Below, piece by piece: positions 1 to 64,000 of a stretch of 64,000 bases of DNA (position 1 is its first letter; each line of letters opens with the position of its first letter). A program made the translations under genes and the position numbers. The notes beneath the pieces were generated by a model. That model was not told where the DNA came from, ran no database searches, and was given only the letters and a program-made list of their open reading frames with translations. The DNA comes from Sphingorhabdus sp. 109 (GTDB taxonomy: Bacteria > Pseudomonadota > Alphaproteobacteria > Sphingomonadales > Sphingomonadaceae), in assembly GCF_902506555.1 (NCBI RefSeq), contig NZ_LR732707.1, forward strand, positions 1,078,001 to 1,142,000, written 5' to 3'.

Positions 1-186
1 CTTCATCGTCATTGATGTGCAACTGCCCAGTGCCGCGAGCAACAGGTCATAAGGCGACGGGCCGCTGTCATTACCGCCAAAGGATTCCGGTTCGTCTGCC
101 AGAAACCGATGTTTCCCGACCCTGACGGTCTGCTGGAATTTGCCGCTAGCGGTTTCGACGGAGACAAGAGAAGGATTGGTTGCCAT
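1..186 (-). CDS. OsmC family protein (partial, C-terminus beyond the left edge)
   Basis: The visible 62 codons are the N-terminus of an OsmC-like protein. After a short beta-rich lead comes a [17 protein letters not shown] stretch followed by [15 protein letters not shown]. The pattern of a small-residue loop, then [12 protein letters not shown] with an active-site cysteine, is diagnostic of the OsmC/Ohr superfamily. These are small thiol-dependent peroxidases acting on organic hydroperoxides, though many members have no assigned substrate. The first of the two expected redox cysteines is visible; the second would lie beyond the edge. The ATG lies 3 bases downstream of the glmS stop on the same strand, so the two are probably cotranscribed. 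Whether it is an Ohr, an OsmC or a YhfA-type member cannot be told from this fragment. Confidence 0.85.
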
Positions 187-188
187 GA

Positions 189-2012
<1,824 letters not shown>

Positions 2013-2030
2013 CGTTTTTCGGGCTTTCTG

Positions 2031-2396
2031 CTAAAATATATAAGGTATCCGGATGCCCGGCATGTTGGCCGGAAAATCCTTTGTATTACGGGTAATCAGG
2101 ATAGCACCGCTAACCTGGGCAGTGGCAAGAATCATGGCATCAAGCAAGTTCATCTGCATGCGATAGCGGATATCGGCAGCGGCATCGCAAATTCGTGCGT
2201 CCAGTTCAACGATTTCGAACGGGGCCAGCAGATCCTGTATCTTGCGGCGGGTTTCCAGCGGTTCGCCTGCTATGACTTCCGTCCAGACGACACGGCTGAT
2301 CCGGTGCTTTGCATATCGTTGCAATTCAGCGGCCGCGCCGGGCCGGTCCTGCAACCAGTCGATGATGATATTAGTGTCGAAAAAGGGCGTGGACAT
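2031..2396 (-). CDS. vapC: VapC-type PIN-domain toxin
   Basis: A 121-residue PIN-domain protein, probably the endoribonuclease toxin of a type II toxin-antitoxin pair. The acidic metal-binding set of the PIN fold is present: Asp7 in FFDTNIIID, Glu40 in VVWTEVIAG, Asp86 in NLLDAMILATA, and the TRNTKDF segment with Asp107. Length and motif spacing match VapC toxins, many of which cut initiator tRNA or rRNA. It follows the antitoxin gene by 6 bases on the same strand, the usual antitoxin-first order. All catalytic residues look intact, so the toxin is probably active. The RNA target cannot be inferred. The pair sits between glmU and glmS. Confidence 0.9.
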   Translation of the reverse strand: MSTPFFDTNIIIDWLQDRPGAAAELQRYAKHRISRVVWTEVIAGEPLETRRKIQDLLAPFEIVELDARICDAAADIRYRMQMNLLDAMILATAQVSGAILITRNTKDFPANMPGIRIPYIF

Positions 2397-2402
2397 GGCC
2401 TT

Positions 2403-2636
2403 CTATGCCGGTTCGCGGTCTGCGCGGATGGTGCGCTGATATGCCATGCTGTCCCCGATATCAGATCGATCTTTCCAATAGCCGCGGCCCTTGGCGATCC
2501 AGTCCTTGCTGCCCTCAGCGCGATATGCAGCCACTGCATCCCGTAACAACTGGGCGCGAGACTTGCCCTGCTCTGTCGCCTGAGCGTCGAGCCATTTTAC
2601 ATCGTCTTCGGGGAGATCAGCGAGGATTCGGGTCAT
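2403..2636 (-). CDS. vapB: Ribbon-helix-helix (VapB/CopG-like) antitoxin
   Basis: A 77-residue protein. Its first 45 residues look like a ribbon-helix-helix DNA-binding domain: a short strand MTRILADLP, then helices DDVKWLDAQATEQGKS and RAQLLRDAVAAYRA. The C-terminal half (DWIAKGRGYWKD onwards) is polar and probably binds and neutralises the adjacent PIN toxin. It is the first gene of the two-gene operon. Just upstream lie two copies of the perfect palindrome TGATATCA overlapping a TTGACA element, which fits autorepression by the RHH domain. The match to a specific antitoxin subfamily is uncertain, so the symbol vapB is by context. Confidence 0.85.
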   Translation of the reverse strand: MTRILADLPEDDVKWLDAQATEQGKSRAQLLRDAVAAYRAEGSKDWIAKGRGYWKDRSDIGDSMAYQRTIRADREPA

Positions 2637-2646
2637 GATGATATAT

Positions 2647-2673
2647 TGATATCATATCGTGATATCATGTCAA
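2647..2673 (-). promoter_or_regulatory. vapBC promoter/operator with two TGATATCA palindromes
   Basis: Two identical self-complementary octamers TGATATCA lie at 2647-2654 and 2660-2667, 13 bp apart start to start. On the minus strand a TTGACA hexamer (2673-2668) abuts the outer octamer, so repressor bound here would cover a -35 element. The antitoxin start codon is at 2636. RHH antitoxins typically bind paired short palindromes of this kind. The -10 element is not clear. Confidence 0.7.
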
Positions 2674-2756
2674 TTTGAATCGACTATTTGTGCCGGGAAG
2701 TTGCGTTACAAGCGGCATCGGCTTGGTTCTTAATCAAGCGATATGTAATTCCGGCG

Positions 2757-4106
2757 TCACTTTCGCGATTTTTTCTTAACGCTTGCCGCATTGAACCGGG
2801 CAGCCCAACCTGCCTTCGCCGTCTGTTCAGCGCGAACCAGCGCCAGATCGCCGGCGGCAACATCTTTCGTTACGGTTGCGCCTGCGCCGACAATTGCGCC
2901 TTCGCCGATCGTCACCGGTGCCACCAGCGCGCTGTTCGATCCGATGAAGGCGCCCTTGCCGATCACCGTTTTATATTTGAAATAGCCGTCATAATTGCAG
3001 GTGATCGTGCCGGCACCGATATTAGCGCCCTCGCCCACTTCAGCGTCGCCGAGATAGGTCAGATGATTGGCCTTGGCGCCTTTGCCCAGCGTGGCTTTTT
3101 TCATTTCCACGAAATTGCCGACTTTGGAGCCTTCTTCCATCACGGCCCCCGGGCGCAGACGGGCGAAGGGTCCGACGTTGGTCGTGGGACCAATAGTCGC
3201 TCCTTCGATATGGCTGTGCCCATATATTTTCGCGCCCGAGGCGATCGAGACGCCGGGACCGAAGATCACATTGGGCTCGATCACGACATCGGAAGCGACT
3301 TGCGTATCGTGCGCGAACCACACCGTGTCCGGCGCGATCAGGCTGACCCCGTCGGCCATGGCTTGTTCTCGGCGGCGGGCCTGCCATTCGCCTTCGACCG
3401 CGGCAAGTTCGGCGCGACTGTTGACGCCGGCGACCTCGGCCGGATCATCGACCTCAATAACGGCGCTTTTCTGGCCGGGAAGCATGACGATGTCGGGTAG
3501 ATAATATTCCCCTGCAGCATTGTCGTTGCTGATCTGGTCGAGCAGGATGAACAGGTCCGTCGAGCGCGCCGCCATCAGGCCGCTGTTGCACAGATTGACC
3601 GCACGCTCCGCATCGCTGGCGTCTTTAAACTCGACCATCTTCTCGATCTCGCCCTGATCATCGGCAATAATCCGGCCATAAGCGGCGGCATCATCTGGGC
3701 GGAAGCCGAGCACGACGGCGCGCGGATCGGATCCATTGTTGAGGCGGAAAATCATGTCGCGCATCGTATCCGCGCTGACCATCGGCACATCGCCATAGAG
3801 GATCAGCACGTCGCCGGCGAAGCCCTTTAGCGCGTCATGAGCCTGCGCCACCGCGTGGCCGGTGCCGAGCTGCTCCTCCTGCACTGCGATCGCGACATTG
3901 CGGTCCTTTACACTTTCCTCGATCTGCTCACGGCGGGCGCCGACGACAATGACGGTGCGTTCAACGCCAACAGACTCGATAGTATCGAGAAGATGGTGGA
4001 GCATCGGCTTGCCGGCAATCGGGTGCAGCACCTTGTGCTTTTCCGATTTCATCCTCGTCCCCTGACCGGCGGCCAGGATGATTGCGGCTAGCGGGCGATC
4101 TGACAT
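2757..4106 (-). CDS. glmU: Bifunctional N-acetylglucosamine-1-phosphate uridyltransferase / glucosamine-1-phosphate acetyltransferase
   Basis: GlmU acetylates glucosamine-1-phosphate and then uridylylates it, giving UDP-GlcNAc. The N-terminal pyrophosphorylase domain carries the signature LAAGQGTRMKS with the following KVLHP and GKPML segments. The C-terminal third is a left-handed beta-helix with many hexapeptide repeats (IGPTTNVGPFARLRPGA, IGAGTITCNYDG, IGSNSALVAPV), the acetyltransferase and trimerisation part. The frame opens 18 bases further upstream, but the ATG at 4106 has a GGAG at good spacing and starts MSDRPLAAIILAAG, as in relatives, giving 449 residues. The gene heads the minus-strand block glmU-vapBC-glmS; the TA pair is the only thing between the two amino-sugar genes. 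Confidence 0.97.
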   Translation of the reverse strand: MSDRPLAAIILAAGQGTRMKSEKHKVLHPIAGKPMLHHLLDTIESVGVERTVIVVGARREQIEESVKDRNVAIAVQEEQLGTGHAVAQAHDALKGFAGDVLILYGDVPMVSADTMRDMIFRLNNGSDPRAVVLGFRPDDAAAYGRIIADDQGEIEKMVEFKDASDAERAVNLCNSGLMAARSTDLFILLDQISNDNAAGEYYLPDIVMLPGQKSAVIEVDDPAEVAGVNSRAELAAVEGEWQARRREQAMADGVSLIAPDTVWFAHDTQVASDVVIEPNVIFGPGVSIASGAKIYGHSHIEGATIGPTTNVGPFARLRPGAVMEEGSKVGNFVEMKKATLGKGAKANHLTYLGDAEVGEGANIGAGTITCNYDGYFKYKTVIGKGAFIGSNSALVAPVTIGEGAIVGAGATVTKDVAAGDLALVRAEQTAKAGWAARFNAASVKKKSRK

Positions 4107-4218
4107 CGAAATTCTCCGGAACAAATGGGACTATAGCGGCGCTGTCTCGGCCATTTGCAGCGGCTAATGCCATGCAAAGCGGGGATAAGCCACCCTGTAT
4201 CTTGTCGGCGTGGCGGGT

Positions 4219-5253
4219 TCATCCAGACGGCTTTCCGTCCTTGCGCCATTTGATCCACAAATGCCGCGCCAGCATCAGTGGCGGCATTCGCAGCCAGTGG
4301 GATCGGATATAGAAGGCAAGGCGCGTCAATTTCCGGGTTTCGCGGCCATAACCGTCGCGCGCCAGCAAACGGCGGACATAGAAATTGTCGGTAAACGTCG
4401 CCTTGCCCGCCAGCGACGGAAGAACCGGCGTATCATATAGCGCCGCAGCAAGGCGCAGCGCCCTTGCCAGTTCGTCGGCCAGCCCGTGGAGACGGGCGCG
4501 CTCATCGAGCTCGGTCCAGAATGATGCTGAGGCTTCGGCCTTTTCCCGCAACAGGAGGTTGATGTCCCACAGATTCCGCAAGCCGCCGGCCAGATCACCA
4601 TCCGCAAACAGATGGGCGACGGAATGCAGCACCATGTCCGCCGGCGCCATCACATACAGGCCATCCGCGAGTGCTACGGCACTGGCGAGTATCTCTCCGG
4701 CATCCGGCGTAGGACCAGCGGTCAACGGCAATATTGTATGATGTACGTCGATCATCCGGTCCCGCTCGCGGTGGATCAGCGGCGGCAGTTCGTGCATATG
4801 CTCGCGATAATATTGGTCATCATAGGGATCCGGTTTAACCCATTCCCAGCCGGCATCGAGCAAGGCGTTTTCGACCACCGGCAAATCTTTCCGCTCCACC
4901 ATGATGTCGAGATCGCCTATGCTACGGCCCCGGCCAGCGGCGAGGTCGGCCGCGACATAGGCTGTCCCCTTCATCAGGACGATCTTGCCGGGATAGTCGG
5001 CGAGCGCCCGTCGCGCGCAATCGGCTTCCCACAAGGCCTGCAGTCGCGCCAGATCATGCGCCTCGACGGCATCTTGCAGAACCATGCGAATCCGATCCGG
5101 CACCTTCGCATGATCGATCCGGTGAGCCAGCGCGCCGATCAGCGATTCGGCCCGGGCCATGCTGATCAGGTCGGTCCACTCGCTGCCTCGAAGCATTTCC
5201 ACGCTGGCCGGGTTGCGCAGGGCATCGACCAGACGTCGGGCATCGCGCATCAT
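4219..5253 (-). CDS. Nucleotidyltransferase family protein of the HPr-rel-A type cassette
   Basis: A 344-residue protein with a pol-beta-like nucleotidyltransferase core: KGTAYVAADLAAGRGRSIGD followed by LDIMV gives the G-x-D-x-D metal-binding pattern of the NTP_transf_5-like family. The rest is mostly alpha-helical. Related enzymes occur in lasso-peptide and other RiPP clusters beside HprK-like kinases and PqqD-like chaperones, where the nucleotidyltransferase has been proposed or shown to modify a peptide. Here it is the last gene of such a set. It overlaps the kinase gene: the ATG at 5253 shares ATGA with the kinase stop and has a GGAG 9 bases upstream, whereas the longer frame would need a GTG at 5268. 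Substrate unknown. Confidence 0.8.
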   Translation of the reverse strand: MMRDARRLVDALRNPASVEMLRGSEWTDLISMARAESLIGALAHRIDHAKVPDRIRMVLQDAVEAHDLARLQALWEADCARRALADYPGKIVLMKGTAYVAADLAAGRGRSIGDLDIMVERKDLPVVENALLDAGWEWVKPDPYDDQYYREHMHELPPLIHRERDRMIDVHHTILPLTAGPTPDAGEILASAVALADGLYVMAPADMVLHSVAHLFADGDLAGGLRNLWDINLLLREKAEASASFWTELDERARLHGLADELARALRLAAALYDTPVLPSLAGKATFTDNFYVRRLLARDGYGRETRKLTRLAFYIRSHWLRMPPLMLARHLWIKWRKDGKPSG

Positions 5254-6119
5254 GGCAGTTTGCTCCACAATCCGTCGATCAGTTCTTCCGCCTGCTCAAT
5301 CGATTGATAATCCATGGCTCTGGCGGGAACCCGATCAACAAACCGGGTCAGTGCCCGAAATCCCGATTCTCCGAGCGCGACATAATTGGTTGAGGCCTGG
5401 GTCAGCCGGACGAAAATTTCGGCCTGGCCCATTTCGCGCAATTCGCGAGCGTGACCAAAGCGGGGAAAAAGCAACAGCGCCGGCGTGGCCGACTCCTCCA
5501 TTCGGGTAACGGCCTCCTGCGGCGGCACAAGATGGCGTATGTCGCCCTTGGGTGTGGCTTTCATTTCGGGGCCGAACCGGTCATCCGCTGCAAGATTCTG
5601 CATCGCCCCGATAGCCTGGTTTTTCAGGCTTATCAGGCGCGGAAAAGGCGAAATCTTTCCGTCGTCGAGGCCCAACAGTGCGAATTCGTCCCCCATGAAC
5701 CGCCAGCCCCGCTCGGCCAGCATCGCGGACAAGGTCGATTTCCCCGAGCCGGACAGGCCGGTCATGACCAGCGCTTTGCCGTCTTTCTTGACGCTGCTGG
5801 CATGGAGCAGCAGATGCCGCCGCCAGCCGAGCGCCATTTGCAGGTTCATGCCCATTTCGGCGGCAAGCAAACCCTGCGCCAGCGGCAACGGTGCGGCATC
5901 GGGCAGCCAGAAGTCACCGCCGATGTGGACGGACGGGCGGATGTGGCGGCGCCAGGGCTTGTCTGGCTCCAGCCGAACCGTGAAATCGACCTGCCCTTCG
6001 CCCGGTGCCGGATAGTGCCGATAGAGACCGGCCAGCTGATCCAGCGGTTGTCGCCATGCCGAAGCAATCCGGAAAGCTGCGGGACCGATTTTGAGCAGGA
6101 TATGATGCATCTTGCCCAT
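5250..6119 (-). CDS. HprK-related kinase A
   Basis: A 289-residue P-loop kinase resembling the catalytic half of HPr kinase/phosphorylase. The Walker A motif GLSGSGKST is at residues 121-129, preceded by LLLHASSV (His106) and followed by RGWRFMGDE (Asp144-Glu145), the acidic pair equivalent to the HprK base. The N-terminal HprK sensor domain is absent, and no PTS HPr gene is nearby, so a carbon-catabolite role is unlikely. In NCBI family naming this architecture is HprK-related kinase A, a protein of unknown function that travels with a PqqD-like partner. The start overlaps the PqqD stop by one base (TGATG) and the end overlaps the nucleotidyltransferase gene, implying coupled translation and a physical complex. 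Confidence 0.85.
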   Translation of the reverse strand: MGKMHHILLKIGPAAFRIASAWRQPLDQLAGLYRHYPAPGEGQVDFTVRLEPDKPWRRHIRPSVHIGGDFWLPDAAPLPLAQGLLAAEMGMNLQMALGWRRHLLLHASSVKKDGKALVMTGLSGSGKSTLSAMLAERGWRFMGDEFALLGLDDGKISPFPRLISLKNQAIGAMQNLAADDRFGPEMKATPKGDIRHLVPPQEAVTRMEESATPALLLFPRFGHARELREMGQAEIFVRLTQASTNYVALGESGFRALTRFVDRVPARAMDYQSIEQAEELIDGLWSKLP

Positions 6120-6403
6120 CAGCCGGGGACCCGGGACACGAGACCGAGCAATGACAGTTCTTCGAGGCGTGCCAGAATGATTTCTTCCGCATCTCCGCCG
6201 GATTCGATGTCGAATAGGGCGGTCAGCCGCGCAATAATCTCGGTTGCGGCAAGCGCAGCCTCTTCCATCACTTCGAATATGGCGGGGGCCGGATCGGCTA
6301 GAATATGGGTGATGCCGGACGGTCTGTGATACAGCAGTTTCATGCTGTCCAGGTCATGCCAGATCAGATCTTCTGCCGGCGCAGCCCGATATTTCTGGGT
6401 CAT
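6119..6403 (-). CDS. PqqD-like peptide chaperone (HPr-rel-A system)
   Basis: A 94-residue PqqD-fold protein. The segment WHDLDSMKLLYHRPSGITHIL followed by an acidic helical region and LEELSLLGLV matches the winged-helix recognition element (RRE) that binds leader peptides in RiPP pathways. It is coupled to the HprK-related kinase by a one-base stop/start overlap, so the two are made in fixed ratio. The known role of PqqD-like domains is to present a peptide to a modifying enzyme; by inference this one presents a substrate to the kinase or the nucleotidyltransferase. The obvious substrate candidate is the small Tat protein encoded 73 bases upstream. The family is recognisable; the function in this cassette is not established. 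Confidence 0.8.
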   Translation of the reverse strand: MTQKYRAAPAEDLIWHDLDSMKLLYHRPSGITHILADPAPAIFEVMEEAALAATEIIARLTALFDIESGGDAEEIILARLEELSLLGLVSRVPG

Positions 6404-6475
6404 GGAGAACTACCTGCGAATCTGGTGCGACATAACCGATTAATAGCAGGCAAAAGTTAAAATGGTGCGGATATA

Positions 6476-6934
6476 TCAGCGCGGCATTTGCAGCGAAGCA
6501 TAACAGGTGAAGCCGCTCTGCCCGGACTGCAGCCGGCGAATATATTTCACATAGGCCCGCGACTGGTCGTTGGATGTCCCGGGCAAGGTGCGGCCCCTCA
6601 TGGCGCGGCGTACTTCCTCGCCGGTGAAATTGCGACCGGCGGGCGGAAATGCTCCTGGCGTGTCTGCCGTGACCACTTTCCCGTTCGGCGCGATAAAACC
6701 GCCCGAAGCATGTTTGCCCGGCACTGGAATCTCGCAATTGAGAACGGAACCGGCGGTCTGCGCCAATGCAGGCTTGATGCTGACTACAGCTGAAGCCGTG
6801 ACTGCGCCCATCATCAGGGCGCGGCGACGGTTTACAATGCCGCAATTCTCGCCATTTGCGTCTGACGATTCAGATGGAAGGCCCTCTTTCATCGAATTTC
6901 TGTCCATTTTTCTTAGCTTCAGATAGGTGCACAT
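6476..6934 (-). CDS. Small Tat-exported protein, candidate substrate of the PqqD/HprK-like cassette
   Basis: I do not recognise the family. The 152-residue product has a polar 35-residue lead, then an RRRALMM twin-arginine motif (Arg36-38), a hydrophobic stretch and a probable cleavage site near PALAQ (residues 55-59). The mature part is about 93 residues with two cysteines (67 and 144), a Gly/Pro-rich middle (PVPGKHASGGF) and a C-terminal end QSGFTCYASLQMPR. The start is uncertain: Met1, Met10 and Met15 are all possible and none has a clear ribosome-binding site. It is on the same strand as, and 73 bases upstream of, the PqqD-like gene. The order exported small protein, chaperone, kinase, nucleotidyltransferase is that of a peptide-modification operon, but the link is inference from position. 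Confidence 0.65.
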   Translation of the reverse strand: MCTYLKLRKMDRNSMKEGLPSESSDANGENCGIVNRRRALMMGAVTASAVVSIKPALAQTAGSVLNCEIPVPGKHASGGFIAPNGKVVTADTPGAFPPAGRNFTGEEVRRAMRGRTLPGTSNDQSRAYVKYIRRLQSGQSGFTCYASLQMPR

Positions 6935-7126
6935 AAGCGGAAATCGATTGAAAGGCGAGCAATCAGTCCCTCGCTCGCAACCGCGTCCATATTCGGGACA
7001 TAGACATGCAAATCGTTAATATTGTCTCTATTTGCGAAAGCCGGTGCAGGCTCCCGAAACATTCCCGTTGCCGATGCGCCGGAGCACCGGCTAAACAGCG
7101 GCTATGACAATGCCAGAATCATTCCG

Positions 7127-8398
7127 ATGACTTCGGTTTCCCCTCTTCGTTTGCTGATCGCTCTGGCGATCATTGTCGGCGGTGGCATTCTTTCCGGTCA
7201 AATGCCACAATCCGGCCAGCAGTTCATCGTGGTCATTGTCTCGGGCACCTTCGCCCTGTTCATGGTTATGCAGGACCGGCCCGCCTCGCCAATGCCGGAT
7301 CCGGCAGCATTGGAACGACAGACCAAACGGATATTATATCAGGGGCGCTCGGAGGCCTATCAGGATATTATCGACCCGATAACAGATCCGATCATGCTGA
7401 TCCGCAATGCCAAGGTCGCCGCGGCCAACCCGGCCGCCGCCCAGGTCCTGGGCAATCATATCGTTGGCGAGGACGTGCGCATCGCCATCCGCCATCCCGC
7501 CGCTGCCGACCGTCTGGCAAATCCGGATGCCAAACATACCGGTGAGCCCATTTTGCTGGTCGGTGTCGGAAGCACGGACCAGAGATGGGAATTGCGCATC
7601 CACACGCTTCAGGACGGACTGAAGCTGGTCCAGCTTTCCGATCGGTCCAGTCGCTATGCCGCCGAAAGAATGCGGACCGATTTCGTCGCAAACGCCAGCC
7701 ACGAACTGCGCACACCACTGGCAGCCATCAAGGGGTTTATCGAAACGCTTGAGGACCCCACGGCCGGCAAGGACGATGCAACCCGCGCCCGCTTTCTGAA
7801 AATCATGTATGACGAAGCCGACCGGATGCAGCGTCTGATCGAGGACCTGATGTCGCTCTCCAGGATCGAGGCAGAGAAATTCGAGCTGCCTTCAGACGTG
7901 ATAGATCTGAGCGAATTGGTCGAGGAAGCGCGTGATTTCTACATCAACAGCCGTGGCAAGAAAGAAAGTGAAATACTGGTTCATTTTCCAACTGTTATGC
8001 CAATGATCCACGGAGACCGGGCGCAATTGTCGCAGGTCGTCAACAATCTGCTGAGCAACGCATTCAAATACGGAAGAAAAGGGGCACCGGTCACGATCAA
8101 GGTCGCGCCCAATAAATCGGGCACGATGCTTTATCTGTCGATCAGTGATCAGGGCGACGGCATAGCACCGGAACATATCCCCCGGCTCACCGAACGTTTT
8201 TACCGTGTCGACAAGGGACGCAGCAAGTCGATTGGCGGTACCGGACTGGGGCTCGCAATCGTAAAACATATTTCGGAACGCCATGGGGGAAGGATGGAAA
8301 TCAGCAGTGAGGTAGGCCGCGGTACAACGGTATCGGTATTGCTGCCGGTCGCCAGCAAAAGTCCGGGAGCCGTTTTGCTGGCACAAGGCAGTGATTGA
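7127..8398 (+). CDS. phoR: Phosphate regulon sensor histidine kinase
   Basis: A 423-residue membrane histidine kinase. Two hydrophobic segments follow the start (LRLLIALAIIVGGGILSG and FIVVIVSGTFALFMV), then a PAS-like region, then the HisKA phosphoacceptor FVANASHELRTPLAAIKGF (His192) and the HATPase domain with an N box (NNLLSNAFKYG), G1 (DQGDGI) and G2 (GGTGLGLAIVKHI). Paired with PhoB and placed directly before pstS, it is PhoR, which reads PstSCAB-PhoU activity rather than phosphate itself. The frame is open from a TTG at 7022, but the ATG at 7127 lies immediately before the first membrane segment and is more likely. Transcription is divergent from the Tat-protein cassette. Confidence 0.95.
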   Translation: MTSVSPLRLLIALAIIVGGGILSGQMPQSGQQFIVVIVSGTFALFMVMQDRPASPMPDPAALERQTKRILYQGRSEAYQDIIDPITDPIMLIRNAKVAAANPAAAQVLGNHIVGEDVRIAIRHPAAADRLANPDAKHTGEPILLVGVGSTDQRWELRIHTLQDGLKLVQLSDRSSRYAAERMRTDFVANASHELRTPLAAIKGFIETLEDPTAGKDDATRARFLKIMYDEADRMQRLIEDLMSLSRIEAEKFELPSDVIDLSELVEEARDFYINSRGKKESEILVHFPTVMPMIHGDRAQLSQVVNNLLSNAFKYGRKGAPVTIKVAPNKSGTMLYLSISDQGDGIAPEHIPRLTERFYRVDKGRSKSIGGTGLGLAIVKHISERHGGRMEISSEVGRGTTVSVLLPVASKSPGAVLLAQGSD

Positions 8399-8447
8399 TC
8401 GATGATCGCGGGAAATAATTCTCCCGGGAATGAGTGTCCGACTGCAT

Positions 8448-8476
8448 GGTCACATAATTGTAATATATTTGTCACG
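8448..8476 (+). promoter_or_regulatory. Pho box of three tandem heptamers upstream of pstS
   Basis: Three heptamers GGTCACA (8448), TGTAATA (8459) and TGTCACG (8470) recur at exactly 11 bp, separated by AT-rich tetramers TAAT and TATT. This is the arrangement of PhoB sites (7-bp repeats with 4-bp spacers; consensus close to CTGTCAT). The outer two units are the better matches. The array ends about 105 bp before the pstS start, so PhoB would activate pstSCAB-phoU-phoB from here, separately from phoR. Confidence 0.75.
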
Positions 8477-8580
8477 AACAGGACATTGCGCCTCCCTAGA
8501 AGCCTCCCGAACAAGCCTGTTGATAGGGTTTCTGGCAATTTTTGCGAGGGATCACCTGCAGTGGAATTAGGAACTATTCT

Positions 8581-9624
8581 ATGTTGAGAACAATCGCGCT
8601 CGTGGCGGTCGCCTCCCTCGGGCTATCGGCCTGCCAGGACCAGGCGTCCGGTGGCCAAGGCGGCACCCGCAGCGAAATACGGATCGTCGGTTCCTCGACC
8701 GTTTTCCCCTTTGCGAAAGCGGTGGCAGAGCAGTTCAGCATCAACGGCGCCAATCCCTCCCCCATCCTCGAATCGACCGGCACCGGTGGCGGCATGAGCC
8801 TGTTCTGTGCCGGTGTGGGCGCGGACACGCCCGATATCGCCAATGCATCCCGCCGGATCAAGGCATCCGAGTTTGAACTGTGCCAGAGCAATGGCGTGAC
8901 CGACATCATCGAAGTGCAGATCGGTATCGATGGTATCGCGGTTGCCCAAGCGAATAACGGCCCTGCCTTTTCGCTGACTCCGGCCCAGATTTACGAAGCC
9001 ATTGCGGCAAGGCCCTACGGTAAGGAAAACAAGAACGAGAGATGGTCTGATATCGATTCGTCCCTGCCCGACTTCGCGATCAGCGTTTACGGCCCGCCGT
9101 CCACGTCAGGTACGCGCGACGCGCTGACCGAACTGATAATGGAAGTTGGCTGTACAGCCGATTCGGCCACCAAGGCGCTCAAGGACAGCGACGAGGAAGC
9201 CTTCAAGGACATCTGTCATGAAGTCCGCACCGACGGCGGTTATGTCGATGCGGGGGAAAATGACAATCTCATCGTCCAGAAACTGAAAGCAAATCCCAAC
9301 AGCGTCGGAATTTTCGGTTTCAGTTTTCTGGAAGAAAATCTGGACAGCGTTCGTGGCATTTCGGTCTCGGGGGTGAAGCCGACCTATGATGCGATTGCAT
9401 CCGGCAATTATCCCGGCGCACGCCCGCTTTACGTCTATGTCAAAAAACAGCATGTCGGTGTCATTCCGGGGCTTCGCGAATATATGCTTGAGTTTATCGA
9501 GGCTGGCAGCCGCGACGGTTATCTGGTGAAAGCCGGGTTGATTGCATCGCCAGAAAATGTACGAGCGGTGATGACCGACGTGATCCGTGACATGCCTCCG
9601 CTCGCGATCGGCGAACTTGAATAG
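8581..9624 (+). CDS. pstS: Phosphate ABC transporter substrate-binding lipoprotein
   Basis: PstS captures phosphate in the periplasm and delivers it to PstCA. The 347-residue protein starts MLRTIALVAVASLGLSAC, a lipoprotein signal with lipobox LSAC, so it is predicted to be membrane-anchored. The phosphate-binding fingerprint is clear: RIVGSSTVFPFAKAV near the N-terminus, ESTGTGGGMSLFC, and GPPSTSGTRDALTEL. The ATG at 8581 is preceded by AGGAA; the frame stays open to a TTG at 8542, but that would bury the signal peptide. It is the first gene of the pst operon behind the Pho box. Compared with E. coli PstS the fold is the PstS-like alphaproteobacterial version with DUF-type insertions. Confidence 0.95.
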   Translation: MLRTIALVAVASLGLSACQDQASGGQGGTRSEIRIVGSSTVFPFAKAVAEQFSINGANPSPILESTGTGGGMSLFCAGVGADTPDIANASRRIKASEFELCQSNGVTDIIEVQIGIDGIAVAQANNGPAFSLTPAQIYEAIAARPYGKENKNERWSDIDSSLPDFAISVYGPPSTSGTRDALTELIMEVGCTADSATKALKDSDEEAFKDICHEVRTDGGYVDAGENDNLIVQKLKANPNSVGIFGFSFLEENLDSVRGISVSGVKPTYDAIASGNYPGARPLYVYVKKQHVGVIPGLREYMLEFIEAGSRDGYLVKAGLIASPENVRAVMTDVIRDMPPLAIGELE

Positions 9625-9684
9625 GCACGCTTTGACGCGCGCTACATACTTGATGATATTGATGCAGGAGCGGAACCAGATATT

Positions 9685-11070
9685 GTGACAAGTGCGACGC
9701 TTCTTTTTCTCGTGATCGGCCTGGGGCTGGTCGCCTGGTTTTTTGGCCGCCTGAAGGCTTCCGGAATGCAGGCGAGCGGAGAGACCTCCCGATCTGCGCT
9801 CCATTCGCTGCCAAATTATCATGGCTGGTATGTCGCCTTGTGGGCGATTGTTCCGGCCGCGATTTTCATGACCATCTGGAATTTTGTCAGCCCGGCGCTG
9901 ATAACCGATGCCGCGCTGACCAGCGCTGCAGCGGCCGGGCTACCGCAGGACAGTTTTTCCCGGGCAGCGATCCTGTCCGAGGCCCGCGCGATAGCTTATG
10001 GCAACCAGACCAATGCCTTCAATCCGCTGTCGCAATCGATGGTCGAACCCTATCGCGAAGCTATTGCCTATTATCAGATGATCGGAACGGTCGCGGCACT
10101 GCTGATGGTATTCGCCTGCGGTGTCTATGCGTGGCTGCAGATCAAGCCTGACCTGAGGGCGCGGACCAAGATCGAGCGTGTGACAATGCTGATTCTTCTG
10201 CTCGCATCGCTTATTGCAATCATCACCACCGTCGGCATCTTCCTGTCGCTGGTGTTCGAATCGGCCCGCTTCTTCTCGATGGTGTCACCGATCGATTTTC
10301 TGTTCGGTACCGAATGGAATCCGAAAGCGGTGGCCGGTCCGAGAGGCGAAACCGGATTTGGCGCCATTCCGCTTTTCTGGGGCACCGTCTTTATCGGCGC
10401 GATAATCGCGATGATCGTCGCGATCCCGCTCGGCTTGATGAGCGCCATATATCTGACCCAATATGCACCAGCGAAATTCCGCGCTTGGATGAAGCCGATA
10501 CTCGAGGTTCTCGCCGGGGTGCCGACGGTGGTCTACGGCTATTTTGCCGCATTGACCGTCGCTCCGGCTTTGCGCGACTTTGCCGTTTCGATCGGCATTG
10601 CCGGTGCGTCGTCGGAGTCCGCTCTCGCAGCTGGTGTGGTCATGGGCATCATGATCATTCCGTTCGTCTCGTCGATGGCCGATGACAGCATTGCCGCGGT
10701 ACCCAGCGCAATGCGCGACGGTTCGCTGGCGATGGGAGCCACCCATAGCGAAACGATCAAGAAGGTGCTTATCCCGGCTGCCCTGCCAGGTGTCGTTGGC
10801 GGTGTTCTGCTGGCCGTCAGCCGCGCGATTGGCGAAACGATGATCGTGGTCATGGCTGCCGGTCTCGCTGCCAATATGACCGCCAATCCCTTTTCCAGCG
10901 TAACCACCGTCACAACGCAAATCGTGCAACTGCTGACCGGTGACCAGGAATTTGACAGTCCGAAGACGCTGGCTGCCTTTGCCCTCGGACTGGTTCTGTT
11001 CATCGTAACGCTGCTGCTCAACCTTATCGCCCTGCGCGTGGTCAAAAAATATCGGGAAGCATATGAATAG
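9685..11070 (+). CDS. pstC: Phosphate ABC transporter permease PstC
   Basis: An inner-membrane permease subunit of 461 residues. It carries the long N-terminal extension usual in alphaproteobacteria: two extra membrane segments (LLFLVIGLGLVAWFFG and WYVALWAIVPAAIFMTIWNF) before the six-helix permease core. The core has the ABC-coupling EAA loop (SAMRDGSLAMGATHSETIKK). The start is GTG at 9685 with a GGAG 13-16 bases upstream. The end overlaps the pstA ATG by 8 bases. With PstA it forms the channel across which PstB drives phosphate. Confidence 0.95.
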   Translation: MTSATLLFLVIGLGLVAWFFGRLKASGMQASGETSRSALHSLPNYHGWYVALWAIVPAAIFMTIWNFVSPALITDAALTSAAAAGLPQDSFSRAAILSEARAIAYGNQTNAFNPLSQSMVEPYREAIAYYQMIGTVAALLMVFACGVYAWLQIKPDLRARTKIERVTMLILLLASLIAIITTVGIFLSLVFESARFFSMVSPIDFLFGTEWNPKAVAGPRGETGFGAIPLFWGTVFIGAIIAMIVAIPLGLMSAIYLTQYAPAKFRAWMKPILEVLAGVPTVVYGYFAALTVAPALRDFAVSIGIAGASSESALAAGVVMGIMIIPFVSSMADDSIAAVPSAMRDGSLAMGATHSETIKKVLIPAALPGVVGGVLLAVSRAIGETMIVVMAAGLAANMTANPFSSVTTVTTQIVQLLTGDQEFDSPKTLAAFALGLVLFIVTLLLNLIALRVVKKYREAYE

Positions 11071-12325
11071 TCTCACCGAAACGAAGCGCAATCCGACTGA
11101 CTGGCAGGGCCCGGCGATGCAGAAGCGCATCGCCCGGCGCTATGCGGCCGAACGCCGCTTCAAGGCCCTGGGCATGGCTGCGGTCATGCTTTCGGCGGGC
11201 TTTCTTGCTTTTTTGCTGGTGGTGATGGTCGGCAACGGCTTCCGCGGCTTCACCCAGACAGAATTGCCTGTCGATATCGATTTTCCGGCTGTTACCGGCG
11301 GCGCTTCGGCCAGCCAGTTTGAAGGGCCCAATGCCAATGCAAATTTGCAGTCCATGGGGCTGCGTGAAATCGTCGACAGCAGCATCGAGATTCAATATGG
11401 CCCGGACGGAACGGAGCTCTTTTCGCCGGGTGGCTGGACCGCGGTTAGCGCGATGATTCTGAATGATCCGGATATTGTCGAACAGAAAACCACGATATAT
11501 TTGCCGGTTATTTCCGATATCGATGTCGCTTACAAGGATGCCGGTAATCCGGAAGCAGAAGAGAAAGTGCGCGAACTGGGAGATCGTTTCTCGACCGGCT
11601 TCAACTGGAATTTCCTCAGCCATTCCGATGCCACCGACCCGATGCAGGTCGGCATATGGGGTGCGTTCAAGGGGTCGCTGATCACCATGGTTGTCACCTT
11701 GCTGCTGGCCTTTCCGGTGGGCGTGCTGGCGGCGCTCTACCTTGAGGAATATGCGCCGAAGAACCGGCTGACCGACCTGATCGAGGTTTCTATCAACAAT
11801 CTGGCGGCTGTCCCCTCGATCATCTTTGGCTTGCTGGGGCTTGCCGTATTCCTGAATTTCTTCGGCATGCCGCGATCCGGCGCTCTGGTCGGCGGCCTGA
11901 CCCTGGCGCTAATGACCATGCCGGTGATTGTGATCTCGGGGCGTAATGCCGTTAAATCGGTACCGCCGTCTATTCGCGAAGCAGCGCTTGGCATCGGCGC
12001 GAGTCCGTTGCAGGTGGTCTTTCACCATGTCCTGCCGCTGGCCCTGCCCGGCATCCTGACCGGTACCATCATCGGCATGGCCCGGGCGCTCGGCGAGACT
12101 GCGCCGCTGCTGATGATCGGCATGCGCGCTTTTATCGCCACCCCGCCCAATGGCATTACCGATCCGGCAACGGTATTGCCGGTGCAAATTTTCCTGTGGT
12201 CGGATGAAGTCGACCGCGGTTTTGTAGAAAAAACATCCGCAGCGATCATCGTGCTATTGTTGTTCCTGCTGACGATGAACGCTCTGGCCATCTATCTGCG
12301 CAACCGTTTTGAAACCCGCTGGTAG
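11063..12325 (+). CDS. pstA: Phosphate ABC transporter permease PstA
   Basis: The second permease subunit, 420 residues. The first 200 or so residues correspond to the DUF3333-type extension of alphaproteobacterial PstA, with one membrane helix ([22 protein letters not shown]) and a periplasmic region. The C-terminal permease core has the EAA loop [20 protein letters not shown] and a final helix ending NRFETRW. It overlaps pstC by 8 bases and is followed 8 bases later by pstB, so translation of the three is coupled. The long extensions of PstC and PstA probably pair in the periplasm; that is inference. Confidence 0.95.
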
Positions 12326-12333
12326 GTGCTGTG

Positions 12334-13176
12334 ATGAATGATGATCTGACAATGCAAGAAGCAAGTGAAAGCGCAAATATGACAGATTCGGCCCCGACTG
12401 ATATGGCAAGCGAAGCCTCTACGCCGAAGATGACGGCTCGCAATGTCAACGTGTTCTACGGCGACAAGCAGGCGATCAATGATGTGTCCATCGACGTGAA
12501 CATGGATAATGTGACCGCCTTCATCGGGCCTTCCGGCTGCGGCAAGTCTACCTTCCTGCGCTGCATGAACCGGATGAACGACACGATTCCGATCGCCCGG
12601 GTCACCGGTGATATCCAGCTGGACGGAGATGATATCTACGCGCCGAAAATGGATGTTGTCCAGTTGCGGGCGCGGGTCGGGATGGTGTTCCAGAAACCGA
12701 ATCCTTTTCCCAAGTCCATCTATGACAATATCGCTTATGGGCCGCGGATCCACGGCCTCGCTACGGGCAAGGAAGAACTGGACAATATTGTCGAATCCTC
12801 TCTGCAGCGCGCTGGTCTCTGGGGTGAAGTGAAGGACCGGCTTCACGATAGCGGCACCGCATTGTCGGGCGGGCAGCAGCAGCGCCTGTGTATCGCCCGT
12901 GCCATTGCGGTCGATCCCGAGGTGATCCTGATGGACGAACCCTGCTCAGCTCTCGATCCGATTGCAACGGCAAAGATCGAGGAGCTGATCCATGAATTGC
13001 GTGGCAAATATGCGATCGTCATCGTAACGCACAATATGCAGCAGGCCGCGCGCGTATCCCAGAAGACGGCGTTCTTCCACTTGGGAACCCTGGTGGAATA
13101 TGGTGAAACTACCGATATTTTCACCAATCCGCGGGAAGAGAAAACACGGGACTATATCACCGGACGTTACGGCTGA
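12334..13176 (+). CDS. pstB: Phosphate ABC transporter ATP-binding protein
   Basis: The ATPase that powers phosphate import; with PhoU and PhoR it also reports transport state. All ABC motifs are present: Walker [10 protein letters not shown], the signature [10 protein letters not shown], Walker [14 protein letters not shown] and the switch histidine in [11 protein letters not shown]. The C-terminus ([14 protein letters not shown]) is typical of PstB. About 30 polar residues precede the first domain strand, longer than in E. coli. A GTG at 12331 directly before the ATG at 12334 is an alternative start of one more residue. Confidence 0.97.
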
Positions 13177-13201
13177 TATCTCGAAGTCTAGGAAGTCAAA
13201 A

Positions 13202-13933
13202 ATGGTCAATACTGGTACAGAACATACGGTTAAAGCCTTCGATTCCGACATAAACGAATTGCGCGGCATGGTCGCGGAAATCGGCGGACGCAGCGAGCAG
13301 GCCATTTCCAAGGCCATGCGCGCGCTGGAGAACAGCGATCTGGAACTGGCGGAAGAAGTTGTTCGGGAAGACAAGCTCATCGACGAACTCGAAAAACGGA
13401 TCGACGAGCTGACATTCCAGACCATCGCGCTGCGGGCGCCCATGGCTGACGACCTGCGGGAATTGATTGCCACATTCAAGATATCCGGTGTGGTCGAACG
13501 GATAGGCGATTATGCCAAGAATATTGCCAAGCGGGTACCGCTTGTTACCACAGCCCATCGCCTGACGCCGATCTCGCTGCTGCCATCCATGTCGAAAATC
13601 GCCAGCGAACTGGTGCGAGATTCGCTGGACGCGTTTGCGCGACGGGATGCGGACCTGGCGATGGAAGTGAACCGCCGCGACCAGATTGTCGACGATTTCT
13701 ATAACAGCATTTTCCGTGCCGTAATCACCCATATGATAGAAAATCCCAAGGATATCGGGGAAGCGGCCCATTTGCTGTTCATCGCAAAAAATCTGGAGCG
13801 GATCGGTGATCATGCCACCAATGTTGCCGAGATGGTCTATTTTGCGGCCACCGGAGAGCCGATGCCGGAACGGACACGCGGCGAAAATCCGACGACACCG
13901 GTCGACGAAGCGCCCATCGACGGGGAAGACTGA
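13202..13933 (+). CDS. phoU: Phosphate transport system accessory protein PhoU
   Basis: A 243-residue all-helical protein with two PhoU repeats. Each repeat has the metal-binding pattern: the first in LRELIATFKISGVVERIGDYAKN and the second in HLLFIAKNLERIGDHATNVAE. PhoU links PstB to PhoR and keeps the regulon off when phosphate is plentiful; loss usually gives constitutive uptake. The ATG at 13202 follows AGGAAG; a longer frame from within the pstB end exists but reads through non-homologous sequence. The last 25 residues are an acidic, Pro-rich tail. The stop overlaps the phoB start by one base (TGATG). Confidence 0.96.
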   Translation: MVNTGTEHTVKAFDSDINELRGMVAEIGGRSEQAISKAMRALENSDLELAEEVVREDKLIDELEKRIDELTFQTIALRAPMADDLRELIATFKISGVVERIGDYAKNIAKRVPLVTTAHRLTPISLLPSMSKIASELVRDSLDAFARRDADLAMEVNRRDQIVDDFYNSIFRAVITHMIENPKDIGEAAHLLFIAKNLERIGDHATNVAEMVYFAATGEPMPERTRGENPTTPVDEAPIDGED

Positions 13934-14634
13934 TGGTCAACGCCAAATTACTGCTGGTCGAGGATGATGCCGCCCTGGCGGAACTGCTGACCTGGAATTT
14001 CAAGAAAGAGGAATATGACGTCATCCATACTCCGGATGGCGAGGAAGCCTTGCTGCTGGTGCAGGAACATCGTCCCGACGTGATCTTGCTCGACTGGATG
14101 CTGGAAAGTCTCTCCGGAATCGAAGTGTGTCGCCGCCTGCGCCGCTCTTCGGAAACCGCCAATATCCCGATTATCATGCTGACCGCCCGTGGAGAGGAAG
14201 AGGACAAGATCCGTGGCCTAGAAACCGGTGCTGACGATTATATCACCAAGCCGTTCAGCCCCCGTGAACTAATCGCCAGAGTGAAAGCCGTCCTGCGGCG
14301 TGTCCGACCGGCGCTGGCGGGCGAGAAGCTCAGCTTTGGCGATCTGGAAATGGATACCGTTGGCCACAAGGTGAAGCGAGGCGGCGACACTATCCCGCTC
14401 GGTCCCACCGAATTTCGCCTGCTGCGCCATTTTCTGGAGCATCCCAACTGGGTGTTTTCCCGCGAACGACTGCTCGACAGCGTGTGGGGGCAGGACAGCG
14501 ATATTGAACTGCGTACCGTTGATGTCCATATCCGGCGGCTGCGAAAAGCGCTAAACGCCAATGGCAGATCGGATATCATTCGTACTGTAAGATCAGCGGG
14601 CTATGCGCTCGATACCGACGCTGTCGAAGGCTGA
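13933..14634 (+). CDS. phoB: Phosphate regulon response regulator
   Basis: An OmpR/PhoB-type transcription factor of 233 residues. The receiver domain has the acidic pair Asp11-Asp12 and phosphoacceptor Asp54 (VILLDWML), the conserved Thr in IIMLTARGEE and the Lys in DYITKPFSPREL. The C-terminal winged helix contains LGPTEFRLLRHFLEHPNWVFSRE and the recognition segment ELRTVDVHIRRLRKAL. It would bind the Pho box before pstS. It closes the operon, overlapping phoU by one base. The set phoR-pstSCAB-phoU-phoB in this order is shared with Caulobacter and other alphaproteobacteria. Confidence 0.97.
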   Translation: MVNAKLLLVEDDAALAELLTWNFKKEEYDVIHTPDGEEALLLVQEHRPDVILLDWMLESLSGIEVCRRLRRSSETANIPIIMLTARGEEEDKIRGLETGADDYITKPFSPRELIARVKAVLRRVRPALAGEKLSFGDLEMDTVGHKVKRGGDTIPLGPTEFRLLRHFLEHPNWVFSRERLLDSVWGQDSDIELRTVDVHIRRLRKALNANGRSDIIRTVRSAGYALDTDAVEG

Positions 14635-14677
14635 TATCCGGGCGGAGCAAGGTGCATTGCGCGCCGATCTGGATTTG

Positions 14678-15031
14678 CTAGTCGCCGACCAGTTTCATCA
14701 GCTTGCGCTCGATCGGTGCCAACACGCCGGCCAGATCATGGCCGCGTTTCAAAACCTGTCCCTGCTCGCCGCGTAGCGACCACATGCCCTGGCGATTGCG
14801 TTCAGACGGTCGCTTCTCTATCCGCATCTGCGGCCGTTCCGATGCGCGGCGGAAAGCAGCGAATATCGCGACATCCCGGCGCATATCCATGGCGTAATCC
14901 TTCCAGTGTCCAGCCGCGACCATTCGGCCGTAAAGTCCCAGAATCCGCTCTATTTCACGACGTTCAAAACCGACCTGGGTAGCCGAGCCGCGCTGCGGAA
15001 AAGGGGATATGTTGGAATCGCCGAAACGCAT
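14678..15031 (-). CDS. DUF2794 domain protein
   Basis: A 117-residue protein of a family conserved in alphaproteobacteria and of unknown function. The core VGFERREIERILGLYGRMV, then AGHWKDYAMDMRRDVAIFA, FRRASERPQMRIEKRP and LKRGHDLAGVLAPIER is the DUF2794 pattern. No signal peptide or membrane segment. The ATG at 15031 overlaps the cysE stop (TGATG), so it is translated as part of the cysE unit; a TTG one codon upstream is also possible. The gene lies tail-to-tail with phoB. The linkage to serine acetyltransferase is seen here, but I do not infer a role from it. Confidence 0.85.
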   Translation of the reverse strand: MRFGDSNISPFPQRGSATQVGFERREIERILGLYGRMVAAGHWKDYAMDMRRDVAIFAAFRRASERPQMRIEKRPSERNRQGMWSLRGEQGQVLKRGHDLAGVLAPIERKLMKLVGD

Positions 15032-15735
15032 CAAGCGCTGTCGCGTCCCTCTGATTCAATTGACTCTTTTTCGCCGTTTCGCTCCTTCGCAAAGGCCGCT
15101 ATGCGTTTCTGCAACTGTTCCATTTCGCATTGAAGAATTTCCAGTTTTTGCGTCGACGGATCGAATATTTCACTGCACGGCGTGCCGTAAGGAACAAATT
15201 CCTTCTGATAATCCTTGGCCTCAACCAATGTCGGGCGGGCGCGGACACCAACCATGGTTGCTCCTTCCGGAACATCCTGGGTCACGACCGCATTGGCCCC
15301 CACCCTCGCTCGTGTGCCGACCGTGATAGGACCGAGCACCTGGGCTCCCGAACCGAGAATAACGTCATCCTCGATTGTCGGATGTCGCTTGCCGCCAACG
15401 CCATTTGCCGGGTTCGTCCCGCCCAGGGTAACGCATTGATAGATAGTTACATTATCGCCAATTTGTGCAGTTTCACCGATTACGGTAAACCCGTGGTCGA
15501 TGAACAGATGGCGGCCGATTTTGGCACCCGGATGGATATCGATCGCTGTGAAAAAGCGGGAGATATGGTTGATCAACCGGGCGAAGAAATATAATTCGCC
15601 CTTGAATAGCCAATGCGCGAGGCGGTGGAGGCCAAGCGCCAGCACGCCAGGATAAAGCAGCACTTCCCAGCGCGATCGCGGTGCCGGGTCGCGCGCCTTA
15701 ATGGAATCCAGATAGGCGCCGAGTTGCCGAAACAT
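15031..15735 (-). CDS. cysE: Serine O-acetyltransferase
   Basis: CysE acetylates serine with acetyl-CoA, the first step of cysteine synthesis. The 234-residue protein has the short N-terminal helical domain and a left-handed beta-helix with hexapeptide repeats: DIHPGAKIGRHLFIDHGFTV, IGDNVTIYQCVTLGGT, GKRHPTIEDDVILGSGAQVLG. The HHG-equivalent catalytic region is FIDHGF. The size and the short N-terminus resemble the EpsC/shorter CysE class. The ATG at 15735 has an excellent GGAGGA seven bases upstream; the frame continues 111 bases further without good cause. The gene is divergent from oxyR with a 153-bp shared upstream region. Confidence 0.95.
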   Translation of the reverse strand: MFRQLGAYLDSIKARDPAPRSRWEVLLYPGVLALGLHRLAHWLFKGELYFFARLINHISRFFTAIDIHPGAKIGRHLFIDHGFTVIGETAQIGDNVTIYQCVTLGGTNPANGVGGKRHPTIEDDVILGSGAQVLGPITVGTRARVGANAVVTQDVPEGATMVGVRARPTLVEAKDYQKEFVPYGTPCSEIFDPSTQKLEILQCEMEQLQKRIAAFAKERNGEKESIESEGRDSA

Positions 15736-15888
15736 AAATTTCCTCCGGAAGATACGAATATCATTAACTAGGTAGGACAGGCCCGTATTTCCAGTTCTTT
15801 TTCGAAACGGAAATGGGAACGCACTTTTCAACCCATTGTTTATCACTATAGCAGATCAATATACATTTACTGATCGAAGGCTTCGATA

Positions 15889-16812
15889 ATGTCGACCTAT
15901 CTCCCCACGTTGAAGCAATTGCAATATCTGGTTGCGCTGAAAGAACATGGCCATTTCGGAAAAGCGGCGGAATCCTGCTTTGTCACCCAGTCGACATTGT
16001 CTGCCGGGATCAAGGAACTGGAGGCGCTGCTCGATATTGTTCTGGTCGAGCGGACCCGCCGGGTGGTCCGTTTTACCGAACTGGGCAACCAGATGGTCGA
16101 GAAAGCCTATCGTATTTTACGGGAGGCTGAGGAATTGTCCGAAATGGCCCGATCTGCCGGTAAGCCACTGGCGGGGGACGTCCGGATGAGCGTGATCCCG
16201 ACCATCGCTCCCTTTCTGCTGCCGCGACTGCTGCCGCAACTGCGCAAGGAACGCCCGGAGTTGAAACTTTATCTGAAAGAGGAAACCAGTCAGGCAGCCT
16301 GCGACTCGCTGCATCATGGCCATGCGGACTGCGTCTTGCTGGCACAGCCCTTTCCCTGCGGCGATGTCGAATCGGCAATGCTGTTCAGCGACGAAATTTT
16401 TGTGGCCTTCCCGAAAGACGATCCGCGCGATCCTCCGCCGCAGGTTGATCCGGCTACCATCGACGAAACGCAATTGCTCCTGCTCGAAGACGGACACTGC
16501 CTGAAAGATCATGCCCTCGCGGCCTGTAACCGACCGGAACTCCGGGCATCCGCGCGGATGATGGGTACTTCCCTGCATACTTTGGTGCAAATGGTCGACA
16601 ATGGCCTTGGTCTGACCCTGTTGCCCAAAATGGCAATAGATAGCGGCATTCTCGATCACACCAATATCGTTGCCAGACCGCTACAGTCGGATCGTGCCAC
16701 GCGCGACATCGCGCTGGTCTGGCGCAAGAACAGCCCACGCCGAAGCGAGTTTCAGCTGCTGGCAGAAATCATGAAAGGGGCGCAACACCGGGTTGCCGAA
16801 AAACAACTCTAG
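15889..16812 (+). CDS. oxyR: LysR-type hydrogen peroxide sensor OxyR
   Basis: A 307-residue LysR-family activator. The N-terminal helix-turn-helix is LPTLKQLQYLVALKEHGHFG onward with SQSTLSAGIKELEALL-type recognition. In the effector domain, Cys204 and Cys213 (EDGHCLKDHALAAC) match in spacing the redox pair Cys199/Cys208 of E. coli OxyR, which form a disulfide on contact with peroxide. Targets are typically catalase, peroxidases and iron-control genes; none are adjacent except that cysE is divergent. The stop shares CTAG with the moaE stop on the other strand. Confidence 0.93.
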   Translation: MSTYLPTLKQLQYLVALKEHGHFGKAAESCFVTQSTLSAGIKELEALLDIVLVERTRRVVRFTELGNQMVEKAYRILREAEELSEMARSAGKPLAGDVRMSVIPTIAPFLLPRLLPQLRKERPELKLYLKEETSQAACDSLHHGHADCVLLAQPFPCGDVESAMLFSDEIFVAFPKDDPRDPPPQVDPATIDETQLLLLEDGHCLKDHALAACNRPELRASARMMGTSLHTLVQMVDNGLGLTLLPKMAIDSGILDHTNIVARPLQSDRATRDIALVWRKNSPRRSEFQLLAEIMKGAQHRVAEKQL

Positions 16813-17261
16813 TTTTTCCGAAGGTCCCATTTTTGCGATGCATCGACATCCGATGCGCGCTCTTCGATCCATTTCGTCGTTCCGTCGGTCCGGGTTTCCT
16901 TCTTCCAGAAGGGCGCAACCGTCTTCAGCTTGTCCATGATGAAGGAACAGGCCTCGATTGCCGCTCCGCGATGATCGGATCCGGTTATCACCAATACGAT
17001 ATTATCGCCCACCGCCAGTTTCCCGACGCGGTGAATGATGGTGACGGCGTGGAGCGGCCAGTCCGCCCGTGCCGTTTCGGCAATCTTGTGCAGCGCCTTT
17101 TCGGTCATTGCGGGATAATGTTCCAGCGCGAGCGATTGCAGATTCCCGTCATCGCGAACCTGTCCGATAAAGCTGGCAATCGCGCCGCCGCCCTGCCCCG
17201 AAACTCTCGCTGTCTCGACCGCGATGTCGAAATCGTCCGGTCCGACCGAAATTCTGATCAT
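16809..17261 (-). CDS. moaE: Molybdopterin synthase catalytic subunit
   Basis: MoaE, 150 residues, binds precursor Z (cPMP) and takes sulfur from the MoaD C-terminal thiocarboxylate to make molybdopterin. Recognisable parts are GAIASFIGQVRD, LALEHYPAMTEKAL, IIHRVGKLAVGDNIVLV, the SDHRGAAIEACSFIMD segment, and APFWKKE with the catalytic lysines followed by KWIEE. It follows moaD with a 4-base overlap (ATGA), so the two subunits are made together. Cytosolic heterotetramer with MoaD. Confidence 0.96.
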   Translation of the reverse strand: MIRISVGPDDFDIAVETARVSGQGGGAIASFIGQVRDDGNLQSLALEHYPAMTEKALHKIAETARADWPLHAVTIIHRVGKLAVGDNIVLVITGSDHRGAAIEACSFIMDKLKTVAPFWKKETRTDGTTKWIEERASDVDASQKWDLRKN

Positions 17262-17521
17262 CCGCCCGTTACCGGCGGAAAAATCGCCAGCTCCTTCGCC
17301 GAACCGAGCGGGCTTGCCGGAAGGCCATAGTCCTGATCGAGGGCAAAGCGCAATTTGGCCAGGTCGGCAAATATCTCGGCATAGACGCCGCCTCGCGCAA
17401 CCAACATCATAACGACATCGGCAATAGTCTCGATGCCCTCGCCGAGCGCGACCTGTTCCTGGTCCAGACCAAGCCGCTCCCGAACCCAGGCAAAATAGAC
17501 GATGTCGAGCGAGCGTGCCAT
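17258..17521 (-). CDS. moaD: Molybdopterin synthase sulfur carrier subunit
   Basis: An 87-residue ubiquitin-fold protein ending in the Gly-Gly needed for adenylation and thiocarboxylation (FPPVTGG). The start ARSLDIVYFAWVRERLGL and the middle segment RFALDQDYG match MoaD. The ATG at 17521 lies on the pgsA stop (one-base overlap), and the stop overlaps the moaE ATG. The longer open frame upstream runs inside pgsA and is not used. The region gives a coupled trio pgsA-moaD-moaE, common in sphingomonads. Confidence 0.94.
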   Translation of the reverse strand: MARSLDIVYFAWVRERLGLDQEQVALGEGIETIADVVMMLVARGGVYAEIFADLAKLRFALDQDYGLPASPLGSAKELAIFPPVTGG

Positions 17522-18093
17522 CAGTCCATATGCTTCAGGCCGACGCGGAGATAGTCCCAGCCGGTGATCAGGGTCAGGATCGCCGCCGCCCAAAGCGTCC
17601 ACAGGCCCACGGTCTGCACAATCGGAAATTGCGGCAAACCGCCTGCCAAGATCAAAGCGCCGAGGGAAATCATCTGGAACCCGGTTTTCCACTTTGCCAA
17701 TTGAGAAACCGGAACGCTGATCTGCAACCCCGCGAGAAACTCACGGAGACCCGATACGGTTATCTCCCGCAGCAATATGATAATGGCGGCAATGGCGTGC
17801 CATCCGCTGATATCGCGTGTGAATATCAGCATTAGAACGACCGCGGCAACCATGATCTTGTCGGCAATCGGATCGAGAAATATGCCGAGCTTCGAAACCG
17901 TGCCTTGGGAACGGGCCAGATAGCCATCGAAATAGTCGGTGATCGCCATCAGACAATAGAGCCCGAACGTCAGTAAATAGTCGATGGGGAGCGGTTGCGG
18001 CCGAACCGATTCGAAATTTGGCCAGAGCAGAAACACGAGAATCGGAACCGCAAAAATTCGCGAGAGCGTCAATATGTTCGGCAAGTTCAGCAT
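17521..18093 (-). CDS. pgsA: CDP-diacylglycerol--glycerol-3-phosphate 3-phosphatidyltransferase
   Basis: PgsA makes phosphatidylglycerophosphate, the committed precursor of phosphatidylglycerol and cardiolipin. The 190-residue membrane protein begins MLNLPNILTLSRIFAVP, as in the family, and carries the full CDP-alcohol phosphotransferase motif D-G-x2-A-R-x8-G-x3-D-x3-D with DGYLAR at residues 56-61, Asp74 and Asp78. Several hydrophobic helices follow. The frame opens further upstream, but the Met at 18093 is the conserved start. Divergent from an LplT-like lysophospholipid transporter gene 163 bp away. Confidence 0.95.
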   Translation of the reverse strand: MLNLPNILTLSRIFAVPILVFLLWPNFESVRPQPLPIDYLLTFGLYCLMAITDYFDGYLARSQGTVSKLGIFLDPIADKIMVAAVVLMLIFTRDISGWHAIAAIIILLREITVSGLREFLAGLQISVPVSQLAKWKTGFQMISLGALILAGGLPQFPIVQTVGLWTLWAAAILTLITGWDYLRVGLKHMD

Positions 18094-18256
18094 TATGGCT
18101 CTCGCATAGACAGATTTGCCCGAAATGAAAATTGTTTCAACCAACAGGAGTGGAAATTCATTGCAAGGACAGTCGGTCATTGAATTTGACGCACAGGCTG
18201 AAAGGACTAAGGATGCCGTAACCCTCATCCTTTGCTCGAACAGAGATTTTCACTTT

Positions 18257-19543
18257 ATGCAAAATACTGCGCATTTGCTGCGAACGAGAAGATTTTTGCC
18301 GCTTTTCCTGACACAGTTGCTCGGGGCATTTAATGACAATCTCTTCAAATTCTCGATGGTCATTCTGGTCACCTATGGAATTTATGAAAGCGAATCCGAA
18401 GATTTCGCGTTCAATGCGCTGGCGTCCGGCCTTTTCATATTGCCGTTTTTCCTGTTCTCGTCGCTGGCGGGGCAGTTGGCGGACAATTATGACAAGGCGC
18501 GAATCACGCGTTTCGTCAAAACCCTGGAAATTTTCATTGCCGTCGTCGGCGGTATCGGACTCTGGCTGCAGTCGATACCGATAATGCTGACCGCCCTGTT
18601 TCTTCTTGGTCTGCAATCGACTTTCTTTGGTCCGATAAAATATGCCGTTCTTCCCCAGCATCTGGAGCAAGACGAAATATTGGGAGGCACCGGACTGGTA
18701 GAAGCGGGAACCTATATCGCAATTCTGGCCGGCACGATTCTGGGCGGGATCATCATCGACCGGAATGGAAATGGTGTAGAAATTGCTGTAATCGCGGTTT
18801 TTGTAGTGGCGCTGATTGGACGCATCGCCGCCCAGTTCATGCCGCCAGCACCGGCACAAAAGGAAGTTGAAGCGATCGACTTCAACTTTGTCCGCTCATC
18901 GATACGGCTGATTTCCGCTACCTTGCATGTGCGCCGACTATATCTGGCGATTATCGCGATCAGCTTTTTCTGGACCATAGGATCGGTGCTGATCATCCAA
19001 TTCCCGCCGCTGGTTGAAAATGTGCTGACCGCAACTCCGCAGGTCGCCAGCCTGTTTCTGGGCGTATTCTCGATCGGCATTGCCGTTGGTTCGATACTGG
19101 TCAACCGGCTGCTGAAGAGCGAAGTTTCAGCGCGTTTTGCGCCGGCTAGCGTGATCCTGATGGGGGTATTCGTGCTGATACTCTATTTCATTGCGCGCAG
19201 TTGGCAGGGTTTGCCGGAGGGCCAACTTTATACGTTCGACACTTTTATCGTCCACGAAGGGGCGTGGGCCTTGCTCGGCACTCTGGCCGGCGTATCTATT
19301 TTCGGCGGCATGTTTGTTGTTCCCCTATACGCCTTTCTGACAACCACGGTGGACATCAGCCAGACCGCCCGCACGATTGCGGCCAACAATGTTGTCAATT
19401 CCGGCTGTATGGTCGTGGGCGCTCTGGTCGCGCTGGGGCTGAGCATGATCGGCGTGTCAACGACCGAACAGCTTTTGCTGGTCGCAGCCATGTGCCTGGT
19501 CGCGGCATGGCTCGGGCAGCAATTGCATCGGGCCTGCGATTAG
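18257..19543 (+). CDS. MFS transporter related to lysophospholipid transporter LplT
   Basis: A 428-residue transporter with about 11-12 hydrophobic helices. The start RRFLPLFLTQLLGAFNDNLF followed by LFKFSMVILVTYG is the hallmark of the LplT/Aas branch of the major facilitator family, which flips lysophospholipids across the inner membrane for re-acylation. A second conserved piece is GPIKYAVLPQHL in the loop before GGTGLVEAGTYIAILAGTILGG. No acyltransferase or AMP-ligase domain is fused, unlike many alphaproteobacterial Aas proteins. A longer frame begins at 18116, but the Met at 18257 matches the family start. The divergent pgsA supports a phospholipid theme; the substrate is inferred. Confidence 0.8.
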   Translation: MQNTAHLLRTRRFLPLFLTQLLGAFNDNLFKFSMVILVTYGIYESESEDFAFNALASGLFILPFFLFSSLAGQLADNYDKARITRFVKTLEIFIAVVGGIGLWLQSIPIMLTALFLLGLQSTFFGPIKYAVLPQHLEQDEILGGTGLVEAGTYIAILAGTILGGIIIDRNGNGVEIAVIAVFVVALIGRIAAQFMPPAPAQKEVEAIDFNFVRSSIRLISATLHVRRLYLAIIAISFFWTIGSVLIIQFPPLVENVLTATPQVASLFLGVFSIGIAVGSILVNRLLKSEVSARFAPASVILMGVFVLILYFIARSWQGLPEGQLYTFDTFIVHEGAWALLGTLAGVSIFGGMFVVPLYAFLTTTVDISQTARTIAANNVVNSGCMVVGALVALGLSMIGVSTTEQLLLVAAMCLVAAWLGQQLHRACD

Positions 19544-19561
19544 TCGAGCGGCAACGTCCGC

Positions 19562-19807
19562 TCAGACGATGAACATGTAAAAAGCAGTAAAGAATGCGAG
19601 GAAGCTAAGCAGAAACAGGCTGACATCTTCTCCGAATCCCTTGCTTTTCGCGATTGATACTCTGTCGCTGTCATGCTCTTCAGCGGCGATATCCACGATT
19701 TTTACCGGCAGACTGCGGCGAAAACTGTGTCCCGGTCGTTCGGCTGCTACAACCAGATGTCTCGAATTCTCTCTGTCCATGGCCTTGGTTAACAATTTGT
19801 TAGCCAT
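19562..19807 (-). CDS. Small hypothetical membrane protein
   Basis: An 81-residue protein I do not recognise. The N-terminal two thirds are polar and charged (MDRENSRHLVVAAERPGHSF and so on), and the C-terminus is a single hydrophobic helix FGEDVSLFLLSFLAFFTAFYMFIV that ends almost at the stop, as in a tail-anchored or one-pass protein. It is convergent with the MFS gene. The start is either the Met at 19807 or at 19780, with no strong ribosome-binding site. The clean separation of polar body and terminal membrane helix is what makes this look like a real gene. Confidence 0.55.
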   Translation of the reverse strand: MANKLLTKAMDRENSRHLVVAAERPGHSFRRSLPVKIVDIAAEEHDSDRVSIAKSKGFGEDVSLFLLSFLAFFTAFYMFIV

Positions 19808-20083
19808 ATATTCCAGCCCGAAATTGCCCCTTTTGGTTAACGTCTTGAATTGGTACAGGCTATGAAAATCAAGGGATAGAGCGATAACAGGCGGGTAAAA
19901 TTAACTGTTGTCCATCATGCGCCGGTTCAAAGGCCTATTTTAGACAAAAGTTCAACCTGTGTGATCTTTGCAACTGATTGGCGATATTGTGGTTTTGAAC
20001 AATAAGATGGTTGATTTCAGCATGCTCTTATGTCAATGCTCGAAGCGTATTAAGTGAAATGCGAAACCCTGAAGGAGCAAATT

Positions 20084-20323
20084 ATGCGTTTCGGTAAAAT
20101 AGGAATGGCTGCAGCAGCAGCTGCATCGCTTGTAAGCGCACCCGTTTTGGCACAGGCCTCCCAGCCTGTTTCTTCGGCTGTACGCACCAGCGCAACTGTC
20201 GAAGGCGAAAATGATCTCGAAGGTGGCTCCGGCATCATCATCGCAATTCTGGCAGCAGCAGCAGTGATTGCTGGCATCATCATCGCAGCCGATGGCAGCG
20301 ACGATACGCCAACCTCCCCCTGA
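20084..20323 (+). CDS. Small exported protein with a hydrophobic C-terminal segment
   Basis: A 79-residue protein. It has a clear Sec signal (MRFGKIGMAAAAAASLVSAP then VLAQ, cleavage after VLA), a short polar mature region (ASQPVSSAVRTSATVEGEND), then one hydrophobic helix GSGIIIAILAAAAVIAGIIIA and an acidic tail DGSDDTPTSP. I know of similar short sphingomonad proteins only as hypotheticals. The ATG at 20084 has AAGGAG at good spacing; an upstream in-frame ATG at 20054 would spoil the signal. It is a monocistronic gene with its own strong terminator, suggesting high expression. The mature product is probably an inner-membrane or envelope micro-protein of about 55 residues. Confidence 0.75.
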   Translation: MRFGKIGMAAAAAASLVSAPVLAQASQPVSSAVRTSATVEGENDLEGGSGIIIAILAAAAVIAGIIIAADGSDDTPTSP

Positions 20324-20345
20324 ACTTGTTCAGATACAGATTTTG

Positions 20346-20378
20346 AAAATGGCGGCCTTTCGGTCGCCATTTTTTTTG
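20346..20378 (+). terminator. Intrinsic terminator after the small exported protein gene
   Basis: A 12-bp stem, AAAATGGCGGCC with GGTCGCCATTTT (one G-T pair) and a TTTC loop, runs into eight T. It lies 22 bases after the stop of the small gene at 20084-20323. It separates that gene from hslVU. Confidence 0.85.
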
Positions 20379-20393
20379 CCACGATTGCGGGTT

Positions 20394-20415
20394 GATTGAC
20401 CGGTTTCGGTCAATC
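20394..20415 (+). promoter_or_regulatory. Perfect hairpin in the hslV upstream region
   Basis: GATTGACCG (20394-20402), a GTTT loop and CGGTCAATC (20407-20415) form a perfect 9-bp stem 71 bases before the hslV start. Only CTTTCC follows, so as a terminator it is weak, and a good terminator already sits 16 bases upstream. It may be a 5'-UTR stem-loop of hslVU mRNA or a protein site. Confidence 0.45.
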
Positions 20416-20486
20416 TTTCCTGCAATGAAACAAAGCCGTAAAGCCATTGGTTGCACATTCGGAAGCGATTACCCATATCTGCTTTC

Positions 20487-21053
20487 ATGACAGAAAATCA
20501 GCAACACGGCCTGCAGCAATGGCATGGCACAACAATCCTATCGGTGCGGAAAAATGGCAAGGTCGTGGTCGTCGGAGATGGCCAGGTCTCGATGGGTCAG
20601 ACGGTAATGAAGCGCAATGCCCGCAAGGTAAGGCAGCTGCACGATGGCTCGGTGATCGGCGGTTTTGCCGGGGCAACCGCTGACGCTTTCACCTTGTTCG
20701 AAAGACTGGAAGCCAAGCTTGAGCGGCATAACGGGCAGTTGATGCGGGCCGCTGTCGAACTTGCCAAAGACTGGCGAACCGACAAATATTTGCGCAATCT
20801 GGAAGCCCTGATGATCGTGGCGGACAAGGATGTCACGCTCATCCTGACCGGCAACGGCGACGTTCTGGAGCCGAACGAAGGCATCGCGGCGATCGGATCC
20901 GGCGGTAATTTCGCGCTCTCGGCTGCCCGCGCCTTGATGGATTACGAAAAGAACGCCGAAAAGCTGGCGAAAAAGGCGATGGAAATCGCCGCGGAAATCT
21001 GTGTCTACACCAACGACCAGGTCACCATAGAGACGCTCGACAGCGACAGCTGA
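20487..21053 (+). CDS. hslV: ATP-dependent protease subunit HslV (ClpQ)
   Basis: The proteolytic core of the HslUV complex, a bacterial proteasome-like threonine protease. The 188-residue protein has a short propeptide ending HG followed by [20 protein letters not shown]; Thr15 becomes the N-terminal nucleophile. Other family segments are [30 protein letters not shown] and [20 protein letters not shown]. The ATG at 20487 is chosen; upstream frame from a TTG has no support. hslU follows by 40 bases. Usually heat-shock controlled; I could not identify a sigma-32 promoter by eye. Confidence 0.96.
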
Positions 21054-21093
21054 TCCTGGTCGACCCCATTATCACCAATGAAGAGAATTTAGC

Positions 21094-22395
21094 ATGCAGG
21101 CGAACCTGACCCCCAAAACAATCGTCAAGGCACTGGACGACCATATCATTGGTCAGAAGGAGGCTAAACGCGCCGTAGCTGTTGCCCTGCGCAACCGGTG
21201 GCGCCGCCAGCGGCTTCCTGCCGAACTGCGCGACGAAGTAACGCCCAAGAATATTCTGATGATCGGCCCCACGGGTTGCGGCAAGACGGAGATTTCGCGC
21301 CGGCTGGCGAAGCTAGCGGATGCGCCCTTTATCAAGGTCGAGGCCACCAAATTCACCGAGGTGGGCTATGTCGGTCGCGACGTCGAGCAAATTGCTCGCG
21401 ATCTTGCCGAGGAGGCAGTCCGGCTGGAGCGCGACCGCCGGAGAATGGCGGTCCATGAAGCGGCAGCGGAAGCCGCGATGAACCGGTTGCTCGATGTGTT
21501 ATGTGGTGAAAATGCCAGCGAAGCCACGCGCGAGAGCTTTCGTCAACGGGTCGTCGACAATCATATGAACGATACCGAAATCGAGATCGAAGTGGAAGAC
21601 ACGCCTAATATGCCGATGGATATTCCCGGTATGGGCGGTCAGGTCGGGATGATCAACCTGTCGGATATGATGGGCAAAGCGTTCAACCAGTCGCGCCTGA
21701 AGCGCCGCAAGATGCGGGTTGCCGACGCTTGGGACAAACTGATTGAGGAAGAATCCGACAAGCGGCTGGACGAAGAGGATATCTCGCGGGCCGCAATTAC
21801 CGACGCCGAATCCAACGGTATTGTTTTCCTTGATGAGATCGACAAAATCGCCGTCAGCGACATGCGTGGCGGATCGGTTAGCCGGGAAGGGGTTCAGAGA
21901 GACCTGCTGCCGCTGATTGAGGGAACGACGGTTGCGACCAAATATGGTCCGATGAAAACAGACCATATCCTGTTCATCGCTTCCGGTGCCTTTTCGATAT
22001 CGAAACCGAGCGACATGCTTCCCGAATTGCAGGGACGGTTGCCGATCCGTGTCGAATTGCGGGCGCTGACTGAGTCCGATTTCGTCCGGATATTGACCGA
22101 AACACGCGCCAATCTGCCTGAGCAATATGTTGCATTGCTGGGGACGGAAGATGTTGTCATCAAAATCACCGACGATGCGATTGGCAAGCTGGCCGAAATC
22201 GCGGCAAATGTGAACGAAACGGTCGAGAATATCGGGGCCCGCCGGCTGCAGACAGTGATGGAAAAACTGCTTGAAGAAATCAGCTTTGATGCGGAGGACC
22301 GGACCGGTGAGGAAATCATCATCGACAGGGCTTATGTCGAAAAGCAGCTTTCTGATGTGGCAAAAGACACCGATCTGTCCAAATATGTATTGTGA
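21094..22395 (+). CDS. hslU: ATP-dependent protease ATPase subunit HslU (ClpY)
   Basis: The AAA+ unfoldase partner of HslV, 433 residues. Landmarks are the start [20 protein letters not shown], Walker [10 protein letters not shown], the pore loop [10 protein letters not shown], the inserted I-domain (about residues 110-230), Walker [13 protein letters not shown], the arginine-finger region [12 protein letters not shown], and the C-terminal tail DLSKYVL that docks in HslV pockets. All functional parts are present. It is cotranscribed with hslV. No convincing T-run terminator follows; a GC-rich hairpin region is present at 22441-22470. Confidence 0.98.
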
Positions 22396-22532
22396 TGGTA
22401 AAAGCGAGCGCTCGGCGGCGCTTTGCCGATCGTAAAAACAGGCCCCGCTATTCGGGAAACCGGGGGCCCCGCTTTGTAACATTCCGGCTTCGGTCCACGA
22501 ATATTGGCAAAGATAGTTGAATGGAGCATAAA

Positions 22533-23165
22533 ATGACCCGAACCGCTTTGACCTTGTCTTCCCTTGCCGTGCTGGCGCTGACCGGCTGCTCCGAACCCGC
22601 TTCTGAAACGGGCACCGGCGCATCCGATCAGACGGAAAGCAAGCCGGAAATTTCGGTTGCTCCGATAACCGAGGCGGAAAGCATCGATGCCGGTCTCGCG
22701 GTGGGAGAACAGGTTCCCCTGGAGACCGGCTTTCTGGCCAACGGCGATGAAACAAGCTTTGCCGAAATTCTCGAGAATGGTCCTGCCCTCGTGGTTTTTA
22801 CGCGCTCGGTCGAATGGTGTCCCTATTGCCAGACGCAATTGAAAGCGATCAACGGCATCGTCGGCGACCTCAAGGACCGTGGCTATACGCTCTATGGCCT
22901 TAGCTATGACAGTCCGGCGCAACAGGACCGTTTTTCGAAGAACCAGATGCTGCAATATGAGATGCTGTCCGACCAGTCCTCGGCGGTGATCGACGCATTC
23001 GGGTTGCGCGACCCGCAATATACCGACGGGCGGGCCGTCGGTGTTCCTTATGCATCGGTCTATCTGATCGGCAAGACCGGGAAGATCATCGCGAAAACAG
23101 TGTCCGGCGATTACACAAAGCGGCCAAGCAATGACCAGATACTCGCGCTGGTCGACTCAATCTGA
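22533..23165 (+). CDS. Redoxin (AhpC/TSA-like) lipoprotein
   Basis: A 210-residue thioredoxin-fold protein. The signal MTRTALTLSSLAVLALTGCS ends in a lipobox with Cys19, so it should be an envelope lipoprotein. After a low-complexity linker the redoxin domain has VVFTRSVEWCPYCQTQL with a CxxC pair (Cys96, Cys99), then LYGLSYDSPAQQDRFS and ASVYLIGKTGKI. The layout is that of peroxiredoxin-like AhpC/TSA proteins; the CPYC pair also allows a thiol-disulfide oxidoreductase role. The ATG at 22533 has GGAG seven bases upstream; the earlier ATG at 22521 overlaps that site. Convergent with the M16 peptidase gene, 9 bases apart. Confidence 0.8.
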   Translation: MTRTALTLSSLAVLALTGCSEPASETGTGASDQTESKPEISVAPITEAESIDAGLAVGEQVPLETGFLANGDETSFAEILENGPALVVFTRSVEWCPYCQTQLKAINGIVGDLKDRGYTLYGLSYDSPAQQDRFSKNQMLQYEMLSDQSSAVIDAFGLRDPQYTDGRAVGVPYASVYLIGKTGKIIAKTVSGDYTKRPSNDQILALVDSI

Positions 23166-23174
23166 GTCCAGCGG

Positions 23175-26093
23175 CTAGTGGCTGGCGGCGGCATCCACTG
23201 ACTGTCCGGGCACTCCATTGTCATTGGCCGCCAGATTTTCCGCTTCGGGGAGCACCGCGAGCTTCCATTTTTTTGCATCATCAAGATATTTGATTGCCAG
23301 CGCCTGCACTTCTTCCGGTGTGACTACCGTATAGTCACGCAACAGGGTCTGCAGGGCGGCGAATTTCCGGGGGTTGTAGCTCGCACCCTCCAGCTGGCTC
23401 ATCCAGAAACTGTTGCCGCTGCTGGCCCGCGCGATCAACTGACGAAGAGGCTCGACCACGCGCTGAAGCTCATCCGTGCTAACCGGTTTTTCCCTTAAAT
23501 CCTTGGCTATCATGTCGATGACATTGTAGAAGCGGTCAATATTGTCCGGGGTCAACTGGCTTTGAGCGCCGATATATCCACCGGATTCAAATTCCACAGG
23601 CCAGCTGTTGATGACCTGCGGACTATAGCTTGCCCCCTGTTGCGACCGGAGGATTTCAAAAAGCCGGTCATTGAATATCGACGACAGGACCTCCAGTTTG
23701 CGACTCTCACGAACATTGTCCAGCCCGCCGCCCGTCGGCCAGGCCACCATGGCAGCGGCTCTTTCCCGATCACCCTTGTGGACCAGTATTTCAGGACCGG
23801 CTTCTGGCGCTGGAAATTGCGGGGATCGCGCGTCCGCGGCGACCGGTTGCGCGTCCCGTTTTGGCAACGCGCCGAACGTTTTCAGTACGGATTCGACGGC
23901 CTGGTCCCGGTCAAAATCACCAAACAGCATCACTTCCACCGGTCCGCTGGCCAGAATCGGTTTCCAGAATTTCTTGAAATTCTCGGCGGTAAGCTCCTTG
24001 AAATCTTCCTTGTTCGGCGTCTTCCAGCGCGGATCCTTGCCGCGAACCAGCCATTCCAGATCACGGCCAAGTACCGCCTGCGGAGAGGCCGAGAAGCTGT
24101 CGTAGCTAATCAGCGCAGCGGCTTTGCTTCGAACCACAGGGGCGGCATCCCAACGCGGAAAGGCCAGTTTAGCCGCCATCAAATGCAACTGGTCCTCTAG
24201 ATCCGATGGACGCGTATCGGCAGAAATTTCAAACGCGTCATTGTCGATGTTGAACGAAAGCCCGATGCGTCTACCGGTTGTGATCTTGTCCAGTTCCTCC
24301 TGCCCGAGATCGGCGACACCACTGGGCATCAGCGCCATGGCGCCGGACCAGGCCAGAGTCTCCTCTTGTGATGAAAGGCCGCTATACCCCTTGCCAAATC
24401 TGACATTGACCATGACTTTGTTGCGCTCGGCGTTGTTCGGAAACATCAACACCCTGACGCCATTGGCCAGAACCAGCTTTTCGATATCAAAACGATCATA
24501 TTTCTCGGCCGACAGCACCGATCCCATTTTACCGATTTTCCTGAGCGCTTCAAAACCGATATCGGACTGGGCCATACGGACGTCGCTGGCGGCATCGACG
24601 GGCCGTCGCAACGCCTGCTCCAGACGGGTCTTGCCATTGTCGATGATGTGAGGCGAAGTCAGCAGGGCGCGCGTGGCGACGCCGGAAAATAGTTTTTGCG
24701 TCGAATCGAGCAGTCGGTCCGGCGTGTACATATCCCGCATCGCGTGAAAGACATCGAGAGCCACCTGGGGTGTGGCCACCGTTTCGCGTATATCGACAGC
24801 ATTGATGATATCATCGGCCTGCTTGCGCGCCGCCTCTGTCTGATAGCTTTCGACGCCGATCGCCAGAGCCGCGTCAAATTCCGCGACCTCCCGGGCAATA
24901 TCCTGTTCGGAGGGCGCTGTGGTGGTTGCATCGGCGATAACCGAACGGACATCCTCCAGCGCAGCTTCCCAGTCTTCTCCCAGCGGAACTATGCTGACGA
25001 AAGTACCATCTATCGATCGGCTGACATCTTCCTGACCGACGCTGGCTTGCAGATAGCTGCCGCCTGCCCGGGCCCGCGCTTCGAGCCGCCGGTTGATCAG
25101 CTGCAGGGCCAGAAGATCGACCAGAATCTGCTGGTTATATTCAATAGTGTCCTCAACCTGTTCCCAGGGGCGCGCGATGACCATCGAGATGAACCGCGGC
25201 AAAGTGGGTTCGATAACCACCCGGCTGATGTCGGCATCAGCCCGAACATCGCCAAAGTCGGGAATCTTGCCCGCCTCGCCCTTGCCTTGCCATTGCGAAA
25301 AATGCTTGTTCAGCAATTGCTCGAACAGGGCCGGATCACCGTCGCCGGCAATGACGATGACGGCCATCTCCGGTCGATACCAGCGCTGATGGAACAGTTG
25401 CAGCATCTGTGGCGTGGCCGCGCTCAATGTTTCCGGCGTGCCGATGGGCGCGCGTTTTGCCAGACGCTGCCCGGCAAAAAACAGTTCCCGGGTCGCGTTT
25501 TGCACATCCGACTGCGGGCCGGCACGCTCGCGCAATTCGGCCAGAACGACGGGACGTTCGGCATTGACCGCGGTGGCGGTGAGTCCGGGCGAGCGCACCA
25601 TGCCCGACAGGATTTTCAGGCTTTCATCGAGACTGTTGCGGTTCGCATTGGGAAGGTCGAGCTTGTAGACGGTTTGCGTCGGCGTGGTTTCGGCATTGCT
25701 GTCGCTCCCGAAGGTTGCTCCCAGACGCTGCCAGACCCGCTTTGCTTCGCCGTCGGGGACATGGGTCGAGCCGCGAAATGTCAGATGCTCCATGAAATGG
25801 GCAAATCCCTGTTCCGCTTCAGTTTCCATTAACGAGCCGACATCGAGCCGAAGGCGGATCGATACCTGGCCCGGCGGGACGCCATTGTGCTTGACGGCAT
25901 AACGCATGCCGTTCTCCAGCACGCCAAAGGTCCAGCTTGTGTCAACCGGAACATCGCTGTTCTCGTATAACCACGGGACTTCAGCATCCGTCCGGCTCTC
26001 TTCGGCATGCGCCATGCCGGGCATTGCCAGCAGAGCGAGCAACAGAAACAGAATGGAAAGGCCTGGATGGAGGCGCAGTGATAATGTTCTCAT
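23175..26093 (-). CDS. Exported M16 family zinc metallopeptidase (pitrilysin-like)
   Basis: A 972-residue protease with a Sec signal (hydrophobic LSILFLLLALLAMPGMAHA, cleaved near residue 30). The inverted zinc motif HFMEH is at residues 99-103 (H-x-x-E-H), with the distal glutamate expected near LDESLKILSGMV. It has four M16-type domains in two halves, of which only the first has zinc ligands, as in pitrilysins. The second half contains the substrate-binding arginine/tyrosine-type segment (QQGASYSPQVINSWP). The likely site of action is the periplasm, degrading small peptides. Standing alone between convergent and divergent genes, it is probably monocistronic. Confidence 0.9.
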   Translation of the reverse strand: MRTLSLRLHPGLSILFLLLALLAMPGMAHAEESRTDAEVPWLYENSDVPVDTSWTFGVLENGMRYAVKHNGVPPGQVSIRLRLDVGSLMETEAEQGFAHFMEHLTFRGSTHVPDGEAKRVWQRLGATFGSDSNAETTPTQTVYKLDLPNANRNSLDESLKILSGMVRSPGLTATAVNAERPVVLAELRERAGPQSDVQNATRELFFAGQRLAKRAPIGTPETLSAATPQMLQLFHQRWYRPEMAVIVIAGDGDPALFEQLLNKHFSQWQGKGEAGKIPDFGDVRADADISRVVIEPTLPRFISMVIARPWEQVEDTIEYNQQILVDLLALQLINRRLEARARAGGSYLQASVGQEDVSRSIDGTFVSIVPLGEDWEAALEDVRSVIADATTTAPSEQDIAREVAEFDAALAIGVESYQTEAARKQADDIINAVDIRETVATPQVALDVFHAMRDMYTPDRLLDSTQKLFSGVATRALLTSPHIIDNGKTRLEQALRRPVDAASDVRMAQSDIGFEALRKIGKMGSVLSAEKYDRFDIEKLVLANGVRVLMFPNNAERNKVMVNVRFGKGYSGLSSQEETLAWSGAMALMPSGVADLGQEELDKITTGRRIGLSFNIDNDAFEISADTRPSDLEDQLHLMAAKLAFPRWDAAPVVRSKAAALISYDSFSASPQAVLGRDLEWLVRGKDPRWKTPNKEDFKELTAENFKKFWKPILASGPVEVMLFGDFDRDQAVESVLKTFGALPKRDAQPVAADARSPQFPAPEAGPEILVHKGDRERAAAMVAWPTGGGLDNVRESRKLEVLSSIFNDRLFEILRSQQGASYSPQVINSWPVEFESGGYIGAQSQLTPDNIDRFYNVIDMIAKDLREKPVSTDELQRVVEPLRQLIARASSGNSFWMSQLEGASYNPRKFAALQTLLRDYTVVTPEEVQALAIKYLDDAKKWKLAVLPEAENLAANDNGVPGQSVDAAASH

Positions 26094-26216
26094 GCGTCAG
26101 GTATAAGCAGGCTCAATCTGACTGGCCAGTGAATAGTCCTCTCGTTTCCCCCATCTTCCACAGAGAGATGTTGTTTAGCCCTTGATCGCTCCGCATATAA
26201 TCGCCAGGTAGCAGTC

Positions 26217-26789
26217 ATGTTGATAGAAACCGAAAAAACACCAAATCCCTCGACCCTCAAATTTCTGCTGGGCCGGCCGGTCATGTCCGAAGGAACCCGA
26301 GACTTTGCCTCGCCCGAAGATGCCGAAGTATCTCCGCTGGCCGAAGCGCTGTTCACGCTCGGCGATGTCACCGGTGTTTTCTTCGGATCGGATTTCATTT
26401 CGGTTACCTGTGGACCAGGTGCCGACTGGAGCGATCAGAAACCGCAGGTGCTAAGCATATTGCTCGATCATTTTTCTGCCGGACTGCCGCTCTTCAAACC
26501 GGGCAGTGCCGGCGACATCATTGTCCCTCCCGAAGAGGAGGTACATGATGATCCGGAAGATGCCGACATCGTCGCACAGATCAAGGAACTGATCGAAACA
26601 CGGGTCCGCCCGGCGGTTGCCAATGATGGTGGCGATATCATCTACCGCGGCTTCAACCAGGGCACCGTGTTCCTGAAAATGCAGGGGGCCTGCGCCGGTT
26701 GCCCGTCGTCGACAGCGACGCTCAAACACGGCATTGAATCCCTGCTCAAACATTACGTCCCGGAAGTTACGGAAGTCCGGGCCGCCTAA
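26217..26789 (+). CDS. NifU-like Fe-S cluster carrier (Nfu)
   Basis: A 190-residue Nfu-type scaffold. The N-terminal Nfu_N domain is recognised from MLIETEKTPNPSTLKFLLGR and FGSDFISVT. The C-terminal NifU domain carries RPAVANDGGDIIYRGF and the cluster-binding CAGC at Cys159 to Cys162. Nfu proteins accept and deliver 4Fe-4S clusters to targets such as lipoyl synthase or radical-SAM enzymes; the downstream miaB product is one possible client. The first gene of the plus-strand run at 26.2-34.3 kb. Start ATG 26217, with AGG nine bases upstream. Confidence 0.94.
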   Translation: MLIETEKTPNPSTLKFLLGRPVMSEGTRDFASPEDAEVSPLAEALFTLGDVTGVFFGSDFISVTCGPGADWSDQKPQVLSILLDHFSAGLPLFKPGSAGDIIVPPEEEVHDDPEDADIVAQIKELIETRVRPAVANDGGDIIYRGFNQGTVFLKMQGACAGCPSSTATLKHGIESLLKHYVPEVTEVRAA

Positions 26790-26813
26790 ACGTCATCCAA
26801 AGAAAGCAGAGCC

Positions 26814-27407
26814 ATGAATTCTCCACTCGATCAGGCTGCGCTGGACCAGCTGTTTCTCGAAGCCCGTACCTATAACGGCTATCATGACAAGCCGGTAACG
26901 GTCGAACAGCTACACGCTATCTGGAATCTTATGAAAATGGGCCCGACCAGCGCGAATATGCTGCCAGCCCGGCTGATCTGGTGCCACAGCCAGCAATCAC
27001 TCGACCTGTTGGCCAAACTGTCTGCGGCAGGCAATCAGGATAAAATCCGCAAGGCTCCGGTCGCCGTGATCATCGGAATGGACGAGAATTTCCACGAACA
27101 TCTTCCGGAACTTTTTCCGCATGCCGATGCAAAAAGCTGGTTCGAAGGCGATGCCGAGGCCCGCAAGGTCCATGCAATGCGCAACAGTTCGCTCCAGGGC
27201 GCCTATTTCATTCTGGCGGCGCGCGCGCTCGGCCTCGACACCGGTCCAATGTCCGGCTTTGACAATGATGCCGTCGACAAGGAATTTTTCGGCGACCAGC
27301 CGCACGTCAAGTCCAACTTCATATCGACGCTTGGCTATGGCGATCCCGCGACAATTTTCGACCGGAGCCCGCGCCCGGATTTCGATAAATTCAACAGCCT
27401 GATCTGA
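26814..27407 (+). CDS. Nitroreductase family protein, RutE-like (malonic semialdehyde reductase type)
   Basis: A 197-residue FMN-dependent nitroreductase-fold protein. The N-terminal sequence ARTYNGYHDKPVTVEQLHAI then LMKMGPTSANMLPARLIWC is close to RutE/HadB-type reductases, which reduce malonic semialdehyde to 3-hydroxypropionate in the Rut uracil pathway and may act on other small carbonyls. No other rut genes are visible in the window, so the in vivo substrate is open. The gene follows nfu by 24 bases and precedes tsaB by 7, in one probable operon. Confidence 0.85.
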   Translation: MNSPLDQAALDQLFLEARTYNGYHDKPVTVEQLHAIWNLMKMGPTSANMLPARLIWCHSQQSLDLLAKLSAAGNQDKIRKAPVAVIIGMDENFHEHLPELFPHADAKSWFEGDAEARKVHAMRNSSLQGAYFILAARALGLDTGPMSGFDNDAVDKEFFGDQPHVKSNFISTLGYGDPATIFDRSPRPDFDKFNSLI

Positions 27408-27414
27408 CGAATTG

Positions 27415-28041
27415 ATGGGCGAGCGCCTTCTCGCGATCGACACGGCCAGCCCTGCATGTTCCGTCGCACTGTTTGAAAATGGTGCGTTGATTGCTGCTAG
27501 TTATGCCGAAATCGGTCGTGGCCATGCGGAAAAGCTGGTTCCGGCGATCGCCAAACTTCCCGATCGCGGCAAGGCCGACAAGATATTGGTCAATTGCGGA
27601 CCGGGCAGTTTTACCGGCGTTCGGATCGGTATTTCCGCCGCCAAGGCGCTTGCGCTCGCTTGGGGTTCGGATATTCACGGCTATAATTGTCTCGCACTGG
27701 TGGCGGCGCAAGCACTGGATCAGCTCGAACAGCCTGAACCTATTTGTGTGGCCATGCTGGCCGGCCATGGCCAATATTTTGTCCAGAATTATTGCGCTAA
27801 CGGCAAACCGGCCGGTGATTTTGCTTCCCTCACACCGGAACAGGCTGTGCAAGAGGTGCGGGCAGATGTCATAGCGGGATCGGCCGCGACAGAGCTTGCC
27901 ACACTTGCCGGTAGCAAAAGAGACATTTCAATATTGCCAAATGCGGCGCATATCTTTTTAGTGGCAGAGGATATGAAGAATATGTTCCCCAAACCGGATT
28001 ACGGGCGCAAGCCAGACGCCAAGCCTACGAAGACAGGCTGA
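27415..28041 (+). CDS. tsaB: tRNA t6A biosynthesis protein TsaB
   Basis: TsaB is the ASKHA-fold partner of TsaD and TsaE in making N6-threonylcarbamoyladenosine in tRNAs reading ANN codons. The 208-residue protein opens with LLAIDTASPACSVALFENG and has the GRGHAEKLVPAI and VNCGPGSFTGVRIGISAAKALA segments. The C-terminal half is short and variable, as usual. It is followed by rimI after 3 bases, a pairing common in bacteria. The ATG at 27415 is used; a TTG one codon earlier is possible. Confidence 0.93.
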   Translation: MGERLLAIDTASPACSVALFENGALIAASYAEIGRGHAEKLVPAIAKLPDRGKADKILVNCGPGSFTGVRIGISAAKALALAWGSDIHGYNCLALVAAQALDQLEQPEPICVAMLAGHGQYFVQNYCANGKPAGDFASLTPEQAVQEVRADVIAGSAATELATLAGSKRDISILPNAAHIFLVAEDMKNMFPKPDYGRKPDAKPTKTG

Positions 28042-28044
28042 TCA

Positions 28045-28548
28045 ATGGCCACGCGCGAAAGCCCTAGCGAAGATCATGGCCTCTTCCCGATCAGAATACG
28101 GCTTGGTGATCTCGCTGATCTTGGCGATGTCATGCACGTCATGGAACATGCTTTTCCGAAAACCTACGGCGAAGGATGGAATACCCATCAATGCCGGTCG
28201 ATGCTGTCCCTGCCGAATGCAAAGCTATTGATTGCAGAATGCAAAAACATCATCTGTGGTTTTCTGATCAGCCGGCAGGCTGCAGACGAAGAAGAGCTTC
28301 TGATGCTTGCGGTGGCTCCGGAATTCCGAAGCAAAGGCGTCGGCTATCATCTGCTCGAACATATGCTGAGACTTTCAGTAAATAACGGAGTTAATGCGGT
28401 TTTTCTGGAAATGAGAGAAGATAATCCGGCGAAAATACTATATTCGAAATTCGGATTTCAAAAAATTGGTGTGCGAAAAGCCTATTACACCGGCCCGGAT
28501 ATGCAAAAATTCGACGCGGTTACTTACAAGACAACGCTCAGCGTTTAA
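28045..28548 (+). CDS. rimI: Ribosomal-protein-alanine N-acetyltransferase RimI (GNAT family)
   Basis: A 167-residue GNAT acetyltransferase. The acetyl-CoA-binding core is LLMLAVAPEFRSKGVGYHLLE (motif A, R-S-K-G-V-G), followed by VFLEMREDNPAKILYSKFGF, which carries the conserved E-M-R-x-x-N-x-A and Y-x-K-x-G-F pattern of RimI. RimI acetylates the N-terminal alanine of ribosomal protein S18. About 20 residues precede the domain. The partnership with tsaB supports the assignment. Confidence 0.88.
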   Translation: MATRESPSEDHGLFPIRIRLGDLADLGDVMHVMEHAFPKTYGEGWNTHQCRSMLSLPNAKLLIAECKNIICGFLISRQAADEEELLMLAVAPEFRSKGVGYHLLEHMLRLSVNNGVNAVFLEMREDNPAKILYSKFGFQKIGVRKAYYTGPDMQKFDAVTYKTTLSV

Positions 28549-28556
28549 ACTAATGT

Positions 28557-28591
28557 AACTGACAGTTTGCCTATTGCAGCTACTGACAGTT
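28557..28591 (+). promoter_or_regulatory. Paired ACTGACAGTT repeats upstream of the mucR-like gene
   Basis: ACTGACAGTT occurs at 28558-28567 and again at 28582-28591, 24 bp apart. The first copy extends to AACTG-A-CAGTT, an 11-bp palindrome with a central base; the second differs only in its outermost base. They lie 65-99 bp before the mucR-like start in an AT-rich leader, fitting an operator for autoregulation or a second regulator. Confidence 0.5.
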
Positions 28592-28655
28592 CGTGTAATT
28601 ACCGGCGCGCAAAAAATGCATTATAAAAATAATGGTCGCACAAAGGTAATTTAAT

Positions 28656-29072
28656 ATGACAGAGGAAGAAATCGCTCTGAATGAGACGTTGATTACGCTC
28701 ACTTCGGACATTGTTGCTGCGCATGTCAGCAATAACAGCGTCGCAGTGTCTGATCTGCCGCTGATCATCAGCAGCGTTCACGGAGCACTGGCCTCGCTTT
28801 CGGGCAAGGCAGCGGAACAGGCACGCCCGGAACCCGCCGTTCCAATCAAGGCATCGATTAAGCCGGACTATGTCGTTTGCCTGGAAGATGGCAAGAAGCT
28901 GAAAATGCTCAAGCGCCACCTGATGACCCATTACGGCATGACACCCGAGGATTATCGCGCGAAATGGGGGCTGCCCAACGACTATCCGATGGTCGCGCCC
29001 AATTATGCGGAAAAACGCCGCCAACTTGCCAAGGCAATCGGTCTGGGCAAGAAAAAGGGCAAAAAGAAATAG
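28656..29072 (+). CDS. MucR/Ros family transcriptional regulator
   Basis: A 138-residue regulator of the alphaproteobacterial MucR/Ros family, which controls exopolysaccharide, motility and cell-envelope genes as a nucleoid-associated repressor. The N-terminal half is helical and probably mediates oligomerisation. The C-terminal zinc-finger region is IKPDYVVCLEDGKKLKMLKR then HLMTHYGMTPEDYRAKWGLP and DYPMVAPNYAEKRRQLAKAI. The second finger cysteine is Asp here (CLED), as in a number of MucR homologues. The lysine-rich tail GKKKGKKK adds charge. Start ATG 28656 has AAAGG at suitable spacing. A plausible regulator of the surface-glycan island in this window, by inference only. Confidence 0.92.
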   Translation: MTEEEIALNETLITLTSDIVAAHVSNNSVAVSDLPLIISSVHGALASLSGKAAEQARPEPAVPIKASIKPDYVVCLEDGKKLKMLKRHLMTHYGMTPEDYRAKWGLPNDYPMVAPNYAEKRRQLAKAIGLGKKKGKKK

Positions 29073-29100
29073 GCTGGACTTCTCGTTGCAGCAAATATCG

Positions 29101-29127
29101 AAATTGCGGCAAGCTTGTCGCAATTTT
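29101..29127 (+). terminator. Intrinsic terminator after the mucR-like gene
   Basis: AAATTGCGGCA pairs with TGTCGCAATTT (one G-T pair) around an AGCT loop, followed by TCCCTTT. It lies 29 bases after the mucR stop and 59 before fur, giving fur its own transcription unit. The T-run is interrupted. Confidence 0.6.
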
Positions 29128-29185
29128 CCCTTTGCAATATCCCCTGCCCCGCATAGAGTCTTGGCCAGCGTAACGGAAAGGTTCC

Positions 29186-29608
29186 ATGCCGCAAAAAATT
29201 GATCTTGAAGCACTCTGTGCTGAAAAAGGGCTCCGCATCACCGACCAGCGTCGGGTGATAGCGCGTGTCATATCCGACGCCGAGGATCATCCCGATGTCG
29301 AGACCCTGCACGAGCGTGCGTCAGCGGTAGATCCCAGAATTTCGATTGCGACCGTTTACCGGACAGTCCGGCTGTTTGAAGAAGCCGGTATACTTGATCG
29401 CCATGATTTCGGCGACGGTCGGGCGCGCTATGAAGCGGTGCCGGAAGCGCATCACGATCATCTGATCGATGTGGAAACCGGTAAAGTCATCGAGTTTGTC
29501 GATCCGGAACTGGAAGCATTGCAGAAACAGATCGCAGAAAAGCTGGGATACCGGCTGGTTGATCATCGCATGGAGCTATATGGCGTATCTCTCGCCAGAA
29601 AAAGCTGA
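29186..29608 (+). CDS. fur: Fur family metal-responsive regulator
   Basis: A 140-residue Fur-family repressor. The winged helix spans LCAEKGLRITDQRRVIARVI and ISIATVYRTVRLFEEAGIL; the dimerisation/metal domain has AHHDHLIDVETGKVIEFVD, the usual regulatory metal site. The extra C-terminal CxxC zinc site of E. coli Fur is absent (tail VDHRMELYGVSLARKS). In alphaproteobacteria such proteins can be true Fur or the manganese-responsive Mur; I cannot separate these by eye. The gene sits between mucR and an acyltransferase gene. Confidence 0.9.
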   Translation: MPQKIDLEALCAEKGLRITDQRRVIARVISDAEDHPDVETLHERASAVDPRISIATVYRTVRLFEEAGILDRHDFGDGRARYEAVPEAHHDHLIDVETGKVIEFVDPELEALQKQIAEKLGYRLVDHRMELYGVSLARKS

Positions 29609-29687
29609 GGTGCTTGATCCCGACCCGGAGGCTCGCCCCTGCGACACCCAGCCGATGGCATATAGGTTGTGGAGCGGAGCATCACCG

Positions 29688-30434
29688 ATGGGATATCTGA
29701 GATTCGCATTGCGTATGACGATATTGGTCTTGGCATTGCTTGTCTGCGTTCCCCTTTACTATCTGTGGCGTCTCTTCGGCCTGTCCAACCCCTGGCCGCG
29801 TACGTTTCTCAAGATTGCCGCCTTTGCTTGCGGAGCGCGGGTGAACATTATCGGCACGCCAATCAAACGCGATGTCTTTTTCATTTCCAATCACCTGTCC
29901 TGGGTCGATATCGCTATACTCGGCGGTCATAGCGGTACCGCCTTTGTATCCAAGGAAGAGATCAGCCGATGGCCGGTCATAGGCTGGCTTTGCCGGCTCA
30001 ACGATACGGTGTTTGTTTCGCGCGCGGACCGTATGGGAATCGCACAGCAGATTAACCAACTCCGCGACGCGCTGGAGGAAACTTGGGCGATAACGATATT
30101 CCCCGAGGGCACGACGACTGATGGCTCCACGCTTCTGCCGTTCAAAGCACCGCTGCTCAAGGTGCTGGAACCCCCGCCACCTGGCATTTTGGTGCAGCCG
30201 ATATTTCTCAACTATGGCGGCGACGCCTATGAGGTCAGCTGGACCGGCGAAGAAAGTGCACAGTCCAATGCCTGGCGGTTGCTCACCCGGCGCGGCAGTT
30301 TCCTGGTCGAAGTCCATTTTCTCGAGCCGTTCGATCCTGACCATTATTCCAGCCGCAAAGATATTGCGGCCGAAGCCAGACGACGGATTGTCGAGCCGCT
30401 TTCGGCTTCCCTGGGGGGCAAACCCATTGTATAG
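29688..30434 (+). CDS. plsC: 1-acyl-sn-glycerol-3-phosphate acyltransferase
   Basis: PlsC acylates lysophosphatidate to phosphatidate at the inner membrane. The 248-residue protein has an N-terminal membrane helix (ILVLALLVCVPLYYLWRLFG) and the four acyltransferase blocks: NHLSWVD (H-x4-D catalytic motif), VSRADRMG, FPEGTTTDGS and the VQPIFLNYGG segment. The frame is open well upstream, with Met codons at 29580 and 29655; I chose 29688 because a GGAG lies 8 bases before it and the membrane helix then follows directly. It is followed by miaB after 9 bases. Confidence 0.9.
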   Translation: MGYLRFALRMTILVLALLVCVPLYYLWRLFGLSNPWPRTFLKIAAFACGARVNIIGTPIKRDVFFISNHLSWVDIAILGGHSGTAFVSKEEISRWPVIGWLCRLNDTVFVSRADRMGIAQQINQLRDALEETWAITIFPEGTTTDGSTLLPFKAPLLKVLEPPPPGILVQPIFLNYGGDAYEVSWTGEESAQSNAWRLLTRRGSFLVEVHFLEPFDPDHYSSRKDIAAEARRRIVEPLSASLGGKPIV

Positions 30435-30443
30435 GCGCGCTCT

Positions 30444-31781
30444 ATGACACAGGCTGATCCCAAAAAATATCATATCAAATCCTTCGGCTGCCAGATGAAC
30501 GTCTATGATGGCGAGCGCATGTCCGAACTGCTGTCCGATCAGGGCATGAGCGCGGCGGATAGCAGCGAGGATGCTGATCTTGTGGTGCTCAATACCTGTC
30601 ACATCCGGGAAAAAGCGGTCGACAAGGTCTATTCCGATATCGGACGTCTGCGCCGGAAGGACGGCAGCAGCCCGATGATCGCTGTTGCCGGCTGCGTTGC
30701 CCAAGCCGAGGGAAGGGAAATATCCCGTCGCGCGCCCAGCGTCGATATTGTCGTGGGGCCACAGGCCTATCACCGGCTCCCAGAACTGATGGACGTGGCG
30801 AAATCCGGCAAGAAGGCGCTCGATACCGACATGCCGGCGATTTCGAAATTCGATATCCTGCCCTCGCGCGGCAAACAGGCGCGACCAACCGCATTTCTGA
30901 CGGTGCAGGAAGGCTGTGACAAATTCTGTACCTATTGCGTAGTGCCTTACACCCGCGGCGCTGAAATCTCCCGGCCTTGGGCAGACCTTGTCAACGAGGC
31001 AAAGGCGCTGGTTGATGGTGGCGCGCTTGAAATCACGCTGCTCGGGCAGAATGTGAATGCCTGGAGCGGCGAAGATGACAAGGGCCAGACACAGGGCCTC
31101 GATGGTCTGATCCGTGCGCTCGACAAGATCAAGGGGCTGAAGCGTATTCGTTACATGACCAGCCACCCCAATGACATGACCGGGGGTCTCGTCTCCGCAC
31201 ATGGTGATGTCGAGACGCTCATGCCGTTCCTCCATCTGCCGGTCCAGTCTGGTAGCGACCGGATTCTCAAGGCGATGAATCGCTCACACAGCGCAAAAAG
31301 TTATCTCGACATTCTCGAACAGATGCGGAAAGTCCGGCCCGATATAGCGCTTTCCGGCGACTTTATCGTCGGCTTCCCGGGCGAGACCGATCAGGATTTT
31401 GAAGAGACTTTGCAAATCGTCCGCGAGGCCAGATATTCTCAGGCTTTCTCGTTCAAATATTCTCCGCGTCCGGGCACACCCGCGGCCGGAATGGAGGAAC
31501 AGATTCCGCCGGAGGTGATGGATGAACGGCTCCAAAGACTGCAGGCTTTGCTGAACCAGCAGCAATTTGATTTCAACCAGCAAACCGTTGGCCGGACAAC
31601 CGATATCCTGCTGGAACGGCAGGGCAAGCTTGACGGTCAGCTGATCGGCAAAACGCCATGGCTGCAATCGGTGCATATCATTTCGCCCGATCTCGCCATT
31701 GGCGATCTGGCCGACGTCGAAATCACCCAGGCCGGACCGAACAGTCTCACCGGTCGGATCAAAGAAAGACTCGCTGCCTGA
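30444..31781 (+). CDS. miaB: tRNA-2-methylthio-N6-dimethylallyladenosine synthase
   Basis: MiaB adds the 2-methylthio group to i6A37 of tRNAs reading UNN codons. The 445-residue protein has the three parts of a methylthiotransferase: an N-terminal cluster domain with Cys16, Cys52 and Cys84, a radical-SAM domain with CDKFCTYC (Cys158, 162, 165), and a C-terminal TRAM domain (about residues 375-440). It therefore binds two 4Fe-4S clusters. The stop overlaps the phoH start by one base. The upstream Nfu may supply its clusters. Confidence 0.97.
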
Positions 31782-32812
31782 TGGCCCATAAAAGCAAAGC
31801 CGGTGCATCCGCAAAGCTCACGACCTTGGATCTGGAATTTGACGACCCGCAGATATTGGGCGACCTGTTCGGGGAATATGACCGGAATATTGTCGCCATC
31901 GAAAACCGGCTCGGTGTCTATATTGCTGCGCGTGGTACGAAGCTGAAAATCGAAGGCGAGGAAGAAGCGGTTTCACAGGCGCGCGATGTCATTTTCGGCA
32001 TTTACAACCGTCTGGAGCAAGGACAGGAGATCGACGCGGGCGCGGTCGAGGCGATCATCGCCATGGCTGCAGATCCGCGAGTGGCAAAAACCGCAAAACA
32101 GCCGGCTCCGGGTGTGACGGCAAAGAAAATTGATGTTGCCGATGCGCCAAAGGTCATGATCCGGACGCGCAAGAAAACCATCTTTCCGCGGTCGGTGCGG
32201 CAGGCTCATTATATGGAAGCTCTGGCCCGCGACGACATGATTTTCGCTCTCGGTCCTGCAGGCACCGGAAAGACCTATCTGGCCGTGGCACAAGCAGTGT
32301 CTCAGTTGGTTAGCGGCTCTGTCGATCGTTTGATCCTGTCGCGTCCGGCTGTCGAAGCGGGTGAAAAAATCGGTTTTCTGCCGGGTGACCTCAAGGAAAA
32401 GGTCGATCCGTTTCTGCGACCGCTTTACGATGCCCTCTACGATACGCTTCCAGCCGAACAGGTCGAGCGCCGTATCGAAAGCGGTGAAATCGAAATTGCA
32501 CCCATTGCTTTCATGCGCGGACGGACACTGTCCGACGCATTTGTCATCCTCGACGAGGCCCAGAACACGACTGCTGCGCAGATGAAGATGTTTCTGACCC
32601 GTTTCGGGATGAACAGCCGCATGGTGATCTGCGGCGACCCCAACCAGGTCGACTTGCCGCGCGAGGCCACGTCCGGACTGGCTGATGCCGTATCCAAATT
32701 GCAGGATATCGAGAGCGTCAGCGTAGTCAGATTCGGCGCCAGCGATGTTGTCCGTCATCCACTGGTCGGCAAAATTGTCGAAGCCTATGAAGGCAAAGAT
32801 GCTCCGGACTGA
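31781..32812 (+). CDS. PhoH-like ATPase
   Basis: A 343-residue PhoH-family P-loop protein. The N-terminal KH-like part is followed by PRSVRQAHYMEAL, Walker A GPAGTGKTYLAVA, ILSRPAVEAGEKIGFLPGDL, a Walker B in AFVILDEAQNTT and MVICGDPNQVDLP. The family is linked by gene order to ybeY and miaB and is thought to act in RNA metabolism; despite the name it is not necessarily under phosphate control, and no Pho box was seen here. The ATG at 31781 overlaps the miaB stop (TGATG), and the 3' end overlaps ybeY by 14 bases. Confidence 0.94.
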   Translation: MAHKSKAGASAKLTTLDLEFDDPQILGDLFGEYDRNIVAIENRLGVYIAARGTKLKIEGEEEAVSQARDVIFGIYNRLEQGQEIDAGAVEAIIAMAADPRVAKTAKQPAPGVTAKKIDVADAPKVMIRTRKKTIFPRSVRQAHYMEALARDDMIFALGPAGTGKTYLAVAQAVSQLVSGSVDRLILSRPAVEAGEKIGFLPGDLKEKVDPFLRPLYDALYDTLPAEQVERRIESGEIEIAPIAFMRGRTLSDAFVILDEAQNTTAAQMKMFLTRFGMNSRMVICGDPNQVDLPREATSGLADAVSKLQDIESVSVVRFGASDVVRHPLVGKIVEAYEGKDAPD

Positions 32813-33305
32813 ACTGACAGCATCTCCCGTTTGGGACAGTGAACGGGATTGGTCGAATCTCGCTGCGCGTGCGGCCAAGGCGGCAATCACCGCTTCGTCC
32901 CATGCGGATCTGCTGGCCCGGAATTTTGATATGGAGCTCAGCGTGAAGCTCTCGGACGATGCCGAAGTCCATCGTCTCAACAACGATTATCGCGGCAAGG
33001 ACAAGCCGACCAACGTTCTGTCTTTTCCCCAGATTCAGCCGGATCTGCTCGGCGCCCTAGCCAATACCGACGATGGCGAAGCCCTGCTCGGAGATATCAT
33101 TCTGGCCTACGAAACCTGCAGTGAAGAGGCTGCGGGCAAAAATGTTGCCCTCACCACCCATATAACACATTTGATTGTGCACGGGACGCTGCATTTGCTA
33201 GGCTATGATCACGAGAACGAGACAGATGCTGCATTGATGGAAAACTGCGAAATCAAAGCATTGGCGACACTGGGCATTGCCAACCCTTATTCAGAACAAG
33301 CGTAA
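32799..33305 (+). CDS. ybeY: rRNA maturation factor / endoribonuclease YbeY
   Basis: YbeY is a metal-dependent single-strand endoribonuclease acting in 16S rRNA maturation and ribosome quality control. The 168-residue protein has the zinc motif H-x3-H-x5-H in HLIVHGTLHLLGYDH and the upstream NNDYRGKDKPTNVLSFP signature. The ATG at 32799 follows AAGG; a second Met at 32787 is possible. The start is inside the phoH end, so translation is coupled. About 25 residues at the N-terminus are less conserved. Confidence 0.95.
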   Translation: MLRTELTASPVWDSERDWSNLAARAAKAAITASSHADLLARNFDMELSVKLSDDAEVHRLNNDYRGKDKPTNVLSFPQIQPDLLGALANTDDGEALLGDIILAYETCSEEAAGKNVALTTHITHLIVHGTLHLLGYDHENETDAALMENCEIKALATLGIANPYSEQA

Positions 33306-33326
33306 AACAGGTAATCAAGAAACAGA

Positions 33327-34262
33327 ATGACCGACGTTGAAAATGATAATGCTACCGGTGCGGCGCGCAGCAGCAGCCTATCCAAGGAAGATGAGGAACC
33401 CGGGCGAATATGGCAGAGCCTGAAGGCTCTGCTATTCGGCAATAACGAAGACAACAGCCTGCGCGCGCAGATCGAAGAAGTCATCGACGATCATGAGAGC
33501 GACGCCGAGGCAGACCCCAATAATCCGCCTGACGTTTCGTCGCTGGAATTGGAAATGCTGCGCAATATGCTGCATTTTAGCGAGCATAGGGTCGATGATA
33601 TCGCGGTGCCACGCGCCGACATCATAGCCATTGAGGAAAGCGCGCCTTTCAGCGATTTCGTCGATATTTTTTCCGAACACGGCCACAGCCGGATTCCGGT
33701 CTATCGGGAGAATCTCGACAATATTATCGGCATGATCCATATCAAGGATATCTTTGCGATCGTTGCCAGAGGGGACGAACATCCCGATGACATCAGCCCC
33801 TTCCTCCGGCAACCGCGCTTCGTGCCCGAATCCATGGGCGTGCTCGACCTGCTCGCCGAAATGCGGGCGACGCGCACTCATCTAGCCATCATCTTTGACG
33901 AATATAATGGTACCGAAGGCCTCGTCACGATCGAGGATATTGTCGAGGAAATCACCGGCGAGATCGAAGACGAGCATGATGATGAACCGGTTCCTATGCT
34001 GGTTCAGCTGGAAAATGGTATCTGGGAAGCGGACGCGAGAGCCGAACTGGATGATGTCGGCGAGGCCGTTGATCCGGCGCTGGAAGTCATCGACGAAGAT
34101 GTCGATACAATCGGCGGTCTGTCGTTCGTCCTGGCCGGTCATATACCGGTCGTCGGCGAAAAGCTGGAACATCCCAGCGGCTGGATACTGGAAATCACCG
34201 AAGCGGATGATCGGCGCGTGACGAAATTGCGCCTGCACCCGCCAAAGTCGGAGCAGATCTAG
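33327..34262 (+). CDS. corC: CorC/HlyC-type CBS-domain protein
   Basis: A 311-residue soluble protein with no DUF21 membrane part. Two CBS motifs span about residues 85-215 (VPRADIIAIEES and the THLAIIFDEYNGTEGLVTIE region with DIVEEITGEIEDEHD), followed by a CorC_HlyC domain (about 225-305) with GGLSFVLAGHIPVVGEKL. Proteins of this kind have been linked to magnesium and cobalt efflux and adenine-nucleotide sensing. In most proteobacteria the apolipoprotein acyltransferase gene lnt follows corC; here a convergent MOSC gene follows instead. Confidence 0.92.
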   Translation: MTDVENDNATGAARSSSLSKEDEEPGRIWQSLKALLFGNNEDNSLRAQIEEVIDDHESDAEADPNNPPDVSSLELEMLRNMLHFSEHRVDDIAVPRADIIAIEESAPFSDFVDIFSEHGHSRIPVYRENLDNIIGMIHIKDIFAIVARGDEHPDDISPFLRQPRFVPESMGVLDLLAEMRATRTHLAIIFDEYNGTEGLVTIEDIVEEITGEIEDEHDDEPVPMLVQLENGIWEADARAELDDVGEAVDPALEVIDEDVDTIGGLSFVLAGHIPVVGEKLEHPSGWILEITEADDRRVTKLRLHPPKSEQI

Positions 34263-34267
34263 TCCAC

Positions 34268-34921
34268 TCAGGCTGCGGCCAGTTGCCCTGCCCGCAGCCG
34301 CCAACTCTCTGCCAGCAGCGGGTTTTTGGCCAGCATTTCAAGCTCCGCGTTACGCCCCTTGTGTCCGCCGCCGATGATCAGGCCGAACAGTCTGTCGAGC
34401 GGCCATTCGGGCAAAGGGCGGGCCTGCTGGATGAAATCGTCTCCTGCCCGCACCTTTCCTGTTTCCAGAACGCGAAAATAGCAGCCGGATTTGCCGGTTT
34501 TCACGATGGTTTTCAGCACATCCGCTTTGCCAAAATGATGATTGAGTTTCCAGCAAGGTTGCCGGGCATGGCTGCACTGGATCAGCGCTTCGCCTAGCCG
34601 AAAAATATCGCCGAGACAGAGCCGGTCCTCACTCATGCCGGTGCAGCTAAAATTCTCTCCGAACGCCCCGGGATGCTCGAGCAGCTCAAGATCAGGGTAT
34701 CTGTCCTGCCAGAACGCATAATGATCTGCCGGATAGAGATGGACAGCCTTGTCCCGGCCGCCATGGTGGACCTGATCGGCGACCTGATTGCCGGACAGGC
34801 CTTCAAGGCCGAGCATTCTGGCATCCTCGACCGGCATCTTGACAATGGCGCTTGTTTCACCGTCTTTGCGAAAGGGTTTCGGGGTGCCGATCAGCAACTG
34901 GTCGAGCCGGGTCTTTATCAT
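34268..34921 (-). CDS. MOSC domain protein (YiiM-like)
   Basis: A 217-residue protein with a MOSC beta-barrel, seen in LEGLSGNQVADQVHHGGRDK, AVHLYPADHY, GAFGENFSCTGM and SHARQPCWKL, where the conserved cysteine of the fold (QPCWKL) probably ligates the molybdenum cofactor. A C-terminal 3-alpha domain follows (GHKGRNAELEMLAKNPLLAESWR). YiiM/YcbX-type proteins reduce N-hydroxylated bases and compounds. Start ATG at 34921 has GAGGAAC directly upstream. Convergent with corC and divergent from the glycosyltransferase. Confidence 0.9.
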   Translation of the reverse strand: MIKTRLDQLLIGTPKPFRKDGETSAIVKMPVEDARMLGLEGLSGNQVADQVHHGGRDKAVHLYPADHYAFWQDRYPDLELLEHPGAFGENFSCTGMSEDRLCLGDIFRLGEALIQCSHARQPCWKLNHHFGKADVLKTIVKTGKSGCYFRVLETGKVRAGDDFIQQARPLPEWPLDRLFGLIIGGGHKGRNAELEMLAKNPLLAESWRLRAGQLAAA

Positions 34922-34985
34922 GTTCCTCTGCTAGCCGATCAAGTTCATATTGGCAATTCGCCAGCTATTATGCTTGAAGGCGCGA

Positions 34986-36167
34986 ATGAAAATCAGTGAT
35001 CTTCGTATTGCGCTCTACAGCGGCAATTATAATTTTGTGCGCGATGGTGCAAACCAGGCGCTCAACCGTCTGGTCGACTATTTGTTGCGTCAGGGGGCCG
35101 CTGTGCGGGTTTATTCCCCGACCACTGACACGCCTGCCTTTGAGCCGACAGGAGATCTGGTCAGCGTGCCGTCGGTCGCCTTTCCCGGCCGCGGCGAATA
35201 TCGTTTTCCCACGCGGATTTCCGGGGACGTGCGCAAGGATCTGGCCCAGTTCAATCCGAATATCATGCAGATTTCCAGCCCCGACCGCGTCGGTCACAAG
35301 ATGGTGTCCTGGGCCCGTCGCCAGAATATTCCGGTACTGGCATCGGTCCATACCCGGTTTGAAACTTATCCTCGTTATTATAATCTCGCTTTTCTGGAGC
35401 CGGTGATCGAAGCGATCTTGCGCCGCCTTTATCGCCGTTGCGACGCGCTGGTCGCACCCTCGGAATCAATGGCGCAGGTTTTGAGGGACCAGCGGATGAA
35501 CTATGACATCGGTATCTGGTCGCGCGGTGTCGATCGCGAAATATTCCATTCCGGACGGCGCGATCTGGCGTGGCGGCAGTCGCTGGACATAGAGGATGAT
35601 ATGCCCGTGATCGGCTTTCTCGGTCGACTGGTCATGGAGAAAGGGCTCGACGTTTTTTCGGACACGATCGACGAGTTGAAACGCCGTAAGGTGGCGCACA
35701 AGATTCTGGTGATTGGAGAAGGACCGGCCCAGCAATGGTTCGAAGACAGGATCCCCGGTGCTGCGTTCGTCGGATTTCAGCAAGGCAGCGATCTCGGTCG
35801 CGCGGTGGCCAGCATGGATATGCTGTTCAATCCCTCAATCACCGAGACGTTCGGCAATGTAACTCTGGAGGCGATGGCCTGCGGACTGCCCGTCGTTGCG
35901 GCAAAGGCCACGGGAAGCCAGAGCCTCGTCAAGAATAACGAATCCGGCAAGCTGGTGACCCCCGGCGCGGTTCGCGAATTTGCCGATGCACTGCAACTCT
36001 ATTGCCAGAACAGCGATCTGCGCAATGCCCATGGCTCCGCCGGCGAACAGCGTGCCGAGGACTATAGCTGGGACCAGATCAACAATGTGGTGGCGCAAAC
36101 CTATATCCGTCTGGTCCGCCAGCGGCAGGCCGGCCACGGCCCGATACAGCAAGCGGCAGTCCGCTAG
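34986..36167 (+). CDS. GT4 family glycosyltransferase
   Basis: A 393-residue GT-B fold glycosyltransferase. The N-terminal domain begins LRIALYSGNYNFVRDGANQA and contains HTRFETYPRYYNL, as in GDP-mannose-dependent mannosyltransferases of the MgtA/PimB type. The C-terminal domain has GFLGRLVMEKGLDVFSDTI and the E-x7-E nucleotide-sugar motif in NPSITETFGNVTLEAMACGLPVV. The donor may be GDP-mannose or UDP-glucuronate, with a glycolipid acceptor; this is inference. The ATG at 34986 follows GAAGG; the longer frame upstream is not supported. rarA starts 3 bases after the stop. Confidence 0.87.
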   Translation: MKISDLRIALYSGNYNFVRDGANQALNRLVDYLLRQGAAVRVYSPTTDTPAFEPTGDLVSVPSVAFPGRGEYRFPTRISGDVRKDLAQFNPNIMQISSPDRVGHKMVSWARRQNIPVLASVHTRFETYPRYYNLAFLEPVIEAILRRLYRRCDALVAPSESMAQVLRDQRMNYDIGIWSRGVDREIFHSGRRDLAWRQSLDIEDDMPVIGFLGRLVMEKGLDVFSDTIDELKRRKVAHKILVIGEGPAQQWFEDRIPGAAFVGFQQGSDLGRAVASMDMLFNPSITETFGNVTLEAMACGLPVVAAKATGSQSLVKNNESGKLVTPGAVREFADALQLYCQNSDLRNAHGSAGEQRAEDYSWDQINNVVAQTYIRLVRQRQAGHGPIQQAAVR

Positions 36168-36169
36168 CC

Positions 36170-37489
36170 ATGCAGGGCCTTTTCGACGAGGACGACGGGC
36201 AGGAGGACGCGCCTGAATCCACGCCGGACGCGCCACTGGCAGACCGGCTGCGACCCCGTGTTCTGGAAGAGATTGTTGGTCAGGACCATCTTGTCGGAGC
36301 GGACGGGACAATAGCCCGAATGGTCGCCGCCGGCAGGCTTTCCTCGATGATTTTATGGGGGCCGCCCGGGACCGGAAAAACCAGTCTTGCTCGGTTATTG
36401 GCCGATCAGACAGACTTGCATTTCAACGCGATTTCCGCGGTCTTTTCCGGCGTTGCCGAACTGAAAAAGGTTTTCGCCGAAGCCGAGATGCATTTTCAGT
36501 CGGGCAAGGCCACTCTGTTGTTCGTAGATGAAATCCATCGGTTCAACCGGTCGCAACAGGACAGCTTCCTCCCCTATGTCGAGCGCGGCGCCGTGGTTCT
36601 TGTTGGTGCGACTACCGAGAATCCGTCCTTTGAGCTCAATGCCGCCCTGCTCAGCCGCGCCCAAGTGCTGATTCTGAACAGGCTCGACAGCAATGCGCTG
36701 GGACAATTGCTGGCAAAGGCAGAGGCACTGGAGCAGCAATCCCTGCCGCTTACCAGGGAAGCCAGAGAGGCGCTGATTGCCAGTGCCGATGGTGATGGCC
36801 GCTTTCTGCTCAATCAGGCTGAAACATTGCTGTCGCTGGATATCAAGGATCCGCTGGCCCCGGGGAGTCTTGCCAAAATCCTGCATCGCCGGATGGCCGT
36901 CTACGACAAGGATCGCGAAGGCCATTATAATCTGATCTCGGCGCTTCACAAAGCGATGCGCGGATCCGATCCGCAAGCATCCCTATATTATCTTGCGAGA
37001 ATGTTGGTTGCCGGGGAGCAACCTCTATTCTTGCTGCGCCGGATCGTCCGATTTGCCAGCGAGGATATAGGCATGGCAGATCCGCAGGCTCTGGTGCAGG
37101 CGTTGTCGGCAAAACAGGCCTATGAATTTCTCGGCAGTCCGGAGGGCGAACTGGCCATCGTACAGGCTTGTCTCTATTGCGCGACCGCGCCGAAATCCAA
37201 CGCCGCCTATAAGGCGCAAAAAGCCGCTTGGAAATCTGCCAAAGACACCGGTTCGCTAATGCCGCCGCAGAATATATTGAACGCACCGACAAAACTCATG
37301 AAGGAAATCGGCTATGGTTCCGGTTACAGCTATGATCATGAAAGCGATGACGGATTTTCGGGCGATAATTACTGGCCAGAAGATATGAAGGCGCAGCAAT
37401 TCTACCATCCGGTGGATCGCGGCTTCGAGCACAAAATAAGGGAACGGCTGGATTTTTGGGGGAAACTGCGTGCTGAAAAAACTCGCTAA
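36170..37489 (+). CDS. rarA: Replication-associated recombination protein A (MgsA)
   Basis: A 439-residue AAA+ ATPase of the clamp-loader branch that acts at stalled replication forks. Features are PLADRLRPRVLEEIVGQDHL, Walker A GPPGTGKTS, Walker B FVDEIHRFNRSQQD, sensor 1 VGATTENPSFELN and the C-terminal MgsA tetramerisation domain (DKDREGHYNLISALHKAMRG, RRIVRFASEDIGMADP). Complete by length. It overlaps the next gene by 20 bases. Confidence 0.96.
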   Translation: MQGLFDEDDGQEDAPESTPDAPLADRLRPRVLEEIVGQDHLVGADGTIARMVAAGRLSSMILWGPPGTGKTSLARLLADQTDLHFNAISAVFSGVAELKKVFAEAEMHFQSGKATLLFVDEIHRFNRSQQDSFLPYVERGAVVLVGATTENPSFELNAALLSRAQVLILNRLDSNALGQLLAKAEALEQQSLPLTREAREALIASADGDGRFLLNQAETLLSLDIKDPLAPGSLAKILHRRMAVYDKDREGHYNLISALHKAMRGSDPQASLYYLARMLVAGEQPLFLLRRIVRFASEDIGMADPQALVQALSAKQAYEFLGSPEGELAIVQACLYCATAPKSNAAYKAQKAAWKSAKDTGSLMPPQNILNAPTKLMKEIGYGSGYSYDHESDDGFSGDNYWPEDMKAQQFYHPVDRGFEHKIRERLDFWGKLRAEKTR

Positions 37490-38828
37490 TATCTGTGTCG
37501 CCGGTGCCCTGCTGAGCAGCAGCGCCATGGCCCAGAGCGACGAGATGGCGCGTTATGACCGGGCTTTGGCGGCCGGTTACAAAGCACAATTCATCTGTTC
37601 CGGGCTGTGGAACGGCGGAAAAACGCTGGCTGATATCAAGGCCGACGAACTGACCGGTATCTATGATCGGGTGGCGGAAACCGTTCCTCTTCTGGTTGAA
37701 GACATTGATATGGCAAGGCGCGAAGTGCGGGTGCCTTTCACCGAAGATGCCCCGCCGCGGATTGCCGTCTGGAATAGCGAAACCGGTTGCACGTCCATGC
37801 CAATCGGCTTTGAACAAACGGAAATCCGCCCAACGCCGGCTGAGCGGAGATATTTCGACGATCGGACTTGGCCGATGGGTGACCGCGAAGCGCTTTCGGC
37901 GGCGACGGCCCGGCCGGCCGCTTTCCGGACGACAGCCGAACAAGCGTTTCAAACAGAGACATATGGCGGAAAAACCAGCGCTGTGCTGATCATAAGAAAC
38001 GGCAAGATCGTCGCGGAATCCTACAAGAAAGGGCACGATCTGCACACCGCGCAGCGGACATGGTCGGTCGCAAAATCCATCGCCGGCACCCTTATCGGAT
38101 ATTCGGTCGAGCAGAAAAAGCTGAACATATTTGCTCCGGTACAGATTCCCGAATGGCAGAGACAGGGCGATCCCCGCGCATCGCTCACCATCGATCAATT
38201 GATGCGGATGAGCAGCGGGTTGGTCAATGATACCGCCGGAAACCGCACCGATCCACTTTATATGGGCGGGGCAAGCGTCACCGAACGAGCCACCGCATGG
38301 CCCTTGCTCTATAAACCGGGCATCCGCTTTCGCTACGCAAATAACGACACGTTGCTCGCGGTTCACGCTGCCCGGCAGCAACATCCGGAGTTCGATCCTT
38401 TCATCCTCTTCCAGAAGCTTGGCATGACGCGGACCTATGCCGAAACCGACTGGCAAGGCCATTATATCCTTTCCAGCCAGGTGTGGACCACAGCGCGGGA
38501 CCTGGGCCGGCTCGGCATGCTCTATCTCGATAATGGATCGTGGAACGGCGAAACGTTGCTGCCGGAGAACTGGCGGGACTATGTCAGCAAGCCATCCGGA
38601 CCGCAGCCTGAAAATCGAGCGTTCGGCTATGGTGCGACCTTCTGGCTGATGAACAAATCACCGGGGATTCCAGACGACAGCTTTGCCGGCTTTGGCAATC
38701 GCGGCCAGTATCTTGTGATCATACCTTCGCTCGACATGGTGATCGTCCGCCGGGGCTATGACAGCAGCGACAATCGTTTCGACATCGAAACATTCATCAG
38801 AGACGTGATAGCAGCAGGAAAATCATGA
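37470..38828 (+). CDS. Exported serine hydrolase of the beta-lactamase family (class C fold)
   Basis: A 452-residue periplasmic protein with a signal peptide (KKLANICVAGALLSSSAMAQ). The SxxK nucleophile is Ser199-V-A-Lys202 in TWSVAKSIAG, and the second-motif Tyr289-A-Asn291 is in FRYANND. The third motif is a GFGNRGQYLVI-type strand. This is the 6-aminohexanoate-dimer hydrolase/EstB branch, more often esterase or peptidase than true beta-lactamase. An N-terminal domain of about 150 residues of unknown type precedes it. The GTG start at 37470 lies inside rarA; the stop overlaps the next start (ATGA), so the three genes form one unit. Confidence 0.85.
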   Translation: MLKKLANICVAGALLSSSAMAQSDEMARYDRALAAGYKAQFICSGLWNGGKTLADIKADELTGIYDRVAETVPLLVEDIDMARREVRVPFTEDAPPRIAVWNSETGCTSMPIGFEQTEIRPTPAERRYFDDRTWPMGDREALSAATARPAAFRTTAEQAFQTETYGGKTSAVLIIRNGKIVAESYKKGHDLHTAQRTWSVAKSIAGTLIGYSVEQKKLNIFAPVQIPEWQRQGDPRASLTIDQLMRMSSGLVNDTAGNRTDPLYMGGASVTERATAWPLLYKPGIRFRYANNDTLLAVHAARQQHPEFDPFILFQKLGMTRTYAETDWQGHYILSSQVWTTARDLGRLGMLYLDNGSWNGETLLPENWRDYVSKPSGPQPENRAFGYGATFWLMNKSPGIPDDSFAGFGNRGQYLVIIPSLDMVIVRRGYDSSDNRFDIETFIRDVIAAGKS

Positions 38829-39823
38829 GTGATAAATATCAGGCCGCCGTCTGCACGGACCTCGGCGGCCCTTCCTCCATCCGGATCCTGGAGCAGCAAG
38901 CGAAGCCGCTGCGAAGCGGCGAGATCCGTATTCTGGTCCACGCGGCGGGGCTGAATTTTCCCGATCTGTTGATGACCGAGGGCAAATATCAGTTTCGGCC
39001 CGACCCGCCGTTCATTCCCGGCATGGAAGCGGCCGGCGAGGTGATCGAAGTCGCCTCCGATGTTGACATTTTCAAGCCGGGTGACCGGGTCATGACGGGC
39101 GGAAAAGGGGGCGCGCTGGCCGAACAATGGGTCGTCAGGGCCGCTGCCGCATCGCCCCTGCCCGACGCTCTTTCCTTCAGCGAAGGCGCCAGTTGGCAAG
39201 CTGCCGGTTCAACCGCCTGGCATGCACTGGTCGAGCGGGGCCACCTCCGGCAAGGAGAGTCCGTCCTTGTTCTGGGTGCAAGCGGCGGGGTCGGCATGGC
39301 TGCCGTCAAGATGGCCAAGCATGTTGGCGCAACCGTCATCGGCACCGGTTCAAGCGACGAAAAGCGAAAGACCATTCTGGCTGCAGGGGCCGATCATGTC
39401 CTCGACCCATCGGCTGAGGATTTGGCCGCCCGGGTGAAGGCATTGACCGACGGCAAAGGTGTCGATCTTGTCTATGATCCGGTCGGGGGTGATCTGGCGC
39501 TGACGGCCACACGGGCCATCGCCTGGAACGGCCGGTACCTCATAATCGGCTTTGCCAGTGGTAAAATTCCGGCTTTCCCGGCCAATCATGCCATGATCAA
39601 GACCTACAGCCTGATTGGTGTGCGTGCCGGAGAGAGCCCGCGCCGGGATCCCGAGCTTGCCCGGCGCCAAAGTGCCGCGCTGCAGCAACTGGCCGCCGAG
39701 GGCGCCATGCGGCCGCATATTTCCCACCGCTTTGCGCTCGCCGATACTGCGGAGGCGCTAAGGGTGCTCGAAAGGCGCGAAGCCATTGGACGGGTTGTAA
39801 TAGAAATAATTCCAGGCGACTGA
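38825..39823 (+). CDS. NADPH:quinone oxidoreductase family protein (zinc-free MDR)
   Basis: A 332-residue medium-chain dehydrogenase/reductase. The GroES-like domain (HAAGLNFPDLLMTEGKYQ, FIPGMEAAGEV) lacks zinc ligands, and the Rossmann domain has VLGASGGVGMAAVKMAKHVG and GADHVLDPS. The family reduces quinones or enones with NADPH; some reduce enoyl-CoA thioesters. It is translationally coupled to the serine hydrolase gene upstream. Followed by a 115-bp gap before the channel gene. Confidence 0.88.
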   Translation: MSDKYQAAVCTDLGGPSSIRILEQQAKPLRSGEIRILVHAAGLNFPDLLMTEGKYQFRPDPPFIPGMEAAGEVIEVASDVDIFKPGDRVMTGGKGGALAEQWVVRAAAASPLPDALSFSEGASWQAAGSTAWHALVERGHLRQGESVLVLGASGGVGMAAVKMAKHVGATVIGTGSSDEKRKTILAAGADHVLDPSAEDLAARVKALTDGKGVDLVYDPVGGDLALTATRAIAWNGRYLIIGFASGKIPAFPANHAMIKTYSLIGVRAGESPRRDPELARRQSAALQQLAAEGAMRPHISHRFALADTAEALRVLERREAIGRVVIEIIPGD

Positions 39824-39938
39824 TCTTTACGACTATTTACGCTTCCTCCCAGCCGGCTTGCTATTGATAACTGTCTATCCACCGCGAAATGTGGTAACAA
39901 GATATCAGTCGAAACTTTTTTTAAGCAGGGGATGCTAT

Positions 39939-41186
39939 ATGGATGGTATGCGAATAGGCAATTACGCTCTGGATACGGAGCTCGCCATAGAAATAGGACA
40001 GAAGATCGGCCTGGCGGTCATCATTCTTCTTATCACTTGGTTTTTGGCGAAGGCCGCCAAATGGGCCTTTGCAAAGCTGGTAGACAATATCGGATTTTTG
40101 CGCCGTGATACCGGTTCGGGAGCATCGCTTGGGGAATCGCTGGGCAAAATCGCCAGCCTGTTGATCTGGCTGTTTGGCCTGATTGCTGTTCTGACCGTGT
40201 TCGGCCTCGGTGGCGTTGTGCAGCCAATCGAGGGACTGCTCAACACCGTGATGCAGGCATTGCCCGGCATTGTGATGGCAGTGGTTGTCTTTTTCGTCGG
40301 CCTCAAGATCGCCGATATATTGCGCGATCTCGTGGTAACCGCCTTGCAGACATTCGACTTTGACAAATGGGCCAACCGGGGCGGTATCGACACGGCTACC
40401 GGCAATAGCCAGATTTCGTCGACAATCGGTTCGATCGTCTATGCTTTGACTGTTATCTTCATCGCGATTTTCGCGCTCGACATTCTCGATATCGAGTCAA
40501 TTTCGGGACCGGCCAGCGAGATGCTGCGGACTATCTTCCAGGCATTGCCCGCCATTTTCTCGGCAGCGATCACCCTGGGACTCGGCTATTTGATCAGCAA
40601 ATTTGTTGTCCAGATCATCAAGGATATCCTGCCCGGTCTTGGCGTTGACCAATCGGTTGCGGCGATCGGAATATTGCCCGAGAAAACCTCTCTGACGTCC
40701 ATTTTGGCACGTATTGCGCAGATCGGCATCATGCTCTTCTTTGCTATCGCAGCAACGCGCCTGCTCGGTTTTCCGGAACTTACCCAGATACTGGACCAGG
40801 TGCTTGAACTCGGTGGCCGGGTCATATTCGGCGGTGTTGTGATCATGGCAGGTTTCCTGATTGCCAATTTGCTGGCTCGGGTAATGAGCGCTGCGGACGA
40901 AAGCAGCATGGCGGCGACGATCATCCGCTATGCCACCATCATCCTGTTCACCTTCATGGGTCTGCAGTTCATGGGCGTGGGCGAGGAGATTGTTCAGACC
41001 GCCTTCACAGCACTGGTGATTGGCGGCGCAGCAGCGGCAGCTCTCGCTTTTGGCTGGGGTGGTCGCGATGTTGCCGGCAAGGTTCTTGAGGACCTCCGCA
41101 ACAATCCGCCAAAACCCAAGGCACCCGCAGCCCGTAAGCCCGCAGCGCGGAAGCCTGCGGCGACAAAACCGGCCGCCAAGAAATAG
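39939..41186 (+). CDS. Mechanosensitive channel-like membrane protein (CmpX-type TM-helix repeats)
   Basis: A 415-residue inner-membrane protein. It has about six hydrophobic segments and repeats of the amphipathic pattern seen in CmpX-like proteins, such as GLLNTVMQALPGIVMAVVVF and MLRTIFQALPAIFSAAITLG. The end has the MscS-like pore-lining stretch ALVIGGAAAAALAFGWGGRD followed by AGKVLEDL. The C-terminal tail is a Lys/Ala/Pro repeat (KPAARKPAATKPAAKK). CmpX proteins respond to envelope stress; ion conduction is not proven for this branch. The ATG at 39939 has AGGGGA nearby; upstream frame is unsupported. Confidence 0.82.
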   Translation: MDGMRIGNYALDTELAIEIGQKIGLAVIILLITWFLAKAAKWAFAKLVDNIGFLRRDTGSGASLGESLGKIASLLIWLFGLIAVLTVFGLGGVVQPIEGLLNTVMQALPGIVMAVVVFFVGLKIADILRDLVVTALQTFDFDKWANRGGIDTATGNSQISSTIGSIVYALTVIFIAIFALDILDIESISGPASEMLRTIFQALPAIFSAAITLGLGYLISKFVVQIIKDILPGLGVDQSVAAIGILPEKTSLTSILARIAQIGIMLFFAIAATRLLGFPELTQILDQVLELGGRVIFGGVVIMAGFLIANLLARVMSAADESSMAATIIRYATIILFTFMGLQFMGVGEEIVQTAFTALVIGGAAAAALAFGWGGRDVAGKVLEDLRNNPPKPKAPAARKPAARKPAATKPAAKK

Positions 41187-41210
41187 GCACGGGCTGACAA
41201 GTTATAGAAC

Positions 41211-41244
41211 AAGGGCGGGTCCACTGGACTCGCCCTTTTCTTTT
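41211..41244 (+). terminator. Intrinsic terminator after the channel gene
   Basis: AAGGGCGGGTCC (41211-41222) pairs with GGACTCGCCCTT (41226-41237), one G-T pair, loop ACT, followed by TTCTTTT. It begins 25 bases after the stop codon of the channel gene. Confidence 0.85.
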
Positions 41245-41271
41245 GCCCGAGCAATCCGCTAGGGTTGCCGA

Positions 41272-42144
41272 GTGCGAAACTTCTCCCAATTTGCCTGCAT
41301 CGACTGGTCGGGCGCCAGGACCGAACGGCCCCGCGGAATCGCGGTCGCGATTATCGGTCCTGAAGGTCCCCCTGCCCTGTTATCGCCCGAACCGCGCTGG
41401 TCGCGGGCTGATGTCCTGGATTGGCTGCTCGGACATGCAGCGACGCAGCGGGATATCCTGATCGGCTTTGACCTGTCGATGTCGCTGCCGTTTTTTGATC
41501 GGCAGGCTTATTTTCCGGAGTGGGAAGACAGTCCTTTTGATGCGAAAAACCTGTGGCGTCAGATCGATGGACTCAGTGCTGATGACCCCCATCTCAATGT
41601 CACGAGCTTTCTCGTGCACCCGCAGGCGAGCCGTCATTTCCGCCACGGGCAAGGCCGGGTTGGCGACCTGTTTACCGGCGGCAGCGGCCGCTTGCGCGCG
41701 GTCGAGCGTTATCAGCGTGAAACCCGGCAAGCCAACAGCGCCAGCTGCTTCAATCTGGTCGGCGCGGCGCAGGTGGGAAAATCCAGCCTGACCGGTATGC
41801 GCCTGCTCAATCAGCTCGATGGCGCGATTCCGATCTGGCCTTTTGACCCCGTGCCCGAATCCGGTCCCGTCATTGTCGAAATATATACGACCATCGCGGC
41901 GCTGGCCGCGGGTCAGCCCAAAGGCCGCAGCAAGGTCCGTGATCGCGCCGGACTTAAACGCGCCCTGACACGGCTTGATACGCCTGTCCCGTCAAGGCTG
42001 CCCCGCTATGACGACCATAGCACCGATGCGCTGATTACGGCGGCATGGATGAAGCGGTCCGCGGCCTATCCGGCGCTCTGGAACCCGCCTGCCCTGACCG
42101 ATGAAATCGCGCAAAAAGAAGGCTGGACCTTTGGCGTGGTTTGA
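41272..42144 (+). CDS. Hypothetical protein with an RNase H-like (DUF429-type) fold
   Basis: A 290-residue protein of no assigned function. The pattern of acidic residues on predicted strands fits the RNase H superfamily: Asp11 in FACIDWSGA, Asp67 in ILIGFDLSMSLPF, and the YDDHSTDALITAAW cluster (Asp247, 248, 252) near the C-terminus. This is the layout of DUF429 proteins, predicted nucleases or RNase H-like ATPase-fold proteins. No signal or membrane helix. The start is GTG at 41272 just after the preceding terminator. The tRNA-Thr gene lies 30 bases downstream. Confidence 0.7.
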   Translation: MRNFSQFACIDWSGARTERPRGIAVAIIGPEGPPALLSPEPRWSRADVLDWLLGHAATQRDILIGFDLSMSLPFFDRQAYFPEWEDSPFDAKNLWRQIDGLSADDPHLNVTSFLVHPQASRHFRHGQGRVGDLFTGGSGRLRAVERYQRETRQANSASCFNLVGAAQVGKSSLTGMRLLNQLDGAIPIWPFDPVPESGPVIVEIYTTIAALAAGQPKGRSKVRDRAGLKRALTRLDTPVPSRLPRYDDHSTDALITAAWMKRSAAYPALWNPPALTDEIAQKEGWTFGVV

Positions 42145-42174
42145 CGCTAATAGCGCCCAGCAAATCCAGTGTAT

Positions 42175-42250
42175 GCCGAATTAGCTCAGCTGGTAGAGCA
42201 ACCGCCTTGTAAGCGGTAGGTCATCCGTTCGAGTCGGATATTCGGCACCA
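42175..42250 (+). tRNA. tRNA-Thr (anticodon TGT)
   Basis: A complete 76-base cloverleaf. The acceptor stem GCCGAAT pairs with ATTCGGC and the CCA end is encoded. The D arm has AGCTCAGCTGGTAGAGCA. The anticodon stem ACCGC/GCGGT carries the loop CTTGTAA, reading TGT. The T arm ends with GTTCGAGTC. It reads ACA and probably other ACN codons. Confidence 0.97.
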
Positions 42251-42551
42251 TTTTTACGGATTGAAGTTGATCCGGGCGATCGACGGCAGCAAAAAAACCG
42301 AAGCGCGAGCAAGCTGGGGCTTTCCCGATCATCTTGCAGATTTGGCAAGGCAGCCGCCTGGCCATCGCAGAGAGACTAGCCTGTCTGTCGGATCCATAGC
42401 ACAGCAGGACCTTATGCTTCTTGCATGTTTCTGCGCAACGGATCCAATCCTGATCAATTTCATTCCGGCTTGGCAAAAACGGCCCGTGTCGAGGATTTTC
42501 GCAAATCCGAATCCGCCCGTTCTTTTGTGAACAGACTTTTCAACGAGTTGC
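42251..42551. other. Intergenic region with no supported gene
   Basis: About 300 bases between tRNA-Thr and the terminator of the first TonB receptor. Short open frames on both strands lack family-like composition and ribosome-binding sites, and one includes the reverse of the tRNA. I see no integrase remnant or repeat of the tRNA 3' end. Confidence 0.6.
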
Positions 42552-42581
42552 AAAAAGCCCCGCCGGTCTCCCGGCAGGGCT
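42552..42581 (-). terminator. Intrinsic terminator of the first TonB receptor gene
   Basis: On the minus strand AGCCCTGCCGG pairs with CCGGCGGGGCT (one U-G pair) around a GAGA loop and runs into TTTT. It lies 26 bases after the stop of the receptor gene. Confidence 0.85.
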
Positions 42582-42606
42582 CGTCTGTCATCATCATCGT
42601 TTCAGA

Positions 42607-45558
42607 TCAGAATTTGAAGCCGGCACCGATACCGTAGCGCCGGGGCTCCAGCGTGAAGACATTGGTGTAGAGACCGGACGACTGGTCCGTCACATAAAGT
42701 CCGGTTTCCGAGTTGCTGTCGAATATATTCTGGATGAAGCCCCGAACATACCAGCGGTCATCCGTTCCGTTCAGCTGTATCTGCGCATTGGCCTGCGCAT
42801 AGCCGTCGATCTGGTTGACATTGCCGTTGAAGATGCTGCCGTAACTTTCTCCGGTATAAGCGAGGTCAACACGCGGCACCAGGCTCATGCCATTGTCGAA
42901 ATTATGCGTATATTGGACACCGACCGAGAATTTCAGCTGCGGCGCCTGCGGCAGATCATTTCCGCGAATATTCTTGGGAACGCCCGCGGCAAAATATTCA
43001 ACCCCGCCAAATGCAGCCGGATCAAGTCCGGCCCCGGCAAATGCACCAGCAGCCGCTGCTTCAAGCACGCCGCAGATACCGAAGGCGCCAGTGGAAGCAA
43101 TGCCGCCATCATCAGGGAAGGAAACCGTAGGCTGGAGCCCTGCCCCGGCCGCAAGTCCCGGAACCAGACCGGCGTTGATGACACTGTTCACCGAGTTGAC
43201 GAACTGGTTAACTCCCGCTGCATTTCCGGATGTCGAAGCCACCGCACAGTTGGATGCATTGGTGATATCCTTGATAATCACCGCATCGGACCGGCCGCCA
43301 CCGAAATCGCGGGGATCGCTGTTAAACGTATCGCCCTTCACTTCGGTGTGCAGATAACTGAAACCCAGATTGATCATCCAGTCCGGATCGGGACGGATGA
43401 TCGCTTCGACTTCCGCACCGTAAATATCGGCATCGATATTCTCGTTCACGGCTGTTCGTGCGACAATCTTGCTCAGTTGCAGATCCTTATATTTGTAATA
43501 GAAGGCTGTCACATTGAGTTGCAGCGCTCCATCACCGAAGGTGTTTTTCGAACCGATTTCAAACGCATCCACCTGTTCTGGCCGGAAGGATTCCGGAACC
43601 TCGAAAATCGGTTGCAGTGGCGGGTTTATACCGCCGGATTTGTAGCCACGGGAATAGGATGCATAGATCAGGTTGTCATCGGTGATCTTGTAGTCGATTA
43701 CGGCCCGCCCAGTGATCTCGTTATACTTGACCTCGCGATTCTGGTAGATCTGGTTGCCAACCGTGCCGGGATCTGCATCGAAAGATCCGACATAAGGCGA
43801 TTCAAACGCATTGGTGGTCTGGCTGTACGGGACCAAGAAGCTGGCCAGAGTTGAACGCGCCTGCACAGTTTTCTTGTCATTATTATAGCGCAAGCCACCG
43901 GTCAGTTTGAGGCTGTCGCTGATGTCAAAATAGACTTCGCCGAACAGACCGTAGGATTTGACCGTCAGGTCATCGGTATTGTTCCGGAAATAGGGAGTAC
44001 CGAGGTACGATGGCGGCAAACCCCCGCCCAGAGATGTGAAGCTGCCGAGCAGACCGGCAACATAATCGATCGCGAACGCATTCACATAATAGCTGTTCTC
44101 GGTCAGATGATAATCGGCATAGATGCCGCCAAGGAGGAAATTGAACGGTCCGTCCAGATCACTCGAGATTATCGCTTCCGCCGACCAGCTGTTATTATAT
44201 TGATTGGAACGGTCATATTGCAGCGGCGTCATTGAACAATTGCTGTTTCCGCCAAATGCCCCCAGACCGATTGTGTCCGTGTCCGACGTACATAGCACGC
44301 CATCCGGTCCGTTGGGGATGATTGCGGCTGCAAGCGGCGCAAAATAGGCTGCCGGCAGGCCCGGAACCAGGCCGGCCGCTGCGGCGGCAAGTGTGTTCAA
44401 GCCGGGAGCATAGATATCCCGGCGGCCGATATTATTGTTATAATCCTGTCGGGAATCCAGCTTCACCTTCTGATAGGTACCCGAAAGCTGGGCGCTGATC
44501 GGTCCGAAGTCATGCTCGATCTTGCCCTGGAAAGTCAGTTCGCTGGTGAAATATTCAGGCGAGAATGCCGTGTTCACCGTCCGCGGATCGGCAGGGATGC
44601 CGATACCTTCATATTGATCCGGACCGTAGAGGCTTCCTAGCGCAAAGGCGGTTGGTATCCCTTGAGTGGCGAGGAATTCCTGCGAGGACAGCGCTGCGGT
44701 AAAGGTGGCATTGCCGTTGAACGATTGCGCATCGCGGCGGGCATTCAGACAGCCGAGAATACCGGTTTCGTCGCGTTGGCAATATTGTTTCTGGATGCGC
44801 ATCCGGTTGTCGTCTTCGCGAAAATAGGAAGCCATCAGATCGATCGTGGTATCCGGCCCCGGTTCAAAGCGCAGCGAGCCGCGGATCGAGTATAGCTCGC
44901 GGTCATCGAGATCAGGGCCACCATTGAGATTGGTCGTATAGCCATCGCGTTTCACGTAAATGCCCGCTCCACGGAAAGCCAGACTGTCGCCGATCGGAAT
45001 GTTGACCATTCCCTTGACCTTGAGCGCATTATAATTGCCATATTCCACATCACCGGAAGCCTGGAATTCTCCCAGATTGGGCTTGGCGCTAACCACATTG
45101 ACCACCCCGGCGGTCGCATTCCGTCCGAACAATGTGCCTTGTGGACCGCGCAGAACTTCAACGCGCTCCAGATCGAAAAACTCTGTCTCGAACAGGCGGG
45201 TCGAAAATAGCGGCTGATCATTCAGGTGGATGGCGGTTGCCTGGTCGCAGGATGTGCCAACACACAGATCGCCGATGCCACGGATTGTGAAACTCGAACT
45301 GGTAAAATTGGTTTTGGTAAAGGTGATGTTCGGAAGCGTCAGCTGGAGATCGGAACTGTTCTCGATCTGTTGCGCTTCAAGCGCCTCTTGCGAAAATGCG
45401 GAAACGGCAATTGGCACATCCTGTGCGCTTTGCGCCTGACGTTGTGCGGTGACGATGATGACGTTGCTGTCGATGACATCATTATCCTGACCCTGCGCCA
45501 AGGCAGGTGCGGACATTCCCGATATAGCTGTGGCAGCCAATAGTAGCGATTTACGCAT
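42607..45558 (-). CDS. TonB-dependent outer-membrane receptor
   Basis: A 983-residue receptor. The signal MRKSLLLAATAISGMSAPAL then AQ precedes a TonB-box-like stretch (NVIIVTAQRQ) and a plug domain with DVPIAVSAFS, TIRGIGD and the conserved EVLRGPQGTLFGRNATAGVV. The remaining 750 or so residues form a 22-strand barrel ending RRYGIGAGFKF with terminal Phe. Sphingomonads carry many such receptors, often for plant or xenobiotic compounds, so the substrate cannot be named; there is no adjacent siderophore gene. Low-complexity Ala/Gly loops (AAAAGLVPGLPAAYFAPLAA) are notable. The ATG at 45558 follows GGGAGAG. Confidence 0.93.
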   Translation of the reverse strand: MRKSLLLAATAISGMSAPALAQGQDNDVIDSNVIIVTAQRQAQSAQDVPIAVSAFSQEALEAQQIENSSDLQLTLPNITFTKTNFTSSSFTIRGIGDLCVGTSCDQATAIHLNDQPLFSTRLFETEFFDLERVEVLRGPQGTLFGRNATAGVVNVVSAKPNLGEFQASGDVEYGNYNALKVKGMVNIPIGDSLAFRGAGIYVKRDGYTTNLNGGPDLDDRELYSIRGSLRFEPGPDTTIDLMASYFREDDNRMRIQKQYCQRDETGILGCLNARRDAQSFNGNATFTAALSSQEFLATQGIPTAFALGSLYGPDQYEGIGIPADPRTVNTAFSPEYFTSELTFQGKIEHDFGPISAQLSGTYQKVKLDSRQDYNNNIGRRDIYAPGLNTLAAAAAGLVPGLPAAYFAPLAAAIIPNGPDGVLCTSDTDTIGLGAFGGNSNCSMTPLQYDRSNQYNNSWSAEAIISSDLDGPFNFLLGGIYADYHLTENSYYVNAFAIDYVAGLLGSFTSLGGGLPPSYLGTPYFRNNTDDLTVKSYGLFGEVYFDISDSLKLTGGLRYNNDKKTVQARSTLASFLVPYSQTTNAFESPYVGSFDADPGTVGNQIYQNREVKYNEITGRAVIDYKITDDNLIYASYSRGYKSGGINPPLQPIFEVPESFRPEQVDAFEIGSKNTFGDGALQLNVTAFYYKYKDLQLSKIVARTAVNENIDADIYGAEVEAIIRPDPDWMINLGFSYLHTEVKGDTFNSDPRDFGGGRSDAVIIKDITNASNCAVASTSGNAAGVNQFVNSVNSVINAGLVPGLAAGAGLQPTVSFPDDGGIASTGAFGICGVLEAAAAGAFAGAGLDPAAFGGVEYFAAGVPKNIRGNDLPQAPQLKFSVGVQYTHNFDNGMSLVPRVDLAYTGESYGSIFNGNVNQIDGYAQANAQIQLNGTDDRWYVRGFIQNIFDSNSETGLYVTDQSSGLYTNVFTLEPRRYGIGAGFKF

Positions 45559-45661
45559 TTCTCTCTCCCAAATCCCAACGTTTGTCACCGGAGAGTGTAG
45601 CTTTTGCTCATCCCCCCGATGAACGAATACTCAACTAATCGCGCGATTAAGTCCAGCCAGA

Positions 45662-45721
45662 ATTATAAAAAATGCATGATAGCATTACATTTTTGCACCA
45701 AAAAAGGACAATTTGGTGCAA
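45662..45721 (-). promoter_or_regulatory. Promoter region with perfect inverted repeat before the first TonB receptor gene
   Basis: TTGCACCAAA (45693-45702) and TTTGGTGCAA (45712-45721) form a perfect 10-bp inverted repeat with a 9-bp spacer. Downstream on the minus strand is a consensus -10 TATAAT (45667-45662); the -35 position is poor. An operator directly upstream of a weak -35 suits an activator. The receptor start lies about 100 bases downstream of the -10. Confidence 0.6.
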
Positions 45722-45730
45722 TTGGGACAC

Positions 45731-45760
45731 AAAAAAGCCCTGCCGGTTTCCCGGCAGGGC
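45731..45760 (-). terminator. Intrinsic terminator of the second TonB receptor gene
   Basis: On the minus strand GCCCTGCCGG pairs perfectly with CCGGCAGGGC (45760-45751 and 45746-45737) with a GAAA loop, then runs into six T. It lies 25 bases after the stop codon. Its stem is nearly identical to that of the terminator at 42552-42581. Confidence 0.9.
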
Positions 45761-45785
45761 CCTGTCTTGTAATTTTCGTACAATA

Positions 45786-48344
45786 TCAGAATTTGTAGCG
45801 CACGACTCCGCCATAGGTACGGGGGGCGCTTGGATAGCCGGACACCGTGCCCGACTGGGCCACGCCGTCAAAGACAGTCGTGAGATACTTGTCATTGAGC
45901 AGATTGCGGACATAGGCACCGACTTCCAGACCATTCTCGAGCTTGAGCGTCATCGAGCCGTTAACCAGATTGACCTCACGATCGAAAATCTGGGTGTTGC
46001 CGAGATCGGCATTGTAGGTCGGCAGGCCATTGTTGATCGGCGTGTTGCTTTCGTGATTATAGTCAATCCGCGTGATCAGCATATTTCCGCTCGCGCCGAA
46101 TTCGTGGGAATAGGTCGCGGAAGTGGATATCGAGAATTCCGGAATACCGCCTGGCGTAGCGCCGGTCAGATCGCCCAGAACGCTGCCCGGAAAATCATCA
46201 TAAAGCGGGTCCAGATAGGTCATGGCAAAAGTGAACACCAGTCCGTCAGCCGGATTGATATTGCTGTCAAACTCGAAGCCTTTGACCGACTGCTGACCTG
46301 CGTTCTGCAGGGCAAATCCGGTGCCGGTGAAGGCCAGGCTCTGGAAACCCTCGATGGTCTGGTCGAACAGGGCGAGGTTGAAACCGAACCCTGGCCACTG
46401 GCCCTTCAGGCCGACTTCATAGACAGTGGCATTTTCCGGCCCTGCAAAGCGCGAACCGCTTCTCAGGTTGGGCACCGCCAGGCCGGCATCGAGAATGGGC
46501 GATGACGGCGCTGCAAAAGTCGATCCGCCGATACCTGCAACATAGTCGGTGTTGGAGGGACGGCTGTCGCGTGACAGGTTTACAGAACTGGCCTTGAAGC
46601 CCGTCGCATAGCTGGCGTAGACATTGACCTGATCAGAGATCGAATAGGATGCCCGCAGCAGATAGGTGAACTTGTCATCCCGGGTCTTGCCGTCTTCAAT
46701 CGCGTTCGGAATGGTGACGAACGGAGGCTGGAACTGAAACGCGGAAAGACCGAGCAACGGGTTAACATTGGCATCGGTTGCCGCGGCAAGCAGCGCCTGC
46801 TGGGTCGTAGCCGGAAGCGCCTGGAACTGATCCCTTGTGGTCACGGTTCCGCTGGTCGCGCCAACAATGAAGGCATCAATCAGATTGATCTGGCCCAGAG
46901 GATCAAAGCTTTGCTGTGCGAGAGCGAAATCCTTTTTGTCATCGGTATAGTTGAAACCGCCGGTAAACACGAGACCGTCGACCGGTTCGAAATCAACCGT
47001 GCCGAAGATCGAGTAGGACGTATTGTCCATCGAGAATTGCTCGGATGTCAGCAACGGAGTCAGAAAGATCGATTCCTGCGGCAGGCCAAGAGCCGATTCC
47101 ACGCCGTTGAACACGCTCGGGTTCCCGGCAATGACATCCGCCGGGTTACCACCAGCCAATATTTCGAAGAAATCACGAATCTGGCTGCCATTTTCGATCT
47201 GGCTGCGCTGCGAGATGCTTTCGTCAAAATAATAGCCACCGAGCAGGAAGTTGACCGGGCCGTCGAAGTCGGACGTCACACGGAATTCCTGGGTGACCGT
47301 CTTCACCTTCTGGTTGCGGGTTTCGTTCGCAATATCGAGGCTGGTAAAGTCGATGTCCGAAACGAACAGGTTCTTCAGTTCCCGGTAGGAGGAAATCGAG
47401 GTAAACGACAGCGCACCGGCTTCATAATCGACCTGTACCGATCCACCATAATTGTCGACCTTGTTGATCGGAATCTGGTTGAGATAGGCATTATAGTCAT
47501 ACAGGTCGGTCGAGAACTGGCCACCCAGCAACTGGATTGCTCCGGCAGTCGGTCCGGCAACCACCGTGGTCACCTGACAGCAGACTTCGTCGATCCGCGA
47601 ATAATCAGCAATCGCGCGAATGGAGAGATCGGCCGTCGGCTCGATCAGCAACTGGCCGCGCGCCGCCCAGCGGTTCCGGTCGTTCTGGTCTACGCCCAGA
47701 TTGACAATCTCCGCATAGCCGTCGCGCCGGTTGTAGCTGCCATCGAGCGAGAAAGCGATATTGTCGGTCAGCGGGCCAGTAACGTCTCCTTTGATGACGA
47801 CATTGTTATAATTGCCGTAAATCGCTTCAACAGCACCGCCAAACTGAAATTGCGGTTCGCGTGTCACGACCGAGATTACGCCGGCCGATGCATTTTTGCC
47901 GAACAGCGTCGATTGCGGGCCGTTGAGAACCTCGATACGCTGGACATTGGGAAGATCCGACAGAGCCGCCGCCGAACGCGAACGGAATACGCCATCGATG
48001 AACACGCCTACTGATGGCTCGATGCCGAAATTATTGTCGCCGTTGCCAAAGCCGCGAATGATGAAGGTCGAGGCCGAAGACGTCTGCAACTGGCTGACAC
48101 GCAGTGAAGGAGCGACCGATTGCAGATCAAGCACATCGCGGATCTGCGCATTTTCAAGCGTTTCACCGGACGTCACGGAAACCGAAATGGGTGTTTCCTG
48201 CAAAGTCGTCTCGCGCTTGGACGCGGTGACGACGATCACATTGTCTTCGAACGTTTCCTGTTCCTGCACATCCTGCGCATAGGCAGGCGATAGGGTAACA
48301 ACGCCACCAAGTGCAGTAGCGGCCAAAAATTTAGCAATTTTCAT
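45786..48344 (-). CDS. TonB-dependent outer-membrane receptor (second of tandem pair)
   Basis: An 852-residue receptor. The signal MKIAKFLAATALGGVVTLSP then AYAQ is followed by a TonB-box-like NVIVVTASKRETTLQETPIS and a plug with TFIIRGFGNGDNN and RIEVLNGPQSTLFGKNASAGV. The barrel ends RTYGGVVRYKF. It shares layout with its neighbour but is 130 residues shorter and clearly diverged, so the pair is an old duplication or a chance tandem. The start at 48344 has AGGAG seven bases upstream; the frame is open another 340 bases without support. A TATAAT lies at 48456-48451. Confidence 0.93.
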   Translation of the reverse strand: MKIAKFLAATALGGVVTLSPAYAQDVQEQETFEDNVIVVTASKRETTLQETPISVSVTSGETLENAQIRDVLDLQSVAPSLRVSQLQTSSASTFIIRGFGNGDNNFGIEPSVGVFIDGVFRSRSAAALSDLPNVQRIEVLNGPQSTLFGKNASAGVISVVTREPQFQFGGAVEAIYGNYNNVVIKGDVTGPLTDNIAFSLDGSYNRRDGYAEIVNLGVDQNDRNRWAARGQLLIEPTADLSIRAIADYSRIDEVCCQVTTVVAGPTAGAIQLLGGQFSTDLYDYNAYLNQIPINKVDNYGGSVQVDYEAGALSFTSISSYRELKNLFVSDIDFTSLDIANETRNQKVKTVTQEFRVTSDFDGPVNFLLGGYYFDESISQRSQIENGSQIRDFFEILAGGNPADVIAGNPSVFNGVESALGLPQESIFLTPLLTSEQFSMDNTSYSIFGTVDFEPVDGLVFTGGFNYTDDKKDFALAQQSFDPLGQINLIDAFIVGATSGTVTTRDQFQALPATTQQALLAAATDANVNPLLGLSAFQFQPPFVTIPNAIEDGKTRDDKFTYLLRASYSISDQVNVYASYATGFKASSVNLSRDSRPSNTDYVAGIGGSTFAAPSSPILDAGLAVPNLRSGSRFAGPENATVYEVGLKGQWPGFGFNLALFDQTIEGFQSLAFTGTGFALQNAGQQSVKGFEFDSNINPADGLVFTFAMTYLDPLYDDFPGSVLGDLTGATPGGIPEFSISTSATYSHEFGASGNMLITRIDYNHESNTPINNGLPTYNADLGNTQIFDREVNLVNGSMTLKLENGLEVGAYVRNLLNDKYLTTVFDGVAQSGTVSGYPSAPRTYGGVVRYKF

Positions 48345-48748
48345 CAATTTCTCCTGCGCTCCGACCTTTCCGGTCCGTGAGTCTATTTTGGAATGGGTCC
48401 AACTACCCATCTTGGCCGGGGAATTGATGCAAACACGGAAAATAGTCCAGATTATAAGCGCGATTTTCCCGTCAGATAGTCGCAATATTAACGAAATCGG
48501 CGGATTCGTTGCAACTTGGCCACAATTTTCGGGGGTTTTCGGAAAGTGCCTCCCGGCAAATCGCAACGGCAATCTCCTGAAGGATCTAAGAATGTTGCCG
48601 AATTGATCCTGATATCCGGAAGCTCTGCCCGTCTGGATCGATCCGGAAGCGGAAGATCGCCGGTCGCAGCTGACAACGTTCAAAACCCAGCATAGAGATG
48701 GCCACAGGACCTATCGAGCGACTGCTATTTTGCTGACCTTGCCGTGGT
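48345..48748. other. Intergenic region upstream of the second TonB receptor
   Basis: About 400 bases. The part next to the receptor holds its ribosome-binding site and a consensus -10 TATAAT on the minus strand at 48456-48451, without a clear -35. The far part, next to the ABC transporter stop, contains no obvious terminator or gene. AT-rich relative to flanking genes. Confidence 0.55.
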
Positions 48749-50458
48749 TCAGCGCCAATGGAGCTGGCCATCCGCCACGTTCAAAATCCGGTCGCAATAG
48801 GCCAGCGTGGATTGTCGGTGGGCAACTGTTATCACGGTAAACTCGTCAGACAGCTTCGAAATTTCAGTCATGATATTTGCTTCGGTAACACCGTCCAGCG
48901 CGCTTGTGGCCTCGTCCAGGATCAGGACTGAAGCTTGTCGATAGATCGCCCGGGCAATACCAATGCGCTGCCGTTGACCGCCTGACAATCTCACGCCGCG
49001 TTCTCCGACACATGTGTCGAATGCAAGTGGCAAGCTTTCCAGAAACGGATCGAGCTGTGCAACCGTTGCGGCGCGTCGCAATTTTGATTCATCGATGGTT
49101 TCGCGCCCGGACCCGAATATAATATTGGCAGAAATCGTATCATCGACGAGAAAAATCGACTGTGGCACGTGGGCAATCGAGGCTTGCCATGCGCCGATAT
49201 TCTCATCCCGCAGCGGGACGCCATCTACGCTGATCTGGCCTTCGTCGGGAACAAGCAATCCCGAGACCAGATCGAGAAATGTTGATTTACCGCTACCGGT
49301 AATCCCGGATATACCAATATGCTCCCCTTGGTTTATCTCTATCGAAACCTTGCTGAGCGTCGGACTGCCATCGGTATAGCGGAAGGAGACATTTTTGAAG
49401 GCAAGTTGCCTGTCGAGCGTAATCCTGCCGGTTTTCGGGTGCTGATCCGGTACCGGGAGTTCTGAATATGTCAAAACATCTGCCAGCAACTCGCGATTAC
49501 CCATTGCGGCACTCAGACCGTTCCAGGTGGATTGGACCAGAGGCAAGAGCCTGAGCGCGCCAAAAGAGATAGCGCCGAGAGTGGGAATGGCTCCGGTGAA
49601 GCCCTCCGTGCCGGCGCTCATCTTGGCCGTAACAAAGATAATGGCCAGAATACCGGCTGCTTCCACTATATATCGGGGAGTGGTTGCGATCACATTGTTC
49701 ATCCCGACTGCAGCGCGGTTTCGTTGGTCGGCATCGGCGAACTTGCTTTCAAAAACATCTTGTGATCGTTCCAGAATAATATCACGAATTCCGCCGAGGC
49801 TGTCCTGCAATATCCTGGTCCGGCGGGTCATCTGCGTGGCGATGATTTCCGAATTATGCTGCAAGCGGTGGATGCTCAATCGCGCGACCAAAGCATAAGC
49901 GGTCACTATTATTGACCCGGCGACACCCGCCGCAAATGGGCTGATGGCAAAAAGAAGCACGGAAATGCATATTACCATAGTCAGTGAAATCAGCGCCTGC
50001 ATCAAGGGCTGGACAAATCCGTAAACAACATCGTTTACCTTGGAAATTCCCGACATTATCTCGCTGGAGTTTCTTCTCACCTGTTCGGCATATGGCTGCC
50101 GGATAATCCGGCCGAAAATCTCTCTGGAAAGTTCGGCACCAAAATTGACAATGAATTTCTGACTGGCCCAAGAAAGGAACAATCGTACACCCGTCGAGCA
50201 AATGGCTGCCCCCCCCAACACAATGGATGCTGCAATCAGCGGGTCGTCATGGATCCAATTGAACCAGGCCCTTGCTTGAGGCCCGATCATTTCGGACTCC
50301 GGATTGGTTGCAAAAGCAATGAACGGAAGCACCGCTCCGATCGTCAGCATTTCGGCGAAAATGCCGAGAAGCATCAACAATAATGTCATAACCATTCGAA
50401 GCCGCAGTGCCGGTGACATCAGCCTGATCAAGACCCGCACTTCTTCCAATATGGTCAA
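48749..50458 (-). CDS. ABC exporter (fused permease and ATPase), PglK-like
   Basis: A 569-residue half-transporter. Six membrane helices span residues 20-300 (MVMTLLLMLLGIFAEMLTIG, PLIAASIVLGGAAICSTGVR and so on). The ATPase domain has Walker A GITGSGKST, the signature LSGGQRQR, Walker B VLILDEATSALD and the switch His in VITVAHRQST. Among such exporters the long first half and VLPFIAFATNPE resemble PglK/polysaccharide-type flippases that move lipid-linked oligosaccharides. The sugar genes that follow support that role. The start codon is TTG at 50458 with GGGGA upstream. Lower GC than the housekeeping genes. Confidence 0.82.
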   Translation of the reverse strand: MTILEEVRVLIRLMSPALRLRMVMTLLLMLLGIFAEMLTIGAVLPFIAFATNPESEMIGPQARAWFNWIHDDPLIAASIVLGGAAICSTGVRLFLSWASQKFIVNFGAELSREIFGRIIRQPYAEQVRRNSSEIMSGISKVNDVVYGFVQPLMQALISLTMVICISVLLFAISPFAAGVAGSIIVTAYALVARLSIHRLQHNSEIIATQMTRRTRILQDSLGGIRDIILERSQDVFESKFADADQRNRAAVGMNNVIATTPRYIVEAAGILAIIFVTAKMSAGTEGFTGAIPTLGAISFGALRLLPLVQSTWNGLSAAMGNRELLADVLTYSELPVPDQHPKTGRITLDRQLAFKNVSFRYTDGSPTLSKVSIEINQGEHIGISGITGSGKSTFLDLVSGLLVPDEGQISVDGVPLRDENIGAWQASIAHVPQSIFLVDDTISANIIFGSGRETIDESKLRRAATVAQLDPFLESLPLAFDTCVGERGVRLSGGQRQRIGIARAIYRQASVLILDEATSALDGVTEANIMTEISKLSDEFTVITVAHRQSTLAYCDRILNVADGQLHWR

Positions 50459-50513
50459 ATCATTGTTCCCCGGATAGGTTCGGCATGCTTGCCGCCAATT
50501 GTTCGATCACGGT

Positions 50514-51077
50514 TCAATCGGATCCTTTTACCGCCTCCATGTTCAAACTCATCAATATCCCGTTTTCCTTGTCCATATGCGGAAGATAGGCCTGAGAATG
50601 ATCGTCAATATGCGCGTGCTCCGTGTCCCGCCAATCCCAAAGGCGGGTTGATGTAAAGCCCGCATTTCCAAGGGCCTGATCGAGCAGTTTCCGGTCGAAT
50701 ACAATTTTGTGATAATCAAATTCATCACGCTGTCCACCCACCAGAGATCCCATTATCGTCATCATACCGTCAACCAGAAGATTTCTCTCAACATAAATTT
50801 TCACAGTTTTTGCAAAATCCGGAACAGAAAGTCTCAGGATTCCGCGCGGTTTGAGCACGCGGTACCATTCTGTCAGAACCGCTTGATATTCGTTTCGGCC
50901 AAAATGCTCGAGGACGTGGCAAGCATAGACTAAATCGACGCTGTCGTCGGCTATTTGATCGAGTTGATCAACGCTGCAAACATGGTCGACATGGCTATGT
51001 GGATTTGCATCAATATGAATGAAGCCCGGGATATATACGGGCCCGCAGCCCAGATGCAATTTTACCGGGCTGGTCAT
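50514..51077 (-). CDS. SAM-dependent methyltransferase (class I)
   Basis: A 187-residue methyltransferase with motif I LHLGCGPVYIPGFIHID, an acidic post-I region, and LVYACHVLEHFGRNEYQAVL then EWYRVLKPRGILRLSVPDF (Methyltransf_11 pattern). Small size and the setting next to a flippase and glycosyltransferases suggest it methylates a sugar or a glycan end. It lies 56 bases upstream of the ABC exporter on the same strand. ATG at 51077 with AGGAAG. No nucleic-acid-binding domain. Confidence 0.85.
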   Translation of the reverse strand: MTSPVKLHLGCGPVYIPGFIHIDANPHSHVDHVCSVDQLDQIADDSVDLVYACHVLEHFGRNEYQAVLTEWYRVLKPRGILRLSVPDFAKTVKIYVERNLLVDGMMTIMGSLVGGQRDEFDYHKIVFDRKLLDQALGNAGFTSTRLWDWRDTEHAHIDDHSQAYLPHMDKENGILMSLNMEAVKGSD

Positions 51078-51138
51078 ATGTTTCTCTTCCTGAAGGGCGT
51101 GGACATTTTATACGTCTTGCGAATAAACAAGGAATAAT

Positions 51139-51297
51139 ATGCCGTCGGAATGTGGTGCGCTCAGCCGTTTCCGGGAATGCAGTTTTACTGGCAAAATCCC
51201 GGATCGATTATTTCCTGACATGAGCTTTGGTGGATTACGCATTGTGAATGGCCGAAATATCAGTCGCAAGCAGCAGACTCAATTTCTTTTTATTTGA
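51139..51297 (+). CDS. Possible small ORF upstream of the epimerase gene
   Basis: A 52-codon frame in the divergent gap. An AAGGAA sits 5 bases before its ATG, and its stop is just ahead of the open frame of the epimerase. The product (ending RKQQTQFLFI) resembles nothing I know and has no signal or motif. It may be a leader ORF or chance. Kept only because of the good ribosome-binding site and position. Confidence 0.2.
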   Translation: MPSECGALSRFRECSFTGKIPDRLFPDMSFGGLRIVNGRNISRKQQTQFLFI

Positions 51298-51366
51298 AAC
51301 ATGCTGTTGGCTTTACTACGCCGGAAAAAGGCTGGGTCAAATAATCAGATTTGTCCGCGACACCTG

Positions 51367-52356
51367 ATGGATGGCGAGAGACAATTGAACAAAGCAATGG
51401 TTTTTGGAGCCGGCGGTTTTATTGGGAACCATCTGGTAAATCGATTGAAAAGCGAAGGTTTCTGGGTTCGCGGCGTGGACGTCAAATATCCGGAATTTGG
51501 CCAGACCAAAGCCGATGATTTCATTATCGGCGACCTTCGGGATGCAAAAGTCGTGGAAAGCCTTTTCTTTCGGGACTTTGACGAAGTCTATCAACTGGCT
51601 GCTGATATGGGTGGAGCAGGCTATCTGTTCACCGGCGAGAATGATGCAGACGTGATTTTCAATTCGGCTCAAGTCAATCTGAACACGGCGAAATATTGCA
51701 CCGCTGACAAGGCCGGGCGGCTATTCTTCACATCGTCTGCCTGTATTTATCCAGCCTATAACCAGACCGATCCTGATAATCCGGTTTGTGGGGAAAAGTC
51801 GGCCTATCCCGCTGACCCGGAGAGCGATTATGGATGGGAGAAACTGTTCAGCGAACGGCTCTACCAGGCGTTTCATCGCAACCATGGGATCAATGTCAGA
51901 ATAGCTAGATATCACAACATATTCGGGCCGCTGGGAACCTGGCAGGGCGGGCGGGAAAAAGCGCCGGCTGCATTGTGCAGGAAAATCGCAGAAGCAACCG
52001 ACGGGACGGAGATGGAAATATGGGGTGATGGACGGCAAACACGGTCTTTTCTCTATATTGACGAATGTATCGAAGGCACCGTCCGGTTGATGCGTTCTGA
52101 CTATAGCGATCCGGTCAATATCGGATCCGAGGAAATGATCAGCATAGCAGATCTCGCAGAGGCCATCATCAAATTATCGGGAAAACAACTGAAAATCCAA
52201 TCGGTTGAAGGTCCGCAGGGTGTCCGCGGAAGGAATTCGGACAACAGGCTTATTGCTGAAGTTCTGGGGTGGAAACCGGAACAACCGCTGATTCAGGGGC
52301 TCGCAACGACCTATCAATGGATAGCGAGCCAGGTGGCGATTAAAAACCATGTCTGA
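51367..52356 (+). CDS. GDP-mannose 3,5-epimerase
   Basis: An extended short-chain dehydrogenase of about 329 residues closely resembling plant GME, which converts GDP-D-mannose to GDP-L-galactose and GDP-L-gulose. It has the NAD motif GAGGFIG, LAADMGGAGY, SSACIYP with Cys126, YGWEK with Tyr155 and Lys159, and GTWQGGREKAPAA with Lys198. All sit exactly 19 positions before the Arabidopsis Cys145, Tyr174, Lys178 and Lys217. GDGRQTRSF, NIGSEEM and GVRGRNSDN also match. The start is uncertain: 51301, 51367 and 51397 are possible and none has a good ribosome-binding site. It supplies an L-sugar donor for the neighbouring glycosyltransferases, by inference. Confidence 0.88.
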   Translation: MDGERQLNKAMVFGAGGFIGNHLVNRLKSEGFWVRGVDVKYPEFGQTKADDFIIGDLRDAKVVESLFFRDFDEVYQLAADMGGAGYLFTGENDADVIFNSAQVNLNTAKYCTADKAGRLFFTSSACIYPAYNQTDPDNPVCGEKSAYPADPESDYGWEKLFSERLYQAFHRNHGINVRIARYHNIFGPLGTWQGGREKAPAALCRKIAEATDGTEMEIWGDGRQTRSFLYIDECIEGTVRLMRSDYSDPVNIGSEEMISIADLAEAIIKLSGKQLKIQSVEGPQGVRGRNSDNRLIAEVLGWKPEQPLIQGLATTYQWIASQVAIKNHV

Positions 52357-52364
52357 CTGGCGAG

Positions 52365-53684
52365 CTAAGACTTGCCAAATATGCGAACGTGCGAATGTCT
52401 CTCATCATTTGCCAGTCGGCTGCTTACGTCGATCAGCATGACCTCGTCGGGAAAATTTTCAGCGAATTCTCCTGAGGACTGCAGGTCGGCTGTGAGAAAG
52501 GCCATTTCGACCAGCTCGAATAGTTTGGAGAGCGACGAGACCAATATGACCTGCTCGTGTAACGAACCGAAATCCATCTTGTCTGCAAGGGGATCAAATG
52601 CATAGACATTGCGGCCACGCTCGATCAGAATGTTACACAGGGCAATAGCAGCGGAATCCAGGGTTACCGGGCTGGCGGCTTTATAACCAAGTCCGATAAC
52701 ACCGACGTTCCGGTGAGGATCCGCGATCATTGCCAGCCGGGTTGTGTGGTCCATGTTGCTACGCGCGATGGCTTCGGGTAAATACGGCTCCAGATCCACC
52801 GACGACAAGCTGGCCGACAGCGCAGCATTGTCCCGCGGCAAACAAGGGCCACCGAATCCCATTCCGGCATTGAGGAATTTCCCCCCTATTCTCGTGTCAT
52901 TCCCCAGTGCACCGAGTACGTCGTGCACATCCGCGTTCGGGGTTCGATCGCACAAATGACCGATCAGGTTTGAAAAACCGATTTTCATTGTCAGAAAATT
53001 GTTCAGCGCCAGTTTCGCAATTTCCACGCTCTCGGCGCTCATTCGATGTATTGGCGTTTCGGGCGGCAATCGGTCAGAATAAAAAGCATTCAGTTGGTCA
53101 GCGCCATTTTCGTCAACCTCTCCGACAAATGCAAAATCGGGTTCCGCAAAACCTTTTATGACATCGCCCAAGGCGATCAGTGCCGGTGAATAACAAAAGC
53201 TGAAGCCCTTGCCGCAAGTCTTTCCCGACGCACGCTCCAGCACCGGAACGATAGTGTCAGCCACTGACGCGGGCGAAACTGTACTTACCAGAACAATCAA
53301 ATGGTCTTCGGCCTTGCTACGCAAGGTCTTTCCGATTTCACTGCAGACACTCTCGACAAAGGAAAGTGAAAAGCTTCCGTTTTGTAACGAAGGAGTGGGA
53401 ACGATGACAAATGATATGGCAGAGGCAAGAATTGCTTCCGCCATATTGTCGACCGCTGTCAAATTGACCGCGCCTTCCTTCAAGGCATGAGACAACCCGT
53501 TTTCATAAAAAATTTCGTCTTGCTGAGGATCGTGGCTACTTAACAGATCCCGCCTGACCGGATCCGGATCATAACCAAATACTGGTGATCCGGCAGATGC
53601 CAGATTTGCGGCAAGCGGCAAACCGACCTTGCCCAAACCAATCACCGACAGGCTATCGGTAGGGTGTTTTTTCAAGGCTTCCAT
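52365..53684 (-). CDS. Nucleotide-sugar dehydrogenase (UDP-glucose/GDP-mannose dehydrogenase family)
   Basis: A 439-residue NAD-dependent enzyme of the family that oxidises a nucleotide sugar twice to a uronic acid. The Rossmann motif is VIGLGKVGLPLA at the N-terminus, the middle helix has NNFLTMKIGFSNL with the conserved Lys, and the nucleophile Cys281 is in GFGGPCLPRDN. Unusual is the segment YSPALIALGDVI: the family normally has P-E-F here, whose Glu helps hydrolyse the thioester, and this protein has Ala168. The ATG at 53684 is preferred; the frame is open from a TTG at 53723. Convergent with the epimerase. Confidence 0.87.
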   Translation of the reverse strand: MEALKKHPTDSLSVIGLGKVGLPLAANLASAGSPVFGYDPDPVRRDLLSSHDPQQDEIFYENGLSHALKEGAVNLTAVDNMAEAILASAISFVIVPTPSLQNGSFSLSFVESVCSEIGKTLRSKAEDHLIVLVSTVSPASVADTIVPVLERASGKTCGKGFSFCYSPALIALGDVIKGFAEPDFAFVGEVDENGADQLNAFYSDRLPPETPIHRMSAESVEIAKLALNNFLTMKIGFSNLIGHLCDRTPNADVHDVLGALGNDTRIGGKFLNAGMGFGGPCLPRDNAALSASLSSVDLEPYLPEAIARSNMDHTTRLAMIADPHRNVGVIGLGYKAASPVTLDSAAIALCNILIERGRNVYAFDPLADKMDFGSLHEQVILVSSLSKLFELVEMAFLTADLQSSGEFAENFPDEVMLIDVSSRLANDERHSHVRIFGKS

Positions 53685-53841
53685 CGGCCGAACAGGAGCA
53701 TATGAAAATGTGCTCGTCAACAACCATCGGACGTTTCGAGAAACGGCCCGAACAACTCAATCGATGAAGCGCAGGCAAGGCGTTGATGCGGTTGCAATAT
53801 TTCTTGACTTGAATTCTATTCTCGACGAGGCCCAAAGCGGG

Positions 53842-54924
53842 ATGATAAAATCTGATAGCCACAGTGACCAGTCTGAAAAGACATCGTCGGTGCCGATGAT
53901 AAATACGGAATATGTCAGCGGTCTGGTTTCGGTAATCATTCCAACCTTCAACCGGAAACAACTCGTACAGGAAGCCTTGGCGTCCGTCGTCGCGCAAACC
54001 TGGCCTGATATTGAGATCATTGTCGTCGACGACGGTTCAACCGACGGCACGTTTGAACGATTGACACGCTGGCAGCGGGACAATCCCGAAATTGCATTCA
54101 CCGTGCTGCATCAGGACAATGCGGGTGTCGCATCCGCGCGAAACAACGGCCTGGCGCACGCAAGAGGAGAATTCCTCTACATGCTGGACTCCGATGATCT
54201 TGTCTTTCCTGATGCCCTGGAGACGCTGGTGCAATTGCTATCGGCAGGGAATTTCCCTTATGCGATCGCGAATATTCACAGTTCGGATGAAAACGGCAGA
54301 ATATTGGCCGCAGACAAGTCGGGGATATCAAGATCGTCGGAACAGAATATTCTCTCCAACAGTTGGATGACCCATGCTGCATTATATAGGAGGTCGACGC
54401 TGTTAGAATCCGGAATATATAACAATTCCCTTGTCGTCGGTGAAGATACCGAGTTTGTGTGGCGGGTGGTTGCCAAAACCGGATCAGGTTCCTCGACATC
54501 GAAATATATCGGATTGAGACGGCAACATTCTTTTGGCCACCTGAGTTTTAACCGGACCGACCACGAGTGCACAAAAAGCTCTCTGCAGGCGCGACTGGCT
54601 TTTCGCGAATGGGCGAATTCAGAAAATCTGGAAATCGAGAAAACCGACATGCGTTATCGTATCGCAATAGTTGGCATGGCCATCCGCTTCGGTTGTGCGG
54701 GCGACTGGGAGTCCAAAGATCATGCGAAGAGACTATATGTCTGCATCATGAATGACCCTGACCGCAAACCGAATTTCGTTGATATCCTGGCGATGCCCAA
54801 CCGGCGGTTATACTATCATTTTCTGCTTTCGATCTATCTCGCGGCGAAAGGTATAAGAGGGGTTTACCGTTTTGTGCGGAACCTGCGTGATTCTGGCCAC
54901 CAAGGCGCGAAGGCTATATCTTGA
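53842..54924 (+). CDS. GT2 family glycosyltransferase
   Basis: A GT-A fold enzyme. The core VSVIIPTFNRKQLVQEALAS, IIVVDDGSTDGT, ASARNNGLAHARGEFLYMLD and the DSDD metal motif is that of family 2. A C-terminal helical region follows (YHFLLSIYLAAKGIRGVYRF), which may touch the membrane. The N-terminus is uncertain: Met codons at 53764, 53842 and 53893 all precede the domain; I use 53842. The gene is divergent from the dehydrogenase and overlaps the next gene by 4 bases (ATGA). Confidence 0.85.
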   Translation: MIKSDSHSDQSEKTSSVPMINTEYVSGLVSVIIPTFNRKQLVQEALASVVAQTWPDIEIIVVDDGSTDGTFERLTRWQRDNPEIAFTVLHQDNAGVASARNNGLAHARGEFLYMLDSDDLVFPDALETLVQLLSAGNFPYAIANIHSSDENGRILAADKSGISRSSEQNILSNSWMTHAALYRRSTLLESGIYNNSLVVGEDTEFVWRVVAKTGSGSSTSKYIGLRRQHSFGHLSFNRTDHECTKSSLQARLAFREWANSENLEIEKTDMRYRIAIVGMAIRFGCAGDWESKDHAKRLYVCIMNDPDRKPNFVDILAMPNRRLYYHFLLSIYLAAKGIRGVYRFVRNLRDSGHQGAKAIS

Positions 54925-56090
54925 TGAGAAAACAAGTTGATCAGTCGGGGACGGTAGCACTTCCCGTCACAATAGCAGACAGGGTGATCAGCATTCTGAG
55001 ATACGTGAGGGGACATGTTCGCAACTTGGGCAGAGCCTATATAACGGACTTATTTACCCCGCAGCAGTATATTCAGCACCCCTCGGTATCTCCGGAAGAT
55101 GTAGAAGCAGCGGAAATTATTGTCAGCTGCTATGATAATTGGCGAGGCTCGGACCGAACCGGCAACTCCGATAGCGAAGATATCTGGGACTGTTTCTTGC
55201 TCGCCGTTCGTTTGTCGACCCCGGGCGGGCGGGGAATATGGGATGGTGTCGCATTCACAAGGGGCGAAACGCCGGAACCTGACTGGCACATCATTTTGAA
55301 CAGCATTGACTGGCACCGGCAGAAAATCCGATTTCGGGGCAGCCCCAACCGCACTATCTTCGCTGTTTGCGAGCCGCCAACACACACACATCGCCCGTGG
55401 CATGAAGCACAGGGAGACGGCACGATTGTTCTGACCTGCGATGCAAGTCTGGAAGAAAAATCCGATGCGCAGCGTCGCTATATCACCACCGCGTCTTTGA
55501 CTCCGAGCTGGAGTGTTATGAAAGACTATGACTTTCTCAAAGCCAATTCGATCGATCACAAGCCCAGAACATTATCCTGGGTGTGCAGTAACCAGGCGGT
55601 TATGGCCAGTCATCGCTATCGATTGCGCTTTCTCGAGAAACTGAAGCGGGAAGTCGCGTTCGACCATTTTGGCCACGGATTCAATCCGATCAAAGACAAA
55701 TGGGATGCGCTGGCTCCCTATCGTTACAGCATCGCATTTGAGAATTCCCGGTCTGACTATTATTTTACCGAGAAACTGACCGATTGCTTCGTCGCCGAAA
55801 CCATGCCGATCTATTATGGCAGCAAGATCATTACGGATTTTTTTCCGGCCGAGAGTATGGTGTTGATTGACCCAGAGGATCCTGATGTATTCAAGATTAT
55901 CAAGGATGCTGCCAGTTCGGATCGCTGGCAGAAAAACCGCGATGCGGTGTTGGAAGCGAAACGCATTGTACTCGATGAACATAATTCATTTGCGCGGCTC
56001 GCAAAATTTGTGAAATCTGCCACCGATGTCCCGCAACCCGTTTGTCCGATGACCATTGAACAGATCCGTTTGAACTGGCGGAATGCTTAG
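54921..56090 (+). CDS. GT10 family (fucosyltransferase-fold) glycosyltransferase
   Basis: A 389-residue protein. The C-terminal third carries the alpha-1,3-fucosyltransferase signature: YRYSIAFENSRSDYYFTEKL then TDCFVAETMPIYYGSK and the downstream DFFP. The donor-binding Lys/Glu (TEKL) is intact. Family 10 enzymes use GDP-L-fucose, and related ones may use other GDP-L-sugars, so the GDP-L-galactose expected from the epimerase could be a donor. The N-terminal half is less conserved. It overlaps the GT2 gene by 4 bases. No gmd/fcl genes for GDP-fucose are in the window. Confidence 0.85.
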   Translation: MMRKQVDQSGTVALPVTIADRVISILRYVRGHVRNLGRAYITDLFTPQQYIQHPSVSPEDVEAAEIIVSCYDNWRGSDRTGNSDSEDIWDCFLLAVRLSTPGGRGIWDGVAFTRGETPEPDWHIILNSIDWHRQKIRFRGSPNRTIFAVCEPPTHTHRPWHEAQGDGTIVLTCDASLEEKSDAQRRYITTASLTPSWSVMKDYDFLKANSIDHKPRTLSWVCSNQAVMASHRYRLRFLEKLKREVAFDHFGHGFNPIKDKWDALAPYRYSIAFENSRSDYYFTEKLTDCFVAETMPIYYGSKIITDFFPAESMVLIDPEDPDVFKIIKDAASSDRWQKNRDAVLEAKRIVLDEHNSFARLAKFVKSATDVPQPVCPMTIEQIRLNWRNA

Positions 56091-56274
56091 AGGTATAGCG
56101 ATAACCGGTTCGAACTGGACAATCGAGACAAGACAAATCCATCGAGCTGACAATTGATATGTCGGATCTTTGTCCGACGGCCATTTCCCGACCCATTGGA
56201 CGCTTGCGGTTAACTGAAGTCAGTTGCTGACGGTGCTGGAAAAAAAACAGCGATTGTCCATCAAAATCAGGTGA

Positions 56275-56359
56275 TGGTGCCCCTGGCCCGACTCGAACGG
56301 GCACTCCTTGCGGAACTGCATTTTGAGTGCAGCGCGTCTACCAATTCCACCACAGGGGC
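56275..56359 (-). tRNA. tRNA-Leu (anticodon CAA)
   Basis: A complete 85-base gene on the minus strand. The acceptor stem GCCCCTG pairs with CAGGGGC and the CCA is encoded. The anticodon stem CTGCA/TGCAG has the loop CTCAAAA, reading CAA, for the UUG codon. There is a long variable arm and a T arm with GTTCGAGTC. It borders the glycan island at its right end. Confidence 0.97.
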
Positions 56360-56461
56360 TCCGGCTGTATCAAATGTCGTACAGCGAAATCGAGGCTCTG
56401 TTAGCGAACCGGCCCAGCGCTGGCAACGGCTTTTTCCGCTGTCTGCGCGGACATCGGAAAA

Positions 56462-57223
56462 TCAATATGCTATATCGACCACGCTGGCCTGCACCAGCCA
56501 TAAGGGAAAGGCGGCGATCGCCATCAGGCTGCCGAGGGGCATCGTCGTTCCGGCGTCGACGGTTCGGCCACGCAGCCGCCAGGATATCGCGACCAATAGG
56601 CCGACCAGACTGGCTCCCAGAAGCACGAGTGGCAGCATTTGCCAGCCCAGCCAGCAGCCGATTGCGCCCAGCATTTTCGGATCACCGCCGCCGAGGCCAT
56701 CACGCTTTCTAATGCCTTTGTAAATGATCGCAATGATGGCCAAAGAGGCGAAACCGGCAACGCCGCCGATCAGCCGGTCGACCAGCGATGGTGGAATCGA
56801 CAGCAGACCGGTGGCCAGGCCGGTCAGTGCCAGCGCCCCCGTCAGGCCGTCAGGCAGCCAGTGATGCTTTGCGTCCAGCGCCGCGAGGGTCAGCAGGAAC
56901 CAGCCGAACAGTGCCCCGGCCACCCCATCCGGACCGGGCGACGCATATAGCGCAAGCCCTGCGATCAGTGCCGCAGCGAGTTCGATCGCCAGATGATCCG
57001 GTGCGATCACCGTCCCGCATCGTCGGCACTTTCCCGCCTGCAGGCAAAAACTCAGCACGGGAACCAGTTCCCGGGCGCGCAATTCATGCCCGCAATGGTC
57101 ACAGGCCGATCGCCCGGCCACGACCGAACGGCCCTCCGGCCATCTGAGGATCAGCGTCGCCAGAAAGCTGCCGACGATCAGGCCGAGTAAAATGGCGAAC
57201 AAAGGTACAAAATGGGCTGGCAA
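56462..57223 (-). CDS. Prepilin peptidase (A24 family, PilD/GspO-like)
   Basis: A 253-residue multi-spanning membrane protease that trims and usually N-methylates type IV prepilins or pseudopilins. Two CxxC pairs (41/44 and 66/69) lie in the cytoplasmic loop after the first helix. The catalytic aspartates are Asp117 in TLAALDAKHHWLPD and Asp181 in the GLGGGDPK motif. Hydrophobic segments fill the rest. A TTG start at 57223 has GGAG 6 bases upstream and leads into the first helix; a longer frame with a TTG at 57280 adds a polar lead. No pilin or secretion genes are adjacent. Confidence 0.88.
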   Translation of the reverse strand: MPAHFVPLFAILLGLIVGSFLATLILRWPEGRSVVAGRSACDHCGHELRARELVPVLSFCLQAGKCRRCGTVIAPDHLAIELAAALIAGLALYASPGPDGVAGALFGWFLLTLAALDAKHHWLPDGLTGALALTGLATGLLSIPPSLVDRLIGGVAGFASLAIIAIIYKGIRKRDGLGGGDPKMLGAIGCWLGWQMLPLVLLGASLVGLLVAISWRLRGRTVDAGTTMPLGSLMAIAAFPLWLVQASVVDIAY

Positions 57224-57373
57224 CACAGGCTCCAAACAGGAATATCCCGGTCGATTGGCACGGTCATGCGCGGCATTCAATGCCGCAATTGAAAAAGCGG
57301 AGGTTCGCGCCTATGTGGTTTGCAAGAATCGCTCACGCCCGAAGCGTCGCATCAAACCCAGAAAGGCTCCTCC

Positions 57374-58564
57374 ATGTCCAATTCCGATCCGATCGTCATT
57401 CTTTCCTATGCCCGTACCCCGATGGGCGGCATGCAGGGAGCGCTTGGCGAAGTCAGTGCGTCCGATCTGGGAGCGGTTGCGGTCAGGGCAGCCGTCGAAC
57501 GCGCCGGAGTCGAAGGCGCGGATGTAGAGCGTATCTATATGGGCAATGTGCTCTCTGCCGGTCAGGGCCAGGCCCCTGCCCGTCAGGCCGCCATTTTCGC
57601 CGGACTGCCGCAGTCGGTTGAAGCGACCACGGTCAACAAGATGTGTGGTTCCGGCATGCAGGCTGCGATCATGGGTGCGGAAGCCCTGGCGGCCGGTTCG
57701 ATCGATATGATCGTCGCAGGCGGCATGGAAAGCATGACCAACGCGCCCTATCTGCTGCCCAAGATGCGCAGCGGCGCGCGTCTCGGCCATACCGAAGCAA
57801 AGGACCATATGTTCCTCGACGGTCTTGAAGATGCCTATGAACCGGGCCGGGCAATGGGCAGCTTTGCCGAAGAAACCGTAGGCGAATATCAGTTGAGCCG
57901 CGAAGCACAGGACGAATATTCTATCGAATCGCTAGCTCGCGCCAAGAGCGCCGTCGAAGGCGATGCTTTTGATGACGAAGTCGTTGCGGTAGAAGTCAAA
58001 AGCCGCAAGGGCAGCGTTACCGTCGACAAGGACGAACAGCCGCTGAAAGGCAATCCGGACAAAATCCCCCAGCTCCGCCCTGCCTTTGCCAAGGACGGCA
58101 CGATCACCGCAGCCAATGCCTCTTCCATTTCGGACGGTGCCGCCGCCATGGTGCTAACCCGCGAAAGCGTGGCAAATGCCAAGGGCCTGAAACCGGTGGC
58201 CCGGATTGTCGGCCATGCCGCCCATGCCCATGCACCGTCAAAATTCACCACGGCTCCGGTCAGCGCGATCCAGAAGTTGCTCGACAAGACCGGCTGGTCC
58301 GTTGCGGATGTCGATCTCTGGGAAGTGAACGAGGCCTTCGCCTGCGTTGCCATGTTCGCGATGCAGGATATCGGCATCAGCCGTGACAAGCTGAACGTCA
58401 ACGGTGGCGCCACCGCTCTCGGCCATCCGATCGGTGCCAGCGGCGCGCGGATCATGGTGACGCTGGTTGCGGCCCTGAAAAAACGCGGCCTGAAAAAAGG
58501 CGTCGCGGCGCTATGTATCGGTGGTGGCGAAGCAACCGCAGTAGCGGTTGAACTGGTCGACTGA
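57374..58564 (+). CDS. Acetyl-CoA C-acetyltransferase (thiolase)
   Basis: A 396-residue biosynthetic-type thiolase. The acyl-enzyme Cys91 is in TVNKMCGSGMQAAIMGAEAL. The C-terminal catalytic His is in NVNGGATALGHPIGASGARI and the second Cys in ALCIGGGEATA. It condenses two acetyl-CoA to acetoacetyl-CoA or runs in reverse. In alphaproteobacteria such genes are PhaA or AtoB; no phaB or phaC is in view, so the pathway is open. The ATG at 57374 follows GAAAGG. Confidence 0.94.
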   Translation: MSNSDPIVILSYARTPMGGMQGALGEVSASDLGAVAVRAAVERAGVEGADVERIYMGNVLSAGQGQAPARQAAIFAGLPQSVEATTVNKMCGSGMQAAIMGAEALAAGSIDMIVAGGMESMTNAPYLLPKMRSGARLGHTEAKDHMFLDGLEDAYEPGRAMGSFAEETVGEYQLSREAQDEYSIESLARAKSAVEGDAFDDEVVAVEVKSRKGSVTVDKDEQPLKGNPDKIPQLRPAFAKDGTITAANASSISDGAAAMVLTRESVANAKGLKPVARIVGHAAHAHAPSKFTTAPVSAIQKLLDKTGWSVADVDLWEVNEAFACVAMFAMQDIGISRDKLNVNGGATALGHPIGASGARIMVTLVAALKKRGLKKGVAALCIGGGEATAVAVELVD

Positions 58565-59041
58565 TTATTTCAGCGGTTCGTCGCCCCAGATGTCCGACAT
58601 GCTGATATAACCGCGACGGCCGGTGACGTCGAACAGGCACCAGCCTTTTTCGCACAGGGTCAGACTGCCCACAACGCCCGGTTCGGCCCGCCAGACTATT
58701 TTGGCGTCCGGATCGGGCAAGGCCCGCATCGCGACCGGCTTGCCATTGGTCGCCAGCACCAGCCCGGTGCGGGACGCGCTGAGCAGGCGCGCGTGCATCC
58801 AGCCTTGGGTTCCTTCATGGTCCTCGACTTTGCGCCAGGCCTTGTAGCGCGCCAGAATCTTGATCGGCAATTTCTCGCGCTTGTATATCCACATCGTCGG
58901 ATATTCGGTACTCGGGCCGGTCCGCATCCGCGCCTCGGGTTCGTCGATCGAGGCCCAATAGGGCGGCTGCTGTTGCGCCGCAGCGGGCGATAGCGGGAAC
59001 ACACCCAAGATCGCGACGAGCATGAAAGCCGGAATACGCAT
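58565..59041 (-). CDS. Exported SH3-domain protein
   Basis: A 158-residue exported protein. It has a signal peptide (MRIPAFMLVAILGVFPLSPA then AAAQ) and two bacterial SH3 repeats: EARMRTGPSTEYPTMWIYKR then LPIKILARYKAWRKVEDHEG TQGWMH, and a second around MRALPDPDAKIVWRAEPGVV with GWCLFDV and GRRGYISMSDIWG. This matches the DUF1058/SH3_4 family of alphaproteobacteria, thought to bind the cell wall. Tail-to-tail with the thiolase gene (no gap) and divergent from the dehydrogenase gene. Confidence 0.88.
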   Translation of the reverse strand: MRIPAFMLVAILGVFPLSPAAAQQQPPYWASIDEPEARMRTGPSTEYPTMWIYKREKLPIKILARYKAWRKVEDHEGTQGWMHARLLSASRTGLVLATNGKPVAMRALPDPDAKIVWRAEPGVVGSLTLCEKGWCLFDVTGRRGYISMSDIWGDEPLK

Positions 59042-59150
59042 GATGATTGTTTACTCTTCCCCAATTGATCAAGGCATAGCCCGAAAGACGGACCTGCTTC
59101 AAGAGCCAGCTGCTTGACCTGAACCGAAATTCGGGCATAGCAACGGGTCT

Positions 59151-60149
59151 ATGCCAGACTCACCAGCGATCTCGAAACCCCGTGTCATCATCACCCGCGA
59201 ATTGGCGGATTCCAATCAGAACCGCATGTGCGAGCTCTTCGATGCCGTGCCCAATTATAGCGACAAGGCCTTTTCGCGCGACGACCTTATCGCGGCCATG
59301 GCGGATTGCGATGTTCTCGTGCCGACCGTGACCGATCATATCGATGCCGAAATGATTGCCAATGCGCCCGACCGGCTGCGCCTGATCGCCAGTTTCGGGG
59401 CGGGTGTGGACCATATTGATCTGGCCGCTGCCCGCGCGAAAAAAATCCTGGTGACCAATACACCCGGCGTTTTCACCGAAGATACAGCAGACATGACCAT
59501 GGCACTGATCCTCTCGGTTCCGCGGCGGCTTTCGGAAGGCGAGAAACTGGTGCGATCCGGTGAGTGGGAAGGCTGGAAGCCGTCCGGCATGCTCGGCCAT
59601 TGCATCGGCGGCAAAAAGCTTGGCATCATCGGCATGGGCCGCATCGGACAGGCCGTCGCTCGCCGCGCTTCGGGTTTCGGCCTCTCGATCTTCTATCATA
59701 ATCGCCGACAGTTGCCGCCAGCGGTTGAGGAATCGCTGCGCGCCAATTTTGTCGCCGACCTCGACGAACTGGTGCGCGAATGTGACATTATCACTCTTCA
59801 TTGTCCGCATACGGCGGAAACGCACGAGATGATCAATGCGGAACGGATCGGCATGATGAAACCCTCCACCTATTTGATCAACACCGCGCGCGGTGATCTG
59901 GTCAACGAAGATGCCCTGATCGATGCTTTACAGAATGAGAGGATCGGCGGGGCTGGACTGGATGTCTACCAGAACGAACCGGCTATCGACCCGCGTTTTC
60001 TGGCGCTGAAGAATACGGTCCTGCTGCCGCATATGGGAAGCGCGACCTTCGAGGGGCGTGAAGCATCCGGCGAACGGGTAATCACCAATATCCGCGTCTG
60101 GGCAGATGGCCACCGGCCCCCTGATCAGGTGCTCGATGGCTGGATTTAA
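59151..60149 (+). CDS. D-2-hydroxyacid dehydrogenase (glyoxylate/hydroxypyruvate reductase type)
   Basis: A 332-residue NAD(P)-dependent enzyme. It has the nucleotide motif LGIIGMGRIGQAVARRA and the catalytic triad Arg in INTARGDLV, Glu in YQNEPAID and His in LLPHMGSAT. The N-terminal catalytic domain begins VIITRELADSNQNRM. Family members reduce glyoxylate or hydroxypyruvate; the exact substrate cannot be read from these motifs. Probably monocistronic, starting 110 bases from the divergent SH3 gene. Confidence 0.92.
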   Translation: MPDSPAISKPRVIITRELADSNQNRMCELFDAVPNYSDKAFSRDDLIAAMADCDVLVPTVTDHIDAEMIANAPDRLRLIASFGAGVDHIDLAAARAKKILVTNTPGVFTEDTADMTMALILSVPRRLSEGEKLVRSGEWEGWKPSGMLGHCIGGKKLGIIGMGRIGQAVARRASGFGLSIFYHNRRQLPPAVEESLRANFVADLDELVRECDIITLHCPHTAETHEMINAERIGMMKPSTYLINTARGDLVNEDALIDALQNERIGGAGLDVYQNEPAIDPRFLALKNTVLLPHMGSATFEGREASGERVITNIRVWADGHRPPDQVLDGWI

Positions 60150-60249
60150 GCTTTCCGTTGAGTCCCCTCCCGGTCTGGACTAGGAATTCGTCGCAATCTG
60201 ATTCGCGAGCGCGAACAGCGATAATAAAATTATAGCAGCGGGGATCATC

Positions 60250-61569
60250 ATGAAATATCCAGTTAAATCCATCGGCTCCTTGCTGGCGGCCGGGTTGGCG
60301 TCTTCTCCGCTTCATGCGCAATTGGCGATTGATCCCGCGATTGCCGCTGATGTTGCAAATAGCGGAGACACGGCCTGGATCATGACATCCAGCGCGCTGG
60401 TTCTGCTGATGACCCTTCCCGGTCTGGCGCTGTTCTATGGTGGTCTGGTTCGCTCGAAGAATTTTCTTTCGGTCCTGATCCAGTGCATGGCGGTGGTTGG
60501 CATCTGTTCGATCTTGTGGGTTGTCATCGGATATTCGCTGGCATTCGGTCCGGTAACCAACGGTTTTCTCGGTAATGGTTTCAATGCGATGCTGAATAAT
60601 CTCGGTAACGTCCGCGAGGCTACCGCGGTTCCTGAATCCGCATTTGCCATGTTTCAGCTGACCTTCGCAGTGATAACGCCGGCTCTGATGATCGGCGCCT
60701 GGGTCGAACGCGCCCGCTTTGGCTGGGTCGTGGCTTTTTGTGCGCTCTGGCTGCTGGTGGTCTATGCGCCGGTGACCCATTGGGTCTGGGGTGGCGGCTG
60801 GCTGAGCAATCTCGGCGTGCTCGACTTTGCCGGTGGTATCGTCGTTCATACCACCGCCGGCGTCTCCGCGCTGGTTGTCGCAATCATGCTCGGCAAGCGC
60901 ATGGGCTGGCCCAAGACGCTCATGCTGCCGCATAGCCCTGCCCTGACCGTCGCCGGTGCTGCGATGCTCTGGGTCGGCTGGTTCGGATTCAATGGCGGCT
61001 CCGCGCTGACAGCGACCGACGATGCCTCAGCGGCCATCATCAACACCCATATCGCCGCCTCCATGGCCGCGCTGGTCTGGATACTGATCGAGAAATTCAA
61101 GGTCGGCAAATCAACTGCGGTTGGCGTCGCAACGGGTGCCATTGCCGGTCTGGCAACGATCACCCCGGCCGCGGGGTTTGTCGGCCCCGGCGCCTCGATC
61201 CTCATTGGAACGGCCGCTGCAATCGTCTGTTTCTTTGCTGTGGGCCTGGTGAAGAACGGCTTCAAGATTGACGACAGCCTCGACGTTTTTGCGGTCCACG
61301 GAGTTGGCGGCATATTGGGCAGCCTGCTGCTCGCGCTGTTCATCTCCGAAAGTTTTGGCGGCACCGGTTATGGCGAAAACATGGCCTTTGGCAGCCAGTT
61401 TGTTGCCCAGTTGATCGGCGTCGGTGCCGTCGCTATCTGGTCGGCAGTCGCCACCGCGATCATTGGCTTCGGCATCAGCTATATCCTGCCGATGCGGGTT
61501 AGCGAGGATGACGAGCGCGATGGTCTGGATATTTCCAACCATGGCGAACGGGCCTGGGATCTGGATTGA
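60250..61569 (+). CDS. amt: Ammonium transporter
   Basis: A 439-residue Amt/Mep channel with 11 helices and a cleaved signal (SIGSLLAAGLASSPLHAQ). Signature pieces are LPGLALFYGGLVRSKN, the DFAGGIVVHTTAGVSALV twin-histidine region and VHGVGGILGSLL with the second pore His. It lets ammonia enter under nitrogen limitation. In most proteobacteria a glnK (PII) gene precedes amt; none is present in the 100 bases upstream or further. No sigma-54 promoter (GG-N10-GC) was clear. ATG 60250 with GGGGA. Confidence 0.95.
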   Translation: MKYPVKSIGSLLAAGLASSPLHAQLAIDPAIAADVANSGDTAWIMTSSALVLLMTLPGLALFYGGLVRSKNFLSVLIQCMAVVGICSILWVVIGYSLAFGPVTNGFLGNGFNAMLNNLGNVREATAVPESAFAMFQLTFAVITPALMIGAWVERARFGWVVAFCALWLLVVYAPVTHWVWGGGWLSNLGVLDFAGGIVVHTTAGVSALVVAIMLGKRMGWPKTLMLPHSPALTVAGAAMLWVGWFGFNGGSALTATDDASAAIINTHIAASMAALVWILIEKFKVGKSTAVGVATGAIAGLATITPAAGFVGPGASILIGTAAAIVCFFAVGLVKNGFKIDDSLDVFAVHGVGGILGSLLLALFISESFGGTGYGENMAFGSQFVAQLIGVGAVAIWSAVATAIIGFGISYILPMRVSEDDERDGLDISNHGERAWDLD

Positions 61570-61625
61570 TTGCTACAGCTTCATCCAGCCGGAAATTTTG
61601 ACCCCATCGGCAATCTGTCGACAGG

Positions 61626-62081
61626 TCACAATTCCAGATGGAGAAACTGGTTGAAGTCGGTCGGCGCATAGTCGCCGAACGGTTCGCCATTGGTAAACCC
61701 ACGCTTCCGGTAGAGGCTCAGCGCGGCCTCAAATTCCGTGCCCGAACCGGTTTCCAGGCTTATTCGTCGGTAGCCGCGTTCCTGCGCCACAGCGATAATA
61801 TGATCAAGCAGGGCTTGACCAACACCCTTGCGCAAATGTCGGTTATCGGTGCGCATCGACTTGATCTCGCCGTTCGATGGTGACAGCTGCTTGAGCGCAC
61901 CAACGCCGCACAGGTCTCTGCCTTCCCATGCCGTCCAGACCGAGACATCGGAGGTACGCAGACTCGCAAGATCGAGGGCATAAACGCTTTCCGGCGGCGA
62001 ATTTTCCTGCATGCCGGCGAGATGCGATGCCAGCAGGTCCTGAACCTGCTGGCCGCTCAGATCATCGAGCCGGATTTCCAA
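61626..62081 (-). CDS. GNAT family N-acetyltransferase
   Basis: A 151-residue acetyltransferase. The acetyl-CoA site is in IKSMRTDNRHLRKGVGQALL (R-K-G-V-G), followed by ISLETGSGTEFEAALSLYRK then RGF. The LETGS and YRKRGF pieces suggest the PA4866/YiaC-like small-molecule branch; substrate unknown. The start is a TTG at 62081, one base after the stop of the upstream nitronate-monooxygenase-like gene, so expression is coupled to it. It ends in the gap after the ammonium transporter gene, convergent with it. Confidence 0.82.
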   Translation of the reverse strand: MEIRLDDLSGQQVQDLLASHLAGMQENSPPESVYALDLASLRTSDVSVWTAWEGRDLCGVGALKQLSPSNGEIKSMRTDNRHLRKGVGQALLDHIIAVAQERGYRRISLETGSGTEFEAALSLYRKRGFTNGEPFGDYAPTDFNQFLHLEL

Positions 62082-62082
62082 C

Positions 62083-63486
62083 TCAGTCGCCCGTGAGGAT
62101 GCGATCCACCAGTTGCTTCACCGTCGGTACAAAGCCGTTGGAGTAGAAGGGATCGGTGCCGAAATTATACGCGCCATGGCCGGCGAACATAAGATGTTCC
62201 TCGACCGGAGCGCCATGGACGATTTCCTGCAGGCTTTTCTGGATACAGAAGCTGCGCGGATCGGCAAGCCGCCCGGTGCTGAAATTGTCATGGTCCTTCC
62301 AGGCGGAAAAACCGCAATGGGACAGGCAGCCCATACAATCCGCCTGATCCTTGCGGATCATCTTCGACTCTTCGGGCGTGGCAAAGATCAATGTGTTGTC
62401 CGGCGTTTTCATCGCCATGGTAAAGCCGAGGCCGTCCCATTCGCGCGCGCGGAGCAGATCATTGCGTGTGACCCAGAAATTCTTGCCCTTGACCCCGACA
62501 TCCAGCTGGTGCGTATGCTCGCCGGCTTTCTCGGTCGAATAGGGAATCTGCCGTTCCGATCGCGCTTCAAGACTGCGCAAAAATTCGTTGCGCACCGCAG
62601 AACTGTAGAAACCGGTCGGCGAGAATTTGTGCAGAAGGATATCGCCTTCCTTGATCTTGGTCAGCTCGCTCTTCCAGCTTTCCGGGATCGGGCTTTCCTT
62701 GGTCAGCAAGGGTCGGGTGCCAAACTGGAAGGCGATCTGGCCGAGTTCTTCGCTGTCGATCCAGTCCTGCCAGTCGCGCAGGTGCCAGACACCGCCGGCC
62801 ATGATGATCGGCACGTTGTCGGCTATGCCCTCGGCGCGCATTGTCTCGCGCAGCGCCTTGACCCGCGGATAGGGATCTTCCGGTTTGCGCGGATCTTCGG
62901 CATTGGACAGGCCGTTATGACCGCCCGCCAGCCAGGGGTCTTCGTAGACCACCGCAGCCATCAGGTCCGGAACCTTCTTGTAGGCCCGCTTCCACAGCGC
63001 GCGAAAAGCACGGGCGGAGCTGATGATCGGCAGATAGTTCACGCCATATTGCTGGGCAATTTCGGACAGCTTGTAGGGCATGCCGGCACCGCAGGTGACG
63101 CCTGCGACCATACCCTTGGTCTGTTCGAGCACGCCTTCCAGCACTTGCTGCGCGCCGCCCATTTCCCACAGGACGTTGATGTTGATCGCGCCCCTGCCCT
63201 CGGAAATTTCATAAGCCTGCTTGACCTGCGTCACCGCACCGTCGATCGCATAGTCGATCAGTTCCTGATGGCGCTCTTCGCGCTTCCGGCCATGATAGAT
63301 TTGCGGGATGACATTGCCATGCTCGTCATAGCTGTCCGCATTGACTGCGGATACTGTGCCGATGCCGCCGGCAGCCGCCCAGGCACCCGAACTCGCGTGA
63401 TTGGTGGCTGCGACGCCTTTTCCACCCTCGATCAACGGCCATACTTCCTGACCGTTATACTGAATGGGTTTTAAGCCCTTGAACAA
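62083..63486 (-). CDS. Nitronate monooxygenase family protein with C-terminal cysteine quartet
   Basis: A 467-residue flavoprotein of the 2-nitropropane dioxygenase TIM-barrel type. It has the N-terminal ATNHASSGAWAAAGGIGTVS segment, VAGVTCGAGMP, IIMAGGVWHL and FQFGTRPLLT, the FMN-binding shape of the family. About 110 residues beyond a typical NMO carry C384-x2-C387-x3-C391-x22-C414 (CMGCLSHC), a spacing like that of 4Fe-4S sites in Old Yellow Enzyme-type reductases. The start is TTG at 63486, preceded by AGGAG. It may act as an electron-transfer enzyme rather than a simple NMO; this is inference. Confidence 0.85.
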   Translation of the reverse strand: MFKGLKPIQYNGQEVWPLIEGGKGVAATNHASSGAWAAAGGIGTVSAVNADSYDEHGNVIPQIYHGRKREERHQELIDYAIDGAVTQVKQAYEISEGRGAININVLWEMGGAQQVLEGVLEQTKGMVAGVTCGAGMPYKLSEIAQQYGVNYLPIISSARAFRALWKRAYKKVPDLMAAVVYEDPWLAGGHNGLSNAEDPRKPEDPYPRVKALRETMRAEGIADNVPIIMAGGVWHLRDWQDWIDSEELGQIAFQFGTRPLLTKESPIPESWKSELTKIKEGDILLHKFSPTGFYSSAVRNEFLRSLEARSERQIPYSTEKAGEHTHQLDVGVKGKNFWVTRNDLLRAREWDGLGFTMAMKTPDNTLIFATPEESKMIRKDQADCMGCLSHCGFSAWKDHDNFSTGRLADPRSFCIQKSLQEIVHGAPVEEHLMFAGHGAYNFGTDPFYSNGFVPTVKQLVDRILTGD

Positions 63487-63566
63487 TGAAATCTCCTATT
63501 TTCCCCAAAGGCCGATATAGACACCGGCAACTAAAAATGCTCGAAAAAACTGTGCTGCCTAAATCG

Positions 63567-64000
63567 CTATTGGCCCGGGCCGAAATCCGCGCGTCCCAGC
63601 GCCTGTCCGTAGAGCAGCGCGTAGCGGGCCAGCATCTTGCCTTCATTATATTCCGCCTGCGCCTTGAGCCGGTTCTGCATCCCGAGGTCTTCGCGCAACT
63701 GCTGGTGCTGCACAAGAGTTGTCAGCGATTCGCGAAATTTGCTTTCGTCACCGAGAGGTTTGATAAAACCCTGATTGGCCTGCGACACCATCGTTTTGAT
63801 ATCGCCGACGTCGGTCGCGGCTACCGGCAACCCTGCCGCCATCGCCTCGATCAGCGAAATCGGAAATTGCTCGCTGTCCGATGACAGGGCAAAAATATCG
63901 AACAGTCCGATATACCGCGCCGGGTCTGGCAGGAATCCCGGCATCAGCAAACGGTCGCCAAGACCGGCGCGCTGCGCTTCCGCCAAGATCCTTTCTCGGT
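63567..64000 (-). CDS. GT4 family glycosyltransferase (partial, N-terminus beyond the right edge)
   Basis: The visible 144 residues are the C-terminal domain of a GT-B glycosyltransferase. The nucleotide-sugar motif is ALSSDSEQFPISLIEAMAAG with LPVAATDVGDIKTMV, the E-x7-E pattern of GT4. The frame continues through the right edge without a stop. The rest of the protein and its operon are not visible. It lies 80 bases upstream of the nitronate monooxygenase-like gene on the same strand. Confidence 0.85.
   Translation of the reverse strand, partial: RERILAEAQRAGLGDRLLMPGFLPDPARYIGLFDIFALSSDSEQFPISLIEAMAAGLPVAATDVGDIKTMVSQANQGFIKPLGDESKFRESLTTLVQHQQLREDLGMQNRLKAQAEYNEGKMLARYALLYGQALGRADFGPGQ

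Follow-up and report, generated by a model that had tools for sequence, protein, structure and literature searches.

A small Tat-type exported protein as the probable target of the HPr-rel-A enzyme set in Sphingorhabdus sp. 109 and other bacteria

Kinases of the HprK type and the enzymes that accompany them have been described as tailoring enzymes of two kinds of peptides. In lasso peptides, PadeK, PsmK and PsmN act on peptide serines, the kinase of the paeninodin and pseudomycoidin type working at the C-terminal serine and PsmN, an annotated nucleotidyltransferase, placing one or two hexoses on the phospho-serine of pseudomycoidin, according to the review PMC9266682. In linear polyphosphorylated peptides (LPP), LppK likewise acts on peptide serines, according to Popov et al. 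2026 (PMC13381572). The link to lasso-type tailoring enzymes, made in a preliminary description of the locus studied here, holds in these two sources. A related enzyme set, named HPr-rel-A by NCBI, combines an HprK-related kinase with a PqqD-like chaperone, and its names give no substrate. In the open-licence literature, no publication was found on HPr-rel-A or on an HprK-related kinase together with PqqD or exosortase, nor on a RiPP recognition element together with a twin-arginine precursor and a kinase. Here, a small exported protein is proposed as the substrate of this set.

The window, that is, the whole stretch of 64,000 nucleotides from Sphingorhabdus sp. 109 (contig NZ_LR732707.1), was checked for open reading frames and coordinates, which revealed a cassette of four tightly packed minus-strand genes at 4219..6934. 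The first (6476..6907) encodes the small exported protein of 143 aa; its frame is open over 6934-6476, and the ATG at 6907 is the likely start because close relatives have the common start MDRNS. After a spacer of 72 bases follow the genes for a PqqD-like peptide-binding (RRE-type) protein (6119..6403), HprK-related kinase A (5250..6119) and a nucleotidyltransferase (4219..5253, ATG start, with an equally open GTG upstream at 5268). The overlaps of 1-4 bases noted earlier among the last three genes were found as a TGATG junction between the PqqD-like and kinase genes (1 base) and an ATGATG junction between the kinase and nucleotidyltransferase genes (4 bases). Flanking the cassette within ~4 kb lie glmS and glmU, genes for a PstS-like protein and for a PhoR-like kinase, and two small genes that match no NCBIfam model.

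Both named components of HPr-rel-A lie above the curated cut-offs, in agreement with the preliminary description, the PqqD-like protein matching TIGR04353 at 54.9 bits (cut-off 35) and the kinase TIGR04352 at 243.4 bits (cut-off 200). The predicted kinase model (pLDDT 96) has the PEPCK/HprK fold, and the P-loop region matches the HprK structure 1jb1 by profile (E 6e-4). The P-loop GLSGSGKST (5733..5759, minus strand) and the acidic pair D144-E145 (5685..5690, minus strand) were present as previously noted, and G124, G126, K127 and T129, both acidic residues and also H106 are invariant in 30 aligned kinases. The enzyme thus resembles HPr kinase/phosphorylase in its P-loop region and related fold; however, it reaches only 14.9 of the 240 bits required by the true HPr kinase model TIGR00679, and the HPr gene of the genome (C2:767558) adjoins a different HprK-like gene (C2:769393), which makes HPr an unlikely target. 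The nucleotidyltransferase matches PF14907 (NTP_transf_5) at 165.8 bits (cut-off 31.2) and retains the expected active-site motif as G-D-L-D (4906..4917, minus strand), with both Asp residues invariant in 25 aligned sequences; from the motif and family knowledge, we presume that it is catalytic. Comparison of PF14907 with solved structures gave weak matches, the best at E 0.29.

In its parts, the cassette can be likened to the LPP loci, which, according to PMC13381572, also have a discrete RRE-type protein, an HprK-like kinase and an NTP transferase but no cyclase, a likeness by type, and loci of both kinds often lie amid polysaccharide genes. There are several differences: a Tat signal here replaces the SpI-like peptidase and MsbA-like exporter of LPP, the [YW]xxP leader motif of LPP is missing, the conserved site is near the C-terminus rather than at S3 of the core, and the cassette occurs in Pseudomonadota whereas LPP occur in Bacillota. 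Neither an SpI-like peptidase or MsbA-like exporter nor a macrolactam cyclase or B2 protease was found within ~4 kb of the cassette, which bears out the earlier remark that a cyclase, protease and ABC exporter of lasso type are missing among the neighbours. The kinase and nucleotidyltransferase recall the tailoring of the C-terminal serine in paeninodin and pseudomycoidin described in PMC9266682; in contrast, the candidate serine here is sixth from the end and the proposed substrate is a mature protein of ~90 residues. The preliminary description had pointed to leader-peptide binding by the PqqD-like protein, which has a weak profile match to the lasso RRE TfuB1 (E 0.003, behind two designed proteins). 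The known lasso/LPP leader motif [YW]xxPx[LVIAFY], however, occurs in only 1/183 small proteins, against a mean of 24.05 in shuffled sequences.

These 183 small proteins, 90 of which come from 100 further kinase loci, are what is left of 187 after removal of four wrong ORF calls (L117, L208, L228 and L146). The window protein carries a Tat-type signal, RRRALMMGAVTASAVVSIKPALAQ (6758..6829, minus strand), in which the twin arginine, the hydrophobic stretch and a basic c-region with Lys ahead of the cleavage site are all seen and which is supported by aligned relatives. The RR motif is present in 180/183 small proteins, and among the 138 that have an AxA site, 97 have Lys or Arg in the c-region (116 if His is counted as basic). 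The TAT signal HMM TIGR01409 did not match the window protein at E<=1 and scored in two of ten relatives at 13.3 and 14.7 bits, under the cut-off of 16.7; searches of Pfam and NCBIfam gave no family match at E<=1 either, so the Tat signal of the window protein rests on the motif and its relatives. TatC is encoded in the genome, and the small protein of an annotated relative (NZ_CP155749.1) is labelled "hypothetical protein" by NCBI. At the other end of the protein, T-C-Y-A-S (6494..6508, minus strand) represents a C-terminal [ST]CxxS motif, whose Cys and Ser are invariant in 30/30 aligned rows; the Ser (codon 6496-6494), the invariant sixth residue from the end, is the proposed phosphate acceptor. 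The predicted model of the small protein is weak (mean pLDDT 60.6), and its C-terminal tail, modelled at low confidence with no assigned structure, might fit a recognition tail. Despite sequence divergence, the motif is kept in 83/93 small proteins at the further kinase loci, and nine of the ten partners without it belong to kinases of one clade in the kinase tree (SH-aLRT 95).

The small protein and the enzymes are closely tied in distribution. Across the 213 genomes of the window's family (Sphingomonadaceae, as named from relatives), which are phylogenetically non-independent and were scored negative where no match was listed, the Tat gene and the kinase occur together in 70, are both missing from 143 and are never found alone, a correspondence in 213/213 genomes. 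Matches to the small protein are weak in three of the 70 genomes (G053, 1.1e-7; G262, 4.5e-6; G287, 9.7e-8), and their neighbourhoods agree (L207, L194 and L213, respectively). In 13/70 genomes, 12 of them in one genus plus G053, the small gene and the kinase lie far apart and both are retained. Among 80 named small-protein loci, the PqqD-like gene is downstream in 78 and the kinase and nucleotidyltransferase in 77, the exceptions (L040, L085 and L102) all being at contig ends. The 100 further kinase loci are nearly all from other families and classes (L117 and L194 are from the window's own family), and the kinases of two, L130 and L186, are slightly below the 200-bit cut-off, at 187.8 and 197.7 bits. 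A small Tat-type protein is found upstream of the kinase in 93 of them, a count sorted partly by eye that includes L194, where a contig end cuts the small gene before its signal. The PqqD profile was detected upstream of the kinase in 88/93 loci with the small protein and in 0/7 without it, two of the seven (L191 and L222) being at contig ends; in L117 the partner is elsewhere, and L146, L221, L228 and L233 lack a small protein for no evident reason. Under a strict rule demanding both a Tat signal and a C-terminal [ST]CxxS motif, 57/100 loci have such a protein upstream of the kinase, compared with 1/2744 ORFs elsewhere in the same loci, which exceeds chance. The preliminary description had named as its refutation a Tat gene missing or unrelated in most genomes with the trio; the gene was instead present in nearly all. 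The small exported protein is therefore probably the target of the HPr-rel-A enzyme set. Of the minimal modification pathway suggested earlier, the pairing of protein and enzymes is strongly supported, while the attachment of a group, and its nature, are something that we infer.

Taken together, it seems rather likely that the product of the cassette is a secreted protein that carries a modification. The PqqD-like protein would hold the small precursor in the cytoplasm and present it to the HprK-related kinase, which would phosphorylate a conserved serine, most likely the one in the [ST]CxxS motif near the C-terminus. This phosphate would then be extended by the PF14907 enzyme, either with one or two hexoses, as reported for PsmN, or with a nucleotide, and the Tat pathway would export the finished protein, which may have a part at the cell surface or in exopolysaccharide. 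An unlikely but serious alternative keeps the small protein as substrate and makes the product a plain (poly)phosphoprotein, the nucleotidyltransferase having a regulatory role or acting on the kinase or another molecule. PMC9266682 and PMC13381572 report that lasso and LPP kinases attach several phosphates and, in the latter, that deletion of LppN made no change in the LPP test system. Nucleotidyltransferases of the MenT family, to which PF14907 is weakly related (Rv1045, E 0.53), are reported to act on tRNA. Moreover, no nucleotidyltransferase match was found in 11 of the further loci, five cut by contig ends and six in which the downstream sequence covered 1.7 kb or more. However, the nucleotidyltransferase adjoins the kinase in 89/100 further loci and lies with it in 77/80 small-protein loci, which suggests that both enzymes serve one pathway, and the phosphate of pseudomycoidin does receive a sugar according to PMC9266682.

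Outside the order (Sphingomonadales), 30/40 loci sit amid XrtA-type exopolysaccharide genes (by marker thresholds chosen in this analysis). The kinase might have as its target a sugar or small metabolite destined for exopolysaccharide, and the small protein would then be a surface component in its own right that belongs to the same regulon. This is doubtful: a peptide binder of the PqqD type is retained in just those loci that retain the small protein, the joint presence or absence extends to unlinked pairs, the C-terminal tail is invariant and partner type tracks kinase clade. With genomes without a listed match scored negative, the exosortase PF09721 was found in 70/70 kinase genomes of the window's family versus 100/143 without the kinase, in 50/56 versus 13/27 in the rest of the order, and in only 19/48 versus 39/328 outside the order. 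An obligate exosortase partner was rejected on the last count, and since exosortase is often absent outside the order, any tie is at most to the polysaccharide genes. A bolder version of the secreted-protein reading, and a long shot, is that HPr-rel-A yields a Tat-exported phosphoglycoprotein, with a sugar added in the cytoplasm to the phospho-serine of CxxS and the folded protein serving outside the cell as a primer, anchor or organiser of exopolysaccharide; if true, Gram-negative bacteria would have a way of making polysaccharide that is primed by, or anchored to, a protein.

A partnership of the small protein with the divergently placed PhoR/Pst phosphate system is improbable, too; in such a reading the protein could, for instance, be a sensor ligand linked to phosphate, and its modification would report phosphate status. 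A PhoR-like sensor kinase (7022..8398, plus strand; TIGR02966, 295.8 bits, below the cut-off of 334.2) diverges from the small gene in the window, and PhoR is the divergent neighbour in 72/80 and 45/53 loci of the order with coordinates, among them 12/12 in which the small gene and the trio have become separated (three trio loci of the genus concerned lie by glmU). Nevertheless, phoR is at 0/21 loci outside the order, and 73 stretches between the small gene and phoR showed no Pho-box enrichment (mean best score 9.1/14 versus 8.9 shuffled). PhoR adjacency may be inherited gene order only. Operon hitch-hiking of functionally unrelated genes by descent or transfer is very improbable, for while the neighbourhood is largely kept by descent in the order, pairs outlast separation in the 13 genomes above and the pairing recurs in other classes past a deep kinase split (SH-aLRT 99).

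A widespread and so far unexplained enzyme set, HPr-rel-A, thereby gains a concrete, conserved and testable substrate candidate. If the secreted-protein reading is true, RRE-guided serine phosphorylation, described in linear peptides of Bacillota and in lasso peptides, would extend to Tat-exported proteins of Gram-negative bacteria. As the LPP of Bacillota and many cassette loci share polysaccharide surroundings, the idea that both act at the cell surface in a common role can now be tested in convenient laboratory strains.

Analysis of the window upheld the compact minus-strand set recognized in the preliminary description, comprising a small Tat-type gene (6476-6907), a PqqD-like gene (6119-6403), an HprK-related kinase gene (5250-6119), and a nucleotidyltransferase gene (4219-5253). 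The last three genes overlap as described, by 1 base (TGATG) and 4 bases (ATGATG), and the small and PqqD-like genes are 72 bases apart. Assignment to the 'HPr-rel-A system' of NCBI was also borne out, as the PqqD-like protein (TIGR04353, 54.9 bits) and the kinase (TIGR04352, 243.4 bits) passed the curated NCBI cut-offs (35 and 200, respectively) of the two families of that system. The fourth gene encodes a member of the uncharacterised nucleotidyltransferase family PF14907 (165.8 bits, cut-off 31.2). The small protein had no match in Pfam or NCBIfam at E values up to 1. In Sphingomonas parapaucimobilis (NZ_CP155749.1), a relative for which annotation was read, its place is occupied by a 'hypothetical protein', preceded by pst genes and an ATP-binding protein (in the place of the sensor kinase) and followed by an HPr-rel-A PqqD protein, HprK-related kinase A, a nucleotidyltransferase, a HAD hydrolase, glmU, and glmS. 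Between glmS and glmU, the window contains two small adjoining genes (2031-2636), which we take to resemble a PIN-type toxin and an antitoxin; an NCBIfam scan of this pair gave no match at E<=1e-10.

The proposed link between the small protein and the other three genes was supported by their distribution. When the named genome collection was scanned, 143 stretches were found to encode relatives of the small protein. Among the best 80 of these, kept as named loci, the PqqD-like gene was located downstream in 78 and the kinase and nucleotidyltransferase genes in 77, the exceptions (L040, L085, and L102) all lying at contig ends. Within Sphingomonadales, the family search placed the kinase above its cut-off in 126 of 296 genomes, and a small-protein profile built from 30 sequences matched 73 of these 296. 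The small gene was found to travel with the kinase in Sphingomonadaceae, where 70 of 213 genomes had both, 143 had neither, and none had one alone (Fisher p 5e-58, ignoring kinship, although the genomes counted share ancestry). The two genes are far apart in 13 of the 70 genomes, 12 of them belonging to one genus, where the small gene has kept phoR as its divergent neighbour in all 12 and the trio lies beside glmU at the three trio loci read; in the remaining genome (G053), the small and PqqD-like genes stay together and the kinase and nucleotidyltransferase genes lie elsewhere. Retention of both parts after separation favours a functional tie. At one locus (L043, around 6001-6438), the small ORF called by script stops early at AYVN and the DNA match continues, reflecting either gene disruption or, the assembly being a metagenome, a sequencing error.

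A further 100 kinase loci were examined, 60 from the order (including L117 and L194 from the family of the window, and L130 and L186 slightly below the kinase cut-off) and 40 from other classes of the phylum, the latter drawn from the 48 of 376 genomes outside the order with a kinase above cut-off. Since profiles fail to align the small proteins across families, this wider pairing relied on position, signal, and motif, and was partly sorted by eye. Candidates defined strictly, by twin arginine plus a hydrophobic stretch and by [ST]CxxS close to the C-terminal end, occurred upstream of the kinase in 57 of 100 loci, versus 1 of 2744 ORFs elsewhere in those loci. After inspection of the misses, the expected small Tat-type protein was recognized at 93 of 100 loci. 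The order accounts for 58 (of 60), every one with [ST]CxxS, and the loci outside it for 35 (of 40), 25 with this motif and 10 with a Tat-type protein of other make-up. The seven loci lacking it were L117 (partner elsewhere), L191 and L222 (contig ends), and L146, L221, L228, and L233. The PqqD-like profile matched upstream of the kinase in 88 loci, all among the 93 with a small protein (missed in L151-L154 and L216) and none among the seven without. Thus, loss of the small protein coincides with loss of its presumed carrier, which supports the reading of the small protein as substrate. A nucleotidyltransferase gene followed in 89 loci, and five of the 11 misses had <400 bases left to read. The HprK_rel_A kinases of L146, L221, L228, and L233, which have neither a small protein nor a PqqD-like gene nearby, may be remnants, or their partners may be encoded at other sites in the same genomes. 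Three cassettes (L118, L172, and L182) carry two small Tat-type genes, which flank the PqqD-like gene in L118.

Of 183 small proteins, 180 have twin arginine followed by a hydrophobic residue. Among the 138 in which AxA was found, 97 have Arg or Lys ahead of the cleavage site, a mark of Tat signals. TatC is encoded in the genome of the window, and the small protein of the window had no match to the TAT HMM. The small proteins are otherwise barely similar, some having mid-protein stretches of Asp, Ser, or Gly-Asn; the long Asp- or Ser-rich segments between the conserved signal and tail (L121, L128, L130, L131, and L134) are perhaps metal-binding or disordered spacers. Five of the ten partners of other make-up (L137, L138, L145, L151, and L152) instead have C-x-x-S-G near the mature N-terminus. 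A quick tree computed from 61 kinases separated those of the order from the rest (SH-aLRT 99), with L154 as a long branch; one clade (SH-aLRT 95) held nine of the ten kinases with partners of other make-up (L149 outside), indicating that partner type follows kinase clade; the C-terminal motif occurs on both sides of the deep kinase split. Outside the order, seven of the 40 cassettes have an HtrA-like serine protease gene nearby, and these seven all belong to the second partner type (L135, L137, L138, L145, L148, L152, and L154); within the order, such a gene was seen at 3 of 60 loci.

The small gene has a divergent PhoR-like kinase gene as its neighbour at 72 of the 80 named loci and 45 of 53 other order loci with coordinates (five of the 16 exceptions have <500 bases upstream); beyond the order, none of 21 loci shows this arrangement. 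The window, with the PhoR-like kinase gene at 7022-8398, follows the pattern common in the order. No Pho box stood out in a search. XrtA/PEP-CTERM exopolysaccharide genes lay within the stretch read at 30 of 40 kinase loci outside the order, versus 9 of 60 in the order and none of the 80 named or 20 further family loci. Representatives above NCBI cut-offs included a deacetylase (TIGR03006), glycosyltransferases (TIGR03087 and TIGR03088), FemAB (TIGR03019), an amidotransferase (TIGR03108), PrsK, PrsR, and PrsT. Exosortase was rejected as a required partner outside the order, being present in only 19 of 48 kinase genomes (39 of 328 others). At 17 of the 80 named loci, a glycosyltransferase gene is interposed between the small and PqqD-like genes, and in L085 such a gene comes after the small gene where the contig ends; the one scanned (L060) best matched TIGR03088 (78.8 bits, below the cut-off of 409). 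The genome of the window has a cluster ~320 kb away that by eye looks XrtA-type (exosortase at C2:755002). It also has two other HprK-like genes that by eye adjoin sulfotransferase-like genes (L239 7752-9828 and L241 1620-3379; one of them has a small PqqD-like gene too), possibly further peptide-modifying clusters, and a second PF14907 gene (L238 5865-6956, 112.9 bits), by eye beside an ABC-transporter-like gene.

Related chemistry is known from peptide tailoring. According to the review PMC9266682, PadeK and PsmK phosphorylate lasso precursors at a C-terminal serine, and the phospho-serine receives one or two hexoses from PsmN, a nucleotide step not being excluded there. For the linear polyphosphorylated peptides (LPPs) of Bacillota, PMC13381572 reports that LppK places several phosphates on one serine, a threonine at that position not being used, that the gene set comprises an RRE (RiPP recognition element), kinase, NTP transferase, SpI-like peptidase, and MsbA-like exporter, and that LPPs often sit in capsule loci. 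Unlike in those systems, the leader motif is absent here (1 of 183 small proteins, versus 24 in shuffles), so recognition must differ from the LPP scheme. By analogy with the lasso and LPP enzymes, the PqqD-like protein would present the small protein, the kinase would phosphorylate the invariant CxxS serine, the PF14907 enzyme would extend the phosphate, and Tat would export the modified product. A weak model of the small protein predicts a loose invariant tail, consistent with a tail gripped by enzymes. No substrate of the HPr-rel-A system was found under the NCBI names consulted, and searching open-licence literature for these names gave no papers. The system already bears its name at NCBI; what is newly proposed, on the strength of this analogy, is that RRE-guided peptide phosphorylation may have been carried over to a Tat-exported protein.
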